Notes: a model not told the origin generated them from the letters alone. Shown: positions 1 to 64,000, counted from the first letter of the stretch. The stretch: DNA of 64,000 nucleotides from Deltaproteobacteria bacterium (GCA_007693585.1 REDH01000120.1:1-64000); one strand, 5' to 3'. Numbers and translations are program-made.

Positions 1-547
1 TACCTGACGTGCGAGGACCTGGACTGCGGTGTTCAGGAGAACCGGGATTGCGACGAGGGTCTGATCGACGAGGACGCGGAGTGCACGACGTGTCTCGAAG
101 GCTTCATCGACGACGAGGGCTGGTGCCGTGAGGTGGACACGTGCGCGTGGCTCGTCTGTGGGGATCTCAACCGCGAATGCGACGAGGGCGGCGTGAGCGA
201 GGATGCGGAGTGTACGGGTTGCCTCGAAGGTTTCGTCGATGAGTTTGGCGACTGCAATGCCAAGTTCACCTGCGCGGAGCTGCTCTGCGAGGAGGTGGAG
301 TACCGTGAGTGCGATGCAGGTGGCGCGAACGAGCACGACGAGTGCGGGGCGTGCCTTCCGAGCGCGATGGACACGGGTTTCGAGTGCGTGCCGTACCTGA
401 CGTGCGAGGACCTGGACTGCGGTGTTCAGGAGAACCGGGATTGCGACGAGGGTCTGATCGACGAGGACGCGGAGTGCACGACGTGTCTCGAAGGCTTCAT
501 CGACGACGAGGGCTGGTGCCGTGAGGTGGACACGTGCGCGTGGCTCG
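1..547 (+). repeat. Long direct repeat within the Cys-rich gene (1-154 = 394-547)
   Basis: The 154 bases from position 1 recur without mismatch from position 394, an offset of 393 bases (131 codons, three protein repeat units). Similarity continues past the exact block with scattered differences. This is seen directly and indicates a recent in-frame duplication or gene-conversion event. The left boundary cannot be set because the window starts inside the repeat. Confidence 0.9.
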
Positions 548-924
548 ATTGCGGGGATTTCAACCGCGCCTGCGATGAGGGCGGTGTGAGCGAGGACGCG
601 GAGTGTACGGGTTGCCTTCCCGGCTTCTACGAGGACAACTGGGATTGCGTGCCGTACCTGACGTGCGACGATCTCGGTTGCGACATCAACGAAGCACGCG
701 ATTGCGACGAGGGAGGGATCGACGAGGACGCGCAGTGCACCGACTGTCTGCCGGGATACATCGAGAATTTCGAGTGGTGCGAGGAGAGGATCACCTGCGC
801 CATGCTCGGATGCGACATCTTCGAGAACCGCGAGTGTCTCGACGGCAGCCCCGACGAACACGACGAGTGCGGCGACTGTCTTCCCGGCTACGTGGAGGTA
901 GGTGGCTTCTGCGAAGAGGAGTAG
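1..924 (+). CDS. Cysteine-rich repeat protein, 3' part (partial at left edge)
   Basis: The frame is open from the first base, so the true start lies outside the window; the GTG at 133 is only an internal valine. About 307 residues are visible. They form about seven degenerate units of 43-45 residues with a pattern like TCxxLxCxxxxxRxCDEGxxDEDAECxxCLxGF, six cysteines per unit and very acidic spacing (DEDAEC, SEDAEC). The disulphide-type spacing suggests an exported or surface protein, in the manner of EGF-like Cys-rich repeats, but I cannot name the family. The signal peptide, if any, is outside the window. Bases 1-154 are identical to 394-547, so the array has expanded recently in steps of 393 bases. 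The protein ends at GFCEEE with a TAG stop. There is no functional hint from the neighbours: the following hem genes start 236 bases later. Confidence 0.8.
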   Translation, partial: YLTCEDLDCGVQENRDCDEGLIDEDAECTTCLEGFIDDEGWCREVDTCAWLVCGDLNRECDEGGVSEDAECTGCLEGFVDEFGDCNAKFTCAELLCEEVEYRECDAGGANEHDECGACLPSAMDTGFECVPYLTCEDLDCGVQENRDCDEGLIDEDAECTTCLEGFIDDEGWCREVDTCAWLDCGDFNRACDEGGVSEDAECTGCLPGFYEDNWDCVPYLTCDDLGCDINEARDCDEGGIDEDAQCTDCLPGYIENFEWCEERITCAMLGCDIFENRECLDGSPDEHDECGDCLPGYVEVGGFCEEE

Positions 925-943
925 TCGACGGCCGGCATGATGC

Positions 944-984
944 GGTGTCCCGGTGTCCCGGTGTCCCGGACTCCCAGCGGGACA
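944..984 (+). terminator. Possible hairpin terminator after the Cys-rich gene, containing an 8-bp triple repeat
   Basis: GGTGTCCC occurs three times in tandem at 944-967. The last copy forms the left arm of a hairpin: TGTCCCG (962-968) pairs with CGGGACA (978-984) across a 9-base loop. There is no T-tract after it, so it is only a weak candidate for factor-independent termination. Confidence 0.3.
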
Positions 985-1160
985 TGCTCGCGCGCGTCTC
1001 GACCGTGGACCAGCCGTTGCGGGGTGCCGCATTGCACCCTAGCACCGTGGCTCGGGCGGCGATGGCGTTGCGCTGCTCACTCCGCTGATGGTGGAGCCGC
1101 CCCGTTCCGTCCCGGTCCGCTCGCTTGAACCACTGCACCGGCCCCGAAGGCCGCACCCCG

Positions 1161-2195
1161 ATGACCTCCATGACCGATCTCCCGCTCTTTCTGCAGGCCG
1201 CCACCGGCATCGACACCCGTACCGCACCCGTCTGGTTCATGAGACAGGCGGGTAGGCACCTTCCCGAGTACCGCGCGCTCAAGGAGAAGTACGCCTTCTG
1301 GGAGCTTTGCCGAAATCCGGAGTTGGCCACCGAGGTCACGATGCAGCCCGTGCGTCGCTACGGCATGGATGCGGCCATCCTCTTCTCGGACATCATGACC
1401 CCGTTGCCGCCGATGGGCATCGGGGTGGAGTTCCGCCCCGGACCCGTCATCGACGAGCCCATTCGGTCCGCCGCTCAGGTCTCCGCGCTCCGGGTGCCCG
1501 ACGAAGACGAGATCGCGCCCTTCGTCGCCGACACGCTCCGTCTGCTCGAACAGGCGTCTCCGGTCCCGCCCATCGGCTTCGGTGGCGCACCGCTGACCCT
1601 CGCCACCTACGCCATCGAAGGGAGCGGCTCCAAGGAGTATCCCGCGCTGCGCGCTTTCCTGCGTACCCATCCCGCGGTCGCCCATGCACTTCTCGAGAAG
1701 CTCACCGAGACCTCCATCCGCTACCTCAGGATGCAGGTTCGTTCCGGTGCGCGGGCCGTGCAGCTCTTCGACTCCTGGGCGGGGCTCCACGACGCACGCA
1801 CCTACGCCGAGTTCGCGCTTCCCTACAACCGGCGCATCCTCGAGGCTCTCGGAGAGACAGGCGTTCCCCGCATCTTCCTCGCCGTGGGAGCGCCTCACCT
1901 GCTCGATCAGGTGGCGACACTTCCCGCCGAGGTCTTTTCCATCGACTGGCGCGAGCCCCTGGATGCCATCCGGCCCCGGCTTCCCGCGGGTTGCACGCTT
2001 CAGGGGAACCTCGACCCCGCAGCGCTGCTGGCTCCACCCGATGCCATCCGCAGCGCGGTCACCGCGGTTCTCGACGCGGGCCGCGGAGGTCCCCACATCT
2101 TCAATCTGGGTCACGGCATCTTCAAGAACACGCCACCGGAGAACGTCGTCATCGCACTGGAGGCCCTGCGCGCCTACGATCGCCACGCGGGTTGA
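1161..2195 (+). CDS. hemE: Uroporphyrinogen decarboxylase
   Basis: Decarboxylates the four acetate side chains of uroporphyrinogen III to give coproporphyrinogen III in the cytoplasm. The 344-residue product has the usual length. It carries the N-terminal family signature PVWFMRQAGRHLPEYR near residues 23-38 (a His where most members have Tyr), the conserved substrate aspartate in ILFSDIMTP, and the second signature around GFGGAPLTLATY. ATG 1161 was chosen over TTG 1125 because homology begins just after it; ATG 1170 is also possible. It is followed by hemH after 145 bases and then hemY, a terminal haem-synthesis cluster. The intermediate step, coproporphyrinogen III oxidase, is not in the window. 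Confidence 0.96.
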   Translation: MTSMTDLPLFLQAATGIDTRTAPVWFMRQAGRHLPEYRALKEKYAFWELCRNPELATEVTMQPVRRYGMDAAILFSDIMTPLPPMGIGVEFRPGPVIDEPIRSAAQVSALRVPDEDEIAPFVADTLRLLEQASPVPPIGFGGAPLTLATYAIEGSGSKEYPALRAFLRTHPAVAHALLEKLTETSIRYLRMQVRSGARAVQLFDSWAGLHDARTYAEFALPYNRRILEALGETGVPRIFLAVGAPHLLDQVATLPAEVFSIDWREPLDAIRPRLPAGCTLQGNLDPAALLAPPDAIRSAVTAVLDAGRGGPHIFNLGHGIFKNTPPENVVIALEALRAYDRHAG

Positions 2196-2340
2196 CCCCG
2201 GACGCTGGTTCGGCGACCGACTCCGGTGTTCCCGTCGCACGACCTCCGCGCACCCCACCCCTGTCCCTCCGCATCCCTGCAGGACGCCCGCCCGGCCGCT
2301 GCCGGGCTGCCCCCGACTCCCTCCACAGAGACCCCTCCCC

Positions 2341-3531
2341 ATGAGCCACTCCGAAGACGATCCCGCCCGACCCTCCGGCGCCTTCCAGAGCGCCGATGTC
2401 GACGAGCTGGCCGAGCGCCCTCCCGCCGGAAGCGAGGGGCCCACGGGCATCGTCCTGATGAATCTGGGCGGCCCCGTCGATCAGAACTCCGTCCAGCCCT
2501 TCCTGCTCCAGCTCTTCGCCGACCGGGAGATCATCAAGCTCCCCCTGCAGAAGTGGCTCGGACCATTCATTGCGCGTCGCAGGACGGGGGCGGTCCAGGA
2601 GAACTACCGGCAGATCGGCGGCGGCTCCCCGATTCTCGAATGGACACGCAAGCAGGGCGAGGGGATGTGCGAGAGGCTCGATCGCATCCGCCCGGAGTCC
2701 GCGCCGCATCGCTTCTACGTCGCCTTCCGCTACGCCCCTCCGTTCAGCGAGGATGCGCTCCAGGCCATGCACGAGGACGGGGTACGCCGCGCCGTGGCCT
2801 TTACCCAGTATCCGCAGTTCTCCTGCTCGACCACGGGGTCGTCGCTGAACGAGCTGTGGCGGGCCGCGGGGCGCACGGACCTTCGGAGCGCTTTCGACTG
2901 GAGCGTCATCGACCGCTGGCACGTTCATCCCGGCTTCATCGCCGCGATGACCGAGACCGTTCGGGCGGGGCTCGCGAAGTTCGGCGACGCGGATCGGGAA
3001 GATGCCTTGCTCGTGTTCAGCGCGCACTCGCTGCCGCTCTCCGTGGTCGATCGTGGGGACGCCTACATCCAGGAGTGCGCAGCCTCGGTCGAGGCGGTCA
3101 TGCAGGCCCTCGGCCACAGCAACGAGTACCTCCTTTCGTGGCAGTCGGAGGTCGGGCCGGTGCGATGGATGGGACCGTCCACGGAGACCGTGATCCACGA
3201 ACTCGGGCGGAAGAAGCGGCGCAACGTGCTCGTCGTGCCGATCGCCTTCACCAGTGATCACATCGAGACCCTTCACGAGCTGGACATCGAGTACGGCGAG
3301 CTCGCGAAGGAGGTGGGCATCGAGAACTACCATCGCGCCCCGGCCATGAACGACTCGCGGCTGTTTCTCGATGCCATGGCCGACATCGTGGCTCGGCATC
3401 TGGACTCCGGAGAACCCTGCACGAGGCAGTATGGGCTGCGGTGTCCCGGTTGCGTGAATCCGCAGTGCCGCAACATCCTGAACCCTGTGGCTCCCTACCG
3501 GCGAACCCGCGTGGGCGCCCGGGAAGACTGA
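2341..3531 (+). CDS. hemH: Ferrochelatase, [2Fe-2S] type
   Basis: Inserts ferrous iron into protoporphyrin IX to make protohaem. The 396-residue product starts with about 30 variable residues and then the typical IVLMNLGGP motif. The active-site region FSAHSLP holds the catalytic histidine, and FTQYPQFSCSTTGSSLN matches the conserved core. Four cysteines are placed as in animal mitochondrial ferrochelatase: Cys162 in QFSCSTTG and a C-terminal CPGCVNPQC (Cys368, Cys371, Cys376), spacing C-x2-C-x4-C. In the mitochondrial enzyme these ligate a [2Fe-2S] cluster, so this protein very probably holds one too. ATG 2341 starts shortly before the conserved domain. It is followed by hemY after 10 bases, probably cotranscribed. 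Confidence 0.96.
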   Translation: MSHSEDDPARPSGAFQSADVDELAERPPAGSEGPTGIVLMNLGGPVDQNSVQPFLLQLFADREIIKLPLQKWLGPFIARRRTGAVQENYRQIGGGSPILEWTRKQGEGMCERLDRIRPESAPHRFYVAFRYAPPFSEDALQAMHEDGVRRAVAFTQYPQFSCSTTGSSLNELWRAAGRTDLRSAFDWSVIDRWHVHPGFIAAMTETVRAGLAKFGDADREDALLVFSAHSLPLSVVDRGDAYIQECAASVEAVMQALGHSNEYLLSWQSEVGPVRWMGPSTETVIHELGRKKRRNVLVVPIAFTSDHIETLHELDIEYGELAKEVGIENYHRAPAMNDSRLFLDAMADIVARHLDSGEPCTRQYGLRCPGCVNPQCRNILNPVAPYRRTRVGARED

Positions 3532-3541
3532 GGCGGCCCGG

Positions 3542-5008
3542 ATGACCGAGCGGCCAGGGGAGGGCAATCCGGGGCCCACGCCTCGACGTGTGGTCGTGAT
3601 CGGTGCGGGGCTCTCCGGCCTCACGACGGCGTTCACGCTGATGCGGCGAGCGCCTTCCCTCGACGTTACCGTCCTCGAGGCCGGGTCGCGCGCCGGTGGC
3701 ACTGCGCGAACCGAGCAGGTGGACGGTTTCCACGTGGACCACGGCCCAAACGGATTTCTCACGAATGTGCCCGATACGCTGGAACTCGTGAGTGAATTGG
3801 GTTGTGACGCCGAGCTCGTGACGGCGGCGGACGCTGCGGGTCTGCGGTTTCTGTGGCACCGCGGCGAGCTGGTGCCGCTGCCGATGTCGCCCCCGGCCTT
3901 CCTGCGGACGCCTCTGCTCGGCATCGCGGGCAAGCTCCGGGTGGCCGTGGAGCCCCTCATCCCGCGCGGCGGCACCGCGGACGAGACGGTGCACGCCTTC
4001 GTGTCCCGACGGCTCGGCCCATCGTTCGCTGACGCCTTCGTGGGGCCGATGGTTCTCGGCATCACCGGTGGCGACGCGCGTCGGGTGGAGCTTTCATCGC
4101 TCTTCCCGCGAATGGCGGCGCTGGAGCGAGAGCATGGAGGCCTGTTCCGCGCTCTCTGGGCGCGTCGTCGCGCGGGGCGCGCCGAGCGCCGAGCCTTGCC
4201 ACCGGGCGAGGAAGGTGGTGAGCGCACCGGTGCCGGTGGTCCCGCAGGTCCGAGTGGGCAGCTCACCACACTTCGGGGGGGGGTGGGCTCGCTGGGCGAG
4301 GCCCTCGGGTCCGCCCTCGGGAACCGGCTCCGGACGCGATGCGAGGTCACGGCCGTGGAGCGCCGCGGCCAGCGCTGGGCCGTGCGGACGGGGGAGGGGT
4401 TCATCGAGGAGGCAGATGCCCTTGTTCTCGCGATTCCCGCATGGCGAGCGCGCACGCTGCTCGAGGGCGTGGTGGTCGGGGTTGGGGACGAGCTGACCGG
4501 GATTCCCGCGGCCGGCATCGACGTACTCGCTCTCGGCTGGAGACGGGAGAACGTTCCGCATCCCCTGAACGGTTTTGGCTACCTGGTCCCGCGTGGCCAG
4601 GGCCCCAGGATGCTCGGTTGCCTGTGGACCTCGAGTATCTTTCCACATCAGGCACCCTCCGGCCACGTGCTCCTGCGGGTCATGGTCGGGGGGGACGTCG
4701 ACCCGGGCATTCAGGAAATGGAACCACTGCAGGTGCAGGAGCTTGTGCTTCAGGAGCTCAAGCAGGTTCTCGGTGTATCCGTGTCCCCGGTGATGCTCCG
4801 GCACATTCGCTGGCCGCAGGGAATTCCCCAGTACCGTCCCGGGCATGCCGCCCGCGTGGTCCGGATCGAGGAAGCCCTGGAGAGGGTTGGGTCCATCTGG
4901 CTGACCGGGAACAGCTACCGCGGTGTTGGAGTCAACGACTGTGTGCGGGACGGCCGTCGGGTTGCGGAGGCCATCCTGGCCCTGCTGAATGGGCCGGGGA
5001 GCGGCTGA
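3542..5008 (+). CDS. hemY: Protoporphyrinogen IX oxidase, FAD-dependent HemY type
   Basis: Oxidises protoporphyrinogen IX to protoporphyrin IX using FAD and oxygen, the step before ferrochelatase. The 488-residue product has the dinucleotide-binding motif VVVIGAGLSGLTTAF near the N-terminus, followed by EAGSRAGGTART, and a C-terminal FAD motif around WLTGNSYRGVGVNDCVRDG, all typical of the monoamine-oxidase-like HemY family (called hemG in some annotations). Start ATG 3542 lies 10 bases after the hemH stop. A run of nine G at 4275-4283 is read in frame (TLRGGVGSL); it is a place where slippage or a sequencing error could break the gene, but the frame continues correctly. It ends 22 bases from a convergent gene. 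Confidence 0.95.
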   Translation: MTERPGEGNPGPTPRRVVVIGAGLSGLTTAFTLMRRAPSLDVTVLEAGSRAGGTARTEQVDGFHVDHGPNGFLTNVPDTLELVSELGCDAELVTAADAAGLRFLWHRGELVPLPMSPPAFLRTPLLGIAGKLRVAVEPLIPRGGTADETVHAFVSRRLGPSFADAFVGPMVLGITGGDARRVELSSLFPRMAALEREHGGLFRALWARRRAGRAERRALPPGEEGGERTGAGGPAGPSGQLTTLRGGVGSLGEALGSALGNRLRTRCEVTAVERRGQRWAVRTGEGFIEEADALVLAIPAWRARTLLEGVVVGVGDELTGIPAAGIDVLALGWRRENVPHPLNGFGYLVPRGQGPRMLGCLWTSSIFPHQAPSGHVLLRVMVGGDVDPGIQEMEPLQVQELVLQELKQVLGVSVSPVMLRHIRWPQGIPQYRPGHAARVVRIEEALERVGSIWLTGNSYRGVGVNDCVRDGRRVAEAILALLNGPGSG

Positions 5009-5030
5009 GGCCGGGTTCCGGGCGGTCGTG

Positions 5031-7727
5031 TCAGGGCGTGGTCAGGTCTTCGAGGGCGTCCTCAATGGAGCGCCTGAGGCGGGTGCCGGATTCGAGGGCC
5101 TGAATGGCGGCCCGGAGAGCGTTCCGGACGTGGGCTTCCTCCTCGCTGCGGAGACGATCCTGGAGTTGGCGCAGGGTCTCCGGGTCGTCGTACCAGGCGC
5201 ATGCGCGTGCGGCGAAGCGGCGCACGGTGGGGTCATCATCGTGGAGGAGCCCGTGCAGCAGTTCTCGGGCTTCGGGGAGGCGGCGACGTGCGGAGGCGTC
5301 GAGGGCCGCATGGAAGACGCGCGGCGGGGTCTGCTCGCGGTCGAGCCTTCCGCGGAGCCACGGATGAATGTCGGTGTTCCCGCTTCGGGCGGCGAGCTGG
5401 ACGAGGGTGAGCTGCACGCTCTCGCTGTCTTCGAATGCGCTGGACAGGGTCTCGATGTTCTCGGCGCGCATGGGTCCCACGCGGTTCTGGTAGGCGCGCA
5501 GGGCGCTCCGGACCTCACCTTCGGACCGGTCGGCGAGGAAGGCGAAGACGCGGTCGTCGACCGCTGGGTCTGCCAGCCGGGCGAGGGACTGCACGAGGAC
5601 ACGCCTCGTGTCCGGCCACTGTTCGCGAAGGAGCTGATGAAGCAGGGTGTCCCGGACGGCTCGTGCCGCCCCCGCATCGCGGACCGCTCGGGCGGCGTGG
5701 AGACGGACGGTGGGGTCGGGGTCCGCGAGCGCGCCGGCGAGGGCGGGGCGCAGGGCGTTCTGGTCGGCCGGGTGTTGGGGCCACCAGGCGCCGATGCCCT
5801 GCGTGGCGGCGGAGCGCAGGAACGGGTGGGGGTCTTCTCCGGCGGCGGCGATCAGCCTGCCCCGGAGTTCCGACACGGCATACTTTCCGACGACGAGCAG
5901 GGCGAGGCGGGCGATGGTACCGTCCTCGTCGTCGAGGCAGGCATCGAGTCCTGCCGCTGCGGCGGGGCCGACGTCGAGGGTTCGTCGCGGGTCGCGCCGG
6001 CGGATGTCCAGCAGGACGCGAAGGATCTCGCGCCGGCGGAGGCCTTCGAAGTCGGCGAGGAGTGCCATCAGCTCGGGTGCGCCGTCCAGACCGGCGCGGG
6101 ACAGGCCAAGGCGCGCCGCGTCTCGGAGCACGACGTTGTCGTGGCCGAGGTGGGGAAGAAAGACCATCGCCCGGGGGGGGTCGATGGAGCGGGCGAGCAC
6201 GCGCAGGATGCGCTGAAGGGATTCCGGGGAGTCGGCGGCGAGCAGTTCGGGGATGAGCACGTGGCTCGGGTTCGTCTCGCTGCCGATGGCGATCCGGGCG
6301 AACTCCTGGAGGGTGGCCCGGTCGGGGTCGCGGGTCGCGATCCAGGAGGTGAGGGCGTCGTCGCCGCCCGGGACTCGGGCGATGGGCCGGATCAGGGCGG
6401 CCTGCAGCCGGCCTTCCGTGCTGTCCAGGGCGTCGATGAACAGGGGAATGGCCGTGGGGCCGAGCTCGCTGACGAGGTTCGCGTAGCGTCGCTCCAGGGG
6501 GGTGCCGAGATGCTGCTGGATCAGCGGGAGCAGGTGATCGAAGAGCACGGCCCTCGGATCGAGTCGATCGATGTGGGTGTGGACCCGGAGGTGGGCGATG
6601 CCCACCGGTCGGTCGTGTCGGGGGGCGTCGAGGAGGATGACGGAGAAGCAGCGGCTGTCAATGGGCTCCGGGAAGCTCCAGGTGGTGGTGCCGTGAGGCT
6701 CGGGTTCCAGAATCCACGCGTCCTGTTCGAGGGTGAGCAGCACGCGAGAGGGGGCCTGGGCCACGCCCTCGATGCCGGCGTGCAGCGAGAGGCCGGCGAC
6801 GAGGAACCCTTCCATGACGTCCCCGCGTACGAAGTGTCCGTGTCCGTGGCCGGGGCCACCGTGGATCCAGCCGGTGGCAGCAAGGCCGTCCATGAGCGAA
6901 TCGGGGACCCGTCCATGTCCGGGATAGGCGGCCGAGCGCGCGTTGCTGGAAACCCACAGGGGAGCCGCGTCGCTCGTCAGGTGATCGGTGAACGGGGTGG
7001 TGTCGGTGGCGGTGGCCACCGGGAGGTCGTCGGGCAGGTCGAGTCGGACGATGGCTGGGCGAAAGTACCCCGCTCCCGGATCGAAGATCCGCGGGCCGAG
7101 GGGTGCGTCGACTGGCCCGCAGGTGCGGACGGTGGGGTGGAGCAGCCGCGTCAGCAGTCGATCCCTTCCCGAGCCATCGGGGTCGACCACCTGCAGCACC
7201 TCGCCGACCTCGAGCCCTGATCGCCTTGAGGACCAGAGGTGCTCCCACTGGCCGCGTCGGGGTGTCGGGGCCTCGGGAGGAAGGACCGCGGTCTCCCAGC
7301 TCGCGGAGCCGTCCAGCTCTCCCCGGGCGTCCACCCGCACGAGGAGCACATCGCTGAATCCCCGGACGCGGAGGGCCGCCGCGTGGACGGCAGGGGGGGA
7401 CTGCTGGCGAAAGAAGAAGTGCGGCACTTCGGAGCGGTAGAGGGTGCGGGGCCGTTCCCCGCGGGAGGTGACGCGCAGTTCTCCGGGCTCGGGGGAACGC
7501 GGATTCCCATGGTGTCTCAGTTCCACATGCACCCGGTGCCGGCCCAACTCGGCGTCGATCCGGGCGAGGAACACCTCGTGCGTACCGTCCTCCCGCGGCC
7601 CCTCGGTTTCGTCGGACCAGACCGGGGGGCAGGCGAGCACTGCCGCGAAGAACGCCGTCAGGAACGCGAAGCGGGCCGGACGGTTTCGACGGCGGCGCGC
7701 CCCAGCGGCGGGCGTGCGGGTCATCAT
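5031..7727 (-). CDS. Exported HEAT-repeat protein with a discoidin-like N-terminal domain
   Basis: The 898-residue product begins with a basic stretch (RRRRNRPAR) and a hydrophobic segment, residues 20-38, containing VLAC at 30-33. It is therefore exported, either by a Sec signal or as a lipoprotein with an imperfect lipobox. Around residues 258-360 lies a region with SLMDGLAATGWIHGG, the pattern of NADase-type glycan-binding/discoidin-like domains (open DG, TGW, GPG). From about residue 390 to the end there are tandem HEAT-like helical pairs (DPDPTVRLHAARAVRDAG; DDPTVRRFAARACAW). Its role is unknown; a periplasmic or outer-membrane scaffold is a guess. ATG 7727 overlaps the upstream NUDIX stop (ATGATGA), suggesting coupling. 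Longer upstream reading runs through the NUDIX gene in another frame and is not credible. Confidence 0.85.
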   Translation of the reverse strand: MMTRTPAAGARRRRNRPARFAFLTAFFAAVLACPPVWSDETEGPREDGTHEVFLARIDAELGRHRVHVELRHHGNPRSPEPGELRVTSRGERPRTLYRSEVPHFFFRQQSPPAVHAAALRVRGFSDVLLVRVDARGELDGSASWETAVLPPEAPTPRRGQWEHLWSSRRSGLEVGEVLQVVDPDGSGRDRLLTRLLHPTVRTCGPVDAPLGPRIFDPGAGYFRPAIVRLDLPDDLPVATATDTTPFTDHLTSDAAPLWVSSNARSAAYPGHGRVPDSLMDGLAATGWIHGGPGHGHGHFVRGDVMEGFLVAGLSLHAGIEGVAQAPSRVLLTLEQDAWILEPEPHGTTTWSFPEPIDSRCFSVILLDAPRHDRPVGIAHLRVHTHIDRLDPRAVLFDHLLPLIQQHLGTPLERRYANLVSELGPTAIPLFIDALDSTEGRLQAALIRPIARVPGGDDALTSWIATRDPDRATLQEFARIAIGSETNPSHVLIPELLAADSPESLQRILRVLARSIDPPRAMVFLPHLGHDNVVLRDAARLGLSRAGLDGAPELMALLADFEGLRRREILRVLLDIRRRDPRRTLDVGPAAAAGLDACLDDEDGTIARLALLVVGKYAVSELRGRLIAAAGEDPHPFLRSAATQGIGAWWPQHPADQNALRPALAGALADPDPTVRLHAARAVRDAGAARAVRDTLLHQLLREQWPDTRRVLVQSLARLADPAVDDRVFAFLADRSEGEVRSALRAYQNRVGPMRAENIETLSSAFEDSESVQLTLVQLAARSGNTDIHPWLRGRLDREQTPPRVFHAALDASARRRLPEARELLHGLLHDDDPTVRRFAARACAWYDDPETLRQLQDRLRSEEEAHVRNALRAAIQALESGTRLRRSIEDALEDLTTP

Positions 7728-8170
7728 GCCCCGCCGGGGCGGGGAGGAGGCAACTCGCCGGTCCGTCGCCAGTGGAGGTAGTCCCGGACGATCAGCCCGT
7801 GATCGAAGGCCAGGACGACATGCTCGAGATCCGCCAGGGGCCACGGATGCGCCGCGGCTGCGTCGCTGCCGCCGCTCGGCTCTCCCCGGGCGGTCGCCAG
7901 AAAGACGCAGGTGAGGGTGTGTCGCCGGTGGTCCCGCGCAGGGTCGCTGTACACCCCGAAAAGGCGGGTCAGCGTGATGTCGAGGCCGGTCTCCTCGCGC
8001 GCCTCGCGGATGCAGGCGTCCTCGGCACGCTCGCCGTACTCGACGAAGCCGCCCGGCAGGGCGAAGCCGAGTGGCTCGTGCACCCGCTCGATGAGGACGA
8101 TGCGATCTCCGGGAAGCTCGATGATGGCATCCACGGTCGGATACGGGTTTCGCGCGATGTCGTCGTGCAT
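7724..8170 (-). CDS. NUDIX hydrolase
   Basis: A 148-residue protein of the NUDIX family, which hydrolyses nucleoside diphosphates linked to another moiety. The NUDIX box is complete: GFVEYGE, then seven residues, then REAREETGL. The N-terminal NPYPTVDAIIELPGDRIVLIER and the later DPARDHRRHTLTCVFLA resemble ADP-ribose/NADH-pyrophosphatase-like members, but the substrate cannot be fixed from sequence. ATG 8170 gives a standard length; an upstream TTG at 8245 would only add a weakly coding leader. The stop overlaps the start of the HEAT-repeat gene, so the two are probably one transcript. It is divergent from the CPBP protease gene. Confidence 0.93.
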   Translation of the reverse strand: MHDDIARNPYPTVDAIIELPGDRIVLIERVHEPLGFALPGGFVEYGERAEDACIREAREETGLDITLTRLFGVYSDPARDHRRHTLTCVFLATARGEPSGGSDAAAAHPWPLADLEHVVLAFDHGLIVRDYLHWRRTGELPPPRPGGA

Positions 8171-8377
8171 GAAGTGGCCTGTTCCCGGTGCTGCAGGAGG
8201 AACCCAGACCTTGAGCGTATAGCGTGGAGGTCGGAGGTGCCGCAACCGTGAAGCGGGTTGGGCCGGCCCTCTTGTCGACCAGCGGTCGGGCCGCTAGTCC
8301 TGCCCCGCGCCGCGCAGCGGGGCGCGCAGTCCCCGGGATCGGCCGGGATGGGGGACCAGTGAGGAGGGTGTCGCGCA

Positions 8378-9271
8378 ATGAGCAGCGAGGCGGAGCGCAC
8401 GGATCGTCCACCGGTGGGGCTGGGGTGGCTCTGGCTGCTGTGGCGGAAGGTGATCACGATTCCGCGGCGCGAGGCGGATGCGCGGATGGAGGAGGCGCTC
8501 GCCGATCGGGGTGGGCGCGGCGCGCTCGATCGGAAGGTCGTCATCGTTCTCGTGACCACGGCCCTCTGTCTGACGTTCCTCGAGTACGTCGGCATGTCCA
8601 ACCGGTGGCGTGATGCCGCGGCGCTTGCAGACACGCTCGGCTTCCCGGGACTCCACGACTGGCTGCACGCCACCATGGGGTCCTCGCAGGATGCGCGAAT
8701 CAACCGGCTGACCTGGTGGGGGATCGGTTGCTTCGTCGCGTACTTCGTCATCCCCGTGTTCGTGATCCGGGTCGTCCTGCGCGAGAAACTCTCGGACTAC
8801 GGCCTTCGGGCGGGGGACGCCTTTCGCGACGGGTGGATCTACGCCGTCTTCTTCGCGGTCATGATTCCGATCCTCTGGATCGTGTCGCTCGACCCGCACT
8901 TCCAGGAGCAGTACCCCTTCTGGCGCCCAGGCCCCGGAGAGGGGCTGTGGCCGCACTTCTACCGGTGGCAATTCCTCTACCTGCTGCAGTTCTTCGCCCT
9001 CGAGTTCTTCTTCCGCGGGTTCATGGTGCATGGGCTCAAGGACCGCATGGGGTTCCAGGCCGTGCTGGTCATGATGGTCCCCTACTGCATGATCCACTTC
9101 GGCAAGCCGATGGCCGAGACGATCGGTGCGATCATCGCGGGAATCGCCCTCGGCGCGCTCAGCCTGAAGAATCGCAGCATCTGGATGGGGGTCGTCATCC
9201 ACTGCGCGGTGGCCCTGTCGATGGATCTGCTCTCCCTGTGGCGTACCGGCCACCTCGGGTCCTGGGGCTGA
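8378..9271 (+). CDS. CPBP-family intramembrane protease (CAAX/Rce1-like)
   Basis: A 297-residue polytopic membrane protein with hydrophobic segments at about 53-72, 112-134, 153-172, 200-217 and 245-285. The family's conserved region is present: FFALEFFFRGF (Glu209, Arg213), PYCMIHFGKP (His240) and WMGVVIHCAVAL (His275). The usual EExxxR motif is here LExxxR, so the first glutamate is Leu; an EFFFRG variant is compatible with the family but makes activity less certain. Members are glutamic-type intramembrane peptidases or prenyl-protein proteases; the substrate here is unknown. It starts at ATG 8378 and is divergent from the NUDIX gene with about 207 bases between them for promoters. Confidence 0.88.
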   Translation: MSSEAERTDRPPVGLGWLWLLWRKVITIPRREADARMEEALADRGGRGALDRKVVIVLVTTALCLTFLEYVGMSNRWRDAAALADTLGFPGLHDWLHATMGSSQDARINRLTWWGIGCFVAYFVIPVFVIRVVLREKLSDYGLRAGDAFRDGWIYAVFFAVMIPILWIVSLDPHFQEQYPFWRPGPGEGLWPHFYRWQFLYLLQFFALEFFFRGFMVHGLKDRMGFQAVLVMMVPYCMIHFGKPMAETIGAIIAGIALGALSLKNRSIWMGVVIHCAVALSMDLLSLWRTGHLGSWG

Positions 9272-9466
9272 CGCAGGCGTGGGACGCTTCGGCACAATGC
9301 GGCATCGCTGTCACCGACCCTGGTTCTCGGCTCGCTCCGTGGATAGTCGTGCGATCGAGTCGGTCGCCACCGGCTGGCTCGGCAAGCCCGAAACGCAGGT
9401 CATCCTGTCCTGCAGGAGCTCCTCGACGGCACTGCAAACACGCTGCATCGGGCGGTCACAGTCCTC

Positions 9467-9494
9467 TTGACGTTCGTGGGCGTTCTCGGCTAAT
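9467..9494 (+). promoter_or_regulatory. Candidate promoter of tRNA-Cys
   Basis: TTGACG at 9467-9472 and GCTAAT at 9489-9494 are separated by 16 bases and match five and four of six consensus positions for a sigma-70-type promoter. A start near 9501 would be about 14 bases before the tRNA. A similar TTGACG lies upstream of tRNA-Val and rpsA. Confidence 0.45.
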
Positions 9495-9514
9495 CAGCCC
9501 GCTCCCCTTCATGG

Positions 9515-9586
9515 GGGGAGGTGGCCAAGTGGTAAGGCAGCGGCCTGCAAAGCCGCCATTCGCCGGTTCGAATCCGGTCCTCCCCT
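9515..9586 (+). tRNA. tRNA-Cys (anticodon GCA)
   Basis: A full cloverleaf can be drawn: acceptor GGGGAGG (9515-9521) pairs with CCTCCCC (9579-9585), discriminator T at 9586, anticodon stem GCGGC/GCCGC, loop CTGCAAA with anticodon GCA at 9547-9549, and a TTCGAAT T-loop closed by CCGG-type pairs. The 3' CCA is not encoded. Confidence 0.97.
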
Positions 9587-9588
9587 CT

Positions 9589-9618
9589 CGACACCCCCGG
9601 CAACCGCCGGGGGTGTCG
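9589..9618 (+). terminator. Strong hairpin just after tRNA-Cys
   Basis: CGACACCCCCGG (9589-9600) and CCGGGGGTGTCG (9607-9618) are perfect 12-bp arms around a 6-base loop. It begins two bases after the tRNA and probably ends its transcript. No T-run follows, as at other hairpins in this window. Confidence 0.7.
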
Positions 9619-9737
9619 GCCGTCTTGGGCCCTCCCGCAGGGGTGTGACTCGGGACTTGCGTTCGACGCTTCGCCGCTTCACGAAGGGGCGGCGCGCCGA
9701 TGCCCGGTGTCGCCCCCTTCCCCCTGGCGGAGTCCCC

Positions 9738-11408
9738 ATGACCGACATCGCACGGCTGCACGGAGAGCGCATCTGGCTCGTCACCGACGGGACGTCCGAG
9801 CGCGCGGGTTGGCAGGACGAGTTCGTCTCGCTCCTGCGCGAGCGCGGGGCAGCCGCGGTCGATGTGCTCGGTGTTCCCGCCGCCCTCGGCTGGACCGCGC
9901 GGTCCTTCCTCGAGCGCGGCGCCGATCAGGTGGCCAGGGCATTCCGGTTCCTCGGTGGCGCGCGTCCCGAACCGGGAGATCCCGGCTCCGGCACGACCCC
10001 GGGACCGGATCTGGTGCTCCTCGACTCGCCGGATGTGGCCCGCCCGCTCGAGCTGCTCCGCGAGGTCGGCGAGGCCCGTGTGCCAGTCGTCGGGATCGTC
10101 ACGACCTTCGCCTCTCCCCAGCGCTGGAGGGAAGCCCGGGTGCATGCCCTGATCGTGCCTCACCCCGGGTTCATCCCGGCCCTGGGCGAGCGCTTCACCG
10201 AGGGCATGCTGGAAGTCGCCGGGCCACCCGTGGCCGCCTCGCTGCTTCGGAAGCTCGACCGCACCACCCTGCGCTCCGGGCTCGGCTTCGCAACGGATGA
10301 ACGCGTCATCGTGATGGACGCCAGCACCTGGACCCCCGCCACGATCGAGGCGGTCATGGTCCAGCTCCGGGGCGCACCTTCGCCACTCCGTTGCCTCTTC
10401 TTTCACGGTGGGCGTCCGGAGTCCGCCGATGCCCTCCGCGACGCAGCCGCCATCCACGGGGTGCGCGCGGGCATGTTCGGGGACCTCGGCGACGTCGAGG
10501 AGGTGCTCACGGCCGCTGACCTGATCGTCGTGGGAGAAGGGGGGGGGCTCGTGACCCCGTCCGTCGTCCTTGGTCGACCGATGCTGGCCATCGACGGCCG
10601 GGCGGAGATTCCTCCGCTGACCTCCTCTGGAGCGATGTGGTCGATCTCCGGGCCGATGGAACTCTCCAGGGTGTTCGCCGAGGTGGCGTGGGACGGCGTT
10701 CCCGGGACGCTCACCAGCGCAGCCTCGAGCATGGCGCGTCGCGGCGGCTGCCCCGAGGTCGTGAGCGCCGTGGTCCGCCTCGCCTCCCGCCGGTCACAAC
10801 TGCTTCACGCGCCGACTCGCCCGGCGCAGCCGAACGGGCCTGGTGCCCAGCCGGGAGCGGAGCCGGAGAACGCGCGGAGCGCAGGCCGCTTCGAGGAGAT
10901 CGGGGAGCCGACCGCTCGGAGTCGCGCACCCGTCGCCGCAGGCGATGCACGCGACCAGCTCGCGCGCCTCATCATGGAGGAGAAGCAGCTCGAGAACCGG
11001 CTGGCCGACGAGATCCGCGAGCGTGACCGCTGGATGCGACGGCACGAGCTGGCGGCGGGGGAGGACGACCACGAGCTGGCTCGCGTCGCGGAGCAGCGCG
11101 TGCAGGGCCATGCCGCGGTGGTGCGCCAGATCGGCCAGCAGCTCGAGGCGATCGAGGCCCGCAAGGACAGCGTCCGCAAGCGCGTTGCCGGCGTGCGCCG
11201 AGGGGAACAGCCGCCTGGCCCGGCATCGTCCACGTCCGCGGACTCGGCTGTGGAGGATCGCTTCCGGTCGATGGAGGTCGAGCGGGATCTGGACCGCCTC
11301 CGCAGGAGGATGACTGGCGGAGACGACGGATCGTCCACGGAGAGTGGCCGGAGCGAACCGCCATCGAGCGGGGAGGAGAGACCGGGCGGCGGCGAGGAGA
11401 CCTCGTGA
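9738..11408 (+). CDS. GT-B-fold glycosyltransferase-like protein with a C-terminal coiled coil
   Basis: A 556-residue protein. The first 360 or so residues look like two Rossmann-type halves. The second half contains GMFGDLGDVEEVLTAAD, then IVVGEGGGLVTPSVVLGRPM, the pattern of the nucleotide-sugar site in MurG/GT28 and related UDP-GlcNAc-epimerase-like GT-B proteins. The N-terminal GGxGxG-type acceptor loop is not obvious, so catalytic activity is uncertain. After a Pro/Gly-rich linker, residues about 410-520 are highly charged heptad-like sequence (EEKQLENRLADEIRERDR), likely a coiled coil. ATG 9738 is chosen because homology begins there. A nine-G run at 10539-10547 is in frame. The next gene is a flippase-like membrane protein, so a role in glycolipid or polymer synthesis is plausible but inferred. 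Confidence 0.65.
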   Translation: MTDIARLHGERIWLVTDGTSERAGWQDEFVSLLRERGAAAVDVLGVPAALGWTARSFLERGADQVARAFRFLGGARPEPGDPGSGTTPGPDLVLLDSPDVARPLELLREVGEARVPVVGIVTTFASPQRWREARVHALIVPHPGFIPALGERFTEGMLEVAGPPVAASLLRKLDRTTLRSGLGFATDERVIVMDASTWTPATIEAVMVQLRGAPSPLRCLFFHGGRPESADALRDAAAIHGVRAGMFGDLGDVEEVLTAADLIVVGEGGGLVTPSVVLGRPMLAIDGRAEIPPLTSSGAMWSISGPMELSRVFAEVAWDGVPGTLTSAASSMARRGGCPEVVSAVVRLASRRSQLLHAPTRPAQPNGPGAQPGAEPENARSAGRFEEIGEPTARSRAPVAAGDARDQLARLIMEEKQLENRLADEIRERDRWMRRHELAAGEDDHELARVAEQRVQGHAAVVRQIGQQLEAIEARKDSVRKRVAGVRRGEQPPGPASSTSADSAVEDRFRSMEVERDLDRLRRRMTGGDDGSSTESGRSEPPSSGEERPGGGEETS

Positions 11409-11589
11409 GTGCCGCCGGACCGGCGCCCGTCCACGCCCCGATGCCCGAACGAGCGCCCGGGCGCGGTCCAGCGGGGCACCGCCCGGATTGCGGATCGCCG
11501 GGTGGTGGCGTATCGCAGTCCCGTCGTCAGGAATGGCTTGTGCACGACCGTGATGCGTGTCGCTGCCGGCGGACCGGGGGCGCATCCTG

Positions 11590-12723
11590 ATGGCGAACGG
11601 GGGGGCGCGTCCGCGCTGGTCGGGGGGCCGCCTGTTCGGTCGCGCCGCGGTGAGCGTATTGATCGCGGTGCTCTTCCTGTGGCTCACCTGGCGTGGCCTG
11701 CGCGCGGAGGTCATGCTGGTGTCGGACGGCCGCTCGGCTCTCGAGACCATCTGGGAAGCGGCCACGAGCGTTCCGCTGTCCGCGATCGCCTTGTACGCCC
11801 TGCTGTTTCTCGCACTGCACGTGGTGCGTCTGGTGCGATGGGCGTTTCAGGTTCGTCCCCTGGGCGAGCGGGATACGCTGAAGGTCCTTCGGATCGGGGC
11901 GGTGGGGAATGCGGCCATCGTGGCGCTTCCACTTCGGCTGGGCGAGCTGGTTCGTCCGGCGCTGCTGGCGCGCGAGAGCCATGTGCGCTTCAGCGCCGCG
12001 ATGGGGACGGCGGTGGTCGAGCGTGTGGTGGACGGGCTGGTGCTCGTGCTGATGCTCGGGGCGTCTCTGCTGCTCCTTCCCGAGCCGACGCCCCTGCTTC
12101 GGAACGCGGCCATCGCCTGCGCCGTCCTCTTCGTCGGTGCGGCCATGGCGGTCGCGGCGTTCGTGATCAGCCGTTCGGTGGCCCGGCGCGTGCTGCAGGC
12201 GACGGTGGGGAGGGTACTCCCGCGGGCGGCCTCGCGGATCGATGCACTGCTCGAGGATTTCGTCGACGGCTGCGCCACGCTGCGCCGAGGAGGTGGACTG
12301 TGGGCCTATCTGGGCCTGACTTTGCTCTACTGGTGGCTCAATGTGGTGTCCCTGGTGCTCCTTGCGCGGGCGTTCGGTTTCGCGCTCGGGTGGTGGGAGG
12401 GCGCTGCAGTTCTGGCGATCCTGGTGGCGGGGATCCTGCTTCCCGCCGGCCCCGGTTACTTCGGCAACTTTCAGCTCTTCCTTGCGGAGGGGCTTCGACT
12501 CGTGCTGCCGGGCGTGTTGATCGGTGCTGCGGGGCTTGCGTTCGCGCTGATCATGAACCTGGTTCAGGTGGCGGTTCAGCTGCTGGTCGCGGTTCCGGCC
12601 CTTCCGGCGACGGGGCTTCGGTCAGGAGCCCTGGTCGCGCTCGAGCATTCGGCACTTCGAGCGGCCGAGGAGTCCGCGGGGGCGGGGAGTGTCGAGGAGG
12701 CTGTCGCGGAGCAACCCGGTTGA
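11590..12723 (+). CDS. LPG-synthase transmembrane-domain (UPF0104/flippase-like) protein
   Basis: A 377-residue polytopic protein with about eight hydrophobic segments. Family signatures are visible: ALPLRLGELVRP, then ERVVDGLVL, then the late LPAGPGYFGNFQ. This domain corresponds to the membrane flippase half of MprF (lysylphosphatidylglycerol synthase) but without the cytosolic aminoacyltransferase domain, so it is likely a lipid or lipid-linked-sugar translocator rather than a synthase. ATG 11590 is preferred; GTG 11557 in the same frame would add eleven residues. It lies 181 bases after the GT-B-like gene. Short charged C-terminal tail. Confidence 0.85.
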   Translation: MANGGARPRWSGGRLFGRAAVSVLIAVLFLWLTWRGLRAEVMLVSDGRSALETIWEAATSVPLSAIALYALLFLALHVVRLVRWAFQVRPLGERDTLKVLRIGAVGNAAIVALPLRLGELVRPALLARESHVRFSAAMGTAVVERVVDGLVLVLMLGASLLLLPEPTPLLRNAAIACAVLFVGAAMAVAAFVISRSVARRVLQATVGRVLPRAASRIDALLEDFVDGCATLRRGGGLWAYLGLTLLYWWLNVVSLVLLARAFGFALGWWEGAAVLAILVAGILLPAGPGYFGNFQLFLAEGLRLVLPGVLIGAAGLAFALIMNLVQVAVQLLVAVPALPATGLRSGALVALEHSALRAAEESAGAGSVEEAVAEQPG

Positions 12724-12843
12724 GTGTCCGTGGTGCGATCTGGTAGGGTTCCGACGGTCCGCAGGGGTTCGCGCCACGACTCCTTCCGTCCGCCCATTCG
12801 CCTGCGGTCTCGACCCCGCGGCAGCACCGAGGGATTCAATCGA

Positions 12844-15800
12844 ATGGACCAGCAGATCACGGACGTCATCGCGGCGCTGCGGCGCGAACCCGACAACGCG
12901 GCCCCTCTGGACGATCTCGCGGCGGCGCTGGCGCGCGAGGGCCGATGGGACGACATCGAGCGGGTGCACGGTGAGGTCGCGGTCGAGCTGGTCGGGGTGG
13001 TCGGGGATGTCTGGCCGGGGGCGGTCCGGCGGCTCAAGGCATTGCGGACCGCTCTGCCGAAGCGCGAGGCCCGGGCGGACGCTTCCGAGCTGATCGCGCG
13101 CATCGAACGCGAGCGTCTCGACAATCCGCTTGGGGAAGCCGATGCGCTCCAGAGCGCGTGGGAGTTCGACCCCCGTCGCGAGCACTGCTGGGAGGCAGCC
13201 CGGCGGCTGCTGCGCGAGCGTGGGGAGGCGAAGCTGGAGTGCACGCTTCTGGAGCGCCGTGCCGAGATTGTGGAGGATTCCCGGGAACGCGTCCTCAGGT
13301 TTCGGGAGGTGGCGGAGTGGGCCCGTGCGCAGGGGCCGGGTCTTGCGCAGCGCGCGCGACTCATCGATGAGCGTGCCGACCACATCGAGGCGGCATTGGC
13401 TCACGCACCGACGATGCCACCGACCGCAGGGAAGCCGGAGTCTTCGGACGAGGAGGAGGCGGAGCACCCGGAGGAGATCGAGCAGCCCACCCGCCCGATG
13501 GAGGTGGAGGCAGCCACGGGCATCCGCCCGGCGGCTTCGCGAGAGGCGATTCCGCCGAAGGACGAGGTGGCGTCCCTGCGGGCGCGTCTGGTGGATCGCG
13601 AGGCTGCGGAACGGGAGGCCTCCCGGGTGCGGGAGTTGCTGGAGCGGTCGCCGCACGATCCTGCGGTCCTCGCTGCTCATGCCCGCGTGCTGGAGTTGCG
13701 CGGTGACCTTCAGGCGGCTGCGGACGAGCTGGACAAGGCCTGCCGGCGGGTGGGATCGGGACCGCTTCAGGAGCCGCTTTTCGAGACGCTGGGCGTGCTG
13801 TGCTGGAAGGGCCTGCAGGACAGCCAGCGCGCGTCACAGGTGTTCCGGAAGCTGAAGGTGCTCAACCGGCGCAACGCCACCATGCTCGGCTTCTTCGCGG
13901 AGCAGGAGGAGCAGTCAGAGGACTGGCGGCGGTTGTTCACGACGCTGGGCCACCTTCGCGACGCGACGGAAGACGCGGGTGAACGTCTCGCCGTGGCTCG
14001 TCGCATGGCGATGGTGGCTGAACACCGCCTGGAGAGTCCGGATCGGGCGGCGGAGGTCTGGAAGGGGGTTCTGCGCGATCACCCTGGAGACACGGATGCC
14101 CGCGACGAATTGAAGCGATTGCTGGAGTCCGCGGGGCGCTGGAATGCGCTGCTCGAGGTTCTGCGGGAGCAGATCGAAGGTGTCGAGCGTTCCGCCACCG
14201 GCGAAGCGCGCGTGGAGCAACTGGTGAGCCTGCACCGGGAGGTCATCCGGATCTGTCAGGAGCATGTCCACCAGCCGGTGATGGTGAATGCGGCCTGGGC
14301 TGCGATTCTCGATGTCGATCCTGGTCATGCGGAAGCCGTAGAGGCTCTGGCCGAGCGGTACGAGAGCACAGGGCGCTGGAACGAGCTGTCGCGTATCCTC
14401 GAGGAGCGGGCTCGCCTCACGAGGGACGAGGAGGAGGCGGCGGCGCTCTGGCATCGCGTGGCCGCAATTCGTCGCGAGCGGCTGCAGAATCCGGTGGAGG
14501 CAGCTCAGGCACTCGAGGCCTTGCTGGAGATCGTGCCGGACGAGCAGGCCGCCCTCGACGCTCTGGAGGAGATCCACCGCTCGCGGGAGGACCATGCCGG
14601 GTTGCTCCGTGTGGAGGAGCGGCGCATCCTGAGCCTGCCGACCGCCGAGCGCGTGGCCCGGCTCCTCGACATGGCTCACCGCGCCGAGGAAGAGCTCCAG
14701 GATGGTCAGACGGCGATGGGCTTCCACCGCAGGGTGCTCGAAATGTTGCCGGAGCACGAAGGTGCGGATGCGCATCTGGAGCGTCTGGTCCGGTCCACCG
14801 GGGACGAGGGGGCCCTGATCGGCTTTCTTCGGGAACGACTGTTGCGTCGTTCGTCGTTCGAGTCCGCCACGGCCGCCGAGCTTGCCGCCTTGCTGGTGGG
14901 GAAGGGGGAGGAGGCGGAAGAGGAGGCCGAGACGCTGTGGACGGAGATCCTCGATATCGAGCCGGATCACGCGGAGGCGGAGGCTTCCCTTCGTGCGATG
15001 TGGACCCGTGCGGGCCGCTGGGACGCGATCGAGGGGATGGCGCGGGAGCGCGATGCGTTGGGGGATCTGGTGCGCGACTGGCTGAGGGACTCGGCGTCGC
15101 GTGCGGATGGCCGGCTGGATCGCGCCCTGTCGATTGTGTCGGACGAGCTGGATGAGCCCTCTCTCGAGCGGTCGCTGCTGGACGCGTTGCTGGTGGAACG
15201 GCCGGGGGACCGGGAGCTTCTCGGGCGGCTGGATCGGGTGTTGCAGCGGCCGGGCATGCCCGCGGAGGATCGCCTGCCGGTGTTGCAGCAGCTGCTGGAG
15301 GGGACGTCCGACGCCGAAGAGCGGGTGGTCCGGATGATCGAGCTCGGAGCCTATTGTCTGGAGGCGCTGTCGGAACCCGAGATGGCGTGGCGCTGGTATG
15401 CCGAGGCGGTGACGGCGCGTCCGCATGACGCGAGCCTTCGGGAGCGCGCGGGCGACGTGGCGGCGCAGGCCGGCGAGTCGAAGGCGCTGTTTCACATTCT
15501 GAAGCGTCAGGCGGCGGAGCTTGGGCGAGGTGCCCGTCAGACGGAGCTGCACCGCTGGCTTGCGGAGTATGCCTCCGGACCTGCCGACCAGCCATCGGAG
15601 GCCATCCTGTTTCGCGAGCGTGTGCTCGAGCAGGCGCCGGGCGATCGGGAGTCGTTGGCGGCGTTGCAGCTCCTGTATCGGGAGGCGGAGGACTGGGCGC
15701 AGCTGGTCCGCGTCCTTGACCTGGATGCCGAGTCGGGGGGGGAGGATACGGCATGGGAGTCCGGGGTGTTCGCGGCGGAGATCACGCTGCGCGAGCTGGG

Positions 15801-18800
15801 CGACGCTGCCGATGCGCTGGCGAGACTGGGTCGACTCGCGGACCGCCATCCGGATCGCTCGGGTCTTGCGCCGCTCCGTCGCGAAGCGCTCGATGCGCTG
15901 GGGCGAACGGCCGAGGTGATGCAGGAGCTTGCGGAGGAACGGGAGCGAACGGCGGATCCAGCCGAGCGGACGGTGCTTGATCTCGAGCGCGGGTTGCTGG
16001 GGTTGCGGTCGCCGGAGACGGTGGACGAGGCGGTGGGCGTGCTGGCCGGTGTGGAGGATACTGCGTTGTCGGCGCCGATGGCGAGGCGCGTGAGCGAGGC
16101 GCTGCTGGGCACTGTACGTTCCGCCTCGGAACAGTCCGAAGCCGCAGGCCTGCTCGTTCGGGCGGGTCGTCTTTCGGGGGACGCATCGCTGCTGTCTCAG
16201 GCGCTGGATCTGGTGCTCAGCCTCGACAGCGTGGTGGGAGAGGAGCAGCTTCTGGTCGAGCGAGCCCTGCTGGTGGCGGATCGGCTTGAACGGCCGCAGG
16301 AGGCGCTCGATGGTCTGCTGGCCCGGGCCATGGACGATGAGCGGGGGGAGGCATTCTGGGACGCGGTGGAATCGCTGGCCGAGCGGTTGGGCCGGGGGCT
16401 GGACGCGGCACGCGTCATGCGCGAGGCCGGGGAGGAGCACGTGTCGCCGGGGCTGCTGGTGCGGCACGCGACCCTGCTGGATCGGGCGGGTGCATCGCCG
16501 ATGGAGGTCATCGCGGGATGGCGGTCCGTGCTGGACTGCGATCCCTTCGACGAGGCTGCTCTGGGTGCGCTGGAGCAGCTGCTTGAGGGGAGGGGGGATG
16601 ACGGCCTTCTCGTGGACGTGCTCGTTCGACTCGCGGGCCTTGGCGAGCCAGCCGAGCGGTTCGCTCGGCTGCGACGTGCGGCGGATCTTGCGTCGGAGTC
16701 GCTTGGAGATCTTGATCGTGCGGTGGCCATCTACCGGAACCTTCAGGAGGAGTTTCCGGAGGACCCCTCCATTGTGGATGACGTTGAGGAGTTGCTGCTC
16801 GGTGCCGGTCGCGTGCAGGAGCTGGCCGACTTCCTTGCGGAAAGCGCTCGACGCTCTGGAGCGGTAGCGCGGAAGAGTGCGCTTCTGCGCGCGCGGGCCG
16901 GGTTGCTGGAAACTCGACTTGGAGATGTCTCCGGCGCGCTGGCCGTGTACCGTGAGCTGCTGGATCTCACCCCGGATGATCCGGAAGTCCAGGGGCACCT
17001 TGAGCGTCTGGCGATCGAGACCGGTGAAGGGGAGGCGCTTCTCGGGATTCTCTCGACCCGGCTGTCGGAGGTGACAGGAGCGGAGGCGAGCCGTATTCGT
17101 GTACGCATGGCGCGGCTCCATCTCGAGGCGGGCGAGAGCGACATGGCCGCGGAAGCTGCACTCGCCGCCCTGGCGGAGAGTTCTGAACACGCGGGGGCGC
17201 TCGACGTTCTGGAGAAGGCGTGGCCGGGATTGCCCGAAGGACATCCGGTCCGATCGGGTGCGGCTGCTCCGCTGGCAACGTCCGCGCGGGTGAGTGGACG
17301 GTACGAGTTGCTCGCCGAGGTGCTTCGGTTTCGGCTCTCGGAGCGGTCGGTCGAGCCGCGAGACGGCTGGACGGAGCTTGCCGCTCTGTACGAGGATCAC
17401 CTCGAGCGTCCGCGCGACGCGGCCCAGTCCTGGCGGGAGGTGGTGCGCATCGATCCGTGCCACGAGGTGGCATGGCGTGGGCTGGAGAGACTCTCCACGC
17501 ACACGGGCGACCACGGGATCTACGCGGAGGCGCTGGACGAGGCGCTCGACTGGCCGGGTCTCGACACGACATGGAGGGCAGGGCTGCTGCTGCGCAGGGC
17601 GCTGCTCGCGGAGCTGGATGGTTCGGTGGAGCGGGCCGCCTACATGCTGTCCGAGGCCGCGAAGTGTTCGCCAGAGCAGGTGGAGGTCGCGCGTGCATAC
17701 GCGAGAGTGCTGGCGAAGCGTTCCGAGTACGCGGGGCTCGTGGAGCTGCTGGAGCGGGGCGCAGAGCTGCTGGATGATCGCGAGGAACAGGTCGCCTGGT
17801 TGAGCGGCGCGGCTCGGCTTTGCCTTGTGGCGCTGAACGATCGGTCGCGCGCCGTGGAGCTGTTGCAACGCGTCTTCGCGCTCGACCCAACGTCCGAGAG
17901 CGTGACCGGTCTGCTGGCCTCCACGCTGGAGGTGGACGAGCGATGGGAGGATGTGGGTCAGCTTCTCGAGCATCGCCTCACGACGCTGGGTGGAGGGGCG
18001 CCGAGGGTCAACGGCCTGCTGGAACTGGCCTATCTGTACCGGACCCGGGTGCACGATCTCCGTCGTTCCTGGTCATTCCTCGAGAAGGCCGTCGCGGAGG
18101 GTCCGGGCCACGTCGCCGTGGTGGAGGAGGGGGTGAGGCTGCACGCCGCGGCGATCCCTTCGGGCGTGCCGGGCCTTTCGGCAGCGGTCGCCGTTCCGAT
18201 TCTGAAGAGGGCGCAGGAGCTTGATGCAGGGGGGAAGGCGGTGGAGCTGGCTGTGCGCCATGTGCTCGGCGTGGGGGGGGCGGAGCTGACGGCCTCTCCG
18301 CTGGCCGAGGATGTTCGTGCTGCGGTGGAGGTATTGTCGGCGAACGCATCGTCGCGCGTGGTGTGGCCTGCCTGGCTGCGACTCGTTCGACATGGGGTCG
18401 GCGCTGCGGGTTCGGTCACGGCCGCGGAGGGGCATGCGGACACGGATGCGAAGCGCATCGAACTGGCCGAGGTGCTTCTCGAGTCCGGGTGCGATCCGTC
18501 GATCGATGCCGGTGTGCGTCGCGACGCGCTGCTGTGGGTCGGCAGAGTCGTGGGGGACGCGGCGGAAGGTCGGGTTCTTGTGCGGAAGGCCATGGAGGAA
18601 GCGGTAACTCTCGATCCTGAGGACGAGGCCGTGGCCGCTGCGGTGGATGCGTGGCTTGGCGGTGATGCGGATGAGCAGGAGGCGGTGCGCTTTCTCGAGG
18701 TACAGCTGGATCGGGCGCAGGATGTGACGGGGCGGCGCAGGTTGTCGCACCGGTTGGCGGATCTTCTGTCGGGAGCGCTGGCCGATCCGGTTCGCGCCGC

Positions 18801-21249
18801 CGAGGTGCTTCGCCAGCAGCTGGTTCAGGATCCGGATGATGCGGAGACCATCGAACGTCTGGTGGGTCTGAACCGCGGGATCGGTGACTGGGAGGCGGTG
18901 GCTGCGTTGCTGGAGGACTGGGTGGGCTGCACGGCGGATCCGGATGAGCGCCGTGCGCTGTGCCTGGAGCTGTCGTCGGTAAGGATGGAAGAGCTTGACG
19001 ATGCGGAGGGGGCGGAGGTGGCGCTGGAGCTCGGGGTCCGGGATGATCGCGAGGACTTGATGCTGCTGGATGCCCTGGCCCGCGTTCAGGAGGAGGCGGG
19101 TCGGCCTGAGGATGCGGTGGCGACCCTCGATCGGATCGTTGGTGCGCTCGAGGGTGAGCCGCCCGGAACCCGAGCGCCGTTCGTGGTCCGGGCGATGACG
19201 ATCACATGTTCCGCGCTGGACGATCCGGCACGCGGTTTCGGGCTGGCGGTGACGGCGCTTCGTGACGGAGCATCGGAACAGGACGTTGCGCCTGCGTTGC
19301 TGCCCGTGCTCACCGATGGGTACGTTCCGGGTGCGGAGCTTGGCGGGCTGGTCGCGTGGGCGGTGGAGCGGGTGGGGCTGACGTCGCCACTGGTGACGGC
19401 GGTGCTGGAGCGCGCACTCAGGGAGGAGCGTGACGAGTCGGCCCAGGTGGAGCTTCTCGTTCAGCTCGCGGAGCACGCCGGCGCCCGGGAGGAGGGGGAG
19501 GAGCGGGCCTTCGAGTTGCTGGCGCAGGCCATCGTGCTGCGACCGGGGGATGTGTCGCTGCTGGAAAGGCTCGTGGGTTTTGCACGCGCTCTTGGTCAGC
19601 TTGAGCGTTGCGTGGACGTTCTGGAGCAGGTGCGGACGACCACATCCGATCCGGGTCGCACGCGCTCGCTGGCGCTGCGACAGGCCAGTCTGTGCCTGGA
19701 GCTGGGGGATCGGCTGGACGACGGGCTGGCCGCCCTCGCGGACTATGATCCGGCGACCGATGCGGACGTGGAGCGACTGCTTCGGGAGATGTCGGAACGT
19801 CCTTCGGTGGGCCGCGCTGCGACGGGCCGGCTCGAGCCGGTGTATCGGGAGCAGGGGGATCAGGCGGGTGTCCGGGCAGCGCTGGAGGCTCGGCTCGAGC
19901 AGTCCACGTCGCCGGCGGAGCGCGCGGGAATCCTCGTGGAACTCGCCGAGGCCGCGGAAGCGCGGGAGGAGCGGTTCGACTATCTGTGCGCGGCGTTCGG
20001 CATGGAGTCGTCCAGTGTCCCCGTTCGGCGTCTCGTCGAGCTGACGGAGGACGAGGGGGAGGTCATGCGTGTCGTCGCGCTGCTTCAGGACGTTGCCTCG
20101 GAGGTGCAGGGGCAGGAGGCTTCCGCGCGGGAGATGCTCATGGAGGCTGCACGCCTGCAGATGGAGCGTCTGGATGATCCGGAGGGTGCGCTGGAGGCGC
20201 TGATGGATGCCCGGAAGATGGGGGATGATGTCCGGGTGGAGGAGATGCTGCGCGAGGCTGCGCGAAGGGGCGCTTCGATCGAGCCGTGGGTTCATGAGGA
20301 GTTGCTGCGGTCAGCGGCGGACCGCGCGGAGGCCACTGCGGAGCGGCACGGGCTCCTGCTGGAGCGTGCATCCCTGCTGTACGGCGCGCTGGAGGATCCC
20401 GTGGGCGCGGTGGGCGCGGCGCGGGAGGTCCTCGATGACGAACCGGGACATGAGGAGGCCTGGTCGCTGGTGCTTCGTCTGCTGACGGAGCTGGAGGACT
20501 GGGACGAGCTGGTGCAGGTCCTTGAGGACCGCGCGGATTGGGCCGAGTCCGACGCGGATCGGATCGCGCTGTCGCGTCAGCGGGTCGACATCCTTCGGGA
20601 CGAACTGGACGATGCGCCTCGGGCGGCCGCGGTCTTGCGGGACGTTGTGACATCCTGCCCTGCGGAGGAGTGGGCGTGGTCGCAGTTCGAGTCGATTCTG
20701 GTGCAGTTGGGCGAGGTGGCGGAGCTGCAGGACGTTCTGTTGTCCCGCCTCGGCGTTCTCGAGGGTGGGCGCGAGCGGGCCGAGGTGTTTCTCAGGCTGG
20801 GACGGAACGCGCTGGACGGGCTGGGCCAGCCGGAGGCTGCGGTGGGGTATCTCGAGCATGCGGCGGAGGCCGAAGAAACGCGGGAACGATCACTGGAGAT
20901 CCTGCGTCGGCTGCATGCGGAGGCCGGGGACTGGTACGGCGTCGTGGACGTGCTGGAGCGTCAGGAGGAGCGTGAGGTCGGTCCGTGGCTGGAGGCAGCT
21001 TCCGAATTGCTGACGACGGTCCGTGACCTGGCGGCGAGCCGCTCCGCGCACGAGGTGGTTCTCGCGCTCGAGCCGGGGCAACCGGACGCGGTCGTGGGCC
21101 TTCTTCGCATCGCGCGCGAGCAGGGGGATTCGCAGGCGGCCGGAGCGTTGCTGTCGGACCTTGAGGCGGGGGGGGCCTGGGAGGCGGTGCTCAAGGACCG
21201 TGACCCGGCACTGCTCGCGTGGGCCCGGGGAGACGAGGAGAGCGGTTGA
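12844..21249 (+). CDS. Giant TPR-like repeat protein (2801 residues)
   Basis: The product has 2801 residues and no signal peptide or membrane segment, so it is predicted to be cytoplasmic. It is built almost wholly of degenerate helical pairs of about 35-50 residues, for example ALEALLEIVPDEQAALDALE and VLEMLPEHEGADAHLERL, with the A/L/Y and WDxL spacing of TPR/SEL1-like solenoids. A recurring module has the form 'LLxxRxxxLxxxxERAxLxLxLAxLxxxxLxDxxxAxxxxRxVLxxxPxxxxA'. Residues about 195-245 form an acidic linker separating the first repeats from the rest. There is no catalytic domain. It is strongly Glu/Asp/Leu/Arg-rich and Lys-poor. ATG 12844 is used; the frame stays open upstream to GTG 12724 but those 40 residues look noncoding. 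Function unknown; such solenoids usually scaffold protein complexes. Confidence 0.88.
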   Translation: MDQQITDVIAALRREPDNAAPLDDLAAALAREGRWDDIERVHGEVAVELVGVVGDVWPGAVRRLKALRTALPKREARADASELIARIERERLDNPLGEADALQSAWEFDPRREHCWEAARRLLRERGEAKLECTLLERRAEIVEDSRERVLRFREVAEWARAQGPGLAQRARLIDERADHIEAALAHAPTMPPTAGKPESSDEEEAEHPEEIEQPTRPMEVEAATGIRPAASREAIPPKDEVASLRARLVDREAAEREASRVRELLERSPHDPAVLAAHARVLELRGDLQAAADELDKACRRVGSGPLQEPLFETLGVLCWKGLQDSQRASQVFRKLKVLNRRNATMLGFFAEQEEQSEDWRRLFTTLGHLRDATEDAGERLAVARRMAMVAEHRLESPDRAAEVWKGVLRDHPGDTDARDELKRLLESAGRWNALLEVLREQIEGVERSATGEARVEQLVSLHREVIRICQEHVHQPVMVNAAWAAILDVDPGHAEAVEALAERYESTGRWNELSRILEERARLTRDEEEAAALWHRVAAIRRERLQNPVEAAQALEALLEIVPDEQAALDALEEIHRSREDHAGLLRVEERRILSLPTAERVARLLDMAHRAEEELQDGQTAMGFHRRVLEMLPEHEGADAHLERLVRSTGDEGALIGFLRERLLRRSSFESATAAELAALLVGKGEEAEEEAETLWTEILDIEPDHAEAEASLRAMWTRAGRWDAIEGMARERDALGDLVRDWLRDSASRADGRLDRALSIVSDELDEPSLERSLLDALLVERPGDRELLGRLDRVLQRPGMPAEDRLPVLQQLLEGTSDAEERVVRMIELGAYCLEALSEPEMAWRWYAEAVTARPHDASLRERAGDVAAQAGESKALFHILKRQAAELGRGARQTELHRWLAEYASGPADQPSEAILFRERVLEQAPGDRESLAALQLLYREAEDWAQLVRVLDLDAESGGEDTAWESGVFAAEITLRELGDAADALARLGRLADRHPDRSGLAPLRREALDALGRTAEVMQELAEERERTADPAERTVLDLERGLLGLRSPETVDEAVGVLAGVEDTALSAPMARRVSEALLGTVRSASEQSEAAGLLVRAGRLSGDASLLSQALDLVLSLDSVVGEEQLLVERALLVADRLERPQEALDGLLARAMDDERGEAFWDAVESLAERLGRGLDAARVMREAGEEHVSPGLLVRHATLLDRAGASPMEVIAGWRSVLDCDPFDEAALGALEQLLEGRGDDGLLVDVLVRLAGLGEPAERFARLRRAADLASESLGDLDRAVAIYRNLQEEFPEDPSIVDDVEELLLGAGRVQELADFLAESARRSGAVARKSALLRARAGLLETRLGDVSGALAVYRELLDLTPDDPEVQGHLERLAIETGEGEALLGILSTRLSEVTGAEASRIRVRMARLHLEAGESDMAAEAALAALAESSEHAGALDVLEKAWPGLPEGHPVRSGAAAPLATSARVSGRYELLAEVLRFRLSERSVEPRDGWTELAALYEDHLERPRDAAQSWREVVRIDPCHEVAWRGLERLSTHTGDHGIYAEALDEALDWPGLDTTWRAGLLLRRALLAELDGSVERAAYMLSEAAKCSPEQVEVARAYARVLAKRSEYAGLVELLERGAELLDDREEQVAWLSGAARLCLVALNDRSRAVELLQRVFALDPTSESVTGLLASTLEVDERWEDVGQLLEHRLTTLGGGAPRVNGLLELAYLYRTRVHDLRRSWSFLEKAVAEGPGHVAVVEEGVRLHAAAIPSGVPGLSAAVAVPILKRAQELDAGGKAVELAVRHVLGVGGAELTASPLAEDVRAAVEVLSANASSRVVWPAWLRLVRHGVGAAGSVTAAEGHADTDAKRIELAEVLLESGCDPSIDAGVRRDALLWVGRVVGDAAEGRVLVRKAMEEAVTLDPEDEAVAAAVDAWLGGDADEQEAVRFLEVQLDRAQDVTGRRRLSHRLADLLSGALADPVRAAEVLRQQLVQDPDDAETIERLVGLNRGIGDWEAVAALLEDWVGCTADPDERRALCLELSSVRMEELDDAEGAEVALELGVRDDREDLMLLDALARVQEEAGRPEDAVATLDRIVGALEGEPPGTRAPFVVRAMTITCSALDDPARGFGLAVTALRDGASEQDVAPALLPVLTDGYVPGAELGGLVAWAVERVGLTSPLVTAVLERALREERDESAQVELLVQLAEHAGAREEGEERAFELLAQAIVLRPGDVSLLERLVGFARALGQLERCVDVLEQVRTTTSDPGRTRSLALRQASLCLELGDRLDDGLAALADYDPATDADVERLLREMSERPSVGRAATGRLEPVYREQGDQAGVRAALEARLEQSTSPAERAGILVELAEAAEAREERFDYLCAAFGMESSSVPVRRLVELTEDEGEVMRVVALLQDVASEVQGQEASAREMLMEAARLQMERLDDPEGALEALMDARKMGDDVRVEEMLREAARRGASIEPWVHEELLRSAADRAEATAERHGLLLERASLLYGALEDPVGAVGAAREVLDDEPGHEEAWSLVLRLLTELEDWDELVQVLEDRADWAESDADRIALSRQRVDILRDELDDAPRAAAVLRDVVTSCPAEEWAWSQFESILVQLGEVAELQDVLLSRLGVLEGGRERAEVFLRLGRNALDGLGQPEAAVGYLEHAAEAEETRERSLEILRRLHAEAGDWYGVVDVLERQEEREVGPWLEAASELLTTVRDLAASRSAHEVVLALEPGQPDAVVGLLRIAREQGDSQAAGALLSDLEAGGAWEAVLKDRDPALLAWARGDEESG

Positions 21250-21367
21250 GCGAGGCCTGCTCCGGAGGAGTCGGCTGGTTCGGTAGCGCGCCCGGGTCGG
21301 GGACTGTGGGATCGTTCGACCGGGTGGCTGAGGGGCTCGGCGGGAGGTTGGGGCGGAGCATGCGGCG

Positions 21368-21577
21368 CTAGAAGCGGATTCCCCACTCTCCGCGGAAGCG
21401 GAGCCACTCCCAAGCCTTGCGTCCGGTATAGACCGCGCCTGTGATGCCGAGCACCCATGGAAGGACCGGAATGCCCGCGGTGAGGAACACCAGCGCGATG
21501 GTGCTTGCCCCTGCTGCAGCGGTGGTCCATCCCTTTCGTCTGGCCTGCGCCTTGATCAGTTCCTTGCCCGTCGTCAT
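21368..21577 (-). CDS. Small conserved-type membrane protein, function unknown
   Basis: A 69-residue protein. A basic N-terminus (KAQARRKGW) is followed by one long or two short hydrophobic segments at about residues 20-50 (TIALVFLTAGIPVLPWVLGI) and a basic/aromatic tail (RKAWEWLRFRGEWGIRF). It lies alone on the minus strand between the giant TPR gene and psd, with its start 73 bases from the divergent psd start. I do not recognise the family; the coherent hydropathy and strong start (ATG) support a real gene. Confidence 0.6.
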   Translation of the reverse strand: MTTGKELIKAQARRKGWTTAAAGASTIALVFLTAGIPVLPWVLGITGAVYTGRKAWEWLRFRGEWGIRF

Positions 21578-21649
21578 GATGCTGCGCCTCCTCGTGCGCC
21601 GGGAACCCGTCGGTCGGGAGGAAGTGAAGCACTTCGAACGGAGTTGACA

Positions 21650-22534
21650 ATGCCTTCAGCAGGAGACGGGGAAGCGCGTCTGCGGATCGCGCGTTGGTTC
21701 GTGGATCGAATGCCGCGCCGTGCCGTGTCGCGAGCTGCGGGTGTGGTTGCGAATGTGCCGGTCGCACGCCCACTGCGCCGTCCTGTGTACGGAACGTTCG
21801 CCCGTATGGTGGGCGCTCGGCTCGACGAGGCGGCGCAACACGTGGAGTATTTCAGCAGTTTCAATGAATTCTTCACGAGAGAGCTTCGGCCTGGCGCGCG
21901 GCCGGATCTCGGTGTTCCGGGAGGATGGGTGAGCCCGGCCGATGGTCGCCTGGACCAGTTCGGTCGAGTCGATGCGGGCGTGCTCGTCCAGGCCAAGGGG
22001 ATGCATTATACCGCGAGCGAGCTGCTTCAGGACCCGGGGGCGGACGATCTCTTCGAGGGCGGGCTGTTCGCCACGGTGTACCTGAGTCCCGCCGACTATC
22101 ACCGGGTGCATGCGCCGTGTCGCATGGAAGTGGAGGAGGTCGTGCACGTGGGTGGGGATCTCTACCCGGTGAACGGACTGTCGGTTCCCTATCGTCCGGG
22201 TCTCTTCGCGAGGAACGAGCGGGTGGTCCTTCGCTTTCGGGATGCTGCAGGCCGTGCGGGTGCGCTGGTTCTGGTGGGCGCGACCGTGGTGGGCGGTATT
22301 CGGGTGAGCTGCCCGGTGTCGTTGCGTCAGGACCATCGACTGGAGGCGGCACGGTACTCGCTCTCCCCGCCGCATGTGCTGGGCCGAATGTCCGAAGCGG
22401 GAAGGTTTCTGCTCGGCTCGACGGTGGTGCTTCTGGTGCAGCGCGGAGATGAGCCCCTGCGCCCCGTGGCGGATGCGATGGCGGGCAAGGTCGTGCGGCT
22501 GGGAGAGGGGCTCTTCGAGCCGCTGGCCGACTGA
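21650..22534 (+). CDS. psd: Phosphatidylserine decarboxylase proenzyme
   Basis: Converts phosphatidylserine to phosphatidylethanolamine at the inner membrane. The 294-residue proenzyme contains the self-cleavage motif LGST at residues 255-258 (bases 22412-22423); cleavage before Ser257 would create the pyruvoyl prosthetic group of the small alpha chain. The other members of the Asp-His-Ser triad are seen in VSPADGRL and YHRVHAP. The N-terminal FNEFFTRELRPGARP is the family's usual entry motif. ATG 21650 follows a CGGAG ribosome site; the TTG at 21644 is not needed. pgsA elsewhere in the window makes the competing phosphatidylglycerol branch. Confidence 0.97.
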   Translation: MPSAGDGEARLRIARWFVDRMPRRAVSRAAGVVANVPVARPLRRPVYGTFARMVGARLDEAAQHVEYFSSFNEFFTRELRPGARPDLGVPGGWVSPADGRLDQFGRVDAGVLVQAKGMHYTASELLQDPGADDLFEGGLFATVYLSPADYHRVHAPCRMEVEEVVHVGGDLYPVNGLSVPYRPGLFARNERVVLRFRDAAGRAGALVLVGATVVGGIRVSCPVSLRQDHRLEAARYSLSPPHVLGRMSEAGRFLLGSTVVLLVQRGDEPLRPVADAMAGKVVRLGEGLFEPLAD

Positions 22535-22732
22535 GGCGGCGCGCGCTGCGGCGGCCGAAACACGCGGCATGCAGGTCCGTACACGGCGGAGCGCGCAGAG
22601 CCTGCCGGCGCAGGAACGTGGATTCCTTGCGACACCGCGCCTGCTCCACTAAGCTGGGCTGGTCGGATACGCCGTGACCACGTGGCTTCACTGCCTGCCG
22701 GTGAAGGCCAGTCAGCGGGTTGAGCGGAGAGC

Positions 22733-23986
22733 ATGAGCGACGAGCAGAACGCACAGAGCCCTGGAGTGACGCTGGCGGCTCCAGAGGAGCCTGCAGGGTT
22801 GTCCCCGGGAGTTCAGGAGCCTCAAGGCCCTCTCGATGACGTTCCCTGGAGGGATGTGGCCGAAGGGCAGAGCGCGGAGTTCGTGGACGACCTGGAGGAG
22901 TTGGACGAGGTCCAGGACCAGGGTCCCGTCGCTGCCTCGAGAAGCAGCGGCGTGGCGGGGGCGCCGAATGGTCATCGCCCACCTGGCACGACCCAGGAGA
23001 GGGCGGTGCCGAAGCCGACTCCGCCCCCCATTCCGGTGGTGACGGCCGACATGCTGACCGCTGCTGCGGAGGCGGCTCGCACGTCGACGCAACCGTTGAT
23101 GCCAGCGGTGAGTTCCGCATCCGGAGGCGTCGATGACGACGTTGATCCGGATCTCGCTGCGCTCATGAACGACATCGTGTCCAGCGAGCAGAAGAAGAGA
23201 AACAAGTCCGCTGGAGGAGGGGGGCGGCGGGCGCGCCCGGTCCGGCCCTGGTACGAGGATGTGTTCGACGCCAGTTGGCTTCAGACGCTCCCCGATGGAT
23301 TTCACGCGCACACGCTCCGCGAGACGGATTTCCTGATGGCGAGTCTGGGTCTCGACCACGGGGCGCGCGTTCTCGATGTGGGCTGTGGGTTCGGCCGTCA
23401 CGCAGTCCTCATGGCGGAGCGGGGCTTTGATGTGGTGGGGCTTGACCTCTCGATGGAGCTTCTCGAGAAAGGGCTTGCGGAAGCCCAGCGCAGGAGCCTG
23501 TCGATCAAGTTCATTCACGGGGACATGCGCGATCTGAACTTCGACCGGGTGTTCGATGGCGCGTGCTGCCTCAACACCACGTTCGGCTTCTTTGACGACC
23601 GGACCAACTACGAGGTGCTCGAGGGGATCGCCCGATCGGTGAAGCTCGGGGGACGGATCGTCATCGAGACGATCAATCGAGACTGGATTCTGGATCGGGT
23701 TCCTCGACGCGTCTGGTGGGAAGGTGGAGACTACCTGTTCCTCGAGGACATCGAGTTCGACTTCGAGACGTCCCGCCTGCGGGTCGAGCGTACCGTGGTC
23801 GACGAGACGGACGATCCCCACAAGCAGCGGATCGAGATTCGGTGCTACTCGCTGCATGAGATGCACACCCTGCTCAGGTTGTGCGGTTTCGAGGTCATCG
23901 AGTCGAGCGGAGACTACGTCACACGGAACGCGTTTCTCGGGACCAGCAGCCGGCACGTGATCGTGACGGCGGAACGCGTATCGTGA
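22733..23986 (+). CDS. SAM-dependent class I methyltransferase with long disordered N-terminus
   Basis: A 417-residue protein. Residues 1 to about 165 are low-complexity Pro/Ala/Glu/Ser-rich sequence without recognisable fold. From about 170 onwards there is a methyltransferase: motif I VLDVGCGFGRHAVLMAERG near residues 213-231, the acidic residue after it in VVGLDLS, then GDMRDL and the FDGACCLNTTFGFF strand, and GGRIVIET. The substrate is not predictable; the fold resembles small-molecule rather than rRNA enzymes. ATG 22733 follows GGAGA. The three 57-bp repeats begin directly downstream. Confidence 0.88.
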   Translation: MSDEQNAQSPGVTLAAPEEPAGLSPGVQEPQGPLDDVPWRDVAEGQSAEFVDDLEELDEVQDQGPVAASRSSGVAGAPNGHRPPGTTQERAVPKPTPPPIPVVTADMLTAAAEAARTSTQPLMPAVSSASGGVDDDVDPDLAALMNDIVSSEQKKRNKSAGGGGRRARPVRPWYEDVFDASWLQTLPDGFHAHTLRETDFLMASLGLDHGARVLDVGCGFGRHAVLMAERGFDVVGLDLSMELLEKGLAEAQRRSLSIKFIHGDMRDLNFDRVFDGACCLNTTFGFFDDRTNYEVLEGIARSVKLGGRIVIETINRDWILDRVPRRVWWEGGDYLFLEDIEFDFETSRLRVERTVVDETDDPHKQRIEIRCYSLHEMHTLLRLCGFEVIESSGDYVTRNAFLGTSSRHVIVTAERVS

Positions 23987-23996
23987 CCGAGGCCGC

Positions 23997-24167
23997 CTGC
24001 ATGGCGGCACGTCTCCTCGGCGTTGCGCTCTCCGGCGTGCGCGCTCTCCGGCACTGCATGGCGGCACGTCTCCTCGGCGTTGCGCTCTCCGGCGTGCGCG
24101 CTCTCCGGCACTGCATGGCGGCACGTCTCCTCGGCGTTGCGCTCTCCGGCGTGCGCGCTCTCCGGCA
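23997..24167 (+). repeat. Three perfect tandem copies of a 57-bp unit
   Basis: Copies at 23997-24053, 24054-24110 and 24111-24167 are identical. Within each unit, GCGCTCTCCGGC occurs twice. The unit is 19 codons long, so reading frames stay open across it, but no start, ribosome site or homologue supports a gene. It fills nearly all of the 204-base gap between the convergent methyltransferase and lipoprotein genes. Confidence 0.97.
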
Positions 24168-24190
24168 TGCGCGGCCCGGTCCCCGAGCGG

Positions 24191-24739
24191 TCAGTCGACG
24201 CCTTCCTCGTCTTCCGGGGGGGGCTCGACGTTTTCTCCGCGGATTTCGGAGATGACGATCAGGCCGTCCTCGGTGGAGACATGTCCCCGGGTCCGCTGGG
24301 TGTATTGGCCTACGAAGGTGTAGCGGGCGCCGACCTCGAGTTGTTCCTCGTACCGGATGTCGTGGCCTGCGGCCAGGAGCCGTTGCGGGGAGCGTACGGA
24401 GTCGGCGATGAAGAAGTGCGGATGCAGGCATCCGGCTCGGCTGTCCTCGGTGGCGCCCTCGCACACGTAAAGTTCCTGGAGAAGTGCGGACACCTCCACG
24501 TCCCCATCCATGAGGGAGCCGCGATTGCGCAGGATACCGGCCACGCTCCACGAGCCGTCGGGCATGCGCGCGGGCAGCTCGAGTGCGTCGAGTGGCGGCA
24601 CCTCCGGGAGGTCGATCTGCGTGCGGAGTTCGGCGATGCGGGCTTGCCGGGCCTCCTCTTCCGGGTCGGGCTGATCGCAACCCGTGGCGAACAACGGACT
24701 CATGGCCACGAGCGGGAGGATAAATCGTTTCGGGAACAT
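24191..24739 (-). CDS. Lipoprotein of unknown function
   Basis: A 182-residue protein with a classic lipoprotein signal: FPKRFILPLVAMSPLFATGC, with the lipobox ATGC, so the mature chain begins at Cys21. A short helical stretch (EEEARQARIAELRTQI) is followed by a compact domain with several beta-strand-like segments and two further cysteines (YVCEGATEDSRAGC). The strand pattern recalls OB-like domains but I cannot assign a family. ATG 24739 lies 25 bases downstream of the helicase stop on the same strand, so the two may be cotranscribed. An eight-G run at 24216-24223 encodes part of the acidic C-terminal tail. Confidence 0.8.
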   Translation of the reverse strand: MFPKRFILPLVAMSPLFATGCDQPDPEEEARQARIAELRTQIDLPEVPPLDALELPARMPDGSWSVAGILRNRGSLMDGDVEVSALLQELYVCEGATEDSRAGCLHPHFFIADSVRSPQRLLAAGHDIRYEEQLEVGARYTFVGQYTQRTRGHVSTEDGLIVISEIRGENVEPPPEDEEGVD

Positions 24740-24764
24740 GGAAGATCGGCCGGGAACGGGGCGC

Positions 24765-27113
24765 TCAGGCGCGCTTGACGTCGAGTTGAACGTCTCTCCA
24801 CGTCTGTCGATGGAGTGCGTCATGGAACTCTCGGGCGTAAATCTCGCTGACCTCGACCACGCAGTGTTCCGGGTGCAAGTCTATCCGACCCAGGTCGTCG
24901 CGCTCAAGGCCGGCGAGCCGGGCCATGATGTCGGCGAGTTCTTCGGGGGCGGCCGCCTTCTCGCTGCCCACGTTGATTCGGAACCTTCGGAACTGTCCCT
25001 TGCGATCGAAGATGGTCTCGGCCTTCCGGTCGCGCGGTGCGGGCTTTTGTGATGCGGGTTTTTGTGGTGCGGGTTTTTGTGGTGCGGGTTTTTGTGGTGC
25101 GGGCTTTTGTGATGCGGGCTTCGGTGATGCGGCCCGTCGGGACCTGGAACGCGTCTCGCGGGTTCTGGATTCGCGGGCCGGTGTCTGATCGGGTGGGAGC
25201 CCCCTGTCGGCGCGTGCAGGGGAGTCGGCGCCTGGCTCATCTTCCTTCGCGTGGTCCGTCGGCTCTGGCGTGGGAGCGGCTCCGTCCAGGATTCGGACCA
25301 TGCTTCGCCGCTGGCCGGTGACCTCGAGATCGGGATGGTCTTCGGCGTGGCGCCGCACCTCCTTCATCGGCATGGACACGCCGCTCGCGATGGATCGCAC
25401 GGAGCGCATGCGCTCCCGGCCGTCCGCGCCTGAGTTCTGGTCCAGCCAGGTGTGGATGGCAGCGGCTTCGGCGGAGACCTCGAACGGGGACAGGTCCGTC
25501 GTCGATGCTTCGGCGACGGCGGGCGTCCGGGGAGGGGCGGTGTCGACTACCGCGGGATCGGAGGAGTCGGTGTCGCGCCGGCTGGCGCGCTTGCGGGTGG
25601 TGCGCGCCGTCGCGGGTGCGGCGGCGTCGGCGGTGCTCGTTGCGGGTGCTGGGGCCTGCTCCACCTCGGGTGGTGAACTGCGCCTGGCAGCCTCGGTTTC
25701 GGGCGCCTCGGTCTCGGAGCCATCCGGGTTCGCAGCGGGAGCGGCGGCCGTATCTTCGGTTCGGTCGACCCTTGCGGGGGGGGAGGGTGCGTCCTTCGGG
25801 GGGAGCTGTTGGCTCGCGTCGCTCCGCGGGGCGTGTCGGAAGGCGGCGATCAGCTTGGCGATGGTGCGGTGGCCGTCGTCGACTTCGGCGAGGCGGCGGG
25901 CGATGGCGAGGTAGTCGGCGTACGGGAGCGAGCCATCGGCATCGAGTCCGTCGAGCGCTTCGATCAGCGAGCGATCGGCGCGTGTGCGACGCACTTCGTC
26001 GATGCCCGGAAGGGGTGTGCGCTGCTGGCGAATCCGATAGAACTTCTCGAGGTAGTGGAAGACCGAGATGTCCGCTGGGGTGACGAGGGAGAGTGCGATG
26101 CCGAACTGCCCTGCGCGGCCGGTTCTTCCAGTTCGATGAACGTAATTGTCGGGGCTGTCCGGCATGTCGTAGTTCACGACGGCCGGCAGCCCGCTGATGT
26201 CGATGCCGCGGGCGGCGACGTCGGTGGCTACGAGGTACTTTGTGCGGTCGTCCCGCATACGCGCGAGGGCCTTCTCGCGTTCGCTCTGCGGGAGGTCGCC
26301 ATTGATGACGCCGACAGGCAGGTCATCGGCTGCAAGTGCGTCATGGATTCGGAAGGTGGCGACCTTGGTATTGGCGAAGACGATCGCCCCTTCGGGCGCC
26401 CAGGTGGGCAGGACGCGCCGCAGTGCTTCGAGCTTGGCGGCTTCGTCCACGGCGAAGTACCGGTGCTGGACACTTCGTGCGCCGACGGAGTCGCTGGAGA
26501 GGTCGATGGTCTTCGGATCGCGCAGGAAGCCGTTGGCGAGCCGGAGGATGGGGTCGTTGATCGTGGCGGAGCAGACGAAGCACTGCTTGTCGCCGGGGAG
26601 GAAGGAAACCACGTCGAAGACGTCCTTTTCGAACCCCATGGAGAGCATTTCGTCGGCCTCGTCGAGACCGAAGATGATGAGGTCCGCGAGGCTGATGTTC
26701 CTTCGCCTCAGGTGATCGAGCAGGCGTCCGGGGGTCGCGATGACGACCTGGGCCTGCTTCAGTGCGTCAAGCTGGGGTTCGAAGCCCGCTCCGCCGTAGA
26801 TGGCAGCGGCCCGGATGCCCCGGTGGCTTCCGAGTCGTTCGGTTTCGCGGGCCACCTGTGCGGCGAGCTCTCTTGTCGGGGCGAGCACCAGCGCCTGGAT
26901 TCGCCCGGGGGTCGGGTCGACCTTCTCGATGATGGGCAGGGCGAACGCGGCGGTCTTTCCCGTGCCGGTCTGGGCCTGGATGATCAGATCGTGACCTTCG
27001 AGAATCTCCGGTACCGCAGCCGCTTGAACCGGGGTGGGGTGCTCGAAGCCGGCCTCTCGGAGGGCGGCGAGGGTCGGGTCGGAGAGTCCGAGGTCTTGGA
27101 ACGATCGGGTCAT
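24765..27113 (-). CDS. DEAD-box RNA helicase with DbpA-type RNA-binding C-terminus
   Basis: ATP-dependent RNA helicase of 782 residues. Motifs in order: Q-motif (FEHPTPVQ), Walker A AQTGTGKT at residues 47-54, PTREL, TPGR, DEAD in LDEADEML, SAT (CSAT), and HRTGRTGRAG. The C-terminal 75 residues (RFRINVGSEKAAAPEELA to the end) match the DbpA/CsdA RNA-binding domain, which suggests a ribosome-assembly or cold-shock role as in DeaD/CsdA. Between them are a winged-helix-like stretch and long low-complexity linkers, including a QKPAP/QKPAS pentapeptide array encoded by a 15-bp tandem repeat. ATG 27113 is chosen from homology. It is divergent from tRNA-Val and the ribosomal operon. Confidence 0.96.
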   Translation of the reverse strand: MTRSFQDLGLSDPTLAALREAGFEHPTPVQAAAVPEILEGHDLIIQAQTGTGKTAAFALPIIEKVDPTPGRIQALVLAPTRELAAQVARETERLGSHRGIRAAAIYGGAGFEPQLDALKQAQVVIATPGRLLDHLRRRNISLADLIIFGLDEADEMLSMGFEKDVFDVVSFLPGDKQCFVCSATINDPILRLANGFLRDPKTIDLSSDSVGARSVQHRYFAVDEAAKLEALRRVLPTWAPEGAIVFANTKVATFRIHDALAADDLPVGVINGDLPQSEREKALARMRDDRTKYLVATDVAARGIDISGLPAVVNYDMPDSPDNYVHRTGRTGRAGQFGIALSLVTPADISVFHYLEKFYRIRQQRTPLPGIDEVRRTRADRSLIEALDGLDADGSLPYADYLAIARRLAEVDDGHRTIAKLIAAFRHAPRSDASQQLPPKDAPSPPARVDRTEDTAAAPAANPDGSETEAPETEAARRSSPPEVEQAPAPATSTADAAAPATARTTRKRASRRDTDSSDPAVVDTAPPRTPAVAEASTTDLSPFEVSAEAAAIHTWLDQNSGADGRERMRSVRSIASGVSMPMKEVRRHAEDHPDLEVTGQRRSMVRILDGAAPTPEPTDHAKEDEPGADSPARADRGLPPDQTPARESRTRETRSRSRRAASPKPASQKPAPQKPAPQKPAPQKPASQKPAPRDRKAETIFDRKGQFRRFRINVGSEKAAAPEELADIMARLAGLERDDLGRIDLHPEHCVVEVSEIYAREFHDALHRQTWRDVQLDVKRA
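25036..25125 (-). repeat. 15-bp tandem repeat, six units, inside the helicase linker
   Basis: Units such as GGTGCGGGTTTTTGT (plus-strand reading) occur six times in a row with a few substitutions. On the minus strand they encode QKPAP/QKPAS pentapeptides. The unit length is a multiple of three, so copy-number change alters linker length without breaking the frame. Confidence 0.95.
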
Positions 27114-27243
27114 GGGTGCGGCGGCAGGGATCGAGAGGATTGACGATGCCAGCGGATGCGGGCTGGAGGGCTCTAGCGTCAAACGGCGGGCGAATGCAAG
27201 CACGTGGCCCGTTGAACGGCCACCGGGGGGGCACAATTTCATC

Positions 27244-27271
27244 TTGACGAGCCTGCGGGGTTGCCACTACT
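27244..27271 (+). promoter_or_regulatory. Candidate promoter of tRNA-Val / ribosomal operon
   Basis: TTGACG at 27244-27249 with ACTACT (three of six matches) 16 bases downstream. The -10 is weak, but the -35 and spacing match those upstream of tRNA-Cys. It is placed about 50 bases before the tRNA and in the gap divergent from the helicase gene. Confidence 0.3.
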
Positions 27272-27321
27272 GACTGCGCCTCGCTGGCCGCGCACCCGGG
27301 GTTTCCGAGTGCCGGTCGCGA

Positions 27322-27393
27322 AGGCGATTAGCTCAGTGGGAGAGCACTTCCCTGACACGGAAGGGGTCGGCGGTTCGAATCCGCCATCGCCTA
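27322..27393 (+). tRNA. tRNA-Val (anticodon GAC)
   Basis: Acceptor AGGCGAT (27322-27328) pairs with ATCGCCT (27386-27392), discriminator A at 27393. The D-arm is GCTC/GAGC, the anticodon stem CTTCC/GGAAG encloses CTGACAC with anticodon GAC at 27354-27356, and the T-arm is GGCGG/CCGCC with TTCGAAT. No CCA is encoded. It lies immediately upstream of rpmI. Confidence 0.97.
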
Positions 27394-27396
27394 CTC

Positions 27397-27418
27397 GGGC
27401 CGAGGTTGACCTCGGCCC
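27397..27418 (+). terminator. Hairpin between tRNA-Val and rpmI
   Basis: GGGCCGAGG (27397-27405) and CCTCGGCCC (27410-27418) form a perfect 9-bp stem with a TTGA loop, followed by TTGTCGTCT. It could end the tRNA transcript, mark a processing site, or act in the leader of rpmI, whose ribosome site begins about 30 bases later. Confidence 0.5.
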
Positions 27419-27460
27419 TTGTCGTCTCGACTCTCCACGGCTCGTTCAGGAGCGACCGTC

Positions 27461-27658
27461 ATGCCGAAGATGAAGACCAATCGTGCCGCATCGCGCCGCT
27501 TCAAGGTCAGCGGATCGGGCAAAATTGTCCGCCGAAAGGCGAACAAGAGCCACATCCTCACCAAGAAGAGCCGTACCCGGAAGCGTCGACTGCGCCAGAG
27601 CGCGATCATGCGGAAGGAAGACGTGAAGATCGTTCGTCCGCTGATTCCCTACCTGTAG
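27461..27658 (+). CDS. rpmI: 50S ribosomal protein L35
   Basis: A 65-residue basic protein with the L35 signature [20 protein letters not shown] and a lysine/arginine-rich tail ([15 protein letters not shown]). ATG 27461 follows AGGAG at 27448-27452. In many bacteria rpmI follows thrS-infC; here tRNA-Val takes that place and infC is absent from the window. rplT follows after 132 bases. Confidence 0.97.
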
Positions 27659-27790
27659 GGAGCCGCTTTCGTCGCAAAGCGCGAGAGATTGCCCTCGCGT
27701 GTCCTGCAGCCGGTCCGTGCCGGCGTGTCCGTTCCAGGGCGTGAAGTCGGCGAGTGCCGCCCCTGGTTCGACCCCTCAATGGAGTGAACA

Positions 27791-28150
27791 ATGCCTCGAG
27801 TGAAGCGTGGTTTTCGTGCACGTCGTCGTCGCAACAAGATTCTGAAGTTGGCGCGTGGGTATCGCGGTGCGCGGTCGAAGCTCTTCCGCACCGCAAAGAA
27901 TGCAGTGCTGAAGGCGCTGAGCTACGCCTACCGTGACCGTCGTGTGCGCCGCCGTGATTTCCGGCGCCTCTGGATCACCCGCATCAATGCTGCGACGCGG
28001 CAGAACGGCATGTCCTACAGCCGGTTCATCGCGGGGTTGAAGAAGGGTGGAATCGAGCTGGACCGAAAGGTCCTCGCCGATATCGCGTTGCATGACCCTG
28101 CCGGGTTCTCTCTCATCGTCGAGCGGTCGCGCAAGGCTCTCGAGGCCTGA
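27791..28150 (+). CDS. rplT: 50S ribosomal protein L20
   Basis: A 119-residue protein that binds 23S rRNA early in large-subunit assembly; full length with the basic N-terminal extension ([20 protein letters not shown]) and the conserved [18 protein letters not shown] 27791 follows GGAGTG. The 132-base spacer from rpmI contains a possible imperfect stem (CCAGGG near 27735 with CCCTGG near 27768); L20 autoregulates its operon in some bacteria, but I see no recognisable L20-binding leader. Confidence 0.97.
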
Positions 28151-28268
28151 ACGCACCCAGCGGACGGCCCGGCCGGCACGGCCGGCATCGGCCTGCTCGC
28201 CCCACCGTCTGGCCGTGGAACACGAATCCCCGGACTTGTGTCCAAATGACTTCCCGACGGAGAGCCTC

Positions 28269-29309
28269 ATGACCGCCTCTGTGTCCAATGAGCTGGCGAA
28301 GCTGGTGACTGAGGCACGGGAGAAGTTTGACTCGGCTCTGACCGAGGATGAGCTGAACCGGGTGAAGGCGGGCTATCTTGGACGTCAGGGGGCCATCAGC
28401 GCCCTGATGCGCCGGATGAAGGAGCTTTCGCCGGAGGAGCGTCCCGCATTCGGTCAGCGTGTGAACGCGGCCAAGGATGCGCTCGAGGTTGCGCTCGATC
28501 GCCGCAGGGAGGCGCTGCGAAGGGAGCGCATCCAGCGAGCCATCGAGTCCGAACGGATGGATGTGACGCTGCCAGCGCGGGGGGGGGAGCGTGGTGCGCT
28601 GCATCCCCTGAGACGTGTCGAGCAGGATCTTGTCGGAATCTTCCGACGACTTGGCTACGACGTGGCGGAGGGGCCCGAGGTGGAACTCGACTTCCACAAT
28701 TTTTCGGCCCTGAACTTCCCGGCGGATCACCCGGCCAGGGACATGCAGGATACCTTCCACCTGGAGGGCGAACCCGACCGCCTGCTGCGGACCCACACAT
28801 CGAGTGTCCAGATCAGGACGCTGCTGGCCAATCAGCCTCCCGTGCGGATTGTCGCGCCGGGTGCGGTCTATCGGTCGGACGAGGTCGACATGACCCACAG
28901 CCCCTGCTTTCACCAGATCGAGGGGTTGTTCGTGGATCGAGGCGTCACGATGGCGCACCTGCGCGGAACGCTCGAAGCGTTCGCCGCAGAGCTCTTCGGC
29001 CGTTCGGTCGGCATTCGTCTGCGTCCCAGCTTCTTCCCCTTCGTCGAGCCGGGCGCCGAGGTGGACGTGGGCTGCGTGTTCTGTGACGGTGCGGGGTGCA
29101 GGGTCTGCGGTCAGACCGGGTGGATCGAGATCCTTGGGGCCGGAATGGTTCATCCTGCGGTGTTCGAGTCTGTCGGCCTCGATCCGGAGGAATGGACGGG
29201 CTTTGCCTTCGGCATGGGTATCGAGAGGATCGCCATGCTCCGCTACGGCGTCCAGGATATCCGACTGTTCTACGAGAATGACCTGCGCTTTCTGGCACCC
29301 TTCGCCTGA
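28269..29309 (+). CDS. pheS: Phenylalanyl-tRNA synthetase alpha subunit
   Basis: Catalytic subunit (346 residues) of the alpha2beta2 enzyme that charges tRNA-Phe. N-terminal coiled coil (residues 1-90), then class II motifs: LHPLRRVEQDLVGIFRRLGY, motif 2 in THTSSVQIRTL and VYRSDEVDMTHSPCFHQIEGL, and motif 3 in FAFGMGIERIAML. A CxxC...CxxC insertion (CVFCDGAGCRVC) of the type found in many bacterial PheS is present before GWIEILGAGMVHP. ATG 28269 follows GGAGA; the open frame upstream overlaps rplT and is not coding. A nine-G run at 28579-28587 (PARGGERG) is in frame. Confidence 0.97.
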   Translation: MTASVSNELAKLVTEAREKFDSALTEDELNRVKAGYLGRQGAISALMRRMKELSPEERPAFGQRVNAAKDALEVALDRRREALRRERIQRAIESERMDVTLPARGGERGALHPLRRVEQDLVGIFRRLGYDVAEGPEVELDFHNFSALNFPADHPARDMQDTFHLEGEPDRLLRTHTSSVQIRTLLANQPPVRIVAPGAVYRSDEVDMTHSPCFHQIEGLFVDRGVTMAHLRGTLEAFAAELFGRSVGIRLRPSFFPFVEPGAEVDVGCVFCDGAGCRVCGQTGWIEILGAGMVHPAVFESVGLDPEEWTGFAFGMGIERIAMLRYGVQDIRLFYENDLRFLAPFA

Positions 29310-29326
29310 ACTCATGAGGACCTCCC

Positions 29327-31786
29327 ATGCGTGTGAGCTGGAATTGGCTCAGCGAGTTCGTTGATCTCGAAGGCTGCGAACCCCTTGCCACTGCGGAACG
29401 ACTCTCCCTTGCCGGCCTCGAGGTGGAGGGCATCGAGAGGTTCGGCGCGGGCATCGAGGCCGTCCTGGTGGCCAGAGTGGACGAGGTCTCTCCGCATCCA
29501 GGTGCGGACCGGCTCCGTCTGGCGACGGTCGACGCGGGCACCCACGGTACCTTCGTCATTGTGTGCGGCGCACCGAACGTGCGTCCCGGAATCCATGTGC
29601 CCTTCGCGCCGGTCGGTACGGTGCTGCCCAACGGTGTGGAGATTCAGGCGGCGAGCATCCGCGGGGTGCCCAGCCACGGGATGCTCTGCTCGGCGGATGA
29701 GCTGGGTCTAGATGCGGATGGGGAGGGGCTGCTCGAGCTCTGGGGAGCGATGACGCCTGGCCAGTCGCTCGGAGAGGTTCTTGGTCTGCCGGACTGGTCG
29801 TTCGAGCTCTCGCTGACCCCAAACCGCGCGGACTGCCATGGTGTCCTTGGGGTGGCGCGCGAGATCTCGGCGCTACTCGTGCGGCCGCTGAAGCGCGGGC
29901 ACGGACCAGTGGCCTCGTCGAGGCTCGGTTCGCCGCGCGAGAGTGCAGCACGGTTCGAGGTGAGGATCGAGGATGCGGATGGGTGTCCGCGCTACGCCTT
30001 TGCCGTGGTGACGGGGCTGACGGAAGGGGTGTCACCGTCCTGGGTGCAGCAGAGGCTGCGGTGTTCGGGGGTTCGACCGGTGAGCCGCATCGTGGACGTG
30101 ACGAGTCTCGCCATGCTGGAGAATGGTCAGCCGCTGCACGCGTTCGACCTCGAACGCCTCTCCGGTTCGACGCTGACCGTCCGAGGCGCTCGGGAAGGCG
30201 AGACCATGGAGGGAATCGACCACGCGGTCCGTGCGCTCGACCCGGATGACCTGGTCATTGCGGACGAGGCGGGGCCCGTGGCGATCGCCGGGGTAATGGG
30301 CGGTGTGCGTTCCGAGGTGAGCTCGGGGACGAAGGCGGTGCTGATCGAGTGTGCTCATTTCGCTCCGTCGAGAGTTCGGCGGGCAGCGCGCCGGCATGCC
30401 CTGCATACCGAGGCATCGCATCGCTTCGAGCGCGGCGTTGATCCTGGCGCGGTGGATCGTGCACTGGGGCGGGCCGTCGAGTTGCTCGTCCGCATCGCGG
30501 AGGAGAGCGGGGATCGACCGCTCGTGTCAGGGGATTGGGTCGATGTGGATCGGCGGTCGCCCGAGGCGAAGCGGGTGTCGCTTCCGGAAGGATTCGTTGC
30601 AAGGCATCTGGGTCTTGAAGTCGGGCGCGAGCGCGAACTGGAAATTCTCGAGCGACTGGGTTTCGAGAGCGTGGACGGTGCGTTCGTGGTCCCGTCCTGG
30701 AGGTTCGACGTCTCGCGACCCATCGACCTGGTCGAGGAGGTCGCCCGGGTGGTGGGGTATGACTCGATTCCAGCGGTCATGCCGTCGATGCAGCCCGGTG
30801 TGGCAGTGCGGCGCCGAATGGACGCGCCGCTGGACCAGCTCGCGCAGCCGATCGTCCCCCGGGAGCGACTGGAGGGTTTCACCCGTCTGCGCGATTCGTT
30901 CTGCGTGTCCGGCTGGAACGAGGCGATTCACCCGGCCTTTGGAGATCCGGAGCGCCAGGCCCGGCTGATGGGAGTGAACGAATTCCTGAGGATCCGCAAC
31001 CCTCTGGGGGAGGAAACCTCGGTCTTGCGCAGAACGCTGCTCGACGGGCTTCTGCGTGCGGTGCGTCACAATCAGTCCCATGGTGCAGAGCGGGTGGCGC
31101 TCTTCGAGACGGGCAAGGTGTTCGACCCTGCGTCAGGCGTCCCGGATGGCCCCGAGCCGCAGCATGTGGCAGGTGTCCTGGCGGGGCTGGCCAGTCTTCG
31201 GTGGATGGAGGCATCCAGGCCTGCCGATCTGCACGATCTCCAGGGTGCCCTCGAGCGGCTGGGGCACGCAGTGGATAGGCCCATTCGATTCGAGAGCCCG
31301 CACGACATCGATGTGCCGCCGTGGCTTCACCCCGGGCAGGCTGCGGTGGTGTGCGCAGGAGGCGGTTGCGTGGGCTGGGCCGGAGGGCTTCATCCGGAGC
31401 TTGTGGATTCGCTGGACCTGCAGGGGCCTGTCCTCGCCTTCGAAGCCGATCTGGATGAATGGCTGGCTGTCGCTCCCGCCACTCGTTCGGCCGCTGCTGT
31501 TCCACGGTTCCCGGGATCGGCGCGCGACTGTGCGCTTCTCGTGGATCGGTCGCTGCCCTGGGCTGCGGTCGAGCAGGAGATTCGAAGCTGCTGGCATCCA
31601 TTGATGGAGCAGTTGCGGCTGTTCGATGTCTACGCGGGAGATCGCGTGGCGGAGGGAAGAAAGTCGCTCGCGTTTCGCATTCTCTACAGGAACCCCGAGG
31701 GGACATTGCTGGACGCGGATGTCGAGCGTATCCACGGGGAGCTGATTTCTCACCTCGAACGTACGCTCGGCGCCGTTCAACGTTGA
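29327..31786 (+). CDS. pheT: Phenylalanyl-tRNA synthetase beta subunit
   Basis: The 819-residue beta subunit, 17 bases after pheS. In order: N-terminal core and EMAP-II-like tRNA-binding domain (residues about 40-150), the B3/B4 editing region with GVMGG and HALHTEASHRFERGVDP, the B5 DNA-binding-like fold, the inactive synthetase-like core, and a C-terminal anticodon-binding domain (LFDVYAGDRVAEGRKSLAF). Length and order match the family. A perfect TTGACA at 31783-31788 overlaps the stop region and could be the -35 of an internal ihfA promoter, although no good -10 follows. Confidence 0.97.
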   Translation: MRVSWNWLSEFVDLEGCEPLATAERLSLAGLEVEGIERFGAGIEAVLVARVDEVSPHPGADRLRLATVDAGTHGTFVIVCGAPNVRPGIHVPFAPVGTVLPNGVEIQAASIRGVPSHGMLCSADELGLDADGEGLLELWGAMTPGQSLGEVLGLPDWSFELSLTPNRADCHGVLGVAREISALLVRPLKRGHGPVASSRLGSPRESAARFEVRIEDADGCPRYAFAVVTGLTEGVSPSWVQQRLRCSGVRPVSRIVDVTSLAMLENGQPLHAFDLERLSGSTLTVRGAREGETMEGIDHAVRALDPDDLVIADEAGPVAIAGVMGGVRSEVSSGTKAVLIECAHFAPSRVRRAARRHALHTEASHRFERGVDPGAVDRALGRAVELLVRIAEESGDRPLVSGDWVDVDRRSPEAKRVSLPEGFVARHLGLEVGRERELEILERLGFESVDGAFVVPSWRFDVSRPIDLVEEVARVVGYDSIPAVMPSMQPGVAVRRRMDAPLDQLAQPIVPRERLEGFTRLRDSFCVSGWNEAIHPAFGDPERQARLMGVNEFLRIRNPLGEETSVLRRTLLDGLLRAVRHNQSHGAERVALFETGKVFDPASGVPDGPEPQHVAGVLAGLASLRWMEASRPADLHDLQGALERLGHAVDRPIRFESPHDIDVPPWLHPGQAAVVCAGGGCVGWAGGLHPELVDSLDLQGPVLAFEADLDEWLAVAPATRSAAAVPRFPGSARDCALLVDRSLPWAAVEQEIRSCWHPLMEQLRLFDVYAGDRVAEGRKSLAFRILYRNPEGTLLDADVERIHGELISHLERTLGAVQR

Positions 31787-31880
31787 CAATCACGAGGCCA
31801 ACGGGGCATTCGCCTCGTCCGGCTGCCCGAACACCCAACCAGGGAACGACAGGTTCCCGTTGATCATACCGGAGGATAGA

Positions 31881-32195
31881 ATGGCTGATCAGACGCAGAC
31901 CACGACAAAGGCCGACATTGCCGAGACCGTATACTCCCAGGTCGGCGGGTTCTCCAAGCGCGAGAGTGCCGAGATCGTCGACCAGACGTTCGAACTGCTC
32001 AAGGAGACGCTCGGCAAGGGTGAGAAGATCAAGATCAGCGGCTTCGGCAACTTCGTGGTGCGCTACAAGAAGCCCCGGGTCGGACGCAACCCCGTGAACG
32101 GTGCGAAGATCACGATCAGCGCGCGCCACGTGGCCACGTTCAAGGCTTCGCCCGTGCTCAAGGATCGCGTCAACGAGCACGCGTCTTCGCGATGA
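31881..32195 (+). CDS. ihfA: Integration host factor alpha subunit
   Basis: A 104-residue HU/IHF-family DNA-bending protein. TKADIAETVYSQVGGFSKRE and the signature GFGNFVVRYKKPRVGRNPVNG identify the family; its position right after pheT, as in many proteobacteria, favours IhfA over HU. ATG 31881 follows a strong GGAGG at 31871-31875; the TTG frame upstream is not used. It is followed by a strong hairpin terminator. Confidence 0.94.
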   Translation: MADQTQTTTKADIAETVYSQVGGFSKRESAEIVDQTFELLKETLGKGEKIKISGFGNFVVRYKKPRVGRNPVNGAKITISARHVATFKASPVLKDRVNEHASSR

Positions 32196-32239
32196 CGCGA
32201 GACACGCGAGGTCGCACATCTCGCTCCTGCTTCTCTGTC

Positions 32240-32272
32240 GACAGCCACGGGCGCATTGCATCCGTGGCTGTC
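32240..32272 (+). terminator. Hairpin terminator after ihfA
   Basis: GACAGCCACGG (32240-32250) pairs perfectly with CCGTGGCTGTC (32262-32272) across an 11-base loop. No long T-run follows. It probably separates the ribosomal/pheST/ihfA transcript, at least partly, from the MerR-type gene. Confidence 0.7.
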
Positions 32273-32392
32273 TCGCGTTCGGGACTCGGCCTGTCAGCCA
32301 GCGAGACATTCTCCCGGTGCTGTGGCAAGGTAGGAGGATGAGGCGTGCGAGGAGGGCTTCTCCCCGGGCTGCCGTCCGCAGCGGAGGATGCG

Positions 32393-33307
32393 GTGTCTGT
32401 CGAGATTCCCGACAAGAGCTGGTTCAAGATCGGCGAAGTGGCGCGGATCGTCGGAGTCAAGCCGTACGTGATTCGGTACTGGGAGAGCGAGTTTCGGGCG
32501 CTCCGTCCAGCCAAGACGAAGTCACGGCAACGACTGTTCCGGCGACGAGATATCGAGCTTCTGCTTGTTATCCGAAGGCTTGTCCACGAAGAGCGCTTCA
32601 CGATCGATGGTGCACGAAAGCAGCTTCGGGAGCTGTCCGCCGCAGGGCTGACGCCTGCCGATCTGCTGGATGCCGAGGATTCCGGGGTCGAGGTCGGCCT
32701 ATCGACCGTTCAGCGGCTCGCCTTGCGGGAACCGAACTCCGACACCGACTCATCTGCTGTCGAGAGAGGGAATGGAGAGGAGATGCCTCTTCGGGCCTCG
32801 TGCGGTCCAGCGGAGGAGGGCGGGCTGTCGGCGGCGCCTGGACCGGATGAGCCGCACCCTGTCGCGCGCGCCGCACCTCGGCAGCACGTCGACGATGAAC
32901 ACGTCGGCTCCGACCGCTCTGCTGCAGCGCTTCAGCAGAGAGCTGGTTCTGCTCCCGGGCGCGCGACGACCGGGGCACGCGGGGATGGAACCGGAACGCT
33001 GCCCCTGCCACTCGCGTCCCGTTCCACGGACACGGAGCAGTCCGGGGTCTCATCCCCGGCCACCGCGCCTGGCGAGCCTGTGGGTGTCCCGGGGCTCGGC
33101 GCTGCTGCGCGTGGTGGACCCGCCCACGAGGCGGCCGCAGCGGAGGACCCGGCGAGCGTGGCGACCCTGATGGCGGAGATCGACGCGATGAGGAGCGAGA
33201 TCCTTCGGTTGAGGAGGCGCTTGCGCGAAGTGCTCCGGCGGGAGCGAGCAGGTTGGGCGGAGGTTGGACGGCTTCTTGCGGACCTGGATCGAGAGGACGA
33301 CGCCTGA
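32393..33307 (+). CDS. MerR-family transcriptional regulator
   Basis: A DNA-binding protein of about 304 residues. The winged helix is at the very N-terminus (WFKIGEVARIVGVKPYVIRY, then RLFRRRDIELLLVIRRL, then FTIDGARKQL). A long Ala/Pro/Ser-rich disordered middle follows, and the last 50 residues form a coiled coil (EIDAMRSEILRLRRRLREVL) likely used for dimerisation. No effector-binding domain is seen. GTG 32393, preceded by GGAGG at 32383-32387, gives an N-terminus like other members (VSVEIPDKSWF); GTG 32345 with its own AGGAGG at 32332-32337 is an alternative adding 16 residues. MerR-type genes after ihfA are common in this lineage. Confidence 0.88.
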   Translation: MSVEIPDKSWFKIGEVARIVGVKPYVIRYWESEFRALRPAKTKSRQRLFRRRDIELLLVIRRLVHEERFTIDGARKQLRELSAAGLTPADLLDAEDSGVEVGLSTVQRLALREPNSDTDSSAVERGNGEEMPLRASCGPAEEGGLSAAPGPDEPHPVARAAPRQHVDDEHVGSDRSAAALQQRAGSAPGRATTGARGDGTGTLPLPLASRSTDTEQSGVSSPATAPGEPVGVPGLGAAARGGPAHEAAAAEDPASVATLMAEIDAMRSEILRLRRRLREVLRRERAGWAEVGRLLADLDREDDA

Positions 33308-33524
33308 GGCGCTCGTTGTCGGCGAGCAACGGCGTCCTTCGTGAGACCCGGCACAGCTTCGGTGGCCGCAGGGGGAGTGTGGCTCCTCACCACGTGTGGT
33401 ACGAAGGGTGGCACACCGGCCGGCGGAGACGCCTTTCGGCGGGAGCCTGTGCTCCCCGGGTGTCCGCATGGGTCAGCCTTCGCAAGCGCGAGGTCGGATC
33501 CTCCAAGCCAGCTGGATGCAGTCA

Positions 33525-34526
33525 TCAGGACGAGGTGGGGTCTGTCGGGTTTCGGCGAGAGCGGCGGGTCCATGCCTTGCGGCGAACCTGTTCTTCTCGC
33601 TTCTTCTGCTTGCGCAGCGAGACAGGTCGTCCTGGCAGGGCGATCTGCTCTGTGTGGTGCTCCGGGTACAGTCCGGGTTGGACGCCGAGGTCAAAGAGGG
33701 TCACCTCGCGCCGGGCTCGTTCGCCGACACGAAGACCGAAGACGGACGCTCCGATTCCGGCGGAGACATAGAGTGCACCTTCCTCTCCGGCCCCCCGGTC
33801 GCCATAGAGCCCGTGGACGTATCTGTGGCCGGCGGCGTGACCGATCAGGAGGTGGTGAAGTCTGGCGACGGCGATGTGTCCGGAGTGCGTGTGTCCGGAG
33901 AGCACGAGCGGCACGCCGGCACGCCAGAGCCGGGGGGCTTCTTCGGCGATGTGCGAGAGGCCGATGGCCGGGAGGTCGGGCCGCAGGCCGCGCAGGGCCT
34001 TTCTGGAATCGGCATGGCCCGTGTAGGCGTCGTCCAGTCCGACGAGCTGGAGCCTGTCACTGCCGATGCGCACGGTGGTGTGCGCGTTGTCGAGGAGCGT
34101 GACTCCGGCCCGGTGCAGGGTGCGACGGACTTCCCACGCTCCTGACCAGTGGTCGTGGTTTCCGAGTACGGCGAAGGCGGGTGCCTTCAGTTCGCACAGG
34201 AGGCTCTCGAGTTGGTCGAGGTAGTCGAGGCTGTGGCACACGTAGTCGCCGGTCAGCAGTACGAGGTCGGGTTTCTGCGCGTTCACGGCCGCGATGGCGG
34301 CCTGCTGGACCGGCAGCGGTGTGACTCGGCCGACGTGCTGGTCGGAGAGATGGGCGACCCGTATTGGGCGGCTGAGGCGCGTGACGTGATCGAGCGGTCC
34401 GGCGAAGCGGCGTACGCGAAGGTGGCGACCGTGCAATTCTCCCGGGAACCGCCGGTAGCCAGGCATATTCAGGAGCGGAAGTCCTTCGTCTGGTTGCGCA
34501 AGCGTGACGCTGGCGGGCTCGGTCAT
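33525..34526 (-). CDS. Calcineurin-type metallophosphoesterase (YkuE/YaeI-like)
   Basis: A 333-residue phosphodiesterase/phosphatase with the two-metal motifs in order: HLSDQHVG (usually HLSDxH), LLTGDYV, GNHDHW and, near the C-terminus, SGHTHSGH. This order matches the branch of integral or peripheral phosphoesterases that acts on UDP-diacylglucosamine or similar lipid-linked substrates, but the N-terminus here has no obvious membrane segment, so the substrate is open. The C-terminal tail is strongly basic (RKQKKREEQVRRKAWTRRSRR). ATG 34526 is chosen; ATG 34616 upstream adds low-complexity residues. It is convergent with the MerR gene and divergent from the transporter. Confidence 0.88.
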   Translation of the reverse strand: MTEPASVTLAQPDEGLPLLNMPGYRRFPGELHGRHLRVRRFAGPLDHVTRLSRPIRVAHLSDQHVGRVTPLPVQQAAIAAVNAQKPDLVLLTGDYVCHSLDYLDQLESLLCELKAPAFAVLGNHDHWSGAWEVRRTLHRAGVTLLDNAHTTVRIGSDRLQLVGLDDAYTGHADSRKALRGLRPDLPAIGLSHIAEEAPRLWRAGVPLVLSGHTHSGHIAVARLHHLLIGHAAGHRYVHGLYGDRGAGEEGALYVSAGIGASVFGLRVGERARREVTLFDLGVQPGLYPEHHTEQIALPGRPVSLRKQKKREEQVRRKAWTRRSRRNPTDPTSS

Positions 34527-34736
34527 GGGGCCTCTGCCGTTCGGGAGGGAAGGGGGACGTGCCGTCCCGGTTGCTCGGAAAGGTAGGCGCGGAAGCGGCG
34601 ACGTCCACCCCATCACCCATCAGAGAGCGGGATCGAACTTGCGGACCAGCGGATCTGGGCTACGGTCGCGGCGCGAAGGCTCCGGTGCGTCTCGAAGCGT
34701 CGAGCTCGCGGCATCCGTTCACGTTCCGCTGGATTC

Positions 34737-36326
34737 ATGTCCTCATCGTCTCGGCCTCCAGGGATGTTCGAACCGTCCCGACTCCTGCGTGTTTTCGGGG
34801 ATATCCGGCGCGAGGAGATCGTCACGGCCCTCCTCATGACGGGGACGTTGTTCCTGCTCATGGCGGGCTACTACGTGCTCAAGACGGTGCGCGAGCCGCT
34901 GATCCTCATGAGTGGCACGGGGCGCCTGAGTGGTGCGGAGCTCCGGAGCTATTCGGGTGCCATGCAGGCACTTGTCCTGATGGTGCTCGTACCGCTGTAT
35001 GGCAGGGTGGCCGCGAGAGTGCCGACCGTAAAGCTGGTGATCGGGGTCACGGTGTTCTTCGTGGTCAACATCCAGCTCTTCGCGCTATGGGCCTGGCTCG
35101 ACCTGCCCGGGATCGGGGTGGCCTTCTACATCTGGCTCGGCATCTTCAATCTTGCCGTGATCGCCCAGTTCTGGTCGTTCGCGAACGACCTCTATCGGCT
35201 CGAGAGTGGCGCCCGGCTCTTTCCGATTATCGCGATCGGCGCGGCGGCCGGCAGTCCGGTTGGTGCCTTCATCACGGGTCTGCTGATCCGGGATGGGGTC
35301 GACGTCTATCGCCTCATGCAGGTGACCGCCGTGACATTGGTCCTCTGTGCGATCCTTATCCACGCGATTCATCGCCGGGAGACTGTGTCCCGGCCCGCAG
35401 GGGCATCGACGGAGAGACCGCTCCAGCTTCGCGGCGGCTTTCGGCTGATCGCACGTTCCGGGTATCTTCGGCTGGTGGTCGTCATGATCATCCTGCTGAG
35501 CGTGGTCACGCGGAACGGCGAGTACATGCTGAGCCGCACCGTGCTCGAGGCGGCACAGGAGCAGGTTGTCGAACGCTCGGAGGCGGCCATTGCTGCGGAC
35601 GGAGTTCATGCCACGATGGGTCGACTCGGAGGGGGCCGCGCGGACACACTCCCGAGCAGCCCGGTCGACGCCGCCGCGGACCGCTCCGGAGGGTTGGCTG
35701 GTGCGATGCCGGTGTCACGGGCCACCGAAGCCGTTGCCGATGTGGTCCGGGATGCGGTGAGCGCCGCGGATGAGACCCTCGCACGAGAGATCGTTCGGGA
35801 TCGGACACGGCGCTTCATTGGTGGATTCTACGGTGACTTCTACTTCTGGGTGAATCTCCTGACCCTTCTCGTCCAGGGCCTGCTGGTCTCGCGGCTCCTC
35901 CGGGTGGGCGGGATGGCCGCGGTGGTCCTGCTGCTGCCGGTGGTGTCGCTCGGGGTGTACGCCATCTTCGCACTTGGTGCGGGATTCGCGATGATACGCT
36001 GGGCGAAAACCGCAGAGAAAGTAGTCGACTACAGCGTCATGAACACGGCTCGCGCCTTGCTCTGGTTGCCGACCACCCGCGAGGAGAAGTACAACGCGAA
36101 GCTCGCGGTGGACACGTTCTTCGTGCGGTTCGGTGGCGTGCTCACGGCGCTCTGCGTCTTCGTGGCGGGTGATCTCCTCGCGTGGTCGATCCCGGCCTTC
36201 GCCGCGGCGAACGTCGTGCTTGCCCTGATCTGGCTGTGGTTCGCCTTCAGGGTCGTTCGCGAGAATCGCAGGCTGCAGGACTCCGTCCCCGAGGTAGCGC
36301 AGAGCGGACGAGATGCGGTCCACTAG
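34737..36326 (+). CDS. NTT-type (non-mitochondrial ATP/ADP translocase family) membrane transporter
   Basis: A 529-residue protein with about eleven or twelve hydrophobic segments. The first pair reads LLMTGTLFLLMAGYYVLKTVREPLIL in its core, and the later DYSVMNTARALLWLPTTREEKYNAK followed by KLAVDTFFVRFGG is the pattern shared with nucleotide transporters of Rickettsia, Chlamydia and plastids and with their homologues in free-living bacteria. A hydrophilic loop of about 110 residues (about 270-370, Ala/Gly/Ser-rich) separates the two halves. Whether it exchanges ATP, another nucleotide or something else is unknown. ATG 34737; divergent from the metallophosphoesterase. Confidence 0.82.
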   Translation: MSSSSRPPGMFEPSRLLRVFGDIRREEIVTALLMTGTLFLLMAGYYVLKTVREPLILMSGTGRLSGAELRSYSGAMQALVLMVLVPLYGRVAARVPTVKLVIGVTVFFVVNIQLFALWAWLDLPGIGVAFYIWLGIFNLAVIAQFWSFANDLYRLESGARLFPIIAIGAAAGSPVGAFITGLLIRDGVDVYRLMQVTAVTLVLCAILIHAIHRRETVSRPAGASTERPLQLRGGFRLIARSGYLRLVVVMIILLSVVTRNGEYMLSRTVLEAAQEQVVERSEAAIAADGVHATMGRLGGGRADTLPSSPVDAAADRSGGLAGAMPVSRATEAVADVVRDAVSAADETLAREIVRDRTRRFIGGFYGDFYFWVNLLTLLVQGLLVSRLLRVGGMAAVVLLLPVVSLGVYAIFALGAGFAMIRWAKTAEKVVDYSVMNTARALLWLPTTREEKYNAKLAVDTFFVRFGGVLTALCVFVAGDLLAWSIPAFAAANVVLALIWLWFAFRVVRENRRLQDSVPEVAQSGRDAVH

Positions 36327-36369
36327 GCGCACTGGGTGTCGTTCCCGCTGAACCACAGGAGTCTGAAGC

Positions 36370-36822
36370 ATGTACGCGATCGAGATTGGCCACAACATCG
36401 AGATGGCGCATCGGCTGTCGTCCCCGTCCTCACCGGAAAAGTGCGTATCCATTCACGGACACTCATGGTGGGTGACGGTGCGGATAGCGTCTCCCGCGCT
36501 GGACGAGGAGGGCATGCTGATCGAGTTCGGCCGGTTCAAGCGGGCCTGGCGGGGTTGGCTGGATGACCATCTCGATCATCATCTGGTGTTGAGACGAGGG
36601 GATCCGATAGCAGACGCCATCGTATCGGTCCAGCCGGATGCGCGGATCTTCCTGGTCGATGGGAATCCCACCACCGAGCTTCTCGCCAGGCTTCTCTTCC
36701 GGCAGGCGGAGGCGACTCTGGCGGACCTGGAACCGGCAGTCGCGGCTCGGGTCGTCCACGTGCACCTGCGCGAGACGCTTGTGAATGCGGCGTCCTGGGA
36801 CGGGGGTGGAGAGGCTCATTGA
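36370..36822 (+). CDS. 6-pyruvoyltetrahydropterin synthase / QueD-family protein
   Basis: A 150-residue protein of the PTPS/QueD family, which acts on 7,8-dihydroneopterin triphosphate in pterin or queuosine synthesis. Zinc ligands are placed as expected: His14 (EMAHRL), His29 and His31 (SIHGHSWW). The catalytic Cys25 precedes them (CxxxHGH), DHLDHHLV supplies the Asp-His pair at about 69-70, and Glu135 lies in HLRETLVNAASW. C-xxx-H-x-H is compatible with 6-carboxytetrahydropterin synthase. No other queuosine or folate genes are nearby. It starts 43 bases after the transporter gene and may be cotranscribed. Confidence 0.88.
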   Translation: MYAIEIGHNIEMAHRLSSPSSPEKCVSIHGHSWWVTVRIASPALDEEGMLIEFGRFKRAWRGWLDDHLDHHLVLRRGDPIADAIVSVQPDARIFLVDGNPTTELLARLLFRQAEATLADLEPAVAARVVHVHLRETLVNAASWDGGGEAH

Positions 36823-36961
36823 GGCAGATGCGAACGGCATTCCCGTGCTCTGCGGTGAAGTCATGCGGTGTGTTGGCAGCAGCGGCATGGCCTGCGGAGG
36901 TGAGACGATGGCCTCTGGCAGGTCCGATGTCGGGGCCTCGCGACGTCGGGGTGCTGTGGGT

Positions 36962-37861
36962 TCAGAATCGGGTGGAACCGCGCAGGATGACTCCGCCGGG
37001 CACGGGCTGCACCGATGCGTCGGTGGAAGTCGCATCCTCGCGCCCGATCACCCGGAGCACGACGCCCGTGCCGAGAGCGGCTGCGCCACCGACGAGGAGC
37101 AGGTTTCCTGCGGTCTGGCGTCGTTGTCCCCGGGCCTGCAATTGCTCCAGTCGCTCCCGGTCACTTGGCCGAGCCTGGATGTCCTGTTGTGTGGCGTCGG
37201 CGGCGAAGCCGAGGAGAACGCCGCCGGTGATTCCGACGGCTCCACCGATGAGCAGCCAGTCGGCGGGAGTGGAGGGTCTGAGGGGTTGGCGTGCCACGAC
37301 CGGACGGGGCTCCTGCGGTGCCCCGTACTCCTGTGTGGCCGGGGGGGGCTGTGGGGCATCCGGCCGAGCGACGAGGCCGGTGGCGGACAGGAGAGTGAGG
37401 ACGGCGGGCTGCAGGGAGTCGGGGCCCGCGTCGACGTCACTGGAGGCGGTGGCGATGGCGCGCCCGCCAAACCAGTCGACGAGCGCGAGGTCGGTGCGGA
37501 GGGTCTGAGCCGTTCGGGTGACGTTGACCACCACGATGAAGTCGAACCGTTCCAATTCCTCGACCTCGGCGAGGCACTCCGGCTCGCCGTTGCAGGCGAC
37601 TGCCCGCGCGAAGCCGACGTCTCCAACGAGCATCCCGAGCTGATCATGGGCGATGACGAGAAAAGCCCCGGTATCGGCGGCGATGTCGGCCACGCGGTCG
37701 TAGACGGGCTCGGCTTCGGCTATCGTGAGGCCCTCCGTTCTGTTGGGCAGCACGAGCAGGCTGGCGTTGGTCGCGTGGGCCTTCGTCGGAAGCAGTGGCA
37801 GGAGAATCGCGAGCGCGAGGGTGAGGTGGAGCAGCGAGATGCTGTCGTGCGCTTTCGCCAT
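36962..37861 (-). CDS. Exported protein with C-terminal pair of hydrophobic segments, function unknown
   Basis: The 299-residue product has a clear signal peptide (SLLHLTLALAILLPLLP, likely cleavage after KAHA). The mature N-terminal 150 residues (LLVLPNRTEGL; RAVACNGEPECLAEVEELERFDFIVVVNV) resemble the CsgG/TolB-like periplasmic domains common in myxobacterial proteins, with a typical CxxxxxC just before a strand. A Pro-rich linker follows, then two hydrophobic stretches (WLLIGGAVGITGGVLLGF and NLLLVGGAAALGTGVVL) that may be a membrane hairpin. Function unknown. ATG 37861; it is convergent with the QueD-family gene and divergent from the MoxR operon. Confidence 0.75.
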   Translation of the reverse strand: MAKAHDSISLLHLTLALAILLPLLPTKAHATNASLLVLPNRTEGLTIAEAEPVYDRVADIAADTGAFLVIAHDQLGMLVGDVGFARAVACNGEPECLAEVEELERFDFIVVVNVTRTAQTLRTDLALVDWFGGRAIATASSDVDAGPDSLQPAVLTLLSATGLVARPDAPQPPPATQEYGAPQEPRPVVARQPLRPSTPADWLLIGGAVGITGGVLLGFAADATQQDIQARPSDRERLEQLQARGQRRQTAGNLLLVGGAAALGTGVVLRVIGREDATSTDASVQPVPGGVILRGSTRF

Positions 37862-38096
37862 GACGTGGACGTTCCTACCTGCAGGGGGGCCGGCCCTCGG
37901 TGGACCAGCTCCGGAATCAGTGCTTGCCCCCCCGCTCGCCGTGGATGAATCGATAGCACAGCCCCTCGGTCCTGTCACGCCACCACGGGGGGGTGTCCAG
38001 CCTGTCCGTGCCGCAGGGGGGCGCATCGGGCTGGATTGGTCCGTGTGGCGCGACAGGGCGCTCGGATGGGCCCGATGTGGCGGGGGGTCGGCCGAG

Positions 38097-39854
38097 GTGC
38101 GACGGCGCTGCGCTGTCGTGCACGGTGTTGGCTACCGGCTTGTCGTCGCGGGCTTCGTCGGGCTGCTGGGCATGTTTCTGGTTCCCCGGGGGGCGGACGC
38201 ACTGGAGATCGACGTGGTCGCGCCGACCCGACTGGAGTTGTCGGTGGATTCTTCACCTGCGATGCTGCGGGTCGAAGGGCGGTTGATGGACAATACGGCC
38301 CGCGGGGTTCCGTTTCGCGAGTTGACATTGAGCCTCGCCGACGAGGAGCTGCTGCTGGTGACCGATCGGCTCGGGCGGGTGGTCGTCGAGCGTCGCCGCG
38401 CAGGGGGTAGGGTGCCGGTGACGTTGCGGTTCGAGGGTGAGCCCTGGTTGCTGGAGGCGGAGTCGACGATGGAGGTGGTGGTGCCCCGGTGGAGCCCGGA
38501 GCTGGAGGTGGGGGTCGGGGACGTTCAGTGGCCGGACCGTGTCGCGACGCTTCGGGGCAGTGTCCGGACGCAGGACGGGGCGGTTGCGGGCGCGGAACTG
38601 CGTGTGACGTCGAACTGTCCGGTAGAGAGTGCCAGGCCGCGCACGGATGCGGAGGGTCGATTCAGGATTGGTGTACACACCTCCCGCGAACAGGCTGGGC
38701 ATTGCGCGCTGGAGGTGACGCTCGTCGAGGACGAGTGGCGCGAGCCCGCTCACTGGTCCGGGGTTGTGCCTTACGCGCGTCACCTGGACATCGAGGTGAG
38801 GGCTGGACGCGTGGGGCCCGAGGGGAGGGTTCGGGCCCGCACCACAGCGGGACACGTGCCTGTTCCTGGCGTGATGCTGCGCTTGCTTGCGGGGGACGAG
38901 ACGGTCTCTGGGGCGGTCAGTGATGCCGATGGCCATTTCGCCTTTGCGTGGCCGGAGTCTGTCGAACCGGGGAGTTCGTTCGCTGTCGCCCTTGACCGAT
39001 GGGGTGGGGACGGGGAGCGGCGGCAGGAGTTGGTAGAGGGCGTCTCCCGTCCGGCCGAGCGCTGGCGGGCCTGGATGCTACCGTTCCTTGGGACCGCCGG
39101 TCTGATGCTTGTTCTGGTGACCCTGCTGCTGCTGGCGCTGGACTGGCGGCGTGCGGGAGCGGGGGCGTTCGCGAGGCGAAGGGATCCGGGCCTGGTGACG
39201 CGTCGATCGATGCTGGGCGGGGGGCGGACCAGACTGGAGCGTGTGGCACGCAAGCCGGGTACTGTGCAGGTGCTGGATGCGGATACGGGGGGACCGATCA
39301 TCGGTGCTCGCCTGTTGTTCGGGCAGCGGGAGGTCGCCGTGACCGATGGTGCCGGTTGCTTCGACCGAGCCGCTCTGTTGACTCCTGGTGTCGGAACAAT
39401 GGTCGTGACCGCGCCGGGATACCGGGATCTCGAGGTGGGAATGCCTCTTGTCGGTGACCACTTGCGTCTCGAGTCGCGCCGTCGGGATCTTCTGCGCATC
39501 TATTCCGCGGTGCTCGAGCGAGTGGGTGCGCTGGAGCGGCAGGACTGGTGGGGTCGGGTGAGTGTGTTCGATGCCCGTGATCGCGGGCTGTCGCGATTCA
39601 TGCAACTGCGCCGACGGTCGGCTGAAGCCGAGGTGACCGCTACGGCCTGTCGAACGTGGGTGGACCGGGCGCGGAGCTCGACGGGCCGCGCCCGTGTGGC
39701 GGCGGCGGTCGAGGCGCTCGCACTCCTGACGGACCGGGCGCTGTTCAGCGGTGAGCCGGTCGGGGCGAACGTGGTTGCGCTGGCGGAGGAGCTTCAGGCG
39801 ATGGTGGGTGAGGAGATTGACGGGATGACGCTTCGGGCGAGGAGAAAGGAATGA
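38097..39854 (+). CDS. Membrane protein with Ig/CarboxypepD_reg-like repeats, first gene of MoxR operon
   Basis: About 585 residues. The start is uncertain: GTG 38097 (or GTG 38118) places a signal sequence (RLVVAGFVGLLGMFLVPRGADA) at the N-terminus. After it come three or four beta-rich domains of the carboxypeptidase-regulatory/Ig type (for example GSVRTQDGAVAGAELRVTS and the DADGHF/DAEGRF turn motifs), one membrane segment at about residues 326-350 (MLPFLGTAGLMLVLVTLLLL), another regulatory-like domain (GTVQVLDADTGGPIIGARL) and a helical C-terminus. Its position upstream of DUF4350, MoxR and DUF58 suggests it is a component of that system, where other bacteria have vWA or transglutaminase-like proteins. 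Its stop overlaps the next start (ATGA). Confidence 0.72.
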   Translation: MRRRCAVVHGVGYRLVVAGFVGLLGMFLVPRGADALEIDVVAPTRLELSVDSSPAMLRVEGRLMDNTARGVPFRELTLSLADEELLLVTDRLGRVVVERRRAGGRVPVTLRFEGEPWLLEAESTMEVVVPRWSPELEVGVGDVQWPDRVATLRGSVRTQDGAVAGAELRVTSNCPVESARPRTDAEGRFRIGVHTSREQAGHCALEVTLVEDEWREPAHWSGVVPYARHLDIEVRAGRVGPEGRVRARTTAGHVPVPGVMLRLLAGDETVSGAVSDADGHFAFAWPESVEPGSSFAVALDRWGGDGERRQELVEGVSRPAERWRAWMLPFLGTAGLMLVLVTLLLLALDWRRAGAGAFARRRDPGLVTRRSMLGGGRTRLERVARKPGTVQVLDADTGGPIIGARLLFGQREVAVTDGAGCFDRAALLTPGVGTMVVTAPGYRDLEVGMPLVGDHLRLESRRRDLLRIYSAVLERVGALERQDWWGRVSVFDARDRGLSRFMQLRRRSAEAEVTATACRTWVDRARSSTGRARVAAAVEALALLTDRALFSGEPVGANVVALAEELQAMVGEEIDGMTLRARRKE

Positions 39855-41230
39855 GGGGTCCTTCTCGTTGTATTGGGAACGCCGGCCACTTGCTGGCTCG
39901 GGTCGTCGGTACGGTGTGGCTTGCCCTGATGCTCTGCGCGGTGGACGCCGGAGTGTCGTGGTCGCAGGAGCTGGCCCGCTACGACCTGGAGGACACCTCA
40001 TGGAACGGTCTGTCGTCCCTGAAGCTACTGGCGGAGGAACGTGTGGGGGTCTCCATCGAGCAGGTTGCGGTCGTCGACCTCGGGACGATGGCTGACTCCG
40101 ATGTGGTGCTCTGGCTCTATCCGCGTGGAGGGGTGCCCGTCGAAGCGGTGTCGCGGTGGGCGCGGGCGGGAGGTCAGATGGTTCTCGCGGATGACTTCGG
40201 AGCGTCCGCGGCGCTTCTCGAGCGGCTCGGCCTCGCGCGGGTCCCGGTGCCTTCGTCGGGGGTTCCCGTGGTGGATGACAATCCTGCGCTCCCCGTCCTC
40301 GTGCCGTTGGGGGAGCACCGGCTGACGCGCGGGGTTCACCGGGTGATGACGAACCACCCAACGGGATTGCGAGGACCAGACGGGGCCGTCCTCGGTTTCG
40401 GGGAGACGGAGGTGGCCGGCTTGTATGACATGCGGCTGGGCGAGGGGCGCATTCGCGTTCTGTCGGATCCCAGCATCTTCATCAATCTGATGCTTCCGCT
40501 CGGCGACAACCGCCGGCTGGTGACGAATCTGATCGAGGCGATGTGCGAGGAGGTGCCGGGACCGTGTCGGGTTCTTGTTGTGGCCGCTGATTCGGTGGTG
40601 ACGGGTCCGGTCTCGTCCCGGGAGACTCATGAGTGGTCGGATGTCGTCGATGGACTCGAGTCCGCGTTGCGCCGGTTCGGAGAGCGTCAGCCGAGTGATC
40701 GAGCCTTCCGTGTGGCCTCACTGGTCCTCCTTGCAGGCGCACTGCCGTTTCTCGTGGCGCTGTTCCCCGTGAGGAGACAGCCCACGGTGCTTCCCCCGCG
40801 GGTGCCTCCCTCGCGTCGCCCCGGATCGCGGCTGGAGCAGCATCTGCGAACGTATCGGAGTCGGGCAGATCATGTGGTTCCGGCGATGCTCCTCCGTGAC
40901 GTCGTGGAGCCAATCCTTTACGCTGCGCTGGACATGGAGCGGCCACCGATGGACGATTCGGGCCGGGCAGCTCGCGCGGCGGCTGCGGAGCGCATGGCTC
41001 GCTCGATGGCGAAGGGACCTGGAGCCCGGGTGATGCTGCGCCGTCGCATTGCGTCGATGCTCGACGGCTTCGCCGCTCTTCCGGTGGCGACGCCCTTCAT
41101 GACGCCACCGCGCCCCGTCCCGGCGCGGACGTGGCGAAGATGGATCGCCCTCTCCACGAGGATCCTTCAGCAGATGGAGCTCGATGACGCCTACCGAAGA
41201 CGGGTTGAACGCCTTGAACCCCGAAGTTGA
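39851..41230 (+). CDS. DUF4350-domain membrane protein
   Basis: A 459-residue protein with a signal or anchor segment near the N-terminus (ARVVGTVWLALMLCAVDAG) and a second membrane segment at about residues 288-310. The extracytoplasmic part contains the DUF4350 pattern: SSLKLLAEERVG, then DSDVVLWLYPRGGVPVEAV, then GGQMVLADDFG, as in GldG-like/GATase-fold domains. The C-terminal 150 residues are basic and cytoplasmic. DUF4350 proteins regularly sit with MoxR AAA+ ATPases and DUF58 proteins, as here. Its end overlaps the moxR-type gene by 47 bases. Confidence 0.82.
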   Translation: MRGPSRCIGNAGHLLARVVGTVWLALMLCAVDAGVSWSQELARYDLEDTSWNGLSSLKLLAEERVGVSIEQVAVVDLGTMADSDVVLWLYPRGGVPVEAVSRWARAGGQMVLADDFGASAALLERLGLARVPVPSSGVPVVDDNPALPVLVPLGEHRLTRGVHRVMTNHPTGLRGPDGAVLGFGETEVAGLYDMRLGEGRIRVLSDPSIFINLMLPLGDNRRLVTNLIEAMCEEVPGPCRVLVVAADSVVTGPVSSRETHEWSDVVDGLESALRRFGERQPSDRAFRVASLVLLAGALPFLVALFPVRRQPTVLPPRVPPSRRPGSRLEQHLRTYRSRADHVVPAMLLRDVVEPILYAALDMERPPMDDSGRAARAAAAERMARSMAKGPGARVMLRRRIASMLDGFAALPVATPFMTPPRPVPARTWRRWIALSTRILQQMELDDAYRRRVERLEPRS

Positions 41231-42203
41231 GAGCAGTCGACCTTCCGCGGACCCGCCCGGGGAGGAGGAGGTTGCACGGGTGCTCGAGCTGGTCGGGAGG
41301 TTCCGGAACGAGATGGGCAAGGTCTATCTGGGGTCGTCGAACGTCCCCGATCGGATTCTCATGTGCCTTCTCGCCGGAGGTCATGTGTTGCTCGAGGGGG
41401 TGCCCGGCGTGGCCAAGACCACGTTGGTACGTGCCTTTGCGCAGTGTCTCGACGCCGGCTTCCGCCGGATTCAGTTCACGCCCGACCTGCTTCCTGCGGA
41501 CATCACCGGGACGATGGTTCTCGACCCACGCACCGGGGAGTTCACCTTGCGCAGGGGGCCGCTGTTCGCCTCGGTCGTGCTCGGCGACGAGATCAACCGG
41601 GCGCCTGCGAAGACGCAGAGTGCGTTGCTCGAGGCCATGCAGGAGAGGCAGGTCACGATCGATGGTGAGACGCGATTGCTGCCCAGTCCCTGGATGGTTC
41701 TGGCAACGCAGAATCCGGTTGAGCAGGAAGGTGTGTATGTCCTCCCCGAGGCGCAGCTTGACCGGTTCCTGATGCGGTTGCGTGTTGGATACCCAGACGA
41801 GCGGCAGGAGGTCGCCATGCTGTCCGCCCACGGGGCGCGTCCCCCGATGCCGCAGACGGTGCTGGACGGTGAGGGTGTGGTGGAGCTTCAGCGCCTTGCC
41901 GAGCGCGTTCTCGTCTCGTCGGCGATCTCCGCGTACATCGTGCGTCTGGTTCGGCGCACACGCCGACTCGACGAGGTGATTCTGGGTGCGTCGCCCCGGG
42001 CAAGTCTCGCTCTGCTTCGGGCGTCGCGGAGCAGGGCCCTGCTTCGAGGCCGCGACTACGTCAACGTGGACGATGTGAGGGAGGTGGCGGTTCCGGTGCT
42101 CGCCCATCGCCTCGTGCTCTCACCGGGTGCCGCGCTGGGGGAGGTGAACGAGGAGTCCCTGATCGAGCGGGCCGTTCGGGAAGTTCCCTATGACCCTGCC
42201 TGA
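41184..42203 (+). CDS. MoxR-type AAA+ ATPase
   Basis: A 339-residue ATPase. Walker A GVPGVAKTT at residues 72-80, Walker B VVLGDEINRA around 131-140, the sensor region MVLATQNPVEQEG and the arginine-bearing PEAQLDRFLMR are complete, then the small lid domain with LGASPRASLAL. MoxR proteins act as chaperones that mature or assemble partner vWA/metalloprotein complexes, working with DUF58 proteins. ATG 41184 lies inside the preceding gene; the first 25 residues are variable. The DUF58 gene follows after six bases. Confidence 0.95.
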   Translation: MTPTEDGLNALNPEVESSRPSADPPGEEEVARVLELVGRFRNEMGKVYLGSSNVPDRILMCLLAGGHVLLEGVPGVAKTTLVRAFAQCLDAGFRRIQFTPDLLPADITGTMVLDPRTGEFTLRRGPLFASVVLGDEINRAPAKTQSALLEAMQERQVTIDGETRLLPSPWMVLATQNPVEQEGVYVLPEAQLDRFLMRLRVGYPDERQEVAMLSAHGARPPMPQTVLDGEGVVELQRLAERVLVSSAISAYIVRLVRRTRRLDEVILGASPRASLALLRASRSRALLRGRDYVNVDDVREVAVPVLAHRLVLSPGAALGEVNEESLIERAVREVPYDPA

Positions 42204-42209
42204 GTTGCC

Positions 42210-43808
42210 GTGACCCCTACGCTGACCACTGCGGGGCGTGGGCTCCTTGTCTCGTGTCTGATTCTGCTCGGCGCGGGAACCTGGTCGGAACACCTGTCCC
42301 TGATGCTGCTTGCTGCGGTCATGCTGATGGTGCTGATGGCGGCCACGATTTTCGCGACGATGCGACTGTGGTCCGCCGAGGCCAGCGAGTTGACGGCCGA
42401 GTTGGAGGTGCGAGCACCGAATGCGACGTGCAGGCGCGGGGTGCCGGCGGAGCTGTGCATCACATTGCGTAACCGGTCCCGCCTCGGCTGGGCTCTCCTG
42501 CGCGTCAGGGCCTCGGGCGGGGAGGCGCTGGAAGTCGATCCGGAATGGGTACCGCGGCTTCTTCTGCCGCGCCGCTCGGAGGTGCTTGTCGTGTACAGTC
42601 TGATTGCGCGACGTACGGGGCGTTGGCACTTCTGGGGTGTGCAGGTGGACGCGGAGGATCCGTTCGGGCTGCTGCGTCTGTCGCTGTGGCTGCCCGCGTC
42701 CTGCCCTGTCGTGGTTCATCCGGCGCGCACGCTGCACGGTCAGATGCCCACGAGCCACGCGCTTCAGCGTCGCGCGCGGGACGTGATCGGAATGCACCGC
42801 CGGCGTCGTTCGGGCCACAGTACGGAGATCCGGGAGATCCGCGCGTATCGCGAGGGCGATCCCTGGAAGAGCATCGCATGGTCTGCGAGCGCGAGGCGCG
42901 GTAGCTTGCAGGTGCGGGAGTTCGAGGCGGAGGAGGCCCGCGAGGCTATCGTCCTGCTGGACATCTCGCCGACACTTCGGGCCGGTCCTCACGGGGCGGC
43001 CTTCGAGTACGCGCTTGATGCGGTAACGGGCATGTTGGAGTTGATGCTGGCCGCCCGGGATCGTCCGGGGCTCCTCACCTTCGGGGAGGCTGTCCATGCG
43101 GTGACGGCACCAGGCGCCGGTCGGCGTCAGCGTCAGCTGCTCCTGGACCACCTGATCGGCCTGAACACTCTCGTCGACCCGGTCTTCGGCGACTTCACGG
43201 AGAGCGAGGTTCTTGAGCTCATCGGGCGCTATCTGCTGCTGCAGGAGCGCCTCGACTTTCGAACGCACCGAACCGGTGCGGTCGGGCAGTTCGACGAGGG
43301 GATGATCGAGCGTTGGCTGACGGCCACGATGGAACAGGAGCGTCGTCGTCCTGGTGCTCCGGTGCTCCGGGGCGAGCCCGTGGGGCTTTCGGCGGCCCGT
43401 CGCTTCGCGTGGAGGAATGGACTCGAGATACCGGCCAGGATGGAGATTGGTCGAGTTCCTCGGGAACAGGCGTTCGAGTGCGCTTTCGAGGAGGCGCTGC
43501 GCGTCTCGCGTCGCACCCGGGAGCTCACCCTGGTGACTGATCTTGCGGAGATTGAGTCGCTCCAGCGGGTGGAGGGGCTGGTTGGTCGTCTGCGCGCGAA
43601 TGGTCGATCGTTGTCGGTCCTTGTCGTGGATACCGCTGCGTTCGTGACGGGGGGAGCGGTCGGGAACGGTCCATCCATCGAGGGCGTGCTGGCGTGGGCA
43701 GAGCGAGAGGAGGTGCGCCGGGTCCTTCCCGTGCTCCGTCGACTGGGGGTTCCCGTGACAGTCGGACGTCCGGGGCTGGATCCTCACGTTGCGCTCATGT
43801 CCGGTTGA
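42210..43808 (+). CDS. DUF58-domain protein
   Basis: A 532-residue protein. Two hydrophobic segments at about residues 10-55 anchor it in the membrane. The DUF58 signature follows: EIREIRAYREGDPWKSIAW, then SARRGSLQVREFEAEE, then a vWA-like fold starting IVLLDIS. DUF58 proteins pair with MoxR ATPases and are thought to be their substrates or partners. The GTG start at 42210 is six bases after the MoxR stop. Its last 14 bases overlap the convergent pgsA gene. Confidence 0.92.
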   Translation: MTPTLTTAGRGLLVSCLILLGAGTWSEHLSLMLLAAVMLMVLMAATIFATMRLWSAEASELTAELEVRAPNATCRRGVPAELCITLRNRSRLGWALLRVRASGGEALEVDPEWVPRLLLPRRSEVLVVYSLIARRTGRWHFWGVQVDAEDPFGLLRLSLWLPASCPVVVHPARTLHGQMPTSHALQRRARDVIGMHRRRRSGHSTEIREIRAYREGDPWKSIAWSASARRGSLQVREFEAEEAREAIVLLDISPTLRAGPHGAAFEYALDAVTGMLELMLAARDRPGLLTFGEAVHAVTAPGAGRRQRQLLLDHLIGLNTLVDPVFGDFTESEVLELIGRYLLLQERLDFRTHRTGAVGQFDEGMIERWLTATMEQERRRPGAPVLRGEPVGLSAARRFAWRNGLEIPARMEIGRVPREQAFECAFEEALRVSRRTRELTLVTDLAEIESLQRVEGLVGRLRANGRSLSVLVVDTAAFVTGGAVGNGPSIEGVLAWAEREEVRRVLPVLRRLGVPVTVGRPGLDPHVALMSG

Positions 43809-44439
43809 GGGTGGCCCGTCGAGCGATGTGGTCGAGGAATCCTCGGAAGTAGCTGTATCCGCTCGCGAGGCTGAAGAACATCGAGATCAGGAGCAGGACG
43901 AAGCCCACCCGGTTGAAGCGGACGGTCAATTCGAACAGACCGTAGTGGAGCACGTACTCGTAGTGGAGCATCATGCAGCTCAATCCGACGAGTTGAAATG
44001 CGGTCTTCCACTTGCCACCCCAGTCGGCCGCCATGTTCATTCCCTCTCCGGCCGCCAGGGCCCGCAGTCCATTCACGGCGAGTTCCCGTCCGAGAAGGAT
44101 GGCGACGAACCACGATGGCACCCGATCGAGCGGGAGCATGGTCACCAGAACGGCCATCACGAGCAGCTTGTCCGCGAGAGGATCGAGAAACTTCCCGGTC
44201 AGGCTGACGAGATTGCGCTTGCGCGCGATGTAACCGTCCAGCCAGTCGGTGAAGGCTGCGAGTCCGAAGAGGATCGCGGCCAGTGTGCCTGCGAAGGGGT
44301 TCTCGGCGGCGATGAGCAGGCAGATGACCGGGATGATCACGATTCTGCCCATCGTCAGGGTGTTGGGCAGGTTCCAGATGTCGGCGCGCACGGACTGCGG
44401 TGCGGCCGGAGCGGCGCCGTGCGGGGTGGGTGCGGTCAT
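43795..44439 (-). CDS. pgsA: CDP-diacylglycerol--glycerol-3-phosphate 3-phosphatidyltransferase
   Basis: Makes phosphatidylglycerophosphate, the precursor of phosphatidylglycerol, at the inner membrane. The 214-residue protein has several membrane helices and a perfect CDP-alcohol phosphotransferase motif: D65, D68-G69, A72-R73, G82, D86, D90 (DWLDGYIAR then GKFLDPLADK). The N-terminal NLPNTLTMGRIV is typical. ATG 44439 overlaps the stop of the upstream lytic transglycosylase gene (ATGA), so the two are coupled. The 3' end overlaps the DUF58 gene. Confidence 0.96.
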   Translation of the reverse strand: MTAPTPHGAAPAAPQSVRADIWNLPNTLTMGRIVIIPVICLLIAAENPFAGTLAAILFGLAAFTDWLDGYIARKRNLVSLTGKFLDPLADKLLVMAVLVTMLPLDRVPSWFVAILLGRELAVNGLRALAAGEGMNMAADWGGKWKTAFQLVGLSCMMLHYEYVLHYGLFELTVRFNRVGFVLLLISMFFSLASGYSYFRGFLDHIARRATLNRT

Positions 44440-45119
44440 TGCTCGCTGGCGGCTCGGCGCGAGGCATCGAGGTACTCGCCGTAGTACTGCCAGACGCGCT
44501 CGATGTACCGGCGGGTTGCTTCGTAGGGGATGCCCTCCACACGGTTCACGGTTCCGGTGCCTGCGTTGTAGGCGGCGAGGATGAGGTTCATGTCGCCTCC
44601 GAACCGGTCGGTGAGGATTCGGAGATACTGTGTGCCGGCCATGATGTTTTCGCGGGGGTCGAACGGATCGTCACAGTTGAGGCTGCGAGCGGTTCTCGGC
44701 ATGAGCTGCATGAGTCCCTGTGCGCCCACATGGCTGATCGCGTGGGGGTCGAAGCCCGACTCGGCGCGAATCACGGCCTTGATGAGCTCGAACGGGATGC
44801 TGTAGGCCGCGGCCGCTTCCGCGATGATGTCGTCGAAGGCGTTCGGAGAGCGGTTCGGGTTCGGGTTCGGACGCGTGGGTGGAGTGGGCATCTCCCGCAT
44901 GCGTCGCGCCTCGCGGGCGGATGTGGCGGACTGGCGTGCCGGCATATCCCCGATGACGTCCGAAGGTGTCTGGCCGGTCCGGGGTTCGGTGGTGTAGAGG
45001 ACCGTTCCGTCTTCGAGTTCGTATCGATAAATCGTGGCATCGAGCGGGTCCGCGTGCAGGGCGCACAGGCCGAACAGGGCGAGGCCTGTCAGTCGGGGAA
45101 GGATGGCGGAGGCTTTCAT
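44436..45119 (-). CDS. Lytic murein transglycosylase (SLT family) with DUF4124-like N-terminus
   Basis: Cleaves peptidoglycan glycan strands in the periplasm. The 227-residue protein has a signal peptide (ILPRLTGLALFGLCALHA), then a DUF4124-type segment (IYRYELEDGTVLYTT), an Asn/Pro-rich linker (RPNPNPNRSPN), and the SLT domain: catalytic Glu120 in IRAESGFDP, then GAQGLMQLMP, then the AAYNAGTGTV motif. ATG 45119 is preferred over an upstream start that would bury the signal peptide. It is the first gene of the pgsA pair and is divergent from hisC with 188 bases between them. Confidence 0.94.
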   Translation of the reverse strand: MKASAILPRLTGLALFGLCALHADPLDATIYRYELEDGTVLYTTEPRTGQTPSDVIGDMPARQSATSAREARRMREMPTPPTRPNPNPNRSPNAFDDIIAEAAAAYSIPFELIKAVIRAESGFDPHAISHVGAQGLMQLMPRTARSLNCDDPFDPRENIMAGTQYLRILTDRFGGDMNLILAAYNAGTGTVNRVEGIPYEATRRYIERVWQYYGEYLDASRRAASEQ

Positions 45120-45307
45120 GGCGGGACGGGGTTGCGGAGCGGAACCGGGCAGAACTCCTCGGGGGAGACTGCCACGAACGCCGGGACGATCCAACTTCTT
45201 CCGGTACTGACATGAGCATGAGGTAGTGGCAGGAATGGGGAGGATGACCTAGAGGCGAGTCCGGGGAGGGGGGCGGGAGCGACGTACGACGTACAGGGAG
45301 ATTCCGA

Positions 45308-46426
45308 ATGTCCAGAACCGTGTCCTCGCATACCTCGCCCCTTCCCTGGGTGTCCCGGCTCAAGCCCTACGTCCCGGGCAAGCCGATCGAGGAACTCGAG
45401 CGTGAGCTCGGAATCACCGGATCGATCAAGCTGGCGAGCAACGAGAATCCCCTTGGTCCGAGTCCTCTTGCGGTCACTGCAATGCAATGCGCGCTCGCTT
45501 CCCTGCACCTCTACCCGGACGGCGGCGCGTACCGGTTGCGCGGGGCCCTCGCCGAACAGCTCGGCGTGACAGCGGGCGAGATCGTCCTCGGCAACGGGTC
45601 GAACGAGGTGCTCTCCATGATCTGCCGTGCCTTCCTCGGCACCGACCACAATGCGGTGGTTTCGCAGTATGCGTTCGTGGCGTACCGGGTCGTCGTGGGG
45701 ACGCAGGGTGCCCAACTTCGTGAGGTTCCGGCCGTCAGCTTCGGGCACGACCTCTCGGCCATGGCGGCGGCCTGCGACGAGATGACCCGGCTGCTGTTCG
45801 TGGCCAACCCGAACAACCCGACGGGCACGTTTTCCACTGTGGACGAGCTGCGCAAGCTCCTGAGAAGCGTGCCGGAGCATGTCCTCGTCGTCGTGGATGA
45901 GGCGTACTTCGAGTACGTGGATCGGCCAGACTACTGCAGCGCCCTGGCGCTGCGCCAGGAGCGCGGGAACCTGGTCGTTACCCGCACCTTCAGCAAGGCG
46001 TACGGAATCGCGGGCATTCGCGTGGGGTACGGGGTGATGCCTCCCGACATCGCGGCCACGCTGAACCGGCTGCGCGAGCCGTTCAACGCGAATGCGGCCG
46101 CTCAGGAGGGGGCACTCGCGGCGCTGGGTGACGAGGTGTTCCTGAGGCGCTCCGTGGATCTCAACCGGCATGAGAGGGCTCGCCTGCAGGCCGCACTTGC
46201 CGTTCGAGGGCTGGAGCCCGTTCCCAGCGAGGGCAACTTCATTCTGTTCCGTTCTCCCGTGGGTGGGGCGGAGCTGTACGATCGGCTGCTTCGCGAGGGC
46301 GTCATCGTTCGGCCGCTTCAGCCATACGGGATGCTGGAGCATGTCCGGGTCACCGTCGGGATGGCGGGGGAGAACGACCGGTTCCTCGACTCTCTCGACC
46401 GCGTTCTCGGCGAAGGTGCGCGATGA
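45308..46426 (+). CDS. hisC: Histidinol-phosphate aminotransferase
   Basis: A fold-type I PLP enzyme of 372 residues that converts imidazole-acetol phosphate to histidinol phosphate; some HisC proteins also serve aromatic amino acids, which would suit the adjacent aroA. Conserved elements: KLASNENPLGPSP, NGSNEV, ANPNNPTGT, DEAYFEY and the PLP lysine Lys230 in TFSKAYGIAGIRVGYG. ATG 45308; its stop overlaps aroA (ATGA). Upstream, GACGTAC is directly repeated near 45280-45294. Confidence 0.94.
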   Translation: MSRTVSSHTSPLPWVSRLKPYVPGKPIEELERELGITGSIKLASNENPLGPSPLAVTAMQCALASLHLYPDGGAYRLRGALAEQLGVTAGEIVLGNGSNEVLSMICRAFLGTDHNAVVSQYAFVAYRVVVGTQGAQLREVPAVSFGHDLSAMAAACDEMTRLLFVANPNNPTGTFSTVDELRKLLRSVPEHVLVVVDEAYFEYVDRPDYCSALALRQERGNLVVTRTFSKAYGIAGIRVGYGVMPPDIAATLNRLREPFNANAAAQEGALAALGDEVFLRRSVDLNRHERARLQAALAVRGLEPVPSEGNFILFRSPVGGAELYDRLLREGVIVRPLQPYGMLEHVRVTVGMAGENDRFLDSLDRVLGEGAR

Positions 46427-47808
46427 GAGTTCATCCATCGACCGGGCTGACCGGCGTGGTGTCCGTTCCGGGAGACAAGTCGGTGACGCATCGAGCGCTG
46501 CTTCTCGGTGCGATCGCGGAGGGCAGGACGCTGATTCGCAACCCGGGACATGGCGAGGACAATCGCACAACGGCGAGAGTGCTCCGGGAGATGGGCGTCG
46601 AGGTGACGATCGACGCGGAGCCTGGTGCGGAATGGAGCGTCATGGGACGCGGACCGGGCGCACTTCGTCCTCCGACCCGTTCGCTCGACTGCGGCAATTC
46701 GGGAACCACTGTGCGTCTGCTCGCCGGTCTCCTCGCCGGGTGCGGAGTGCCAGCCACGCTGGTGGGCGACGAGAGCCTGATGGAGCGCCCCATGGCTCGC
46801 GTGGCGGATCCGCTGATGGATCTGGGTCATGACGTTCGTGCGACCGGCCCGCGAGGCCGGCTGCCACTGGTGGTCGGGTCTTCCCGTCCCGTGCCCGAAC
46901 CGGACGAGGGCGAAGAGGGCCTTCCGCCACTGCGCGTCCTGCTGCGCACCGCTTCCGCGCAGGTGAAGAGCGCCGTGCTGCTGGCCTGTCTGCAGCGGCC
47001 GGGGCTCGTGGAGATCGTGGAACCGGCGCCGAGCCGTGACCACACCGAGCGTATGCTACGCGCCATGGGAAGGCGGGTGACGTCGTCATCCCACTACCTG
47101 ACTCCGGGCGGGACTGGAGAGCCCGATCAGGCTCCTCGGGTCGCGCTGCATCCTGGAGGCGCGCTGCGGGGTCGCACGCTCGACGTGCCGGGTGACCTGT
47201 CGTCCGCGGCGTTCGTGCTGGCAGCCGGACTGCTGCGGGGAGAGGACGTGGTCGTGCGGGGTGTGGGCGTCAATCCGACACGAACGGGCTTTCTGGATGC
47301 CATCGAGCGAATGGGCGCGCGTGTTGCGTGGTCGGACCGGTCGGTGGGAGAAGGCGGTGAGCCTGTGGCAACGCTGTCCGTGAGCGCCTCGCGCCTGCGG
47401 GCGATTCACATCGAGGAAGGGGACGTACCCCGGGTGATCGATGAGCTGCCACTGCTCGCCGTGCTATGCGCAGCCGCCGACGGGGAGTCGTCGCTCGCCG
47501 GCGCGGCGGAGTTGCGGGTGAAGGAGAGCGATCGCATCGAGACCACGTCAAGTCTGGTCAAGGCCCTGGGGGCGGACATCGAGACCTCGGCGGGGGGGTG
47601 GCGCATCCGGGGTCTCGGAGAAGCGAAGTTTGCTGCCTTCGACCTTGATGTTTCGGCGGACCATCGGCTTGCCCTGTCGGCCGGTGTGGCAGCGCTTGCA
47701 GCAGCGGGGCCCTGCGTGCTGGAGGGGCACTCGATTCTCGAGGTCAGCTTTCCGGAGTGGATGACGACGATGAGAGCCCTCGGTGCGCGGATCGAGGAGG
47801 ATTCATGA
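46423..47808 (+). CDS. aroA: 3-phosphoshikimate 1-carboxyvinyltransferase (EPSP synthase)
   Basis: Sixth step of the shikimate pathway. The 461-residue protein has the conserved N-terminal GDKSVTHRALLLGAIAEG, the phosphate-binding GNSGTTVRLLAGLL, ASAQVKSAVLLA, and the C-terminal RVKESDRI-like ELRVKESDRIE. The length is slightly above average because of an acidic loop (PVPEPDEGEEGLPP). It overlaps both hisC and cmk by ATGA, so hisC-aroA-cmk is one coupled unit. Confidence 0.96.
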   Translation: MRVHPSTGLTGVVSVPGDKSVTHRALLLGAIAEGRTLIRNPGHGEDNRTTARVLREMGVEVTIDAEPGAEWSVMGRGPGALRPPTRSLDCGNSGTTVRLLAGLLAGCGVPATLVGDESLMERPMARVADPLMDLGHDVRATGPRGRLPLVVGSSRPVPEPDEGEEGLPPLRVLLRTASAQVKSAVLLACLQRPGLVEIVEPAPSRDHTERMLRAMGRRVTSSSHYLTPGGTGEPDQAPRVALHPGGALRGRTLDVPGDLSSAAFVLAAGLLRGEDVVVRGVGVNPTRTGFLDAIERMGARVAWSDRSVGEGGEPVATLSVSASRLRAIHIEEGDVPRVIDELPLLAVLCAAADGESSLAGAAELRVKESDRIETTSSLVKALGADIETSAGGWRIRGLGEAKFAAFDLDVSADHRLALSAGVAALAAAGPCVLEGHSILEVSFPEWMTTMRALGARIEEDS

Positions 47809-48488
47809 TCATCGCAATGGATGGGCCTGCCGGTGCGGGCAAGAGCACGGCGGCACGCGCGGTGGCGCGAAGCCTCGGCTTTCGTCTCGTGAACACGGGG
47901 GCGCTGTACCGTGCGGTGGCGTGGCAGGCTCTGGAGCGCGGCGTCGCGCTGGATGACGAGGATGGGCTGGCGGAACTGGCGAAGTCGCTGCCCCTGGCCT
48001 TCGAGGGAGAGGTGCTCCTGCTCGAAGGGCGGCCTCTGGGCGCACAGCTCCGGACGGCGCTTGTCTCGGACGCCACGAGCCGGATCAGCGCTCTTCAGGC
48101 CGTTCGGGATGCGCTGCTGGGGCTGCAGCGCGAACTGGCGTCACAGGGCGATGCCGTTCTCGAGGGGCGCGATATCGGAACCGTGGTCTGCCCGGATGCG
48201 TCGCTCAAGCTGTTCGTAACCGCAAGCCTGGACGAGCGGGCGATGCGCCGTTGGCGCGAGTATCCGGAGGGGGAACTGACCCTGGAGGAGGTGCGGGAGG
48301 AGCTTCGCAGGCGGGACGAGCGCGATGCGGGTCGCGAGATTGCGCCAGCACTGCCGGCGGACGACGCCATTCATCTGGACACAACGGGGCTGACGATCGA
48401 CGAGGTGGTTGCACGAGTGGAGGCGCTGGTCGCGGAGCGTCGCGCCATCTCACGGAAAGCGGTTGACGATTCCGGGGGGTGCCAGTAG
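47805..48488 (+). CDS. cmk: Cytidylate kinase
   Basis: Phosphorylates CMP and dCMP. A 227-residue P-loop kinase with Walker A GPAGAGKST at residues 7-15, the substrate region NTGALYRAVAW, EGRDIGTVVCPDA and the lid RRWREYPEGEL. ATG 47805 overlaps the aroA stop and follows GAGGAGG. The aroA-cmk-rpsA order is widely conserved. A candidate rpsA promoter overlaps its last codons. Confidence 0.96.
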   Translation: MIIAMDGPAGAGKSTAARAVARSLGFRLVNTGALYRAVAWQALERGVALDDEDGLAELAKSLPLAFEGEVLLLEGRPLGAQLRTALVSDATSRISALQAVRDALLGLQRELASQGDAVLEGRDIGTVVCPDASLKLFVTASLDERAMRRWREYPEGELTLEEVREELRRRDERDAGREIAPALPADDAIHLDTTGLTIDEVVARVEALVAERRAISRKAVDDSGGCQ

Positions 48489-48491
48489 CCT
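48463..48491 (+). promoter_or_regulatory. Candidate rpsA promoter
   Basis: TTGACG (48463-48468) and TAGCCT (48486-48491) are 17 bases apart. The -10 is only a partial match, but the -35 equals those seen upstream of both tRNAs. A start near 48498 would give rpsA an untranslated leader of about 190 bases. Confidence 0.35.
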
Positions 48492-48686
48492 CCCCGCTCC
48501 CGCGCCCGGCTGCTCGATAGAGCGAGTCGGTCGAGCGCGACGCAGCACCGGTCGGCGGAATGGTCCGTCGGCATCGGTCTGGGGGCGTCTGGTGCTCCCG
48601 GTGGCGGTTCCGTGTGTCCGTCACATCCACTGATCGGTCCCGTGCGCATGGGGCGCGAGGGACAGGTTTCACTTCATCGGGCCTGA

Positions 48687-50399
48687 ATGGACAAGCTTCT
48701 CGTAGACAGTGCGAATCTCGACGACATGCAGCGGGAGTTCGCTGCGCTCCTCGAACAGACTCAGGGCGAGGAACGCGAGGACGTGGTCGAGGGCCGTATC
48801 GCCCGCGGTACCGTTCTCGAGATCGCCAATGACCGTGTCCTTGTGGACATCGGCTCCAAGTCGGAGGGTTCGATCGCCCTCGAAGAGTTCCGCAACGCGG
48901 ACGGAACCGTGGAGCTCGCGGTCGGCGACGAGGTCGAGGTTTATGTGGTTGCCCTCGAGGATGACCATGGGCAGTGCCAGCTCAGCAAGCAGCAGGCCGA
49001 CTACCTGCGGAAGTGGGACGAGATCGAGAAGAAGAAGGAGGCGGACGAGCAGGTGCGCGGGCGCATCATCGGGCGCGTCAAGGGCGGACTTCAGGTCGAC
49101 ATCGGCGTCAAGGCGTTCCTGCCCGGCAGCCAGGTGGAGCTGCGGCCCACGCGGAACCTCGACAAGTTCCTCGACCAGGAATTCGATTTCAAGATCATCA
49201 AGTTCAACAAGAAGCGGGGGAACATTGTCCTCTCGCGCCGCGTGATCCTCGAAGAGGAGCGGGAGCGGTTGAAGAAGGACACGCTCGTCAACCTGAACGA
49301 GGGTGCCGTGATGAACGGCGTCGTGAAGAACATCACCGAGTACGGTGCGTTCGTCGACCTCGGGGGCATCGATGGACTCCTGCACATCACGGACATGAGC
49401 TGGGGGCGCGTCAATCACCCGGACGAGGTGGTGCGGATCGGGGACGAGCTCCGGGTCAAGGTGCTCAAGTTCAACCGGCAGTCCGAGCGCGTCTCTCTCG
49501 GCCTCAAGCAGCTTCAGCCCGATCCGTGGGTAAACGCCGAGGAGCGCTACCCGGTCGGCGGTCACGTCATGGGGCGGGTTGTCTCGCTCATCGACTACGG
49601 TGCATTCGTCGAGCTGGAGGAGGGAATCGAAGGGCTCATCCACATCTCCGAGATGTCCTGGACCCAGCGCGTCAAGCATCCCAATCGTGTGGTCAACAAG
49701 GGCGACATCATTCACTGCGCCGTGCTGCGCCTCGATACCAACGCCAAGAAGATCAGCCTCGGCATGAAGCAGCTCGAGCAGAACCCCTGGACCCTGCTGG
49801 AGCAGCGCTACCCGGTCGGGACCCGGATCGTTGGCAAGATTCGCAATATCACGGACTTCGGTATCTTCATCGGCATCGAGGACGGAATCGACGGCCTCGT
49901 GCACATCTCCGACGTGTCCTGGACCCAGAAGATCAAGCATCCCAGCGAAGTCTTCCAGAAGGGCGACGAAGTCGAGGCCGTGGTCCTCAACATCGATGTC
50001 GACAACGAGCGGTTCTCGCTCGGCATCAAGCAGCTCAGCTCCGACCCGTGGGAGACCCTTCCCGAACGGCTTCCGCCCGGACACATCGCCGACGCGACCA
50101 TCACGAAGCTGACCGACTTCGGTGCGTTCGCCGAGATCGAGGAGGGAATCGAAGGCCTCATCCACATCTCGGAACTTGCGGTGGAGCACATCGACAACCC
50201 GGCGGATGTCGTCAACCCCGGGGACTCCGTGAAGGTGGAGGTCATCTCCATCGATCCGAAGGAACGGAAGATCGCACTGTCCATCAAGAGCTACATCCAG
50301 CGCTCCGAGTACGGAACACTGCGCGAGTACCGCGAGGAGGATGCCACGACCGGACTTGGTGACCTTCTGCAGGGCAAGTTCAGCAGAGACGAAGAGTAG
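48687..50399 (+). CDS. rpsA: 30S ribosomal protein S1
   Basis: The 570-residue protein has six tandem S1 (OB-fold) RNA-binding domains. The first two are divergent (ribosome-docking type); the last four carry the typical ITEYGAFVDL, LIDYGAFVEL, ITDFGIFIGI and LTDFGAFAEI strands. It unfolds and docks mRNA on the small subunit. ATG 48687; the preceding 198-base gap may hold its promoter and leader, where S1 autoregulates in other bacteria. A strong hairpin follows. Confidence 0.97.
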   Translation: MDKLLVDSANLDDMQREFAALLEQTQGEEREDVVEGRIARGTVLEIANDRVLVDIGSKSEGSIALEEFRNADGTVELAVGDEVEVYVVALEDDHGQCQLSKQQADYLRKWDEIEKKKEADEQVRGRIIGRVKGGLQVDIGVKAFLPGSQVELRPTRNLDKFLDQEFDFKIIKFNKKRGNIVLSRRVILEEERERLKKDTLVNLNEGAVMNGVVKNITEYGAFVDLGGIDGLLHITDMSWGRVNHPDEVVRIGDELRVKVLKFNRQSERVSLGLKQLQPDPWVNAEERYPVGGHVMGRVVSLIDYGAFVELEEGIEGLIHISEMSWTQRVKHPNRVVNKGDIIHCAVLRLDTNAKKISLGMKQLEQNPWTLLEQRYPVGTRIVGKIRNITDFGIFIGIEDGIDGLVHISDVSWTQKIKHPSEVFQKGDEVEAVVLNIDVDNERFSLGIKQLSSDPWETLPERLPPGHIADATITKLTDFGAFAEIEEGIEGLIHISELAVEHIDNPADVVNPGDSVKVEVISIDPKERKIALSIKSYIQRSEYGTLREYREEDATTGLGDLLQGKFSRDEE

Positions 50400-50427
50400 G
50401 CCGAAGCATCGAGACGGCATGCTTCGC

Positions 50428-50453
50428 AGCCCGCGCAGGACCCTGCGCGGGCT
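50428..50453 (+). terminator. Hairpin terminator after rpsA
   Basis: AGCCCGCGCAG (50428-50438) and CTGCGCGGGCT (50443-50453) are perfect 11-bp arms around a 4-base loop, about 30 bases after the stop. GTCGCCGTCTTG follows, so the T-tract is weak. Confidence 0.75.
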
Positions 50454-50573
50454 GTCGCCGTCTTGACCGGCAGCAGGATGCTCTGGCGCCACGAATCGTG
50501 TATGTCGGGTTCGCCGGCCCGGTGTCGGCCATGGCATGGCCACAACCACCCCTCAGCGAGGACGTCCACCGTG

Positions 50574-52049
50574 ATGCCCGCCTTCCTGTCGCCACAGTCT
50601 TCCCACATCGCCCCGCGTGCGCGACCCGTGCGGCCTTCGGGGCACACCCGGGCGTTGTGCATCTTCGTGGGCATGGTGCTCTGGGTTCATCCTGTTCCTG
50701 CCGAAGCAGATGAGCCCTTTCCCCATGACGACCTGGCCCCCAGCGAACGCCCCCTGCTGACGCTCGAGGAGGCCTTCGCGCTTGCCGACCGGCGATCACC
50801 CCTGCAGCGCGCAGCGGCCGCAGGACTTGCGTCGGCGGAGGCCCAGCAGCTCGAGGCGCGAAGAGCACGGCATCCGCGTTTCGAGGCGAACGCGCTTCTC
50901 GCGCCGGTACCAGGCATCGGGGAGGAACAGGAAGACGCCTCGGACATCGAACTTCTCCGGCGCCTCTTCGTCAGCGTGGGGCCCTGGGTTCGGGCGGACG
51001 CCAGTGCCATCGTTCCCCTGAGCACCTTCGGTCGCATCAGAACCCTCCGCGAACTCGCTCAGGTGGGCGTCGACGTGGCACTCATCGAGGAGGAGAACGC
51101 ACGCCTCGTGACGCGACATCAGGTGTATCAGGCCTATGTCGTCCTGCAGTGGTACCGTGAGGTGGACCGGCTGCTGGTCGAGGCCGAGGAACGACTGGAT
51201 CTTGCCGAAGAAGAGCTCGAAGACCGTCTTGACGATGGTGATCGCTCCGCCCGGAATCACCTCCGGCAGCTCACCATCGCCCGAACCGAGCTTGTTCGCC
51301 TCCGCGGCGAGGCCGATCGGGCCGACCTCGTGGCGAGACGGTTGCTGCACAGTGCACTTGGCGTCCCGAGAAACGTGAGGACGGAGCCCCTCGACGAAAG
51401 CCCCGTCGAGGGTGCCGTACCCGACCTTGATGACGTCCTCGAGACCGCGTGGCGAAGTCGACCCGACATGCAGCAGCTGGACTCCGCCGTCGATGCGCGC
51501 CGGCTCCAGACGCAGCTCGAGCGCCGGAGCTGGAGTCCCGACGCTTTCGCTGCGGCGAACATTCGTGGGGCGTGGGCCCCGTCCATCGAGAACCGCGAGG
51601 GACCCTTCGTCTACAACCCCTACAACTCATTCTCCATCGGCGTCGCGGTGGGTTTGCGCTGGCGCATCGACCCATGGGGTCACGCTGCTCGTGTCCAGCG
51701 AACGGATGCCCGGCTCGCCCAGATCGAGGCTCAGCGCGACGGAGCAAGGCTCCTCGTCGAGGGGGATATCGCCGACGCCTGGGTCGTGGCCAGCAATTCG
51801 CTTCGCCTGCTCCAGGCGCAGGAACGGGCGCTTCGCGCAGCGAGGGCGTGGCTCAATCAGGTGTCGTTTCAGTTCGACCAGGGACTGGCCGACTTCGATG
51901 ATCTCATTGAACCCCTGCAGGCCTACTACCGAGAGGCGGGGGCCTGGTGGGAGACGCTCCTGCGGCACCGCCTTGCGGTTGCGGAACTTGCGCTGCAGAC
52001 CGGGCAAGCCGATCTCACCCGATGGCCGTCCGCTGACGATGCGCCTTGA
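50574..52049 (+). CDS. TolC-family outer membrane efflux protein
   Basis: The 491-residue protein has a signal peptide (CIFVGMVLWVHPVPAEA) and two outer-membrane-efflux repeats rich in long alpha helices (LTLEEAFALADRRSPLQRAAA; EAEERLDLAEEELEDRLDDGD), with the expected NPYNSFSIGVAVGLRW-type barrel strands near the middle. It would form the outer-membrane channel of a type I secretion or RND-type export system, but no inner-membrane pump or adaptor gene is in the window. ATG 50574 (or GTG 50571) is chosen to place the signal peptide within 50 residues; frames farther upstream are low complexity. Confidence 0.88.
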   Translation: MPAFLSPQSSHIAPRARPVRPSGHTRALCIFVGMVLWVHPVPAEADEPFPHDDLAPSERPLLTLEEAFALADRRSPLQRAAAAGLASAEAQQLEARRARHPRFEANALLAPVPGIGEEQEDASDIELLRRLFVSVGPWVRADASAIVPLSTFGRIRTLRELAQVGVDVALIEEENARLVTRHQVYQAYVVLQWYREVDRLLVEAEERLDLAEEELEDRLDDGDRSARNHLRQLTIARTELVRLRGEADRADLVARRLLHSALGVPRNVRTEPLDESPVEGAVPDLDDVLETAWRSRPDMQQLDSAVDARRLQTQLERRSWSPDAFAAANIRGAWAPSIENREGPFVYNPYNSFSIGVAVGLRWRIDPWGHAARVQRTDARLAQIEAQRDGARLLVEGDIADAWVVASNSLRLLQAQERALRAARAWLNQVSFQFDQGLADFDDLIEPLQAYYREAGAWWETLLRHRLAVAELALQTGQADLTRWPSADDAP

Positions 52050-52145
52050 ATAGCATCGGGCCACCGAACGTCGTCTCCTGCGAAGCCTCACCCCGCTCGA
52101 GGGGCGCTTCCGATTCGACATCCTCACCGTCCGCACGGAGTCCCC

Positions 52146-52799
52146 ATGACGACATCACACCTGACCAGCGCAGTGCCGAGCACCACCCGTCTCCTCGTCC
52201 TCGTGGCGGTCGTCCTTCTCGTTGTCCCCGTCGTCTCGCACGCTGGGGAGACCGAGAGTGAGGCGACACGATTCGTTCAGGAACGTGCAGACCAGGTCAT
52301 CGCCATCGTGAATCGGGAGGCCCCGGACAGCACGGCTCAAGCGCAGCGCGAGCGCGATCTTCAGCGGGCCATTCGCGAGTTCCTGAGCTTCGAACTGCTC
52401 GCCGAGCGAACGCTTGGCTCCCATTGGGAAGAACGAAGCGCCGAGGAGCGGTCACTCTTTGTGGGACTGCTCCGCGAACTCATCGAGACAAGCTACCTTC
52501 GCCGGCTTGGCGGGGACCGTGTGGAGCCGGGCTCGTACACGGTGTCATACGAGTCCGAGCGGGTTCGGCGCTCCCGTGCGACAGTGTCGGGCCGAGTAAC
52601 AGCCCGGGGGGAGACGGCCCATGTCGACGTCCGGATGCAACGCCACGGAGACGGTTGGCTCATCCACGACGTCGTGACGGACGACGTCTCGCTGGAGGAG
52701 AGCTATGCCGAGAGCTTCGACCGAATCCTGCGTGACGAGGGGTGGGAAGCGCTGATTCAGCGCTTGAGGGATCGCATTGCGGAGCTGCGCGAGAGCTGA
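52146..52799 (+). CDS. MlaC/Ttg2D-family periplasmic phospholipid-binding protein
   Basis: A 217-residue protein with signal peptide (LLVLVAVVLLVVPVVSHA). The mature part follows the MlaC fold: ADQVIAIVNRE, FLSFELLAERTLGSHW, RSLFVGLLRELIETSY, then a beta domain ending DGWLIHDVVTDDVSLEESY. MlaC shuttles phospholipid between the outer-membrane complex and the MlaFEDB transporter; the rest of that system is absent here. It follows the TolC-family gene after 96 bases. It is convergent with the FHA genes. Confidence 0.9.
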   Translation: MTTSHLTSAVPSTTRLLVLVAVVLLVVPVVSHAGETESEATRFVQERADQVIAIVNREAPDSTAQAQRERDLQRAIREFLSFELLAERTLGSHWEERSAEERSLFVGLLRELIETSYLRRLGGDRVEPGSYTVSYESERVRRSRATVSGRVTARGETAHVDVRMQRHGDGWLIHDVVTDDVSLEESYAESFDRILRDEGWEALIQRLRDRIAELRES

Positions 52800-52855
52800 T
52801 TGCAGCGGCAGGGCGGGGCCGTTCGCGACCGATCCGGACAGGGCCGCTCGTGGCG

Positions 52856-54373
52856 TCAGCGCGCGCGCGAGGTGGCGCGCGACTGGCGGCGAGACTGCGC
52901 CGCATCGAGTGGCGCGATGGCTCCGGCGCGGTTGTAGAGTTCCGCCGCTCGGGACCACTGCTCTTCCTCGAAGGCATCATCCGCCACCGCGATCAGTGCC
53001 TCACGAAGGCGCGCATTGAGCGTCGCCGGAACGGGTTCATCCGCCTCCGCGAGCAGAGCCGCGGCGCGCTCGAGCGTCTGAAGAGCAGCGGCGTAGTCCC
53101 CGTTCCGCAGCGAGAGTGTACCCAGTTGTCGATACAGGGTGCTCAGAGCGGGATCGATTTGAGTGGCGATTCGCTGCTGGGCCACTTCGTGGCTGGACGA
53201 GGACGTGGGGAGCGCCTCGTGGCACGTTCGTGCATCCTCGTAGGTCTCTGCAGCAACGAGCGTCTGCCCGGAGGCCTCGAGGTTCAGGGCAGCTTCGAGC
53301 TGCGCAGTACAGATCTGCAGCTGCTCGCTCGCGGCGAGCTCGGCCCGTGCTGCCTCCAGCCGCTGCGCCGTATCTCTGGATGGTGCAGCGAGCTGAGCCG
53401 CCTCGAAGGCGGCTACGGCCCCCATCCAGTCCTGCTGATCCATGGCTCGCTCGCCGCGGGACATCTCTGCCATCGCCACTTCGAAGGCGCTCGGCGGATC
53501 CTCCATCCCGGGGCCCGACGGGGCGAGGAGGAGGAGGCCGATCGCACCGGCGATCAGCAGCATGCTGGCGATCGCGGAGACCAGAAGGAGCAGCGTGTTG
53601 CTGCTTCCGCCGGGTGCTTGCGGGCGTGTGACGCTGGTTGTGCTGCCGACCGTCTCCGCGAACCGGAAATTCGTCGGGTCGGTGGTGACGGCGAAGCGTA
53701 TGTCACCGAAGGAGACACGATCCCCTTCTCGAAGTACCATCGCGCGTTCGACGCGGACACCGTTGACCCTGGTGCCGTTGGCCGACCGGTTGTCGACGAG
53801 GACGAAGTGATCGCCCTGGAGTCGCAGGTGAGCGTGGACTCTGGAGACGCTGGGGTCGAGCACCTGCAGCAGGTTCGCGTCCGTTCGGCCCAGCGAGAGT
53901 TCCGTTTCGGACAGCTCGAAGTACTCGCCTTCCAGGTGGTCGCCGAACCGGATGAGGTACCACGGTCGAGCCGGCATCGGGTTGGACGGGCGAGGAGGAG
54001 GGCCGGACGTGGGCAGGGAAGGGGGCAGGGCGGACGGCTGCGAAGGAGCCGAAGGAGCGTCCTGACCCGCAGTGCTCGCGCTGGCGTACTCGACCACGAA
54101 GTCACCGATCACGATGGTGCATTGCGGTGGCAGCAGGACGGGCTGCTGGATGCGCTGGTCCTGCACGAAGATGCCGTTGCTCGACCCGAGATCCTCGATC
54201 GAACACTGAGGTCCCTCGACCCGGATCCTGGCGTGCTTTCGGGACACTGCGCTGGACTCAAGGCGGACGTCGCAGTCGGCCCCTCGTCCGAGGATGACTT
54301 CTCCACGGCTGAACCCGAATTCGTCGACGACCTGACCGCTGGCGTCGAGAATTGTGATGTTGTGTACAATCAT
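52856..54373 (-). CDS. Double-FHA, transmembrane, TPR-like protein
   Basis: A 505-residue protein. FHA domain 1 (residues about 5-95) has ILGRGADCD, SRKHA and SSNGIFV. FHA domain 2 (about 138-230) has LGRTDANLLQ, SRVHAHL and SANGTRVNG. Both keep the phosphothreonine-binding Arg, Ser and Asn positions. A membrane segment at 259-284 (TLLLLVSAIASMLLIAGAIG) is followed by a C-terminal TPR-like helical region (QDWMGAVAAFEAAQLAAPS; NGDYAAALQTLERAAALL). The FHA side is probably cytoplasmic and the TPR side periplasmic. ATG 54373 overlaps the stop of the upstream FHA/pseudo-ATPase gene (TGATG), strongly suggesting that the two products act together. Confidence 0.92.
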   Translation of the reverse strand: MIVHNITILDASGQVVDEFGFSRGEVILGRGADCDVRLESSAVSRKHARIRVEGPQCSIEDLGSSNGIFVQDQRIQQPVLLPPQCTIVIGDFVVEYASASTAGQDAPSAPSQPSALPPSLPTSGPPPRPSNPMPARPWYLIRFGDHLEGEYFELSETELSLGRTDANLLQVLDPSVSRVHAHLRLQGDHFVLVDNRSANGTRVNGVRVERAMVLREGDRVSFGDIRFAVTTDPTNFRFAETVGSTTSVTRPQAPGGSSNTLLLLVSAIASMLLIAGAIGLLLLAPSGPGMEDPPSAFEVAMAEMSRGERAMDQQDWMGAVAAFEAAQLAAPSRDTAQRLEAARAELAASEQLQICTAQLEAALNLEASGQTLVAAETYEDARTCHEALPTSSSSHEVAQQRIATQIDPALSTLYRQLGTLSLRNGDYAAALQTLERAAALLAEADEPVPATLNARLREALIAVADDAFEEEQWSRAAELYNRAGAIAPLDAAQSRRQSRATSRAR

Positions 54374-56274
54374 CAGTTGTTGGCGAGGTCGATTGGTACC
54401 TCAAGGCCGGCCTCACGGGCCTGTGCCACGAATCGCGGTACGTGGCCGGTCGCGCGGTGGCTGAGCGCATCACCGTCGCGCGACACCGAGAGAACCGGGG
54501 CGGCGTGCAGCCCCTGAGGTCCTGCACCGGTCACCTCTGCCACCTCCGTGACCATCAGTCTACCTTCACGGTCTCGAGCGAGAAACACCACCAGGTCGAT
54601 CATCGCGGCGAGTTGCTGACGCACTGCGTGGCCATCCCGGAACTGGCCTTCGAAGGCAAGGATCTCAATCCGGGACAGGGCCTCCGCCGGGGTTCGTGCA
54701 GGGATGGTCAGCAGTGACGAGGCGGTTCGGGACGCACTGCCCATCAGCCAGTCTCCCATCGTGCTCTCGGAGATCGGATCCACGGCGAGGAGCGTGGGCT
54801 GGAGGCCCAGTCCCCGCGACACGGCGGACGGCCAGATGCCGGTCTGCTGTTCGAGGCGAACGACATGACGCTGGTTCTCGCGAAGACGCGTCACTTCCTG
54901 AACCACGATGAAACGCTGATTCGGCAACTCCTCTGCGATCAGCGCTTCGAGGAGCGTCGCCGCATCGGGCAGGTTGCGCGACGACAGGATCATGCTCGCG
55001 CCGGTCTTCAGAGCGCTGCGGAAAAACGCGGCCAGGGCACTCGTCAGGACGCCCTCCGCCACCAGCTCGTCCAGGTCTGGCACCACCATCGGGGGTTGCT
55101 GGATCGACAGCACCGGCTCGCTCACTGCGATCGGCGGCAGCACGAGGTCGATGCGCCCCCCACCCTGCAGGCGCAGCGTTCCACCTCCCGGTTCGACGAG
55201 TTGCCCGAGTTCCCGAATCCGATCCGCGACGGCCCGCCAGCTCCGGGACGAGGCGAACTGCATCGCCGCCTTCTCCAGCCGGCCCGACCGGCGCACCAGG
55301 ATGCCGTCCCAGCCATTGACATGGATCTCGGAGACATCCGGCGCGGACAGGTAAAGCTCGAGCGGACCCATGCCGATGGCCTCCAGACCCACCAGCTCGA
55401 TCAGGCGATCGCGGTCAATGCCGTCAGGCACCGAACCGTCGTGGCTCTCGAAGTGCCGGAGGGCTCGCGTACCGAAATCTCTCACCGTCTCGCTGCGAAG
55501 CGGGCGCAACGGCGGAAGCTCCGGTTCGTTCGTGTCGAGCCACAGTCGGATGACCTCACGTACGCACGCCACCAGCAGATCGTCGCCGTCCGGAACGAGG
55601 TACGACAGTCCGTCCGTCGCACGGGACACCTCCGAGGGCCCCCTGAGCGAGGACGGAGCAGCGCGAAGACCACTGGACTCCAGAGATTCGAGCTCCCCCG
55701 TCGGCTTGCGCCGCGGCTCCGGAGCCGGGGGGACGGCGCCGGTTCGCTCCGTCCGCGATCGAGCCGATGAGCGACCCGCGCCTCCGGGCGGAGGACCAGG
55801 AGGCGCTGGAGGGGCTGTCCTCCGTGCGGCGCCTCCCCCATCCCGCGGAACGGCATCCATGGGAAAGAGGCCGGGCCCGTCACTGCGCTCGCCTCGCGCT
55901 CGTGGCTCGAGACGCTCGATGCCGGACGGGGCCGACGGGGGCACCTCCGCCGACGATGGCTCTGGCGGAATCAGGTCCGCGGCCACGTCGAGTTCCAGCT
56001 GCAGCGCAAAGTCGCCAATCGAGAACCGGTCGCTGCTCGTCACCACCTGCGGAGCCGTGATCTTGCGCCCGTTCACCAGCGTACCGTTCGTACTCTTCAG
56101 ATCGATCAGGATGAAGTCACCGTTCTTCAGAACGAGCCGGGAGTGCCTCTTCGAGATGTTGCTCTGCTTCAGGACGATGTCGTTGCCCGCGACACGCCCG
56201 ATCGACACCTCCGTCTGATCGAAGGTATATCGCTCAGGCTGCTGCCCCGGACCCGTGACCGTGATGCTGAACAT
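54373..56274 (-). CDS. FHA domain fused to a CpaF/TadA-like secretion ATPase with lost catalytic motifs
   Basis: A 633-residue protein. An FHA domain is at the N-terminus (EVSIGRVAGND, SKRHSRL, STNGTLVNG), followed by about 130 disordered Pro/Gly/Ser-rich residues, then from about residue 285 a CpaF/TadA-like region: LEAIGMGPLELYLSAPDVSE, EIHVNGWDGILVRRSGRLEK, GGGRIDLVLPP. Walker A should be GGTGSGKTTL but residues 430-442 read LSSRNLPDAATLL. The acidic box is VVQEVTRL, HVVRLE is kept, the Walker B segment (493-503) reads PTLLAVDPISE instead of xxIIVGExRG, and the TxHAN box is TIPAR, followed by the kept AEALSRIE. So it is almost certainly unable to hydrolyse ATP. ATG 56274 follows GGGAG. Confidence 0.9.
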   Translation of the reverse strand: MFSITVTGPGQQPERYTFDQTEVSIGRVAGNDIVLKQSNISKRHSRLVLKNGDFILIDLKSTNGTLVNGRKITAPQVVTSSDRFSIGDFALQLELDVAADLIPPEPSSAEVPPSAPSGIERLEPRARGERSDGPGLFPMDAVPRDGGGAARRTAPPAPPGPPPGGAGRSSARSRTERTGAVPPAPEPRRKPTGELESLESSGLRAAPSSLRGPSEVSRATDGLSYLVPDGDDLLVACVREVIRLWLDTNEPELPPLRPLRSETVRDFGTRALRHFESHDGSVPDGIDRDRLIELVGLEAIGMGPLELYLSAPDVSEIHVNGWDGILVRRSGRLEKAAMQFASSRSWRAVADRIRELGQLVEPGGGTLRLQGGGRIDLVLPPIAVSEPVLSIQQPPMVVPDLDELVAEGVLTSALAAFFRSALKTGASMILSSRNLPDAATLLEALIAEELPNQRFIVVQEVTRLRENQRHVVRLEQQTGIWPSAVSRGLGLQPTLLAVDPISESTMGDWLMGSASRTASSLLTIPARTPAEALSRIEILAFEGQFRDGHAVRQQLAAMIDLVVFLARDREGRLMVTEVAEVTGAGPQGLHAAPVLSVSRDGDALSHRATGHVPRFVAQAREAGLEVPIDLANN

Positions 56275-56416
56275 GGACTGCTGCTCCCTTGTGATGCGGT
56301 CGAACATGCCTCGCCGCCGCTAGGATTCGGACCTCGCCTGATCTAGAGATGCAACCTGGGCTCGGTCAAGATGGCCGAGGTCCCAGGACACTCTCGCACT
56401 CTCCCCCGGCGCAACC

Positions 56417-57319
56417 ATGACCGACGCGCTCCTCTTCGACATGGACGGCGTACTCGTCGATACCACAGCATCGTACCGGCACGCCATCCTCGCCTGCTTT
56501 CGCCACATCGCAGCCGACCTCCCCGCCAACCTTCGCGACGCCTGGGCCACCGCGGAGACACTCCGCACCTTCAAGGCCGCGTCCGGCTTCAACAACGACT
56601 GGTGCCTCACCGAGGCGCTCGTCCTCATCGCATCCACCCCGGAACCGCGCCTCGCCGACCCCGTGACGCTTCCGCGAACCCTCGCCCGCGCCGCAACCCT
56701 CGCCCCCGGGCTCGAGGGCGTGCGTCGCCTCCTCGGCCAGCCCGCCGATCAACCTCTCCCCGGAACCGCGCCCATGTCCCCCCTCGTCGCCGTCTTCCAG
56801 TCGGCCTATCTCGGCAGGGACCTCCTCGCTCGTCTCCACCCCGGCACGCCCTACACCCCAATCGCCCGCGAGGACGGTCTCATCCGCACAGAGACCCTCC
56901 TCGTGTCCTCGGAGCGCATCGGGCTCGCAGCCGCCCGCTTCCGACTCGGCATCGCCACCGGACGTCCACGCGGAGAGGCCCTCTTCGCGCTCGAACACCA
57001 CCGCATCGAACACTTCGACGCCGTCGTGACCCACGACGATGTGCTGGAAGCCAGCCGCAGGGATACCGACGTCGCCGGCAAACCCCATCCCTGGCCTCTC
57101 CTCGAGGCGCTCCGCCAGCTCGACGTTCCCCCGGAACGATGCCTCGGCTACCTGGGCGACCTCCCGGACGACATGCGCGCAGCGACGGCCGCAACGGTTC
57201 CCGGGCTGGGGATCGCGCCCGCCGAACACCACCCCGCCCTGGCCGCCGCAGGCGCCATGCGCACCTTTCGCTCCACCGACGAAGCCCTCGGAATGCTCCT
57301 CGAACCCCTCGTCGCCTGA
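56417..57319 (+). CDS. HAD-superfamily hydrolase, subfamily IA-like
   Basis: A 300-residue phosphatase-like protein. Motif I FDMDGVLVDT (Asp8, Asp10) is at the extreme N-terminus, motif II is ATGRPRG and motif III/IV region is DVAGKPHPWPLLEAL and GYLGDLPDDMRAA. The FKAASGFNNDW segment in the cap is like that of a group of HAD proteins sometimes fused or linked to histidine-pathway enzymes, but the substrate is not known. ATG 56417 follows the divergent FHA gene start by about 140 bases; convergent with the ABC importer operon. Confidence 0.87.
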   Translation: MTDALLFDMDGVLVDTTASYRHAILACFRHIAADLPANLRDAWATAETLRTFKAASGFNNDWCLTEALVLIASTPEPRLADPVTLPRTLARAATLAPGLEGVRRLLGQPADQPLPGTAPMSPLVAVFQSAYLGRDLLARLHPGTPYTPIAREDGLIRTETLLVSSERIGLAAARFRLGIATGRPRGEALFALEHHRIEHFDAVVTHDDVLEASRRDTDVAGKPHPWPLLEALRQLDVPPERCLGYLGDLPDDMRAATAATVPGLGIAPAEHHPALAAAGAMRTFRSTDEALGMLLEPLVA

Positions 57320-57326
57320 CGCGACT

Positions 57327-58733
57327 TCAGCCGTCCTTCCCGGAGCCCGAATCCGCTGCGTCCGTTGCGCCGTCGAGCGGTTCCGCCCCGTCCTTCGGGT
57401 CATCCGCCGGCGCCTCCACCGCGTGCGCGACTGCCGACGATGACTCCGGCATCGCCTCCGCGCGTCGTGCCCGCTCCAGCGCGCTGGCCCCCGCAAGGTC
57501 CGCCGCGGACGGATCCAGCACCGGCAGCGTGCCCGTCGACCGCGCCACCGCCTCGACCACGTCCTGAACCCGCTCCTCGATCGAACCGGCTTCATCCGCG
57601 GAAACCGCAGACACGGGGGGCTCGTGAGCCGGCTCGCCACGTCGCCGCGCGCTGCGTCCACCGGTCATCGTCAGGTTCGCGCCGGCCTTCACCAGCGCCG
57701 CCACCTGCGACTGGGCCTGCGCGACCGAGAGACCGGCGCGCGACGGCTCCGTGTACAGGTGGCACGCGACCAGATGGCCGGAAGCCACCTCCGCCAGCTC
57801 GGGCTCCTCGTTCCGACAGCGCCCGAACGCGGCCGGACAGCGCGTGTGGAATCGACATCCGCTCGGCGGATTGATCGGGGTGGGCACGTCCCCGGACAGG
57901 ATGATCCGCTCACGAACCAGCGTGGGATCCGGTTCCGGGATCGCAGACAGCAGCGCCTGCGTGTACGGGTGGGCGGGGTGCCGATACAGCTCGTCGCACT
58001 CCGCAATCTCCACAATCTTGCCCAGGTACATCACCGCCACCCGGTTCGAGATGTGGCGGACCACGCTGAGATCGTGGGCGATGAACAGGTAGGAGAGCTG
58101 GTACTCCTCCTGCAGATCCTGCAGCAGATTGATCACCTGGGCCTGCACGGACACGTCCAGCGCAGACACGGCCTCGTCGCACACGATGAACTCGGGAGCC
58201 AGCGCGAGGGCCCGGGCGATACCGATGCGCTGGCGCTGCCCACCAGAGAACTCGTGCGGATACCGGCTCACGTAGCTGCCCTGAAGTCCCACGCGCTCGA
58301 GCAGCGCCTTGACCCGATCCCGGACCTCGTACTGCGTGCAAACGCCGTGAATCTGCATCGCCTCGCCGATGAGGTTCTCGACCGTCATGCGCGGGTTCAG
58401 GCTGCTGAACGGATCCTGAAAGATGATCTGGAGGTTGCGGCGCGCGGCGCGCAGCTCCCGCTGAGGGAGCTGGAACAGGTCCCGCCCCTTGTACCGGGCC
58501 GTCCCGCCAGAAGGCTCGATCAGCCGAAGGAGCGACCGCCCGGCGGTTGTCTTGCCGCAACCCGACTCCCCCACCAGACCCAGGGTCTCGTTGGGAAAGA
58601 TGTCGAAGCTCAGGTCGTCGACGGCCTTCACATGGCCGGCGATCCGGGACAGGATTCCCTTCCGGATGGGGAAGTGCTTCCTGAGTCCGCGGACTTCGAT
58701 GAGCGGTTCCGATCCGCGTTCGGGCATGAGCAT
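57327..58733 (-). CDS. Oligopeptide/dipeptide ABC transporter ATP-binding protein (OppF/DppF-like)
   Basis: The second ATPase of a peptide importer. Walker [11 protein letters not shown]-loop [12 protein letters not shown], signature FSGGQRQRI and Walker [13 protein letters not shown] are present. The Oligo_HPY C-terminus ([12 protein letters not shown], then CRNEEPEL) has the four-cysteine pattern that binds a [4Fe-4S] cluster in related importers. About 140 extra disordered residues follow (Ala/Glu/Ser-rich), unlike typical members of about 330 residues. It begins at ATG 58733 or 58727, 24 bases after the previous gene. Last gene of the operon. Confidence 0.95.
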
Positions 58734-58757
58734 CCAGTTGGGACAGGGGAGGGGAAT

Positions 58758-59840
58758 TCAGGGGCCGTCGACGGTCTCGCCGAAACCCTCGGGGGTGATG
58801 AGCTTCGTGACGGTCCGGCCATCGATGAAGGGGCCGGTCTCCTCCTTCGTTCCGGCGAACACCTCGTCGACATAGTGACACGCGACCTGGTGCCCCTTGC
58901 CGATGTCCACCAGCGGCGGCTCGCTGCTCGAACACTCCGCCGTCGCGAAGGGACAGCGCGTGCGAAAGCGACATCCCGACGGGAACTGCAACGGCGAGGG
59001 GACCATGCCCGGAATCGTGGGCAACCGACTGCCCCGCTTCGCTCCGACATTCGGAAGGGAACGGAACAGCCCGATCGTGTACGGATGACGCGGCTCCGCG
59101 AACAGCGTCTCCACATCCGCGTACTCGACCACCTTCCCCGCGTACATCACGGCGACGTGGTCCGACACCTCGGCCACCACCCCCAGATCGTGGGTGATCA
59201 TCAGGATGCTCATGCCGTACTCGTCCTGCAGCTCGTTCAGCAGGTCGAGGATCTGCGCCTGGATCGTCACGTCCAGCGCCGTCGTCGGCTCGTCCGCGAT
59301 CAGCAGGTCCGGCTTGCAGACCAGCGCCATCGCGATCATCACGCGCTGCTTCATGCCGCCCGACATCTGGTGCGGATATTCGTCCACCCGCTCCCGCGGG
59401 GACGGGATACCCACCCGATCCAGCATCTCGATCGCCAGCTCCCGCGCCTCCTTCGGTGGCAACCGAAGATGGAGGTCGATGCTCTCGATGATCTGGTTGC
59501 CCACCGTGTACACCGGGTTCAGGCTCGTCATCGGCTCCTGGAAGATCATGCCGATGCGGTTGCCCCTGATCCGCCGCATCTCCGGCTCGGGGAGGCGCGT
59601 CAGGTCCTTGCCGTTGAACAGAATCCGACCCGACACGGTACGCCCGGGAGGGCTCGGGATCAGCCGCATCACCGACAGCGCGGTGACGCTCTTTCCGCAG
59701 CCGGATTCACCGACCACCCCGAGGGTCGACCCGCGATGGACGCGGTAGGTCACCCCGTCGACGCTGGGGACGATGCCCGCGTCGGTGAAGAACCACGTCC
59801 GCACGTCGTCGAGCTCGAGGAGGATGTCGTTGCTGCCCAT
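58758..59840 (-). CDS. Oligopeptide/dipeptide ABC transporter ATP-binding protein (OppD/DppD-like)
   Basis: A 360-residue ATPase, usual length. Walker [28 protein letters not shown], signature MSGGMKQRV and Walker [13 protein letters not shown] are all present, with the Oligo_HPY tail carrying the Cys pattern ([17 protein letters not shown]). It pairs with the OppF-like protein to power the importer. ATG 59840 follows GGGAGCAGGA; it lies 24 bases downstream of the permease gene. Confidence 0.96.
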
Positions 59841-59864
59841 GGTGGTGTCCTGCTCCCGGAGTCT

Positions 59865-61082
59865 CTACTTGCGCAGCTTCGGATCGAGAGCGTCCCGGAT
59901 GCCCTCACCGGCCATGTTGAACGCCGAGACCGTGACGAAGATGGCAAAGCCGGCGATCAGCATCATCTGCGTGTCGCTGGTCGAACGCCCGAAGGCCAGA
60001 ATGCGGCCCCAGGAGGGCAGCGTCGGATCGCCGAAACCGAGGAAGCTCAGGGTGCTCTCGATGAGCACCGCCGAGGCGACGCCGAACGTGGCGTTGACGA
60101 GCACGGGGCCCATCGCGTTCGGCAGGATGTGTCGAAAGATGATGCGCGTGTTCGACAGGCCGAGGGCACGGGCCGCGGCCACGAAGTCGATGTTTCTCAG
60201 CCGCAGGAACTCGCCCCGAACCAGCCGGGCGGGGCCGGTCCACCCGATCAGACCGATGATGACCATCACCCAGGCGATGCTGGGCTGATCCAGGAACCCG
60301 ATGAAGGTCAGGATGAGGAAGAACGCGGGAAAGCACAGGAAGATCTCGATCAGGCGCACCACCACGATGTCCGTCCGGCCGCCGAAGTACCCAGCGATTG
60401 ATCCGAGGACGATCCCGATCGTGATGTAGATGCTCACCGCGATGACGCCGATGCTCAGCGACACCCGCGTTCCGTAGAGCAGCCGGACGAAGATGTCGCG
60501 ACCGGCGTTGTCCTGTCCCAGCACATGGACGATGCCGGGCCCCGTCACGCCGTGAAGCGTATCCTCGTAATGGATCCGCAACGGTGGGAAGAGGGCGAAG
60601 CCGCTCTCCAGTCCTGCAGCCGCAAACTCCCGGTACTCCGGAAGCGCCGTCCGCGGCTCCGTCAGCATCAGCCCGATGAACGCGGCCAGGATGATCAGGT
60701 TCCAGAACAGCAGGTGCTGGCGGTGAAGTCGCGCCGCATCCGAGACCTTCATGCTCCGCGCCCGGGTCCGGATGAGCAGGAAGCTCACGAGCAGCGCCGG
60801 GCTCAGCACCAGCAACAGGTTGAAGAACAGGTCCACCCCGTTCTCGAACACGTTGCGGTTGAACAGCAGCGACGAGAACCAGGGGAACGACAGCCCTCCG
60901 TCGCTCCCCCTCCAGACGAACGGCTGGCTGCTCGAAAACACCGGGGCGTAGATGGCCAGCGCGAACAGACCGAAGATCAGCCACATCGCCCAGTAGCTGC
61001 TCCGCTGCTTGCGGAACTGCTCCCAGACGATGGCCCAGTAGGATGCGTACTCGCGATACGCCTTGTCGGAGGAGGTCGCCAT
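59865..61082 (-). CDS. Peptide ABC transporter permease (OppC/DppC-like)
   Basis: A 405-residue inner-membrane permease. The core starts at LGQDNAGRDIFVRLLYGTRVSLSIG and includes the EAA loop (EFLRLRNIDFVAAARALGLS) and the LESTLSFLGFGDPTLPSWG-like end. The N-terminal 200 residues are longer than in typical members: besides TM1 (MWLIFGLFALAIYAPVF) there are two additional hydrophobic segments (LFFNLLLVLSPALLVSFLLI and WNLIILAAFIGLMLT). ATG 61082; six bases after the OppB-like gene. Confidence 0.95.
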   Translation of the reverse strand: MATSSDKAYREYASYWAIVWEQFRKQRSSYWAMWLIFGLFALAIYAPVFSSSQPFVWRGSDGGLSFPWFSSLLFNRNVFENGVDLFFNLLLVLSPALLVSFLLIRTRARSMKVSDAARLHRQHLLFWNLIILAAFIGLMLTEPRTALPEYREFAAAGLESGFALFPPLRIHYEDTLHGVTGPGIVHVLGQDNAGRDIFVRLLYGTRVSLSIGVIAVSIYITIGIVLGSIAGYFGGRTDIVVVRLIEIFLCFPAFFLILTFIGFLDQPSIAWVMVIIGLIGWTGPARLVRGEFLRLRNIDFVAAARALGLSNTRIIFRHILPNAMGPVLVNATFGVASAVLIESTLSFLGFGDPTLPSWGRILAFGRSTSDTQMMLIAGFAIFVTVSAFNMAGEGIRDALDPKLRK

Positions 61083-61088
61083 GTCTCC

Positions 61089-62906
61089 TCAGTCGAAGCT
61101 GATGCGAGGGTCCACCAGCGCGTACGAGATGTCGCTCAGGAGGATGCCCACGAGGGTGAGGATGCTCGACAGGAGCAGGATGCCCATGATCACGTTGTAA
61201 TCCCGGAAGAAGATGCTCCCGATCATCAGGGACCCCATCCCCTCGATCACGAAGATGTACTCGATGACGATGGAACCCCCGATCAGCACGGGCAGGGTGG
61301 TGCCCAGCAGCGTCAGGATCGGGATCATTCCGTTCCGCACGGCGTGCTTCATGATGACGACCCACTCGGACAGCCCCTTGGCCCGCGCCGTTCTGATGTA
61401 GTCCGAGCGGATCACGTCCAGCAGGCCGGTGCGCGCGTACCGCGACAGCACGGCCAGGGACATGTAGGTCAGGCAGATGACCGGCAGGACCATGTGCCAG
61501 AGCGTGTTCGTCAGCAGCTCCCAGGTGGTCACCTCGATGGCCTCCACGCTGTTGAAGCCGCTGACCGGGAAGACTGCGAAGAAGTTGATCACCTTGCCGA
61601 TGAAACTGTCGGCATCGAGCGGGCTGGCCGGTGTCAGGTAGGTCTGCGCCAGCGTCGCCACGAAGAAGCTCGGCAGACTGTACAGCACGAAGAGGGCGAT
61701 CCCCACGCCCCGATCGGCGAAGGTGTTCTGTTTCACCGCGGCGAGAATACCGATGGGAACACTGATGAAATACGCGAGGAGCAACGACATCACGCTGAGG
61801 TACACGCTGTACATCCAGTGCTCACCGATGACCTGCATCACCGGTCGCCGGTATCGGATGGAGGTGCCGAAATCGAGGCGGGCGAGGTTCGCCCAGTAGG
61901 CGGCGAAGCGGGTGTCGAGAAACACGGAGCCCAGCGTCTGCAGCCCGGTGCGCTCGTAGCGAATGGACGCCTCCTCCCACCATCCCTCCCACTCCGCCAG
62001 GATCTCCTGCTGCCGCTCCGGAGAATCGCCCAGCGACCACGTCCACTGGGAGATCCGGTTGTTCTCGCTCACGATCATCCGGTTGGCCGCGCGTTGCTCC
62101 TCGGTGCCCCGCTCGCCATCCCGGATCAGCACCCGACGGCGCGCATTCACGGACAGCCGCTGCACCGCGAGGAAGCGGACCTTGTCCGTCAGGGTCGTGT
62201 GCACCCTCCAGTTCTCCCCCCGCCACTCCACCGAACCCGACCGGGTCGACGGGTCCAGCCCCAGCGTCTCGGCGAGGATCCCGACCCCGTCCAGCCAGGG
62301 TGAGTCCACGTCGTCCCGATAGATCCACACGTACGAGCGGCTGATGGCGAGCAGCTCGGGAACGATCGCGTGCCCCCAGTCCTCCAGCCGCTCTTCGGAA
62401 TCGAAGATGGCCCCCTGAGCGGGGCGGGGAGGGCGCCGGGGATCGATCGTGCGAAAGCCGACCTCCTGCTGCCGGCGCTGCAACGCGGCGCGCTCGTCCG
62501 GATCCAGGTCGGGATCCGCGAGCTCACGGGCCAATGCATGGAAAGGCTCGTTGACGATGTCGGCCACCACACCCGCCGCCGTACGCCCCACGGCGAAGGC
62601 CTCCCGCTCTCCCGGGATCGTCCCGCTGAGGTTGCGCGCCACCACCTCGAGGTGACGCATCACGTTGTCCTCGTCCAGGAGGAACCGGAAGTTCAGGATG
62701 ATGGGGAGGTCGAGGTTGTACTGCTCCTTGAACAGCCGATACCCCTCGCGCGCCGCAGCGCTCTGGTCGGCCTGCTCGCTGCCGCTCGCGCTGGCCGCCT
62801 GGCCCGCGGTGCCCGGGGCGAGGTTGATCATCACGAAGACGAGCAGCGTGATGAGCAGGAACGTCGGCACCATCAACAGGAGCCGCTTGAGAATGTACTG
62901 CGTCAT
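61089..62906 (-). CDS. Peptide ABC transporter permease (OppB/DppB-like) with a large insertion
   Basis: At 605 residues it is about twice the usual 300-330. TM1 (LLLMVPTFLLITLLVFVMINLAP) and the lead-in FKEQYNLDLPI are normal; then about 260 extra hydrophilic residues (about 75-335, bases 61902-62684) intervene before the conserved LARLDFGTSIRYRRPV and the five-helix core with the EAA loop (SDYIRTARAKGLSEW). By topology the insert is extracytoplasmic, facing the binding protein. It has no motif I recognise. ATG 62906, 22 bases after the SBP gene. Confidence 0.94.
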   Translation of the reverse strand: MTQYILKRLLLMVPTFLLITLLVFVMINLAPGTAGQAASASGSEQADQSAAAREGYRLFKEQYNLDLPIILNFRFLLDEDNVMRHLEVVARNLSGTIPGEREAFAVGRTAAGVVADIVNEPFHALARELADPDLDPDERAALQRRQQEVGFRTIDPRRPPRPAQGAIFDSEERLEDWGHAIVPELLAISRSYVWIYRDDVDSPWLDGVGILAETLGLDPSTRSGSVEWRGENWRVHTTLTDKVRFLAVQRLSVNARRRVLIRDGERGTEEQRAANRMIVSENNRISQWTWSLGDSPERQQEILAEWEGWWEEASIRYERTGLQTLGSVFLDTRFAAYWANLARLDFGTSIRYRRPVMQVIGEHWMYSVYLSVMSLLLAYFISVPIGILAAVKQNTFADRGVGIALFVLYSLPSFFVATLAQTYLTPASPLDADSFIGKVINFFAVFPVSGFNSVEAIEVTTWELLTNTLWHMVLPVICLTYMSLAVLSRYARTGLLDVIRSDYIRTARAKGLSEWVVIMKHAVRNGMIPILTLLGTTLPVLIGGSIVIEYIFVIEGMGSLMIGSIFFRDYNVIMGILLLSSILTLVGILLSDISYALVDPRISFD

Positions 62907-62928
62907 CGGGGCGTTCCGGCTCGAGGGC

Positions 62929-64000
62929 TCACTGCTGGATGAACCAGCTCAGCGACTGGTCGAAGGGGCGCACCGGGCTGAAGTTCACGTTCCGCAGGTG
63001 ACTGCGCCAGGCCGCCACTTCCAGCGGAGCGAACCAGAACGTGTACGGCTGCTCCTCGTGCACAATCGCGTGGAACCGGTGCAGCATCCGGATGCGCTCG
63101 TCCCGATCGAAGGTGACCCGGAGCCGCTCGATCAGCTCATCCGCCTCCGGATTTCGGAAGCCCACGCGGTTCGAACCCCGCGGCACATCCGCCTGGCTGG
63201 AGTGCCAGATCTGATACGGATCCGTGAGCGCCGCGCTGAGCACCCAACCTCCCGTGAAGGCCTCGAAGTCCTTCTCGTACATCCGCTGAAGCATGATCGA
63301 CCACTCCACGGGCTGGATCGTCATCCGCACCCCGATCCGGCGGAGATCGTTCCGGTAACTCTCCATCGCCGCAATGAACTCCGGGCGGTGCCCATAGACC
63401 ATCATCCGGAACTCGAACCGCATCGGTCGTCCATCCACCAGCCGCTCCAGGATGCCGTCGCCGCTCAGGTCTTCCCAGCCTGCCTCGGCCAGAAGCTCTG
63501 CAGCACGTTCCAGATCGAAGGGCCACGGTTCGATGCTCGCGTCGTTCTCCTCCGAGTCGATGAAGAACGGACCCGAGATCACCCGGCCGAGCCCCTCCAT
63601 GTTCACGTCCAGCATCTGCTGCCGGTTCATCGCGTGCGTCATCGCAAGCCGAACCCGCCGGTCCTCGAAGAACGGCGTGTCCATGTTCCAGCCGATGTAC
63701 CGGTAGCTCAGCCCCTGATACGTGTCGTGTTCCAACTCGCCGGTCTCGAAACCCCGCGTCCCCCCCTGCACGATCTCGTTGCGGTACTGCGTCGGCTGGA
63801 TGTCCGTGAAGTCGAGCTCCCCCGCACGAAGGTTGTTCAGGCGCCCCGTCTCGTCCCGGATCACCTGGAACTCCACCCGCTCGATGGGCGGGCGCTCCCC
63901 ATGATAGTCCTCGTTTCGCTCCAGGATGATGCTTCCCCCCTGCTGCCACCGCACGAAACGGTACGGACCCGTGCCGATCGCCCGCTGGTTGAACCAGTGA
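62929..64000 (-). CDS. Peptide ABC transporter substrate-binding protein (SBP_bac_5), N-terminus outside window
   Basis: The visible 357 residues are the C-terminal part of a family-5 extracellular solute-binding protein. The frame is open to the right edge with GTGPYRFVRWQQGGSI, then ERNEDYHGERPPIERVEF, the conserved start of lobe I's middle. NNLRAGELDFTDI and the closing TFWFAPLEVAAW are also typical. An ATG/GTG near 63954 is internal. It would be the first gene seen of the importer operon that continues with the OppB-, OppC-, OppD- and OppF-like genes. Confidence 0.95.
   Translation of the reverse strand, partial: HWFNQRAIGTGPYRFVRWQQGGSIILERNEDYHGERPPIERVEFQVIRDETGRLNNLRAGELDFTDIQPTQYRNEIVQGGTRGFETGELEHDTYQGLSYRYIGWNMDTPFFEDRRVRLAMTHAMNRQQMLDVNMEGLGRVISGPFFIDSEENDASIEPWPFDLERAAELLAEAGWEDLSGDGILERLVDGRPMRFEFRMMVYGHRPEFIAAMESYRNDLRRIGVRMTIQPVEWSIMLQRMYEKDFEAFTGGWVLSAALTDPYQIWHSSQADVPRGSNRVGFRNPEADELIERLRVTFDRDERIRMLHRFHAIVHEEQPYTFWFAPLEVAAWRSHLRNVNFSPVRPFDQSLSWFIQQ

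Follow-up and report, generated by a model that had tools for sequence, protein, structure and literature searches.

What becomes of a secretion motor whose fold is kept and whose catalytic residues are not? The question is raised by a gene in a 64,000-nucleotide stretch of DNA from a Deltaproteobacteria bacterium (GCA_007693585.1, REDH01000120.1:1-64000; this whole stretch is referred to as the window). An earlier note, made from the sequence alone, had described its product as an FHA domain fused to an inactivated CpaF/TadA secretion ATPase. The protein is here called FHA-pseudoCpaF, and the gene that follows it the partner gene.

Gene pair, architecture and fold

The features of the locus are given below; residues of FHA-pseudoCpaF are numbered from the start of the longest reading frame.

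54373..56274, minus strand: FHA-pseudoCpaF gene, 633 aa counted from Met12
54373-56307, minus strand: longest open reading frame of this gene, 644 aa, no internal stop
55990..56274, minus strand: FHA domain, residues 12-106
55588..55989, minus strand: Pro/Ser-rich linker, residues 107-240 (pLDDT mostly <50)
55099..55581, minus strand: CpaF-type N-terminal region (NTD), residues 243-403 (homology and model)
54385..55098, minus strand: RecA-like CpaF core and tail, residues 404-641, catalytically degenerate
52856..54373, minus strand: partner gene, FHA-FHA-TM-TPR, 505 aa (domains, TM hydropathy)
54104..54298, minus strand: partner FHA1, residues 26-90 (domain match)
53684..53932, minus strand: partner FHA2, residues ~148-230 (domain match)
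53537..53593, minus strand: partner TM segment, residues 261-279 (mean hydropathy 2.48)
50463..52799, plus strand: convergent neighbours, TolC-like OEP (50463-52049, PF02321) and MlaC (52146-52799, PF05494)
57327..62906, minus strand: upstream conserved Opp-type ABC transporter genes OppF, D, C and B (synteny only)

Met12 (position 56274) is the probable start, because relatives begin MF-S/T-VTISEKGG. The FHA domain is recognised by Pfam (PF00498, E=5.7e-17, residues 34-98). Residues ~298-637 match the CpaF chains 8rkd, 8rjf and 9e24 in phmmer (E=3e-23 to 4.5e-23), and among NCBIfam profiles the TadA model TIGR03819 scores best (3e-28, under its curated cut-off). Pfam T2SSE (PF00437) gives no match to the protein, as predicted from the loss of the catalytic motifs. 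The AlphaFold2 model has a mean pLDDT of 77, with ~85-95 across most of the CpaF part (residues 240-640); the linker is probably disordered, as judged from the model. The top Foldseek matches are CpaF/TadA structures (E=5.8e-27), and the FHA part matches GarA/OdhI structures. The alignment behind the model included canonical CpaFs, so that the model is not independent of the homology. Sequence and structure searches are both significant for CpaF/TadA membership, and an N-terminal FHA followed by a CpaF domain is the KilF-type architecture. The fusion proposed in the earlier note is thus confirmed, and the predicted structure, which would have refuted it by not matching the CpaF/TadA fold, does match.

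The partner ATG overlaps the FHA-pseudoCpaF stop by one base (TGATG), which makes translational coupling of the two genes probable. A TM segment comes after the second FHA in every partner examined. The partners of the taxonomic families f2 and f6 end directly after it; the core is therefore FHA-FHA-TM, to which the TPR part has been added. The pocket of the partner FHA1 is conserved (R, S and H in 55/55, N in 54/55). The partner gene follows in 48 of the 50 loci of the class; one exception lies at a contig edge (L161) and the other is a real absence (L163/G038). Every member from f12 and f16 also has the partner gene, as does the canonical f9 pair, but no such gene turned up in f14 and f21 of the phylum sample. 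The MlaC and TolC-like genes occupy the same convergent position in 32-33 genomes of five taxonomic families, and Opp genes lie near the pair in f1, f4 and f5. The MlaC/TolC locus is conserved; no functional link to the pair has been shown, and a shared function remains open. No kinase or phosphatase gene was seen adjoining the pair.

Loss of the nucleotide-handling motifs and selection on the protein

Active-site positions were read from the alignment against Caulobacter crescentus CpaF, with the roles of the residues taken from published work (PMC12019362, PMC11300603).

54949..54987, minus strand: Walker A position, LSSRNLPDAATLL; K287 and T288 equivalents both Ala
54883..54912, minus strand: Asp-box position, FIVVQEVTRL; E312 replaced by Q
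54811..54858, minus strand: central (pore) loop region, shortened relative to canonical CpaF (length comparison)
54766..54810, minus strand: trans-arginine-finger helix and Walker B position, LGLQPTLLAVDPISE; R347 replaced by G, E357 by P
54688..54717, minus strand: His-box position, SLLTIPARTP; His replaced by Pro

None of the residues expected of a functional CpaF/TadA motor (Walker A, Asp-box Glu, Walker B Glu, His, R347) is found. The pattern GxxxxGK[ST] is not met, and the GK pair is absent from the entire protein. A Walker motif at a shifted position was considered and rejected on this ground; in the model, the P-loop position lies between strand 439-443 and helix 446-458, as in CpaF. 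The relatives from the same taxonomic family (G001, G003 and G004) carry VSSPNRSLATSFI where the P-loop should be. The earlier note had stated that every nucleotide-handling motif is replaced, and had allowed that homologues might keep working motifs at shifted positions. The replacement holds at the aligned positions for Lys, Thr, both Glu and His, and extends to the trans-Arg; no shifted motif was met among the homologues, the loss being aligned and common to these three genomes. In CpaF, K287A abolishes ATPase activity (PMC12019362). The NTD arginines R217 and R223 are kept in FHA-pseudoCpaF (as R379 and R385), and their survival makes residual nucleotide or anion binding conceivable from the sequence.

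The degenerate protein is under purifying selection. In the degenerate NTD and CTD, dN/dS is 0.03-0.36 over 11 pairs of degenerate relatives; it is 0.01-0.09 in the FHA domain, and 0.10-0.31 in the RecA-like core of the three genomes of the same taxonomic family. The view that the intact frame does not belong to a decaying gene is borne out by these values and by retention across the class. Motif loss combined with purifying selection qualifies FHA-pseudoCpaF as a putative pseudo-ATPase; there are no data on ATP binding or hydrolysis.

The FHA domain is the most conserved part of the protein family (mean pairwise identity 56%, against 29% in the RecA-like core), whereas the core identity among canonical CpaFs is 53%. 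Its pocket (R38, S52, H55, N74) is intact in 53/53 testable rows; one departing row is poorly covered. This contrast and the intact pocket show that selection has moved from motor to reader. Fold and pocket are those of a phosphothreonine-binding FHA domain as far as alignment and model can tell; peptide-binding data are lacking.

Distribution of the family, order of losses and genome context

A genome scan with the single sequence gave no matches, and a scan with the alignment gave 56 loci. The class sample comprises 57 genomes, 52 of which gave a match, canonical CpaFs included; 50 family proteins of the class, among them the window protein, were aligned. The phylum sample (58 genomes; Bradymonadales/Myxococcota) added 15 full-length members, from f12, f14, f16 and f21.

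The Walker A Lys is kept in 18/65 family members. It is lost in all 29 members of f1, f2, f3, f4, f6 and f7 and in 14/15 phylum members; f5 keeps it in 17/21 and has lost it in 4/21, with the Walker B Glu kept in 16. Walker Lys and trans-arginine finger occur together in 1/65 family members versus 15/15 canonical CpaFs. Replacements at the lost positions vary by lineage (R, A, Q, N, S, T, V, G), which argues for loss and not for one new chemistry. Losses are reciprocal in two taxonomic families (f5 keeps the Walker Lys and loses R347; f7 shows the reverse); no mechanism is read into this.

In a tree built without the motif columns, the family forms a clade apart from all canonical CpaFs (SH-aLRT 99; KilF not included) and does not cluster with the canonical FHA-CpaFs. 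Each taxonomic family forms one clade, as expected under vertical descent; long branches call for caution with the phylum members. The FHA-only tree is too short to resolve and gives no single clean split; FHA identity was therefore used as support instead. Phylum and class members share 50% identity in this domain, against ~26% to the canonical FHA-bearing relatives, and the residue after the pocket Ser is Lys in all covered family rows and mostly Arg in canonical proteins. Independently of the core tree, the identity and the family-specific Lys back a separate family. Parsimony with regain allowed requires 4 changes in the state of the Walker Lys; under loss only, 5 losses are counted if an ambiguous f12 row (GPNGVGKRT) is scored as lost and 10 if it is scored as kept. 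Loss-only counting points to about five independent losses, the exact number being unsure (weak forks, long branches).

The stretch that separates the conserved RLE from the arginine-finger helix, and contains the central loop, is 9-20 aa in 65/65 family members and 21 aa in 15/15 canonical CpaFs. In C. crescentus CpaF, this central loop is placed against CpaG/CpaH, on the pilus platform side, and its mutation inhibits infection by a Tad-pilus phage (PMC11300603). The loop is short in all members, including those with an intact P-loop, which suggests, by inference, that uncoupling from the platform preceded loss of the ATP site.

The genome of the window is 97.7% complete. No other CpaF was found in it, nor was there a match to RcpC/CpaB or to TadB/TadC, T2SSF matches occurring only as two-domain PilC/GspF proteins; it therefore gives no sign of the parts expected of a Tad/Kil pilus (TadB/TadC platform and CpaB). 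It has nine PilB/GspE/PilT-type matches and 58 Ser/Thr protein-kinase matches. Among the taxonomic families that carry the gene, four (f1, f3, f4 and f7) yielded no canonical CpaF, so that neither a Tad motor nor a mixed CpaF ring can be invoked for them; canonical CpaFs are present alongside the family member in f2, f5 and f6. The canonical FHA-CpaFs lie in Tad loci (L214 adjoins a CpaC-like secretin gene; L062 adjoins RcpC and a T2SSF gene).

Interpretation and comparison with known systems

The reading preferred, held with only slightly more belief than doubt, is that a retired Tad/Kil-type motor (an FHA-CpaF) has been turned into a phosphothreonine-dependent pseudo-ATPase scaffold at the inner membrane and is not a pilus motor. 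The CpaF part would still self-assemble, probably as a hexameric ring as in CpaF, and the ring would display several FHA domains on long flexible linkers. These domains would read phosphothreonine set by at least one of the numerous Ser/Thr kinases of the cell, with the FHA-FHA-TM partner holding the assembly to the inner membrane. As its output, the assembly would recruit or cluster proteins in response to phosphorylation, with neither ATP hydrolysis nor a pilus. In evolution, uncoupling from the pilus platform would have come before repeated, independent loss of the ATP site. Scaffold role, oligomer, ligand binding, partner contact and output are inferences: nothing shows directly that hexamers form, that phosphopeptides are bound or that the two proteins interact. 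That no kinase or phosphatase gene was seen beside the pair, and that the NTD arginines survive, also weigh against this reading. Extension to the whole phylum is tentative and does not reach even odds: a two-protein module (FHA-pseudoCpaF with FHA-FHA-TM) derived from a Tad/Kil machine, uncoupled, its ATPase lost several times independently, and now a ring at the inner membrane that reads phosphothreonine multivalently and works without a pilus.

A decaying pseudogene or an assembly artefact could account for a weakly conserved core from which every catalytic motif is gone; it is rejected, and hardly any credence is left for it, since the frame is intact, the loss is common to three genomes of the same taxonomic family, partner and position are conserved, and selection acts over the degenerate domain. 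The protein might instead be an unrecognised working ATPase, either with another nucleotide-binding solution or with f5-like proteins as the true functional form and the rest as slow variants. The motifs kept in f5 and the NTD arginines kept in the window protein are compatible with this, but that protein has other residues in place of Lys, Thr, the two acidic residues, His and trans-Arg and lacks a GK pair, the lineage-varying substitutions fit loss, and one substitution at the Walker Lys is enough to kill the activity of CpaF (PMC12019362). Such an ATPase is therefore regarded as very improbable. Part of the family (most f5 members, with Walker A and usually Walker B kept) may bind or slowly hydrolyse ATP, and the scaffold reading is weaker for f5 for this reason.

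Two other roles are each thought unlikely. The pseudo-ATPase could join or cap a live hexameric ATPase (CpaF, PilT or PilB/GspE) and modulate it according to phosphorylation: its fold is that of a hexameric motor, and candidate motors exist in the genome of the window (the PilB/GspE/PilT-type matches) and in f2, f5 and f6 (canonical CpaFs). However, four of the taxonomic families have no detected canonical CpaF, mixed rings with the distant PilT or PilB are not expected, and the loop that faces the platform is shortened. A motor-independent envelope regulator acting with MlaC-TolC and the Opp transporter, for example in phosphorylation-controlled lipid or efflux export, has similarly little in its favour. 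It rests on the neighbourhood of the pair described above, but the convergent orientation of MlaC and TolC excludes co-transcription with the pair, neither f3 nor the phylum members sampled (f12, f14, f16, f21) showed the synteny, and co-location may reflect slow rearrangement only.

If the scaffold reading is correct, the family would be a candidate destination for the phosphothreonine signals of the many Ser/Thr kinases of Myxococcota-type bacteria. Dead enzymes such as pseudo-kinases are familiar regulators. Members of the family range from nearly intact (f5) to fully dead (f1, f6, f16), a natural series in which the disappearance of the ATPase, the loss of contact with the platform and the acquisition of a signalling use can be compared. 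The annotation 'CpaF/KilF ATPase' would mislead for such proteins. No report of a conserved pseudo-ATPase branch of type IV filament motors, with or without an FHA-FHA-TM partner, was met in the literature searched (open PMC papers only). FHA-CpaF fusions as such are known already: KilF (MXAN_3107) of the Myxococcus xanthus Kil system is one (PMC8460266) and is required for Kil pilus polymerisation (PMC12075869). Fusions with active motifs, mentioned in the earlier note, do exist (canonical f9 members), and the combination of an FHA domain with a dead CpaF, for which that note gave no other case, is not unique: it is a trend across a whole family, in which losses have recurred and which goes together with a second FHA membrane protein.

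KilF resembles the window protein in its N-terminal FHA on a CpaF, in belonging to the same phylum and in the further FHA proteins encoded nearby (PMC8460266), a likeness to the window pair. The window protein differs in that none of the catalytic motifs remains and its gene is not part of a Tad locus. The KilF sequence was absent from the comparisons, and canonical FHA-CpaFs of the same phylum served as stand-ins. With C. crescentus CpaF/TadA, the motor of the Tad (type IVc) pilus, the window protein has fold (8rjf, 8rkd, 9e24) and sequence homology in common; it is without K287, T288, E312, E357, the His-box His and R347, its loop is shorter, and an FHA domain and a long linker are added. 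The FHA regulators GarA and OdhI have the same FHA fold and intact phosphothreonine-binding residues; they are small and stand-alone, whereas the FHA domain of the window protein sits on a dead motor and has an FHA-FHA-TM protein as its partner. The f9 FHA-CpaFs (G058, L214) have the same gene pair, FHA-CpaF then a double-FHA TM protein with TPRs, but with intact catalytic motifs and a preceding CpaC-like secretin gene, i.e. a Tad context; this pair is possibly the ancestral arrangement.

Active-site halves in two families

In f5 members of the FHA-pseudoCpaF family (loci L145-L161), Walker A is retained and the trans-arginine finger is replaced by A, S, Q or G. The opposite is found in members of f7: the Walker Lys is replaced by Arg, and the Arg of the trans-arginine finger is retained. 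Judged from sequence, the two halves of the site are lost reciprocally in these two taxonomic families.

Partner and neighbouring genes

The partner encoded in f2 and f6 (L179-L195) is an FHA-FHA protein of about 250 aa, whose C-terminal end follows directly after the TM segment; it is a tail-anchored form of the partner. At L163 (genome G038, around 8004-9980), the FHA-FHA-TM partner is absent and the FHA-pseudoCpaF gene is adjoined by MlaC. OppF is nearer to the gene pair in f1 and f5 relatives than in the window, where one further gene lies upstream:

56417-57319, + strand, HAD-type hydrolase gene, between the Opp-type ABC transporter genes and the FHA-pseudoCpaF gene

Kinases and canonical FHA-CpaF genes

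The 5-Mb whole genome from which the window comes (G000) has 58 protein-kinase family matches, several within open frames of more than 1000 aa. In a Myxococcota MAG, three canonical FHA-CpaF genes with intact P-loops are found in a single Tad cluster (L062, 9998-20113), which also includes RcpC, T2SSF and additional FHA proteins.
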